The notes below the pieces were generated by a model that was not told the origin of the DNA, ran no database searches, and saw nothing but the letters and a program-made list of their open reading frames with translations. A stretch of 18,360 nt of DNA. Source: Planctomycetales bacterium. Lineage in GTDB: Bacteria; Planctomycetota; Planctomycetia; Pirellulales; UBA7805. The stretch lies in contig WVZU01000078.1 in NCBI GenBank assembly GCA_011772275.1, forward strand, positions 1 through 18,360, in the 5' to 3' direction. Position 1 is the stretch's first letter. Each line of letters opens with the position of its first letter. Shown here piece by piece: positions 1 to 18,360 of the stretch. The position numbers were made by a program, and so were the translations under genes.

Positions 1-117
1 CCAACCGGCCCCGACGCATACTCGCATGCTGCCAAACAATTACAATCCGTGTAATGCACCCAAGGACGAGCCTGGATTTCTCGTCAGTCACCTGTTGCAG
101 CTTGTAAGCAATCCGGG

Positions 118-3100
118 CTAACGAAACAACATGCCCGCATATCCGACAACCCGGCTGGTATCGCCCGACACGTCCGCGCTGGTGCCGTAGGCGACTTCCT
201 CACACGTTTGCAGTTGGCCCAGCTGGCGGAGCGTATCCAGAGCGATGACGGCCGGCAGGACACCACACATACTAATTTGCTCGCGACGGACCGTTTCGTA
301 CAGCTTGCCGGCGTCCATGGTTTTCAAGGCGTCGATGGCCAGCCGGTCCCGTCGCCGATTTTCCTGGTCGCTGGCAAAATGGTTCATGTCGCTGGAGATC
401 AGCAGGAGGGGCCGTGGTTCCTGGACCTGCAGCGCCGTGGCCAGATCTGCGGCGAACGCCTGACATTGCTCGAAATCGGCCGGGCCAATCGCCACGCCGA
501 CGATTCGGGTTTGGGGTGCCAGCCGCGCCAGCAGCGGCAATTGGACCTCAATGGCGTGCTCACCGCGGTGAGCCGCGGCATCCAGCTGCCAGCCGGCCAC
601 TTTGTTGGCCAGCAGTTCAGCCAGCTGGACGTCGGACGGCAGCGTGGCTCCGGGAATGGCCCACGAGTCGTGCGGTGCAATTGCGTACGTGGCACCGTGG
701 GGCGTGTGTTTGGGACAAAGGATGATTGTCGTGTCGGGAAATCGGATCCGCCGCAAGACGGTGGCGGCAATCCGTCCTGAGTAGATCAGTCCCGCATGGG
801 GGACCAGGGCTGCGTTCCAGCTGTCCGGATTCGCCGGGCCGTCGCGGGTCAGGTCATCCAGCATTGTTTGCAGTTGGTCCGGGGTGCCGGGGTAAAAGGT
901 GCCTGCCACGGCGGGTGGCCGCCGGCTGGTGCTGCCTGCCGTTTGTGGTCCGTTGCGGACGAGGATTTGTTTTTCGGTCGACTGGCAAGCCGCGCTGAAG
1001 ACCGCCGTGTTGGGCACGCGGTTCGCCTGGGCGGCTTGGGCCGTCTGTTCCAGCAATTTTTGGCTGTCCAGCTGGGGATGGAATTGCCAGGCCAGCCAGT
1101 CGCCGGCCTGCACGATCAGGGCACGGCGGTCCGGAACCGCACCGCGGAGATCGGAGTCGTCGACCGGGCCGTGCATGGCGGGATCCGTGAGGATCGTCAG
1201 CCCGATGCGGTTGTCAAGAGTCGAATCCGCCGCGCTACCCTTGACCAGCAGCCGCGCTGCCGCCTGGGTAAGTTGCAACAGGGTGGCTTGCAGAGGGATG
1301 GCCGGGCGGAGCGACAGTTGAGCGACGTGGAGGGGTTGGTCGTCGCCGTGGGGGTACATGGTAATTGCCGCTCCATGGACCATCCCGTCGGGGCAGTCGG
1401 GCAGGTAATAGCTGGGCGTTGCGCCGCGCTGGTGAGCTGCGATGTTGCGCCGACAATGTTCTCGCAACTGCCCCAGCTGCTGGTCGTCGATCGGCGGGGC
1501 TGGCGGTTGAGGAAAACTCGCCAGCAGGGGTGTGGAAAACGGGCCCTCGATCAAGCAGGTTTCAAACGTCAAAAGTTCCGTGTCGTCTTCGGTCCAGGCA
1601 GTCGGTGGCAAGCCCGCTTTGCGGCACACTTGCTCCAGAAACTGCTGGGCCGACAATTGGTGTTCGCTGGCCACATTGGGCAACAGCAGGCCGGCCGCCT
1701 TTCCTTGCCGGATTTGCAGGCCGTGCCGTCCGATTTCGACTTGGGACCCGCGGGCCGTGCCGCGGGCGGCGACCTTCCGAAACCCGTACAGCAACGATAC
1801 GTCCAGATCCAAAAAAGGGAGCTCCGTGCTGGATACCGGCGGCAGCCGGACGTCCTCCCGCGCGGTGCGATTCGCCGACTTTTGCACAGCCTCCTGCAGC
1901 GGCATCTCGCCCCCCAGCACGCCACAGCACCCCCGGAGGCGTCCTTGTCGTTTGAGCGTCACGAAGGCCCCCGTCACGGGCAGGTCGGCCGAATCCCCCA
2001 GTTCGGGCGCGGCGGTAGCCGCTTCGCGCTGGTAAACCGCTCGGGCGACCTGGAAGCAAGCGGCCTGGTGGATTTTCTGCCGCTGTTGGTCGTTTAGCGC
2101 CGGCCGGCTGGTGGCCGTTGAAGGGACAGGGGGCCCAGCGGGCGGTTTGTTTTCGGGGGGGGTAGCCATTGCGAGATTTCCTTTCGTGGTCGTTGCCCCG
2201 CGGTCGGCCTGATAGGGTTCGATGCGGACTGGCAACCGCCGCCGCCCCCAGCTGCCCGGCGCTTCGGCAAACCGACCCGGAATGGGCGTGTCACAAAACG
2301 CACAGCGATCATGGTTCAAATGGTAAGCTCCCAGTTCGTGCCAATCACGTTCGATGATCAGCTTGCCGCAATGATGGCAATAGGTGCTGTCGTGCTGGCG
2401 GTCATGCACATTGCCCACGTAGGCGTACTTGATGCCTTGTTGACCGGCGATCTGGTGAGCGACCAGCAACGTCTCGGCTGGCGTGGCGGGCCGGTCCTGC
2501 AGGCGAAAATCGGGATGAAAGGCCGTAAAGTGGACCGGCACCTGGTCGCCCAGGTTTTCCAAGACCCAATCGCACATTCGACGTAGCTCGTCCGGCGAAT
2601 CGTTCGCGCGGGGAATAATCAAATTGGTGATTTCCAGCCAGACGTCGGTCTCCTCTTTCAGCCAGCGAAGGGTTTCCAGTACCGGTTGCAGGTGCGAGAG
2701 GGTCAGTTGCTGGTAAAACTGTTCGGTAAACGCCTTGAGATCCACATTGGCCGCATCCATTACCTCGAAGAAAGGCTGGCGGGCCGCGGGAGTGATATAG
2801 CCGGCGGTGACGGCCACGGTCTGGATGCCGCGGGCGTGGCAGGCGTGGGCCGTATCGATGGCGTACTCGGCCCAGATGACCGGGTCGTTGTAAGTAAAGG
2901 CAACGCTGCGGCAACCCAAGTTTGCGGCGGCCGCAGCAATGGCTTCGGGCGAGGCCTGATTGCTGAGCCGGGCGATTTCGCGCGACTTGGAGATGTCCCA
3001 GTTCTGGCAGAACTTGCAGCCCAGATTGCAGCCCGCGGTGCCGAAGGAGAGCACGGGGGTGCCGGGAAAAAAATGATTCAGCGGTTTCTTTTCGATCGGG

Positions 3101-3327
3101 TCGACGCAGAAGCCGGTGCTGCGGCCGTAGGTGCTGAGCACCATTTGGCCGTCGCGATTTTCGCGTACAAAGCAGAAGCCACGATCGCCCGGCTTGAGAT
3201 GACATTCGCGAGGACAGAGATCGCAGACGATGCGATCGTCATCGCTGTGGGTGTGCCACCAGCCGCCCGCCTTGGCGCCGTCACCAAAGCGTTCTTGCTC
3301 AGGCGGAAGAAGTACAACACGCGACAT
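118..3327 (-). CDS. AmmeMemoRadiSam fusion: radical SAM enzyme + AMMECR1 + AMMECR1-like + Memo
   Basis: This 1069-residue protein joins the three parts of the AmmeMemoRadiSam system, whose substrate is unknown. Residues about 30-355 are the radical SAM module. It has an N-terminal Cys set (C35, C38, C42, C52), the 4Fe-4S/SAM motif GCNLGCKFCQNW with C100, C104 and C107, and a zinc-ribbon-like pair of CxxC motifs (C317/C320, C342/C345). Residues about 410-597 are AMMECR1 (GAFVTLK, LRGCCG, RKAGLPPTAW). Residues about 614-781 look like a second, eroded AMMECR1 copy. Residues about 803-1069 are Memo (AGTFYPG, VPHAGLIYSG with H844, the PKHTPHG region, SSDMNHF, MCGVLP with C1021). I chose the ATG at 3327 because homology begins soon after it. 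The ORF could open at 3477, but that would overlap the upstream DUF3467 gene and adds only a Ser/Arg-rich tail. It lies 55 bp downstream of that gene and is probably co-transcribed with it. Families are certain, function is not. Confidence 0.9.
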   Translation of the reverse strand: MSRVVLLPPEQERFGDGAKAGGWWHTHSDDDRIVCDLCPRECHLKPGDRGFCFVRENRDGQMVLSTYGRSTGFCVDPIEKKPLNHFFPGTPVLSFGTAGCNLGCKFCQNWDISKSREIARLSNQASPEAIAAAAANLGCRSVAFTYNDPVIWAEYAIDTAHACHARGIQTVAVTAGYITPAARQPFFEVMDAANVDLKAFTEQFYQQLTLSHLQPVLETLRWLKEETDVWLEITNLIIPRANDSPDELRRMCDWVLENLGDQVPVHFTAFHPDFRLQDRPATPAETLLVAHQIAGQQGIKYAYVGNVHDRQHDSTYCHHCGKLIIERDWHELGAYHLNHDRCAFCDTPIPGRFAEAPGSWGRRRLPVRIEPYQADRGATTTKGNLAMATPPENKPPAGPPVPSTATSRPALNDQQRQKIHQAACFQVARAVYQREAATAAPELGDSADLPVTGAFVTLKRQGRLRGCCGVLGGEMPLQEAVQKSANRTAREDVRLPPVSSTELPFLDLDVSLLYGFRKVAARGTARGSQVEIGRHGLQIRQGKAAGLLLPNVASEHQLSAQQFLEQVCRKAGLPPTAWTEDDTELLTFETCLIEGPFSTPLLASFPQPPAPPIDDQQLGQLREHCRRNIAAHQRGATPSYYLPDCPDGMVHGAAITMYPHGDDQPLHVAQLSLRPAIPLQATLLQLTQAAARLLVKGSAADSTLDNRIGLTILTDPAMHGPVDDSDLRGAVPDRRALIVQAGDWLAWQFHPQLDSQKLLEQTAQAAQANRVPNTAVFSAACQSTEKQILVRNGPQTAGSTSRRPPAVAGTFYPGTPDQLQTMLDDLTRDGPANPDSWNAALVPHAGLIYSGRIAATVLRRIRFPDTTIILCPKHTPHGATYAIAPHDSWAIPGATLPSDVQLAELLANKVAGWQLDAAAHRGEHAIEVQLPLLARLAPQTRIVGVAIGPADFEQCQAFAADLATALQVQEPRPLLLISSDMNHFASDQENRRRDRLAIDALKTMDAGKLYETVRREQISMCGVLPAVIALDTLRQLGQLQTCEEVAYGTSADVSGDTSRVVGYAGMLFR

Positions 3328-3382
3328 GAACCGGTTTGCAGAAGAAGGAGTGAGGAGGAAACGGGAAAACCTCAGGCTTATT

Positions 3383-3991
3383 CTATGCATCCGGACCGGA
3401 TGGGTCAGCGGCGGGGTCCTCGTCTTGTGGCGGCCGCTGCCGTTGGACCCGCTGCTGGAACTGCTGATAAGTAGCATTCAGCGACTCGACCACGCGGGGC
3501 ACCTGCGGAGCGGCCAGGTAGACACGGGTCGAGACGGCCGGATGCGGATACATGTTGGTCAGAAAATCGAGCTTGAATTCGGACGCGCCGTGGGAGATCA
3601 TCAGGCCGTTGGCGTAAGTGCCGGCCAACATTTCGTCCGGTAGTTTTAATTCGTCGTACAGCTCCTGCACGGTCGGACGCTTCTGGGATTCGTTCCGTGG
3701 CAGTTCCGGCGGCGGCCCGAACTTCTGCTGGTACATGTCCAGGTTCTTGCGCAGCGCTTCGATGACTTGCGGCAGGACGGCGTGCGGCAAAACGACGCGG
3801 GCCACAATCCTGGCCGGCGGCGAAAGATTTTGGACGAAATCCAGCACAAATTCCGTGGCCCCGGTCATCAAGATTACCCCCGTGCTGAACACCCCGGATC
3901 CAACTTTTTCCGGGACACGAGCGGAAAGGTGCTTTGCGCGGACTTGCTGGCTGTCCCCGCTGTCTTCAGGTGGTGAATCGGAGGTCGACAT
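3383..3991 (-). CDS. DUF3467 protein with two tandem copies of the domain
   Basis: This is a 202-residue protein built from two related halves. Residues about 35-93 contain ATEFVLDF and ARVVLPH, followed by the helix VIEALRKNLDMYQQKFG. Residues about 125-183 contain YANGLMISH, ASEFKLDF and TRVYLA, followed by VVESLNATYQQF. Each half resembles DUF3467, a small beta-sandwich-plus-helix family of unknown function that usually occurs as a single copy of roughly 100 residues. The linker and the last 20 residues are Pro/Asp/Arg-rich and probably flexible. No signal peptide or membrane segment is visible, so it is probably cytoplasmic. The ATG at 3991 follows an in-frame TGA on the minus strand, which supports this start. 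There is no clear ribosome binding site. It is the promoter-proximal gene of the unit with the AmmeMemoRadiSam fusion. Confidence 0.8.
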   Translation of the reverse strand: MSTSDSPPEDSGDSQQVRAKHLSARVPEKVGSGVFSTGVILMTGATEFVLDFVQNLSPPARIVARVVLPHAVLPQVIEALRKNLDMYQQKFGPPPELPRNESQKRPTVQELYDELKLPDEMLAGTYANGLMISHGASEFKLDFLTNMYPHPAVSTRVYLAAPQVPRVVESLNATYQQFQQRVQRQRPPQDEDPAADPSGPDA

Positions 3992-4025
3992 GGCTAATGC
4001 TAAGGTAGCTGGATTTGCTCACGAT

Positions 4026-4070
4026 ATCCAGTCCAACGGGATCCAGTCCCATGGGATCCCGTCCCACGGG
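4026..4070. repeat. three tandem copies of a 15-bp unit
   Basis: Three adjacent units start at 4026, 4041 and 4056 and read ATCCAGTCCAACGGG, ATCCAGTCCCATGGG and ATCCCGTCCCACGGG. They share the pattern ATCC[A/C]GTCC[A/C]A[C/T]GGG. They lie 35-79 bp upstream of the DUF3467 start (minus strand) and about 40 bp upstream of the rightward promoter candidate. Array position in a divergent promoter region suggests iterated binding sites, but this is inference. A plus-strand ORF crossing it is a shadow of the DUF3467 gene. Confidence 0.75.
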
Positions 4071-4108
4071 CCCGTTGGCTCAACCGAAAGCGCCGGCTGC
4101 CGTCATAG

Positions 4109-4135
4109 TTGAAAGGACCGCTACCAGTTTATAAT
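4109..4135 (+). promoter_or_regulatory. sigma70-like promoter for the rightward gene cluster
   Basis: A perfect TATAAT sits at 4130-4135, preceded by TTGAAA at 4109-4114 with a 15-bp spacer, which is shorter than the usual 16-18 bp. Predicted transcription would begin near 4142, giving a leader of about 50 nt before the ATG at 4191. It is the only clear promoter-like sequence in this divergent region. This is a sequence-only call. Confidence 0.45.
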
Positions 4136-4190
4136 ACGGATCGTCTCGTTGTGTACCCGCTGTGGCCGCCATGGAAAACTCCTCCCTTTG

Positions 4191-5234
4191 ATGCCACTCT
4201 TCGCTCGACAACTGATCATCCTTGCTGGGTCATCCACGCTGCTGAACCTTTTGGCTGCGGCGGCCCCCGCAGCCACCCCGCCCGCCGGCTCGCGGCTGCG
4301 AATCGTGACCTTCAATGCCCAGTGCCTGGCAGCGCCGGATACCCGCGATACGAGGTTGCCCCGATTTCGCTGGGAGATCGCTCGTCGCCGCCACGTCGAA
4401 CAGGTGGCTCATCTGGTGGAGGTGCTGGAACCGGATGTCCTGGCGCTGCAGGAGGTCACTTCCCAGCCGGCCATCGACCTGTTGCTGCAGGTGCTGGCCG
4501 CCAAAGGGCTGGACCGCTACGCCGGTTATCATGCCGAATCGCAAGACAAATTTGCCGGCTTCGACATTGCTTTCGTTTCCCGATTTAAACCGGACTTGGT
4601 TGGCGGGCAACCGCTGCGAATGCTGTCTTCTCCCTCTGGCGACACAACCTGGCGGGAAAGTTTTTCTTTTACTGACGAAAATGGGCGCGAGGTCCGGCGG
4701 GATACGGCACTCACAAGGCATGCTCTGTTTTACTTCGACGTGCACGGGTTAAAACTGGGGTTGTTGGGCCTGCATCTAAAGGCTGATCCCAGCGACGCTT
4801 ACTCCAACGCGCGGAGGACCGCCGAAGCGCGCATCGCGCAACGGATTATCCAGCAGGAGATCGTCGCTCGTGGATACAAGCCAATTGTTCTGGGCGACCT
4901 GAATGACTATGATCCAGACGTGCCTGACCGTGATTCGAGGCGGAGTACGAAAACAAATGTGCTGAAACTTTTGAAAGATTATGACCCGGGCCAGGTGGGG
5001 GACGAGCTGGTGAATGCGGCCGAGCGTATTGTCCGCGTTGCAGACCGCTTTACCTCTCACTGGGACATCAACGAAAATTCCACTTCCGACGATGGCGACG
5101 TGTTCACGATGATTGATCACATCCTGCTCCACCAATCATTAGCCCCCAAGATCCGCAGGACGTTCGTCTGCCGGTTGAGTGACCTGAAAACGTCCGATCA
5201 CTGGCCCGTGGTTGTCGATTTGAAGCTGCCCTAA
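4191..5234 (+). CDS. exported endonuclease/exonuclease/phosphatase (EEP) family protein
   Basis: This is a 347-residue metal-dependent phosphodiesterase/nuclease of the EEP (DNase I-like) superfamily. Conserved motifs appear in order: TFNAQ with N42, LQEV with E88, LHLKA with H195, VLGDLND with D236 and N238, IDHILL with D309/H310, and TSDHWPV with D336/H337. Residues 1-29 form a signal peptide-like segment (basic N-terminus, hydrophobic core, Ala-rich end APAA), so the enzyme probably acts outside the cytoplasm. A TTG at 4149 would add 14 residues ahead of the signal peptide. The ATG at 4191 fits better. Its stop lies 19 bp before deoC, suggesting co-transcription with nucleoside catabolism genes. 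Supplying nucleosides or deoxyribose from extracellular nucleic acid is a reasonable inference, but EEP substrates range from DNA to lipids and sugars, so the substrate is open. Confidence 0.85.
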   Translation: MPLFARQLIILAGSSTLLNLLAAAAPAATPPAGSRLRIVTFNAQCLAAPDTRDTRLPRFRWEIARRRHVEQVAHLVEVLEPDVLALQEVTSQPAIDLLLQVLAAKGLDRYAGYHAESQDKFAGFDIAFVSRFKPDLVGGQPLRMLSSPSGDTTWRESFSFTDENGREVRRDTALTRHALFYFDVHGLKLGLLGLHLKADPSDAYSNARRTAEARIAQRIIQQEIVARGYKPIVLGDLNDYDPDVPDRDSRRSTKTNVLKLLKDYDPGQVGDELVNAAERIVRVADRFTSHWDINENSTSDDGDVFTMIDHILLHQSLAPKIRRTFVCRLSDLKTSDHWPVVVDLKLP

Positions 5235-5253
5235 GCGGTGGCGGCACTGTGCC

Positions 5254-5982
5254 ATGTCCGATTCGATCGCCCACTATATTGATCATGCGGTGCTGCATCC
5301 CACGCAAACGGAAGAGGATGTGCAAGCGGCCTGTCGGCTGGGTGCGGAATTGGAGGTTGCCAGCCTGTGCGTCAAACCGTACCTGGTGCCGCTGACTGCC
5401 GATTTACTGTCGGGCACTGCGGTGAAGGTGTCGACGGTGGTCAGCTTTCCACACGGTGCCTGCACGACCGCGCAAAAAGTGGCCGAGACCCACGATGCTT
5501 GTCGAGCGGGGGCGGTCGAACTGGATATGGTCGTCAACCTTGGGAAGGTCTTTGCCGGTCAGTGGGACTACGTGCGGGACGAGATCGCGGCGGTCGTCGC
5601 GGCGGCCGACCAGCATGGGGCGATTGTGAAGGTGATCCTGGAAACAGGATTGCTGGCGGACGATCGGCAGAAAGTCGAGCTTTGTCGCTGCTGCGAAACC
5701 GCCGGGGCGGCGTTCGTCAAGACGTCCACCGGTTTTGCTTACCTGCAGCAGCCGGATGGCACGGTCGTGGCCACGGGCGCCACGTTGGAGGACGTCGCCC
5801 TCATGCGGGCCAGCTGCTCGGCCAAGGTCGCCATCAAGGCCTCAGGCGGAATCCGCACCCTCCAAGCCGCTCGACAATTTATCCAACGAGGCGCCACCCG
5901 CCTGGGTACCAGTTCCACCAAAGCCCTTGTCGAACAAGAACGCGGAATATTGTCGGCGACGGCCGACCTGGGAAACGACTAA
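5254..5982 (+). CDS. deoC: deoxyribose-phosphate aldolase
   Basis: This 242-residue protein is a class I aldolase that cleaves 2-deoxy-D-ribose-5-phosphate to glyceraldehyde-3-phosphate and acetaldehyde in the cytoplasm, the last step of deoxynucleoside breakdown. The family landmarks are all present: YIDHAVLHP near the N-terminus, VSTVVSFPHG, VELDMVVNLG with D91, the Schiff-base lysine K156 in FVKTSTGF, and the second active-site lysine K195 in IKASGGIRT. Length is typical of the bacterial TIM-barrel DERA family (about 220-250). The ATG at 5254 is directly followed by the conserved N-terminus, with no obvious ribosome binding site. It lies between the EEP gene (19-bp gap) and the first purine nucleoside phosphorylase (27-bp gap), consistent with one transcript. 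Confidence 0.95.
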   Translation: MSDSIAHYIDHAVLHPTQTEEDVQAACRLGAELEVASLCVKPYLVPLTADLLSGTAVKVSTVVSFPHGACTTAQKVAETHDACRAGAVELDMVVNLGKVFAGQWDYVRDEIAAVVAAADQHGAIVKVILETGLLADDRQKVELCRCCETAGAAFVKTSTGFAYLQQPDGTVVATGATLEDVALMRASCSAKVAIKASGGIRTLQAARQFIQRGATRLGTSSTKALVEQERGILSATADLGND

Positions 5983-6009
5983 CTTCCTGACCTGCCACAC
6001 TCCCTTACC

Positions 6010-6843
6010 ATGCTTGAACTTTACGACCAGATCCAAGCGGCTACGGCCTTCATCCGCTCGAAATGGCCCCACCCCCCCCGCGTGGGCATCATCCTGGGTA
6101 CCGGCTTGGGCAGCCTCGCCGACCAGATCGATTTGGAGGCGGCGATCGAGTACGAAGACATCCCTCATTTTCCCCGTGCGACAGCGGCCAGCCATCGGGG
6201 GCGCCTCGTCTGCGGCTCGTTGCAAGGCCTGCGGGTCATGGCCATGGAGGGCCGGGTGCACGCCTATGAAGGTTATCCGTTGCAGCGGATCACGCTGCCG
6301 GTGCGGGTCATCAAGGAAATGGGCGCTCAACTGCTGATTATTTCCAATGCCGTCGGCGGCCTGAACCCAAACTACCATGCAGGCGACATCATGGTGATCG
6401 AGGACCATATCAACCTGATGAACGACAATCCACTGATCGGCATCAATGACGATCGCCTGGGTCCGCGGTTTCCCGATATGGCCGCGCCGTACGACCAGCC
6501 GCTGGTCGACGTGGCCCTGGAGGTTGCTCGCCGCGAAAACTTTGTCGCTCACCAAGGCATCCTCGTCGCGGTCACCGGCCCCAACCTGGAGACCCGCGCC
6601 GAATATCGCTTTCTGCGCCTGATCGGCGCCGACGCGGTCGGCATGTCGACGGTTCCCGAAGTGATTACCGCAGCCCACTGCAGCCTGCGAACGGTCGGGT
6701 TGTCGATCGTCACCGATATGTGCCTGCCTGACGCCCTGGAGGCGGTGGATATTGACCGCATCATCGCCACTGCCAACGCCGCCGAACCGAAACTGCGCGC
6801 GATCGTGTTGGGTTTGCTGGACCACGTGCGGAAGAACGAATGA
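6010..6843 (+). CDS. purine nucleoside phosphorylase, trimeric type (copy 1)
   Basis: This 277-residue enzyme belongs to the low-molecular-mass trimeric PNP family, which splits purine (deoxy)nucleosides with phosphate into base and (deoxy)ribose-1-phosphate. Phosphate-site motifs are GTGLG (T31), SHRGRLVCG (H62) and EGRVHAYEGY (R82, H84). The base/ribose site includes GPNLETRAEYR with E194 and VGMSTVPEV with M212. The position matching human PNP Asn243 is Asp236 (IVTDMC). In the methylthioadenosine phosphorylase relatives an Asp here helps bind 6-aminopurines, and Asn favours 6-oxopurines, so specificity may differ from classic PNP. The Glu that accompanies 6-oxopurine binding is kept, so adenosine use is only a possibility. 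It is followed 47 bp later by a paralogue (copy 2). Confidence 0.92.
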   Translation: MLELYDQIQAATAFIRSKWPHPPRVGIILGTGLGSLADQIDLEAAIEYEDIPHFPRATAASHRGRLVCGSLQGLRVMAMEGRVHAYEGYPLQRITLPVRVIKEMGAQLLIISNAVGGLNPNYHAGDIMVIEDHINLMNDNPLIGINDDRLGPRFPDMAAPYDQPLVDVALEVARRENFVAHQGILVAVTGPNLETRAEYRFLRLIGADAVGMSTVPEVITAAHCSLRTVGLSIVTDMCLPDALEAVDIDRIIATANAAEPKLRAIVLGLLDHVRKNE

Positions 6844-6890
6844 GTCCAACGTGGAGCGCGGGAGGAGAGTGGGGAGCGGGGGACGGGTGA

Positions 6891-7787
6891 ATGACCGGCC
6901 GTGAGACCTCTCAGCTCCGACCCTCCCCCCGCGCGCCCCACCAACCGCCATCGGCTTCGGGTCCATCGCTTTTGCCTGCCCAGATCGAAGAGTCCGCGTC
7001 ATTTATTCAAGCGCGGTGGTCCAGGCCGCCGCGGGTGGGCATCATCCTCGGTAGCGGACTGGCGCGGCTGGCGGATGGCATGACCGACGCGGTGTACATG
7101 CCATACAAGGAGATACCCCATTTTCTCACAGCGACCGCGGTCGGTCACCAAGGGCGCCTGGTTTGCGGCTGTCTGGCCGGAGTCCCTGTGGTCGTCATGC
7201 AGGGACGCCTCCATGCCTATGAAGGCCATCCGGCCGAACGGATCGCTTTCCCCGTCCGCGTGATGAAACTGCTGGGAATTGAATTATTGATCGTCTCCAA
7301 CGCCAGCGGGGGATTAAATCCGAATTTCCGGTCCGGTGACGTGATGGTTATCGAGGACCACCTGAACTTGATGGGCGTCAACCCTTTGATCGGTATCCAT
7401 GACGATCGGCTTGGCCCCCCTTTTCCCGACATGTCGGCAGCGTACGATCAGGACTTACGCGACCGCGCCATGCAGATCGCGCGACGTGAAAACTTCACCG
7501 CCCACGTTGGCGTTTACGCCGCCATGCGGGGCCCCAACTTCGAGACTCGGGCCGAATATCGATTTTTGCGGCGGATGGGGGCCGACGTGGTTGGCATGTC
7601 GACCGTACCAGAAGTGATCGTGGCCGCTCACGCCGGTTTACCCGTGCTGGCCCTTTCGGTTGTGGCCAACCTCTGCCGCCCCGACGCCCCTGAGAAAACC
7701 AGTGGCGAGCAGGTTGTGGCCGTTGTGGAAGCAGCCGCGCCCAAACTAAAGGCGATTGTGTTGGGTGTCCTGGAGACTATGGGCTAG
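6891..7787 (+). CDS. purine nucleoside phosphorylase, trimeric type (copy 2)
   Basis: This is a tandem paralogue of copy 1, 298 residues as drawn, alignable along its length from residue about 28. It keeps GSGLA, GHQGRLVCG, QGRLHAYEGH, SNASGGLNPNF, GPNFETRAEYR (E218) and VGMSTVPEV. At the base-recognition loop it reads VVAN, so Asn260 replaces Asp236 of copy 1, while the neighbouring Thr (human Thr242) is Ala259. The first 27 residues are Pro/Ser-rich, have no counterpart in copy 1 and may not be translated. A TTG at 6972 would start the protein exactly where the homology begins. Upstream are GGAGGA (6861) and GGGGAG (6871), both far from the ATG at 6891. Role as for copy 1, probably with 6-oxopurine nucleosides. 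Retention of both copies suggests divided substrate ranges. Confidence 0.9.
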   Translation: MTGRETSQLRPSPRAPHQPPSASGPSLLPAQIEESASFIQARWSRPPRVGIILGSGLARLADGMTDAVYMPYKEIPHFLTATAVGHQGRLVCGCLAGVPVVVMQGRLHAYEGHPAERIAFPVRVMKLLGIELLIVSNASGGLNPNFRSGDVMVIEDHLNLMGVNPLIGIHDDRLGPPFPDMSAAYDQDLRDRAMQIARRENFTAHVGVYAAMRGPNFETRAEYRFLRRMGADVVGMSTVPEVIVAAHAGLPVLALSVVANLCRPDAPEKTSGEQVVAVVEAAAPKLKAIVLGVLETMG

Positions 7788-7819
7788 TGGTTCGGCCGAC
7801 GTCGGTGGGTGCCCGTGTC

Positions 7820-7864
7820 GAACAATTTTCGTAAAGGCTGCGGAACCTATGGGGAAAATTGTTC
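7820..7864. promoter_or_regulatory. perfect 11-bp inverted repeat upstream of the pyrimidine phosphorylase gene
   Basis: GAACAATTTTC at 7820-7830 is the exact reverse complement of GAAAATTGTTC at 7854-7864, with a 23-bp spacer. Both arms are AT-rich against a GC-rich background, and the right arm directly abuts a -10-like TACAAT at 7865. An operator for a dimeric repressor, or two half-sites bridged by a loop, is more likely than a terminator because no T-tract follows and the arms are AT-rich. An RNA hairpin in the leader is also possible. Confidence 0.6.
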
Positions 7865-7870
7865 TACAAT
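7842..7870 (+). promoter_or_regulatory. possible promoter for the deoA-cdd-nudix genes
   Basis: TACAAT at 7865-7870 is a good -10 hexamer 44 bp before the ATG at 7915. Seventeen bases upstream is GGAACC (7842-7847), which is a poor sigma70 -35 but resembles the GGAAC core of ECF-sigma -35 elements. The -10 region is not convincingly ECF-like, so the sigma class is undecided. It overlaps the spacer and right arm of the inverted repeat, as expected for a repressible promoter. Confidence 0.35.
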
Positions 7871-7914
7871 GGGTTGCTCCCCATTGACCGATCACTGATC
7901 AGCGACCTTGACCT

Positions 7915-9240
7915 ATGCTGCCTGCGGAGATCATTGCCAAGAAACGGGATGGCCAGTCCTTGACGGCTGAGGAAATCCGCGGGTTCATCCGCGGTTTTTC
8001 CGAGGGCTCGATCCCCGACTATCAAATGGCGGCCCTGGCGATGGCGATTTGCATTCGCGGCATGTCGCCGGACGAGACCGCCGTGCTGACCGCCGAGATG
8101 CTCTCTAGCGGGTCGAGTCTGGAGCGGTTTGACGACCCGCGGCCGCGGGTCGACAAACATTCCACCGGTGGCCTCGGCGATAAGGTCTCGCTGGTGCTCG
8201 CCCCCCTGCTGGCCTGCTGTGACCTGCTGGTGCCCATGATTTCCGGAAGGGGGCTGGGCGCGACGGGCGGGACGCTGGACAAGCTGGAGTCGATCCCTGG
8301 CTTTCGGACCGATTTGTCCAGCGACGAGATTCGGACCGTGACCCGTCAGGTTGGCTGCGTCATCACGGGCACAACGGCCGAGCTGGCCCCGGCCGACAAA
8401 AAATTGTACGCCTTACGCGATGTGACGGCGACCATCGAGTCGGTACCGCTGATCACGTCCAGTATTATGAGCAAGAAACTTGCTGAGAACCTGGATGCCT
8501 TGGCGCTGGATGTAAAATTTGGCCAGGCCAGCTTCATGAAGACGCGGGGCGAAGCCCGCCAGCTGGCCCGCCAGCTGATCCATGTAGGGACCAGCATGAA
8601 CTTGCCAACCACCGCGCTGCTGACCGACATGAACCAGCCCCTGGGGCAGATGATTGGCAATGCCGTCGAGGTTGACGAGGCGGTGGCGACCTTGGAAGGT
8701 GACGGTCCGGCGGATCTGGTGGAACTGGTCTTGGCGCTGGGAGCCGAGCTGCTGGTCGGCGTGGGTAAGGAGCCGAACCGAGAAGAGGCGCTCAAACAAC
8801 TGCGGGGCCATTTGGGATCGGGTCGAGCCCGGCAGAAGTTTGACCAGCTGGTACGGGCGCAAGGTGGAGATCCCGACGCGCCCCGCCCGGTGGCCACGGC
8901 CACCGACTGGCTCGCCGCAGAGCCTGGCTACGTGACTTCCATCGCAGCAGAACAGCTGGGCTGGCTGATCATCGAACTGGGAGGTGGCCGCCAAGTGATG
9001 ACCGACAAAATTCGTCATGACGTGGGCGTTCAGCTGCTGGTCCGCGTGGGCGACCAAGTTTTCCAGGGGCAGCCGTTGTTGCGCCTCTTCGCCGATCCGG
9101 ATGATCTGACAAGGGTGCAGCCAGGGCTTGAACGGATGGTCCAGATCGGCGAGAAACCGGTGCAGGTAGAAAAACTGATTCACCAGAGGCTGGCAAATGA
9201 CGAGCCAGGGGAAGATGAGCCAGGGGAAACTGACGGTTGA
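7915..9240 (+). CDS. deoA: thymidine/pyrimidine-nucleoside phosphorylase
   Basis: This 441-residue enzyme reversibly phosphorolyses thymidine, deoxyuridine and possibly uridine to the free base and (deoxy)ribose-1-phosphate. It has the full family architecture: an N-terminal alpha domain, the glycosyltransferase-like alpha/beta domain and the C-terminal PYNP domain (from about residue 345). Active-site residues are K81-H82-S83 in DKHSTGGLGDK, R168 in YALRDVTATI, S183 and K187, which match E. coli R171, S186 and K190, plus TALLTDMNQPLG. One departure is GLGATGGT, where the usual GLGHTGGT has His; here it is Ala116. The C-terminus has a DEPGE-DEPGE duplication in the region overlapping cdd. I cannot separate DeoA-type from Pdp-type specificity by sequence, so the symbol denotes the family. 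Confidence 0.92.
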   Translation: MLPAEIIAKKRDGQSLTAEEIRGFIRGFSEGSIPDYQMAALAMAICIRGMSPDETAVLTAEMLSSGSSLERFDDPRPRVDKHSTGGLGDKVSLVLAPLLACCDLLVPMISGRGLGATGGTLDKLESIPGFRTDLSSDEIRTVTRQVGCVITGTTAELAPADKKLYALRDVTATIESVPLITSSIMSKKLAENLDALALDVKFGQASFMKTRGEARQLARQLIHVGTSMNLPTTALLTDMNQPLGQMIGNAVEVDEAVATLEGDGPADLVELVLALGAELLVGVGKEPNREEALKQLRGHLGSGRARQKFDQLVRAQGGDPDAPRPVATATDWLAAEPGYVTSIAAEQLGWLIIELGGGRQVMTDKIRHDVGVQLLVRVGDQVFQGQPLLRLFADPDDLTRVQPGLERMVQIGEKPVQVEKLIHQRLANDEPGEDEPGETDG

Positions 9241-9628
9241 GCGGCGGGAGGCGTTAAGCCAGGCCGCCGTGGACGCGCGACGGGCCGCGTACGCACCCTA
9301 TTCCAACTACCCGGTCGGGGCCGCTCTGCTGACGGACTCCGGCGAGATATTTAAAGGCTGCAATGTGGAAAACGGGTCGCTGGGCCTGACGATCTGTGCC
9401 GAACGGGTGGCAGCCGCCGCTGCGGTCACCGCCGGCCAGCGGCAGTTTCTGGCCCTGGCCGTGGCCGCTGCCGGCGGAGCAACCCCCTGCGGTGGCTGCC
9501 GGCAGTTTCTGGCCGAATTCAGCCCAGAATTGCCGGTCCTGTTGGTCGACGTCCAGCAAAAAAACGCGGTGCGGGAGGTCCGGCTGAGCGACCTGTTGCC
9601 CCAACCCTATGGGTTGCAGCGGGGTTGA
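9197..9628 (+). CDS. cdd: cytidine deaminase
   Basis: This 143-residue protein is a small zinc-dependent cytidine/deoxycytidine deaminase (family usual length about 130-145), converting cytidine to uridine in the cytoplasm. Substrate and zinc motifs are AYAPYSNYPVGAAL, GCNVENGSLGL, CAER (C67 as zinc ligand, E69 as catalytic Glu) and PCGGCRQ (C98 and C101 as zinc ligands). The reading frame overlaps the end of the pyrimidine phosphorylase gene by 44 bp, or 26 bp if translation begins at the second ATG at 9215. That ATG has AGGGGA just upstream but very close. The two candidate starts arose within a short duplicated segment. The overlap indicates translational coupling, fitting sequential action: the deaminase makes uridine/deoxyuridine, which the phosphorylase cleaves. 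Confidence 0.93.
   Translation: MTSQGKMSQGKLTVERREALSQAAVDARRAAYAPYSNYPVGAALLTDSGEIFKGCNVENGSLGLTICAERVAAAAAVTAGQRQFLALAVAAAGGATPCGGCRQFLAEFSPELPVLLVDVQQKNAVREVRLSDLLPQPYGLQRG
9202..9228. repeat. short tandem duplication at the deoA/cdd overlap
   Basis: GAGCCAGGGGAA occurs at 9202-9213 and again at 9217-9228, 15 bp apart. In the phosphorylase frame it repeats the pentapeptide DEPGE. In the cdd frame it gives MTSQGK followed by MSQGK, so the duplication has probably doubled the cdd start codon and placed an AGGGGA sequence upstream of the second ATG. Confidence 0.75.
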
Positions 9629-9653
9629 GCGAAGAGTGCGTGGAGGGAAGGTA

Positions 9654-10076
9654 GTGAGTGGCATTTTGCAGGGGGGGGCACGTCGCGGCGTGGTCGCGGT
9701 GATTGAACGTGACGGTTGTCTGCTGGTCATTCGCCGGTCCCAGCACGTGGTTGCGCCCGGTGCGCTCTGTTTTCCCGGCGGCGCGATCCAGCCTGGCGAA
9801 TCGGAACCGGTCGCCCTGATCCGTGAATTGGACGAAGAATTGGGAGTAGCAATCCAGCCGTTGCGGCAGATCTGGCAGAGCGTGACGGACTGGAACGTGC
9901 AAATTTCCTGGTGGCACGCGCATCTACCGCCAGCGGAAGAGCTGCACCCGTGCCAGGCGGAGGTGGCGGCCGTGTACTGGATGACGATCGACGATTTACA
10001 CGATCACGCAGATTTACTGTCAAGCAACCTCGACTTTCTTCAGGGTGTTCGCTCTGGTCAGATCGTGCTGACGTAG
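9654..10076 (+). CDS. Nudix hydrolase
   Basis: This 140-residue protein has a complete Nudix box at residues 43-65: G43, E49, R57-E58, E61-E62 and G64 fit the GX5EX7REUXEEXGU pattern. The sequence around it (VVAPGALCFPGG before, WNVQISWWHAHL after) is of the NUDIX_Hydrolase type. The family hydrolyses nucleoside diphosphates linked to another moiety. The substrate cannot be read from the box, though neighbours suggest a (deoxy)nucleotide. I chose the GTG at 9654 because GGAGGG lies at 9642-9647, six bases upstream, one of the best ribosome binding sites in the window. The frame is open to an ATG at 9609 that would overlap cdd and add 15 residues. It ends 4 bp from the convergent hpt stop, with no room for a separate terminator. 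Confidence 0.88.
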   Translation: MSGILQGGARRGVVAVIERDGCLLVIRRSQHVVAPGALCFPGGAIQPGESEPVALIRELDEELGVAIQPLRQIWQSVTDWNVQISWWHAHLPPAEELHPCQAEVAAVYWMTIDDLHDHADLLSSNLDFLQGVRSGQIVLT

Positions 10077-10080
10077 TCCC

Positions 10081-10602
10081 TTAGCGCAGATCGCTTTCTT
10101 CCAGAGCGGCGAGGTAGGGCAGGTTGCGGTATTCGTCTTGGTAGTCCAGCCCGTAGCCGACGACGAACTGGTCGGGGATTTCAAAACCGACGAAATCGGG
10201 TTCCATGTCGACCTCCTGGCGGCCCTTTTTACGCAGCAGGACGAGTGACTTGATTGAGCGCGGATTCAGGTCCTGCATCCGCTGGATGACCTGATGCAGC
10301 GTGTGCCCCGTGTCGAATATGTCGTCGACCAGGAGGACATCACGGTCGGTGATGTCCGGCATCAACTCGTCGTAGATCGTCAGCTCGCCGCGTAGCGTGG
10401 TGGCGCCATGATAACTGCGAGCCTGCAGGACGCCGACCCGCAGCGGCATCTCGATCAGCCGGATCAGATCTGCCAACAGAATCACACTGCCGGTCAGGAT
10501 GCCGATGGTCGTCAGTGGCTGGTTCTGGTAGTGGGCGTTGATCTGGGCGGCGATCCGCCGCACACCGGCATGCAGTTCGTCTGCGGTCAGTACGGTTTTC
10601 AT
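10081..10602 (-). CDS. hpt: hypoxanthine phosphoribosyltransferase
   Basis: This 173-residue type I phosphoribosyltransferase condenses hypoxanthine (and often guanine) with PRPP to give IMP/GMP in the cytoplasm. The PRPP-binding motif is VLLVDDIFDTGHTL (residues 89-102). The first loop is LTGSVILLADLIR (36-48), close to the LLKGS-FLADL pattern of bacterial Hpt. The flexible loop region is ARSYHGATTLRGEL, and the C-terminal base-binding segment is PDFVGFEIPDQFVVGYGLDYQDEYR in outline (FVGFEIP, VGYGLDY). Length is typical. It is the last gene of the minus-strand unit, 51 bp after the nucleoside transporter, and recycles the base that the purine phosphorylases across the convergent junction release. 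No clear ribosome binding site. Confidence 0.94.
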   Translation of the reverse strand: MKTVLTADELHAGVRRIAAQINAHYQNQPLTTIGILTGSVILLADLIRLIEMPLRVGVLQARSYHGATTLRGELTIYDELMPDITDRDVLLVDDIFDTGHTLHQVIQRMQDLNPRSIKSLVLLRKKGRQEVDMEPDFVGFEIPDQFVVGYGLDYQDEYRNLPYLAALEESDLR

Positions 10603-10653
10603 CAGCTTCGCGGGTTTCGTTTGGGGAAGTGGATCGTTGATGGGGTGGGTCCT

Positions 10654-12135
10654 TCAGACGAGCACGCCGGCGACACAGGCGGTCATGAAGGCGGCCAGGG
10701 TGCCGCCGATCATGGCCCGCAAGCCTAGCCGAGCCAGGTCGCCCCGCCGCTGGGGGGCGATGACGCCAATGCCCCCCAACTGGATTCCGATCGAGCCGAA
10801 ATTGGCAAAGCCGCACAGGGCGTAGGTAAGGATGCGCACCGACCGTTCGCTCAGCGGGCTGGCCGCACCCGTATCGATCCAGCGGCTCAGTTTGTCATAA
10901 GCAATAAATTCGTTGGCGACCATCTTGATCCCCAACAGCTCGCCTGCCAAAAAACACTCATTTTTCGGAATCCCCATGATCCAGGCCAGCGGCCAGAAGA
11001 GGTAGCTCAACCCTCGTTCCAAGGACCACTCCCACTGTTGCCCCCAGAGGGAATTGATATAGCCGCCCATGGCCCCCAGCGCGGTGTTGAACAGGGCGAT
11101 GAAAGCGAGAAAGGCGATCAACATGGCGCCGACGTTCAGTGCCAGTTTTAGCCCGTCGGCAGCCCCCTTGGCCGCGGCCTCGATCAGGTTCGCGTCCTTT
11201 TCTTCCACCTCCAGCTCGACATGGCCCATCGTCATCGAGTGCTCAGTTTCCGGCTGCATGACTTTGGCGATCAGCAGGGCGGCGGGGGCCGAGATAAAGG
11301 ATGCCGTGACGAGGTGACCTGCCGGGATGCCCATCTGCACGTAGGCGGCCAGGACGCCTCCGGCAATCGTGGCAAATCCCCCCACCATCACCGCGTTCAA
11401 TTCGGACATCGTCATGCGACCTACATAGGGGCGTATCGCCAGCGGGGCTTCGGTCTGCCCCACAAAAATATTCGCGGCGGCCGAAAGGCTCTCCGCACCG
11501 CTCGTCCCCAACGTCCGTTGCATGATCCAGGCAAAAAATGCCACCACCCGCTGCATGACACCCAGATAATAGAGGACGGTCATCAGTGCCGAAAAAAAGA
11601 TGATTGTCGGCAGGACGCCAAACGCAAACGAGGTCAGCAGCTGCCGAGTGCGCGGAAAGTTTTTTTCACGAAACGCTTCCACCTCTGTCGCGATCGCGTA
11701 GGACACTTCTTTTTCCCACGAAGCATCGTCTAAATCAAACTCCCGTGTGGCGTCTCCTACCGTGATCTGCACGGTGCCTTCGCGACCTTTCAGGCGAGCG
11801 ACGACGTCGCGGATCGGCTTGTCCAGGTTGTCGCGAATTCCCCGAAAATCGCATTTTACGCCATCCAACAATACGGGCACTTCGATCTCGGCGTTGGCCT
11901 CGAACATGAAAAGCGACCCCGCATCCGCGCTGCGGATTACCGTCGTAAAGAAATCCCCAATCCCTTTGAAGATCACCGCGCCGGGGGTCGTCTTGAGGAT
12001 CAAGACTGCAAAGAAAAACTGCAACAGCAGCCCGCCGATGATGACGCGGAACTGAATTTTTCGCTTGTGCGAACTCATCAGCCACGCCAGGCCAATCATC
12101 ACGAACAGGCCGCAAAAGCTGATCAGGCGTTCCAT
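10654..12135 (-). CDS. nupC: concentrative nucleoside transporter (CNT/NupC family) with an extra soluble insert
   Basis: This 493-residue membrane protein takes up nucleosides by cation symport. Nucleoside-site motifs of the CNT family are present: GQTEAP (residues 226-231, hairpin HP1), VANEFIAY (E409) and CGFANFGSIG (N445, S448), which match the Gln-Thr-Glu, Glu332 and Asn368/Ser371 positions of the Vibrio CNT. Two N-terminal membrane segments (about 4-20, 30-47) precede an unusual hydrophilic insert of about 85 residues (about 79-167). The usual core then resumes at FGVLPTIIFFSALM. Typical bacterial NupC proteins of about 400 residues have only a short loop there. I chose the ATG at 12135. 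An upstream ATG at 12189 would add 18 polar residues. It sits between a transglutaminase-like gene (65 bp upstream) and hpt. The gene symbol denotes the family. Confidence 0.9.
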   Translation of the reverse strand: MERLISFCGLFVMIGLAWLMSSHKRKIQFRVIIGGLLLQFFFAVLILKTTPGAVIFKGIGDFFTTVIRSADAGSLFMFEANAEIEVPVLLDGVKCDFRGIRDNLDKPIRDVVARLKGREGTVQITVGDATREFDLDDASWEKEVSYAIATEVEAFREKNFPRTRQLLTSFAFGVLPTIIFFSALMTVLYYLGVMQRVVAFFAWIMQRTLGTSGAESLSAAANIFVGQTEAPLAIRPYVGRMTMSELNAVMVGGFATIAGGVLAAYVQMGIPAGHLVTASFISAPAALLIAKVMQPETEHSMTMGHVELEVEEKDANLIEAAAKGAADGLKLALNVGAMLIAFLAFIALFNTALGAMGGYINSLWGQQWEWSLERGLSYLFWPLAWIMGIPKNECFLAGELLGIKMVANEFIAYDKLSRWIDTGAASPLSERSVRILTYALCGFANFGSIGIQLGGIGVIAPQRRGDLARLGLRAMIGGTLAAFMTACVAGVLV

Positions 12136-12200
12136 GGGGGCGAAGGGTGCGGTGTGAGTACGGAGTCGTGCGTCCTGCGCGTTCGGCAACTCAGGGGAAC

Positions 12201-13154
12201 TTACGGACGATCGATCACGTCGCGGATGAAGGCGACTTCGGGTTTGTTGCCACCGGAGACCTCGCGGATCTGCAGATGTTCGGCCACGTAGCGTTGCGGT
12301 TTGCGCAGTTCCGGTACGCGGAAGTTGTCCCCCTTTTGCAGAATGGGGCGAAATTCAGGAATGCTGCCAAAGGCCCGCGCGCCGGCCGCTTGGCAGGGAA
12401 ACCAGGTTCCCTGGCCGTTTTTGTCCTTCAGGTAAAACTCCGGATAGCAGTGGCCCGGTACCCAGACGGTTCGAGCGGGTATGTTTTGGACGCGGCACAG
12501 AGCGATAAACAGTGACGACAGTTCCTCGCAGTCCCCCTTGCCGTCGCGCAGGGCGGCGTAGGCTCCTTTGATCGGTCCCCGTTCGTATTTCACATGCTGC
12601 CGCACCCAGTCGTAGATCGCTTCGACTTTCTGCCAGTCCCCGTCCACGTCGGCGACCGCCTCCCGCGCCGCTTTGCGAATCTGGCTGCGTTGGGTCTCAA
12701 TGTAGGGGCTGGCGTTGAGGAACGGTCGCACTTCCCGACTGGGCCGCGAGGGAATCGAATAGTCGTCGGTATTCTGCGGCGCCAAGATCGCTCGACGAGT
12801 CACCTCGTACACCACGACCGCCCGCGCCGTTTCCGTCGGGCCCAGCTGGGGGATCTGGACGACCATCCGACGAACCGTGGGACCCAGTTCTTCGATCCGG
12901 ATGCTGCCGACTTGGGGCGAGGCTTGCTGGTCGACCTCGACCACCGTCTGTTCCGGCCAGGGTCGGGGTACCGGCGTCATCGCGGTCAGATCGATCAGAG
13001 GGCTGCCAGTGGCCTTGATGACCACGCCCACTTTCAGCCGCCGGGTCTGGGGTGGGCCGAGCCGCGCGGAGTGGCTGGCCGCCTCGTCCAGAAATTGCGC
13101 GGCGGCGCTACTGACGGCCAACGACAGGATTAACAAGCAAAAGACTGCGCGCAC
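12201..13154 (-). CDS. exported transglutaminase-like domain protein
   Basis: This 317-residue protein begins with a clear signal peptide (MRAVFCLLILSLAVSSAAA, cleavage near residue 19-20), so it is periplasmic or exported. Residues about 155-265 are a transglutaminase-like (papain-fold) core: a helix with IYDWVRQHVKYE, then GKGDCEELSSLFIALCR with the nucleophile C209, and VPGHCYPEFYL with H235. The third triad residue, usually Asp after W-x-P, is not evident: the segment reads TWFPCQAAG, with Cys254-Gln255. Residues 35-125 form a beta-rich N-terminal domain. Activity could be peptidase, crosslinking or none. The start is a GTG at 13154. It is the first gene of the unit with the transporter and hpt, but I cannot derive a role in nucleoside uptake from it. 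Confidence 0.82.
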   Translation of the reverse strand: MRAVFCLLILSLAVSSAAAQFLDEAASHSARLGPPQTRRLKVGVVIKATGSPLIDLTAMTPVPRPWPEQTVVEVDQQASPQVGSIRIEELGPTVRRMVVQIPQLGPTETARAVVVYEVTRRAILAPQNTDDYSIPSRPSREVRPFLNASPYIETQRSQIRKAAREAVADVDGDWQKVEAIYDWVRQHVKYERGPIKGAYAALRDGKGDCEELSSLFIALCRVQNIPARTVWVPGHCYPEFYLKDKNGQGTWFPCQAAGARAFGSIPEFRPILQKGDNFRVPELRKPQRYVAEHLQIREVSGGNKPEVAFIRDVIDRP

Positions 13155-13184
13155 CGGAACGTCTCAAGAGCCTGAACGGGAAAA

Positions 13185-13226
13185 CCGGGCAAACAGATCA
13201 CCCCCGCCGGGCAAACGGATCACCCC
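13185..13226. repeat. pair of 20-bp direct repeats upstream of the transglutaminase-like gene
   Basis: CCGGGCAAAC[A/G]GATCACCCC occurs at 13185-13204 and 13207-13226 with one mismatch, spaced 22 bp apart (about two helical turns). The repeats lie 31-72 bp upstream of the GTG at 13154, where an operator would act on the transporter/hpt unit. Same-face spacing fits a DNA-binding protein, but a chance local duplication is also possible. Confidence 0.7.
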
Positions 13227-13400
13227 TGCGTACCATCCTACCGGATAGCAAGTCGCTTTGACATGCGATTTTCGCTGCGAAAGGCGTGCGGAGCATCGGT
13301 TGGCTCGTCGGTCGAGGTCCCCGCCCTCCCGAGAATCCGCTCACCAGCTGACCAGCTGTCGAAAGGCAGACCGCCCGCTGCTCGCTGGCCGAACCGCGAC

Positions 13401-13414
13401 GCCCGCGGCCGGGC
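13401..13414 (-). terminator. possible hairpin downstream of the lipoprotein gene
   Basis: On the minus strand GCCCG and CGGGC flank a 4-nt loop, 24 bp after the lipoprotein stop. There is no T-tract, so intrinsic termination is doubtful. The rest of the 284-bp gap 13155-13438 shows only the direct repeats at 13185-13226 and a short palindrome TTTCGCTGCGAAA at 13270-13282. Confidence 0.25.
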
Positions 13415-13438
13415 CCGTGGAAAATTGTCAGCAGCTTG

Positions 13439-13723
13439 TTAGTTGCCGGGTGCTGGAGCCAGCGTGGGGGGGGCAGTGCTTCCTGCCGGCAGGCCGCCAC
13501 GAACGGGGGGGCCGACAACCGTGCCACCGATCATGCCGCCGGAAACATATCCATCCCCGATCATGGTCGCCCCGGAACCGCAAGGGCCACATGGCGAACA
13601 ACTCGATCCGCACCCCGGCCCGCTCCAGCCCATCCAAGGGCCACAGCAGCCCCTGCCCCAGCCGCAGCCAGACATAGCCAGTGGCAGAATCGCCAAAGTC
13701 ATCAGCACGATAAGCTTTTTCAT
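13439..13723 (-). CDS. small Cys/Gly-rich lipoprotein
   Basis: This is a 94-residue protein. Residues 1-20 form a lipoprotein signal peptide: MKK, the hydrophobic core LIVLMTLAILPLAM, then SGC with Cys20 as the likely lipidated residue. The mature part is rich in Gly, Cys, Pro and Ser (GWGRGCCGP, SSCSPCGPCGSG) and ends in an Ala/Pro-rich tail. Such low-complexity exported proteins are common in planctomycetes and have no assigned function. The Cys-rich stretch could bind metal or form disulfides. GGAG lies about 9 bases upstream of the ATG at 13723, supporting this start. It is transcribed away from the hydrolase-like gene at 13846 and may share regulatory sequence with it. Confidence 0.7.
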   Translation of the reverse strand: MKKLIVLMTLAILPLAMSGCGWGRGCCGPWMGWSGPGCGSSCSPCGPCGSGATMIGDGYVSGGMIGGTVVGPPVRGGLPAGSTAPPTLAPAPGN

Positions 13724-13806
13724 AGCCGAAATCTCCGCTATTGCAGTTTGCTTGACTCCGGCGAAACACGAGTCCAGACAACTCTACACCACGGCTGATG
13801 ATGTGC

Positions 13807-13830
13807 AAATAAAACACATGTTTTTTATTT
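13807..13830. promoter_or_regulatory. AT-rich 24-bp near-perfect palindrome
   Basis: AAATAAAACACA at 13807-13818 pairs with TGTTTTTTATTT at 13819-13830 at 11 of 12 positions. It is the most AT-rich stretch in the window, lying between the divergent lipoprotein (start 13723) and hydrolase-like gene (ORF from 13846). With no hairpin loop it is better read as a DNA operator or UP-like/DNA-opening element than as a terminator. TATGCT at 13844-13849 could be a -10 box, in which case the first ATG of the downstream ORF would lie inside the promoter. Confidence 0.5.
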
Positions 13831-13845
13831 TCAACGGCTTCTGGT

Positions 13846-15072
13846 ATGCTTGCGTCGCTCGAGCATCAGGAATCATTGTTACAATCGATGCAAACAGAAC
13901 GCGATCGGGATCTCGCGGTGCGCAGGTTCAAAGGTGCGAAAGGGTTGAATTCAGGGAAGGTGGCTCGGGGGGTGGATCCGTCGCCCCCCGGCCGACTTCC
14001 CTTCGCAAGCCGTTGGTCCGCCGTGCTGCTGGTTTTCCTGGTCGGTCTCCTCTGGTCCGCCAGGGCTACCCTGGCGGATGGCCCTGGGTTCGAGCGGTCG
14101 GCGGATGAATTGTGGCTGGTCGATTGCCGTGCGCTGACCACCGTCCGCTCGGCGGCGGAACATATCGATCAGCGTTTCCGCACGTGGAGGTTCGCACGGG
14201 GCCAGGAGAAGTGGCAGGCAGTTCCTGAGCGAGACTACCTGCAGGCCGTGCAGATGGTCATGCCGACGTGCGTCTGGGTCCATGGCGACCGGGTGGATTG
14301 CGATCGGGCCTTCCAGATCGGCCGCGAGGTCTACCAACAGCTGGTAGGGGAGCAGGAAGACCTGCCACCGCTGCGATTTGTGATCTGGTCCTGGCCCACC
14401 ACGCACCAACTGCGGGGCCGGCCGTTGAAGGATGCCCGCATGAAGGCCGCGCGGGCGGACGCCGCCGGCTACAGTTTGGGCTGGATGCTGAACCAGTTCC
14501 CGCCTGCCTCACCGGTTAGCCTGCTCGGTTTCAGTTTTGGCGCGCGAGTGGTCACCGGCGCGGTGCATGTGACCGCCGGGGGCCAGCTGGCCGGATACGA
14601 AATTCCCGGGCAGGACGATCGGCGGGCGACCGGTTACCAGGTGGTACTGATCGCGGCCGCCATGGGGAATAACTGGCTGGAGGCGGGGCGCAAATACGAC
14701 CAGGCGTGTGCGCGAATCGATCGGTTACTGTTGCTTAATAATTGTCAGGACTGGGTGCTGAAGCGATATCACTTGCTGAAATGCGGTAACGGCTGCGAGG
14801 CGCTGGGCTATACGGGACTTGGCGCACCCGATTCCCTGGCCGATCACCGCGCCAGGATTTCCCAGGTGAACGCCGGTCCTTACATTGGCAAACAGCACCG
14901 TTGGGGACCTTACATCTACAGCGCGCCGCTGATGGGGAAAATGCGAGCCACCTTGCTTGGGCAATCGCCGGCACCTGTGGAGCTCCCGATGCACCAGCTG
15001 CCGACAGCGGCCGGTTCCCGGCCGCCGGGGAACGAAGTCACCGCTGTGCGCCCCACAGACGATTCGCCATAA
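13846..15072 (+). CDS. membrane-anchored or exported alpha/beta-hydrolase-like protein
   Basis: This protein is 408 residues as drawn. Residues about 56-78 (AVLLVFLVGLLW) form a membrane segment or signal peptide core ending at ARATLADG. The remainder is soluble. The nucleophile elbow LGFSFGAR (S230) fits GxSxG of alpha/beta hydrolases and follows the pattern strand-turn-helix. An upstream CVWVHGDRVD segment resembles the HG oxyanion motif. Catalytic Asp and His cannot be assigned, so activity is unproven. The true start is uncertain: the first 40 residues are polar and atypical, and GTG codons at 13918 and 13960 or the ATG at 13888 would give a more normal signal peptide. The stop is 7 bp before the next gene, so the two are probably co-translated. 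I do not recognise a named family. Confidence 0.72.
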   Translation: MLASLEHQESLLQSMQTERDRDLAVRRFKGAKGLNSGKVARGVDPSPPGRLPFASRWSAVLLVFLVGLLWSARATLADGPGFERSADELWLVDCRALTTVRSAAEHIDQRFRTWRFARGQEKWQAVPERDYLQAVQMVMPTCVWVHGDRVDCDRAFQIGREVYQQLVGEQEDLPPLRFVIWSWPTTHQLRGRPLKDARMKAARADAAGYSLGWMLNQFPPASPVSLLGFSFGARVVTGAVHVTAGGQLAGYEIPGQDDRRATGYQVVLIAAAMGNNWLEAGRKYDQACARIDRLLLLNNCQDWVLKRYHLLKCGNGCEALGYTGLGAPDSLADHRARISQVNAGPYIGKQHRWGPYIYSAPLMGKMRATLLGQSPAPVELPMHQLPTAAGSRPPGNEVTAVRPTDDSP

Positions 15073-15079
15073 TGGGCGC

Positions 15080-15994
15080 GTGGATGAACCTCAGGCATAT
15101 TTGACCGGCCGCTACGTTCCGCTCGGCCAGGCCACGATCGCCGTGAACGATACCGGATTCGTCCTGGGCGCGGCGGTGACCGAACAGCTGCGTACGTTTC
15201 AAGGCCGCTTGTTTCACCTGGAGGACCATCTGCGGCGTCTGCAACATTCGCTGGAGATTACGGGCATCCAGCCGGCGGAGACGATTCCGCAGATGGGGGA
15301 GATTGCCGAACATCTGGTGCAGACCAATTTTTCGTTGGTCGACCCGGCGGACGACTTGGGTTTGTCGATTTTTGTGACGCCGGGGCCCTATGCGACGCTG
15401 AACGAAGGCAGCGGTGGACCGGTATCTTTGGGGATGCACACGTATCGGCTGCCTTTTGGTTTATGGGCGGATCGATATCACACCGGCCAGGCTTTGATGG
15501 TGACGGATATCTTGCAAACGCCTTCTTCGTGCTGGCCGCCTGAACTGAAATGTCGTAGTCGCATGCATTATTTTCTGGCGGATCGCGCTGCGGCGGCTGC
15601 CGATCCGGGCGCTCGAGCGATCCTCTGCGACACCAGCGGGCACGTGCTGGAGGCGACGACTGCCAACCTGATGGCCTACTACGAAAAGGAAGGCTTCGTG
15701 ACTCCGCCCCACGATCAAGTCTTACCCGGCATCAGCTGGTCCTCCCTGTTACAGATTGCCGATTCGCTGGGACTCTCTTTCCATGAACGGCCCTTGCTGC
15801 CGGCAGACGTGGCTGCGGCTGACGAAGTGATGTTAAGCAGCACGCCGTTTTGTCTGCTGCCGGTGACGCGCTGGAATCGAGCGGCGATTGGTGACGGGCA
15901 GCCGGGCCCCGTCTTTCGACGCTTGATCGCAGCCTGGTCCGATTTGGTCGGTGTGGACATCATGGGACAGGCGCGGCAGTTTGCCCGGCGTTAG
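15080..15994 (+). CDS. fold-type IV PLP enzyme (class IV aminotransferase / aminodeoxychorismate lyase-like)
   Basis: This 304-residue protein belongs to the BCAT/D-amino acid transaminase/4-amino-4-deoxychorismate lyase family. Landmarks are VNDTGFVLGAAVTEQLRT near the N-terminus, LFHLEDHLRRL, the PLP lysine K157 in ELKCRSRMHYFLADR, the cofactor phosphate-binding segment LEATTANL, PGISWSSLL, and ADEVMLSSTPF near the C-terminus. Specific reaction (PabC lyase, branched-chain or D-amino acid transamination) cannot be fixed from sequence. No other folate or branched-chain gene is nearby. I chose the GTG at 15080, whose N-terminus (VDEPQAYLTGRYVP) begins the conserved region. An ORF opening at 14957 would overlap the upstream gene. 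The 7-bp gap after the hydrolase-like gene suggests one transcript. Confidence 0.87.
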   Translation: MDEPQAYLTGRYVPLGQATIAVNDTGFVLGAAVTEQLRTFQGRLFHLEDHLRRLQHSLEITGIQPAETIPQMGEIAEHLVQTNFSLVDPADDLGLSIFVTPGPYATLNEGSGGPVSLGMHTYRLPFGLWADRYHTGQALMVTDILQTPSSCWPPELKCRSRMHYFLADRAAAAADPGARAILCDTSGHVLEATTANLMAYYEKEGFVTPPHDQVLPGISWSSLLQIADSLGLSFHERPLLPADVAAADEVMLSSTPFCLLPVTRWNRAAIGDGQPGPVFRRLIAAWSDLVGVDIMGQARQFARR

Positions 15995-15996
15995 GC

Positions 15997-16012
15997 GGGC
16001 CAAGAATGGCCC
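15997..16012 (+). terminator. possible hairpin just after the PLP enzyme stop codon
   Basis: GGGCCA (15997-16002) and TGGCCC (16007-16012) form a 6-bp stem with an AGAA loop, two bases after the TAG. It lies between convergent genes. No T-tract follows, so this is a weak candidate. Confidence 0.3.
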
Positions 16013-16066
16013 CCCGAGTTACGCCCGTGGTGAAAAGAATCGGTCGCCCAGTACCCAGGTGGCCGG

Positions 16067-16876
16067 TCACGGCGCGAGGGCCAGTTCCTTCAGGGCGTCC
16101 AGAGTGGCCAGGAGGTCGTCGCGCGACAGATCCTGCCAACCTTCGCTCTTTTGACGCAAGATCGCCAGTTTGAAAGAGTCAAAGGCAGCTGCAAGATCGT
16201 GGGGTAGTTCGGCCAGCTGAGCGAACGGTTGGACACGCGGGCCCGTTGCCGTGGCGGACGCTGCATCCACAGGCGAAAGTTCGCGCGCCGCCGACTGTTC
16301 GCCAAAGTCCGGCTCAAAGCTTTCCTCGCTGCCTGGGTCGCGGACCGTTCCCGTCCTGCCGGCGACGGTGCCACGTTCAGCGGCGGAGAAGTCGAGCACG
16401 ATATCTTCATCGAAGTCGGCTGGGACAATGTCCTGTTGCCGCGGCTGCAGCTCGGGCGGACTGCCCAACGTCTCCCACCGCCGGTTGCGCATCTGAGCGA
16501 CGGTCCAGCCGTTCTGGACCGCGCCTTCCAGCCACATTTCGGCGTCGGGCCAGTCGACAGCGCCCAGGAAGTGGCTCCAAAACAGGCCCTCGTATTCCGG
16601 CCAGACCTGACCAAAGCGATGGTAGACGCGGCGCAGCCGGCCGACATGTTGAGCGCTCACGCCACCCACACGGCGGCTCCACGCTTCGTCCGAATATTCG
16701 CTGGCCTCCGCGCCAGAATCTTCCAACTGCTTGCGCCACTGGCAGATGATCTTCCCCTTCTCCCAGTTCGTCGTGCTGATTAACCGGTCCCACTGCGCGA
16801 CAAAGGCTTCCGTGGTGGCCGCGACCGGTAACCCGCCGGCCTGGGACCGCCCTTTCTTCCCTGTGGTTTTGCTCAT
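16067..16876 (-). CDS. unrecognised 269-residue protein with a possible DNA-binding N-terminal half
   Basis: I do not recognise this protein. It starts with a basic tail (MSKTTGKKGRSQ). Residues about 24-140 are predicted helical and rich in Trp and Arg (AQWDRLISTTNWEKGKIICQ, DEAWSRRVGGVSAQHVGRLRR, GLFWSHFLGAVDW, GWTVAQMRNRRWE). The segment WSRRVGGVSAQHVGRLRRVY looks like a helix-turn-helix, so DNA binding is possible. Residues 150-225 are acidic and Pro/Ser/Ala-rich. The C-terminal 45 residues form one helix (AAAFDSFKLAILRQ, DDLLATLDALKELAL). The ATG at 16876 has GAGGG 6 bases upstream and begins a sensible protein. A much longer ORF to 17467 would run through the antisense of the CDGSH gene and is rejected. 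It is preceded by a 214-bp gap. Confidence 0.7.
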   Translation of the reverse strand: MSKTTGKKGRSQAGGLPVAATTEAFVAQWDRLISTTNWEKGKIICQWRKQLEDSGAEASEYSDEAWSRRVGGVSAQHVGRLRRVYHRFGQVWPEYEGLFWSHFLGAVDWPDAEMWLEGAVQNGWTVAQMRNRRWETLGSPPELQPRQQDIVPADFDEDIVLDFSAAERGTVAGRTGTVRDPGSEESFEPDFGEQSAARELSPVDAASATATGPRVQPFAQLAELPHDLAAAFDSFKLAILRQKSEGWQDLSRDDLLATLDALKELALAP

Positions 16877-17071
16877 CGTTCCCTCGTTCTCTCCTCTTCC
16901 TGCTCGCGATTTGGACACCTTGCTGCTCACACCTAGTTTACCGCCTGGCCGCCGCCTGGGGTCCAGCCAGGTTGGGCCAGGTCGGCCGGCGAACGGGTCC
17001 CCCGCTCCCCACAAGCGGACAATGCCCTTGGCTGGGAATCCGGACCGGGGCGAGTGCGGCGTGGATAAGTT

Positions 17072-17087
17072 GTCGACGATTGTCGAC
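17072..17087 (-). terminator. possible hairpin after the CDGSH gene
   Basis: Two copies of the self-complementary GTCGAC (17072-17077, 17082-17087) separated by 4 nt can form a 6-bp stem immediately past the stop codon at 17091. No T-tract follows on the minus strand, so termination is unproven. Confidence 0.3.
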
Positions 17088-17090
17088 GGC

Positions 17091-17306
17091 TTAGGAGCTG
17101 CCGGCGGTCTCAGCCGCCTCGAAACCGCACGTTTTGTGTGTGCCGTCGCAGAAGGGACGGTTTTGCGACGCACCGCAGCGGCACAAGGCAATCGCCGGCT
17201 TGTCCGCGGCAATGGGGAACGTGTTGCCTTCATGATCCACGACGGTGACCGGGCCTTCCACGACAAACGGTCCATTTTGGCGACAACGGATCGTGACATG
17301 CGACAT
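17091..17306 (-). CDS. CDGSH iron-sulfur domain protein
   Basis: This 71-residue protein carries the full CDGSH signature CRCGASQNRPFCDGTH (residues 42-57). It provides three Cys (C42, C44, C53) and one His (H57) to a 2Fe-2S cluster, as in mitoNEET-type proteins. The preceding beta-rich part (TIRCRQNGPFVVEGPVTVVD) is the usual small-bacterial-CDGSH N-terminus. These proteins are cytosolic redox or cluster-transfer proteins, and the partner is not indicated here. GGAG lies at a good distance upstream of the ATG at 17306. An ATG at 17393 would add 29 residues, mostly Pro/Arg-rich, and is less likely. No membrane segment. Confidence 0.9.
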   Translation of the reverse strand: MSHVTIRCRQNGPFVVEGPVTVVDHEGNTFPIAADKPAIALCRCGASQNRPFCDGTHKTCGFEAAETAGSS

Positions 17307-17494
17307 GATTTTTTCTCCGGGGGGCCTGGCCGTGCTGGGTTCCCAGGCCCTGGCCAGCGGCCTGGCCGGGTCCTGGGAAACGGATCGGCGCACAGTTTAC
17401 CCCAGGCAGCTGATCGACGTAAGGGTACGAAGCCGCGTTCCCGCGGCGTGGGCGCGGAACCCGCCACGCAATCATCCGCAGCCGGGGGGGTGGG

Positions 17495-18360
17495 TTACTT
17501 TTCTACGTCTGCTTCTGCAGGTTCTGCTTCTGCAGCGGCCGGTAATTCGTCGGCGAGCCCTTGCCGCGCGGTGGGTTTGTCGCCATCTTCTCGCCCAGCA
17601 GTGTTGTCCAGGCGGAAGACCAGCAGAATCTTGTACTGCCTTGCTGGCGCGAATGTTTTATCTTTGGCCAGCTGGCCAGCTGGCCGTGGGAGAGGGGCGT
17701 CAAATCTGTCGACGGCCTTCGCCTTTTTGACGGCCGGACGGAGGGTCTCATCGCCGCGCGCGGCAATATCTTGCTGTAACGGCTGTATGTCGGCACCCTT
17801 AACCGCCGGGTGACGGGCAGTGGCGGACAGGCCGCGGCGCTGGATGTCACCTCGATCACGCTCGACGTGCACCCTCCCGGCCTGCCGGGTGGACTGACTC
17901 CCTTGGTTTTTCCTCCACGATTCCTCTTCACCGTCCTCTTCACCGCCGGACGCGGCGCCGTCCCTTTCCCCGTCGGCGAACTGCTCGTCGGCCGCGGCCG
18001 CGGGTGGGATGCGGTGGTCCGAGTCCGGTGGAGCGGTTACTTGGGGGGCGCTTTTTCGTTGCCCAAATGCCGGGGCGGACTTCGGCGGTGTGCCGTCGTC
18101 GGTCGGTGCGGCCGCGGCCTCTTCCAGCTCGTCTATTTCGGTTTTCTTTTCCCAGACTAACGGTCCGCCCTCACCGGCGGCCGCAGCTGCTTCCTTGTAC
18201 CGGCTTTTGACCTGGGCCGCGGCTTGCGGGTCGGCCTCAGCCAGTTGGTCCGCCAAATCGAGCCCGGCATCCTGCCCCGCACGGGCCGGAAGGTTGGCCA
18301 GCATCCTGTCGAGCCGCCGGTTGGGGGTGGAGATGAATTGGATGGTTGCCGGTAGGGTCT
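17495..18360 (-). CDS. C-terminal part of an unrecognised low-complexity protein (5' end outside the window)
   Basis: The frame is open from the right edge of the window to a TAA at 17495, giving at least 288 residues. It starts upstream of the window, since no stop is met before the edge. The sequence is rich in Ala, Glu, Asp and Pro, with long acidic disordered stretches (IDELEEAAAAPTDD, GGEEDGEEES). A more ordered tail follows, with AVKKAKAVDRFDAPLP and QYKILLVFRLDN, then an acidic Ala/Glu end. I see no signal or enzyme motif. The codon signal is weak between about 17800 and 17950, where another minus-strand frame is also open, so a frameshift there cannot be excluded. Planctomycete anti-sigma-type proteins can end with a similar short hydrophobic strand, but this is a loose resemblance, not an assignment. 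Confidence 0.5.
   Translation of the reverse strand, partial: TLPATIQFISTPNRRLDRMLANLPARAGQDAGLDLADQLAEADPQAAAQVKSRYKEAAAAAGEGGPLVWEKKTEIDELEEAAAAPTDDGTPPKSAPAFGQRKSAPQVTAPPDSDHRIPPAAAADEQFADGERDGAASGGEEDGEEESWRKNQGSQSTRQAGRVHVERDRGDIQRRGLSATARHPAVKGADIQPLQQDIAARGDETLRPAVKKAKAVDRFDAPLPRPAGQLAKDKTFAPARQYKILLVFRLDNTAGREDGDKPTARQGLADELPAAAEAEPAEADVEK

Follow-up and report, generated by a model that had tools for sequence, protein, structure and literature searches.

The window analysed here, an 18,360-nucleotide stretch of a Planctomycetales genome (contig WVZU01000078.1 of assembly GCA_011772275.1), carries a single gene in which the three parts of the AmmeMemoRadiSam system, namely a radical SAM enzyme, AMMECR1 and Memo, are joined with an additional AMMECR1-like part (Table 1). 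An earlier note had placed all of these modules in one open frame, leaving the strand unnamed. We found the frame on the minus strand, single and unbroken over 1069 codons with neither a frameshift nor a stop between the modules, while the plus-strand reading of the same span contains four stops. The open stretch of this frame is longer, from 3477 to 118 (1119 aa), and the likely start at 3327 agrees with the consensus of the family, as the shared MSRVVxLPP begins at that point. Upstream on the same strand lies a gene of the DUF3467 family (3383-3991), and beyond it a nucleoside-salvage cluster comprising deoC, two purine-nucleoside phosphorylases, a pyrimidine-nucleoside phosphorylase, a cytidine deaminase, an HPRT-like gene and NupC.

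Table 1. Features of the fused gene and their positions in the window
Feature	Position	Strand	Evidence
Fused gene, radical SAM - AMMECR1 - AMMECR1-like - Memo, 1069 aa	118..3327	-	Reading frame, NCBIfam and Pfam, consensus start
Radical SAM module, residues 23-369	2221..3261	-	TIGR04337
N-terminal cysteine set C35, C38, C42, C52	3172..3225	-	119-120 of 120 rows; role putative
CxxxCxxC of the SAM [4Fe-4S] cluster, C100/C104/C107	3007..3030	-	120/120 rows
C-terminal cysteine set C317, C320, C342, C345	2293..2379	-	120/120 rows
Linker, residues 370-408, mostly low confidence	2104..2220	-	pLDDT <50 at 375-403
AMMECR1 module, residues 409-600	1528..2103	-	TIGR04335/PF01871
AMMECR1 motif LRGCCG, residues 464-469; lineage form LR[AGS]CCG	1921..1938	-	Motif counts
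Second AMMECR1-fold module without LRxCxG, residues 607-800	928..1509	-	Predicted model, structure comparison, conservation
Memo module, residues 803-1068	124..921	-	TIGR04336
Memo metal ligand H844 (MEMO1 H49)	796..798	-	Alignment to MEMO1; 120/120 rows
Memo metal ligand H874 (MEMO1 H81)	706..708	-	Alignment to MEMO1; 120/120 rows
Memo metal ligand C1021 (MEMO1 C244 by position)	265..267	-	120/120 rows

Modules of the fused protein and their conserved residues

In NCBIfam searches the fused protein exceeded the curated cut-offs of all three families against which the earlier note had proposed to check it, and in the same order along the chain: TIGR04337 with 598.9 bits (cut-off 220; residues 23-369, profile positions 3-349 of 349), TIGR04335 with 127.6 bits (cut-off 99; residues 422-590), and TIGR04336 with 256.3 bits (cut-off 26; residues 803-1068, positions 1-270 of 270). 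Pfam concurred with PF04055, PF01871 and PF01875. Together with the predicted fold of the fourth module, described below, these matches bear out the order radical SAM, AMMECR1, AMMECR1-like, Memo. The predicted model of the full chain has a pTM of 0.60, and the mean conservation is 0.18 across the linker region (residues 370-421).

Conservation was counted over 120 rows, that is the window protein and 119 of the best 120 of 1730 proteins that matched it at E 1e-10 or better; the remaining match, a 619-residue piece, was dropped, and the rows are biased toward near relatives because they were taken from the best matches. A further set, A1, holds 88 of the 119 full-length matches, hand-picked without a rule.

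The active-site residues that had been described as intact are largely so. In the radical SAM module, C100, C104 and C107 are kept throughout the rows, and the C-terminal cysteines may form a zinc ribbon or hold an extra cluster. The nearest fold of this module in a structure comparison is that of the pyruvate formate-lyase activating enzyme (PFL-AE), its peptide-bound entry 3cb8 included, and the best-scoring NCBIfam models besides TIGR04337 are glycyl-radical activases. In the Memo module, the His/His/Cys set is likewise complete in all rows, with C1021 falling outside the sequence alignment to MEMO1 and within the range of the structural match. According to passages of the MEMO1 study, its authors did not find dioxygenase activity with standard substrates, and the biochemical reaction of MEMO1 is regarded there as unsolved (PMC11081632).

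The claim of an intact LRGCCG motif in the AMMECR1 module holds in part. L464, R465, C467, C468 and G469 are present in 120 of 120 rows; residue 466, however, is Ala in 94 rows, Gly in 25, the window protein among them, and Ser in one, and neither LRACCG, LRGCCG nor LRSCCG is the usual LRGC[IV]G. Fifteen of 16 further proteins with the fourth module, taken from the loci that we read, have the CysCys pair, and ten of these 16, mostly from one genus, have LRSCCG, while 43 of 48 proteins without the fourth module have LRGCIG or LRGCVG. A database search for AMMECR1-sized proteins found 383; in the top 120 of them LRGCIG occurs in 95 and CysCys in 16, and the motif search was blank in 4. Five of the 16 look like pieces of fusions, because a portion of the fourth module is present in each. 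A CysCys pair is likewise present in L036 and L124, both of which lack the fourth module, and since it is found there as well as in a few AMMECR1-sized proteins, it is typical of the four-module form and not exclusive to it. The motif thus characterizes the fused lineage, with LRGC[IV]G as the commoner form elsewhere, and the window AMMECR1 matches TIGR04335 by the profile cut-off though it falls outside the LRGC[IV]G subset.

The fourth module

Residues 591-802 matched no Pfam or NCBIfam family, so that PF01871 and TIGR04335 match the protein in one AMMECR1 stretch only, and residues 607-800 searched alone gave no NCBIfam match at E <=0.01. Despite this, the predicted model upholds the description of this part as AMMECR1-like: the AlphaFold model of residues 607-800 alone has a pLDDT of 92.4 and an AMMECR1 fold, and its only clear structural matches are three solved AMMECR1-type proteins, to one of which (1vaj) it is 18% identical. 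The HHalign comparison with AMMECR1 is weak by itself (score 27.1, probability 16%). Kinship with the Memo or the radical SAM part was considered and rejected, as these scored 14.1 and 20.6, respectively, against 27.1 for AMMECR1. The LRxCxG motif was found in the fourth module in none of the 120 rows.

D647, R674, Q680 and G720 are nevertheless kept in the fourth module in all 120 rows, and its dN/dS of 0.10-0.17 places it under purifying selection. This is the highest value of the four modules in five of six pairs; these pairs overlap in their members, their nine genes belong to a single genus, and several dS values are above 1. Its mean conservation (0.39) is the lowest, compared with 0.56-0.74 for the other three.

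A search for the fourth module as a separate protein, limited to proteins of similar length, gave 274 word-sharing candidates, none at E <=0.001. The module is absent from L035 and L124, and in L036 about 85 residues of linker take its place; these related fusions indicate that it is not needed in general. An extension of about 170 residues before Memo in G352 (locus L014) looks AMMECR1-like by eye and was supported by neither HHalign nor hmmsearch. The literature that we searched by title, abstract and passages, with subscription papers mostly outside its coverage, yielded no account of the full fusion or of a second AMMECR1 module, and in it we found no earlier description of what the fourth module is or of the CysCys motif.

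Distribution of the fusion and of its parts

The full fusion is a widespread planctomycete architecture, real and intact, and does not constitute a new system. Among the best 120 of the 1730 database matches, 119 are full-length fusions of at least 1050 residues with the three Pfam domains. The proposed search of planctomycete genomes for the same domain order recovered the full-length four-module frame in at least 12 of 392 genomes sampled from the phylum, the window's own included and eight of them single-contig, a lower bound because at most two candidates were scored per genome. The protein names assigned by one source, JGI, already list the parts of the fusion one by one, with the third name truncated. 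The view that the trio is normally encoded by separate or partly fused genes is overstated for the planctomycetes, in which the full fusion is common.

Among 80 named loci, the four-module form was seen in Gimesia, Planctomyces and Pirellula, and in Pirellula it is truncated where the contig stops. The remaining loci mostly encode the parts as individual genes next to each other, and some, several of them on short contigs, have the radical SAM gene alone. Partial fusions take several forms. Among the loci read, chains that combine AMMECR1 and Memo and lack the radical SAM part occur in both orders: six loci (L063, L064, L069, L089, L095 and L099) have Memo-AMMECR1, while L035 (Verrucomicrobiales) and L124 (the same as G357) combine a radical SAM gene with an AMMECR1-Memo fusion, and in G167 the radical SAM gene adjoins a gene of AMMECR1-mid-Memo structure. 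A radical SAM-AMMECR1 fusion with a separate Memo gene was found only once among the loci read, in G352. L036, from a Pirellulales genome, is a three-module fusion, and in one relative the genes are split at the low-confidence linker behind the radical SAM part.

Matches over the cut-offs were found in 192 (radical SAM), 184 (AMMECR1) and 233 (Memo) of the 392 genomes. At least 41 genomes have Memo without an over-cut-off radical SAM protein, and some (G071, G110, G191 and G212) encode the radical SAM protein but yielded no AMMECR1 match; many assemblies in the sample are incomplete. The coupling is looser in this wider phylum than in the window's class, where 17 of 40 genomes, counted from listings, have all three parts, 22 have none and one (G377) has Memo only; 12 of the 17 encode the full fusion. 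The three parts likely constitute one pathway, given their domains, the retained ligand residues and the way in which they are present or absent together in the class.

The fusion had been taken to fix a 1:1 stoichiometry of the parts, which is contradicted by the window genome itself (84.6% complete). It encodes a second, stand-alone TIGR04337 radical SAM protein (G000:C229:26264-27352, locus L002), 66% identical, so that two radical SAM copies were found with one Memo and one AMMECR1 match, and the ratio in the cell is not fixed. In a quick radical SAM tree of 85 of 113 rows (thinned), L002 groups with Rhodopirellula L038 (support 99), both fall inside a set of 17 rows (support 88) that includes all 15 four-module fusions, and these 15 require two changes on the tree.

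Proposed mode of action and comparison with known systems

We tentatively favour reading the protein as a single-chain AmmeMemoRadiSam enzyme, a planctomycete-type variant in which a motif-less AMMECR1 copy is paired with the active one. AMMECR1, set between the other two parts, would hold the substrate, on which the PFL-activase-like radical SAM module, attached through a flexible linker of some 40 residues, would start radical chemistry; the Memo module, with a putative Fe(2His-1Cys) site, would perform the next, redox step. Transfer of the radical SAM product to the AMMECR1 and Memo parts, as the earlier note implied, is a reasonable inference that the co-occurrence in the class helps. The degenerate second AMMECR1 might pair with the active one, giving an asymmetric pair in place of an assumed homodimer, a suggestion that comes from the conservation of the pseudo-AMMECR1; alternatively, it might widen the substrate site. 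Our preferred guess for the substrate is a protein or peptide over a free nucleotide or lipid, on hints only: the PFL-activase-like fold, kin of the radical SAM part in peptide processing, and fusions of Memo-like proteins. Passages of the respective papers place a radical SAM protein related to that of the Memo-Ammecr1 system in peptide-processing systems (PMC7159879) and describe predicted fusions of Memo-like proteins to peptide-recognition domains (PMC12710340).

It is also conceivable, if somewhat unlikely, that the fusion is a matter of co-location only: three ordinary enzymes would share a chain so as to be expressed equally, without channelling, and a worn duplicate, the fourth module, would serve as a spacer. 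Most of the non-planctomycete loci that we read indeed encode the parts separately, and conservation is lowest in the fourth module, which also has the highest dN/dS in most pairs. A spacer, however, would need neither the four invariant residues, nor so low a dN/dS, nor a confidently predicted fold.

We consider it improbable that the radical SAM module acts as an activase, abstracting a hydrogen from a glycine within its own chain, in AMMECR1 or Memo, and thereby generating a modified residue or a protein radical. The closeness to PFL-AE with its bound peptide and the scores of the activase models agree with such a role, and covalent fusion would suit a target in the same chain, but no Pfam glycyl-radical domain was found in the chain at E up to 0.1. 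A glycyl radical at G466, beside the AMMECR1 cysteine, is disfavoured because 95 of the 120 fused rows have Ala or Ser at this position. G469 is invariant, and the activase reading is disfavoured at the G466 site only.

That the fused system modifies a nucleotide base, with the adjoining salvage genes as functional partners, appears very improbable. Such genes are present in the window, and the Memo superfamily was reportedly linked to base or isoprenoid modification in an analysis from 2019. In tblastn searches with 12 neighbouring window proteins, however, 16 related loci (6.5-19.9 kb) yielded no match to a salvage gene, and we rejected the salvage neighbours as partners; the only matches came from G353, namely DUF3467, which adjoins the fusion in that genome too, and a class IV aminotransferase. 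An artefact of assembly or gene calling, which the 437 contigs and incompleteness of the window genome might suggest, has a negligible chance and is refuted by the recurrence of the stop-free frame in the single-contig genomes and the best database matches counted above.

Beyond the single-chain enzyme that we favour, a bolder and rather doubtful conjecture sees in the fused lineage a derived and self-contained machine for radical chemistry on a protein or peptide, in which the pseudo-AMMECR1 would replace one subunit of an AMMECR1 pair, CysCys would replace the single Cys of the AMMECR1 site, and the substrate would pass between the radical SAM and iron sites inside one asymmetric chain. To our knowledge, the biochemical reactions of the human counterparts MEMO1 and AMMECR1 are unsolved; if this conjecture were true, a complete system on one polypeptide would make their chemistry testable in one purification. 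One chain with all tested metal and cluster ligands and a conserved pseudo-AMMECR1 module is a single construct for the order of steps, contacts and substrate capture, and C467/C468, D647, R674 and Q680 are the residues singled out for mutation. As the joined form is common in planctomycetes, the fusion is a useful handle and not a new system.

Compared with known proteins, the radical SAM module is 20% identical to the pyruvate formate-lyase activating enzyme and differs from it by the extra N- and C-terminal cysteine sets. Human MEMO1, a solved protein of about 295 residues, consists of one Memo domain and has neither a radical SAM nor an AMMECR1 part. PH0010 (1vaj), MM0484 (1zq7) and ST0229 (1wsc) have the fold common to both AMMECR1 modules of the fused protein, whereas the fourth module lacks the LRxCxG motif. 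The fusions of Gimesia (L032), Planctomyces (L033) and the Pirellulaceae share with the window protein the four modules, their order and the approximate length at 46-78% identity, and the planctomycete full fusions show no difference in kind from it, only the variation of residue 466 between Ala, Gly and Ser. The partly fused AmmeMemoRadiSam forms have one or more joints in common with the full fusion. The three-gene AmmeMemoRadiSam system comprises the same three families, above the cut-offs and with the metal and cluster ligands kept; from it the planctomycete form is distinguished by its single chain, its LR[AGS]CCG motif and the extra module of AMMECR1 fold.

A second radical SAM gene in the genome of the fusion

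The genome that carries the fused gene also encodes a stand-alone second copy of the TIGR04337 radical SAM protein, which shares 66% identity with the fused radical SAM module and lies close to the end of its contig, at a distance of about 460 bases. In the quick tree, built from thinned radical SAM rows (85 of 113), this copy clusters with that of Rhodopirellula (L038).

Neighboring genes in the window

The gene immediately upstream of the fusion encodes a DUF3467 protein; genome G353 of the phylum sample also has a DUF3467 gene adjacent to its fusion, with 62% identity to the window copy. The nucleoside-salvage cluster comprises Exo_endo_phos, deoC, a tandem pair of purine-nucleoside phosphorylase genes (mutual identity of 60%), and genes for pyrimidine-nucleoside phosphorylase, cytidine deaminase, NUDIX, HPRT-like and NupC proteins. 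The frame with the CDGSH iron-sulfur domain is nested within the span of a longer minus-strand frame that has no Pfam match.

Coordinates of the features discussed
Feature	Location	Positions
DUF3467 gene	window	3383-3991
Nucleoside-salvage cluster	window	4149-12189
CDGSH iron-sulfur domain frame	window	17091-17393
Longer minus-strand frame	window	16067-17467
Stand-alone radical SAM gene	G000:C229 (L002, L121)	26264-27352
G352 Memo gene	L014 / L120	182-1588 / 7619-8929
AMMECR1 and Memo frame	G167:C1	98396-99919
Fusion with linker	L036	164-3079
Chloroflexi frame	L062	185-3376

Variant architectures in other genomes

The Memo protein of genome G352 has an N-terminus longer by about 170 residues, which gave no profile match; its resemblance to AMMECR1, seen by eye, was not supported. 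In G167, AMMECR1 and Memo matches fall within a single 572-residue frame, representing a second AmmeMemo set, in addition to which this genome has a radical SAM / AMMECR1-mid-Memo pair at another place, where mid denotes the fourth module. In one related locus (L036), the fusion contains a linker of about 85 residues in place of this module, and a Chloroflexi contig (L062) has a 1064-residue open frame with the radical SAM domain at its C-terminus (residues 714-1060).
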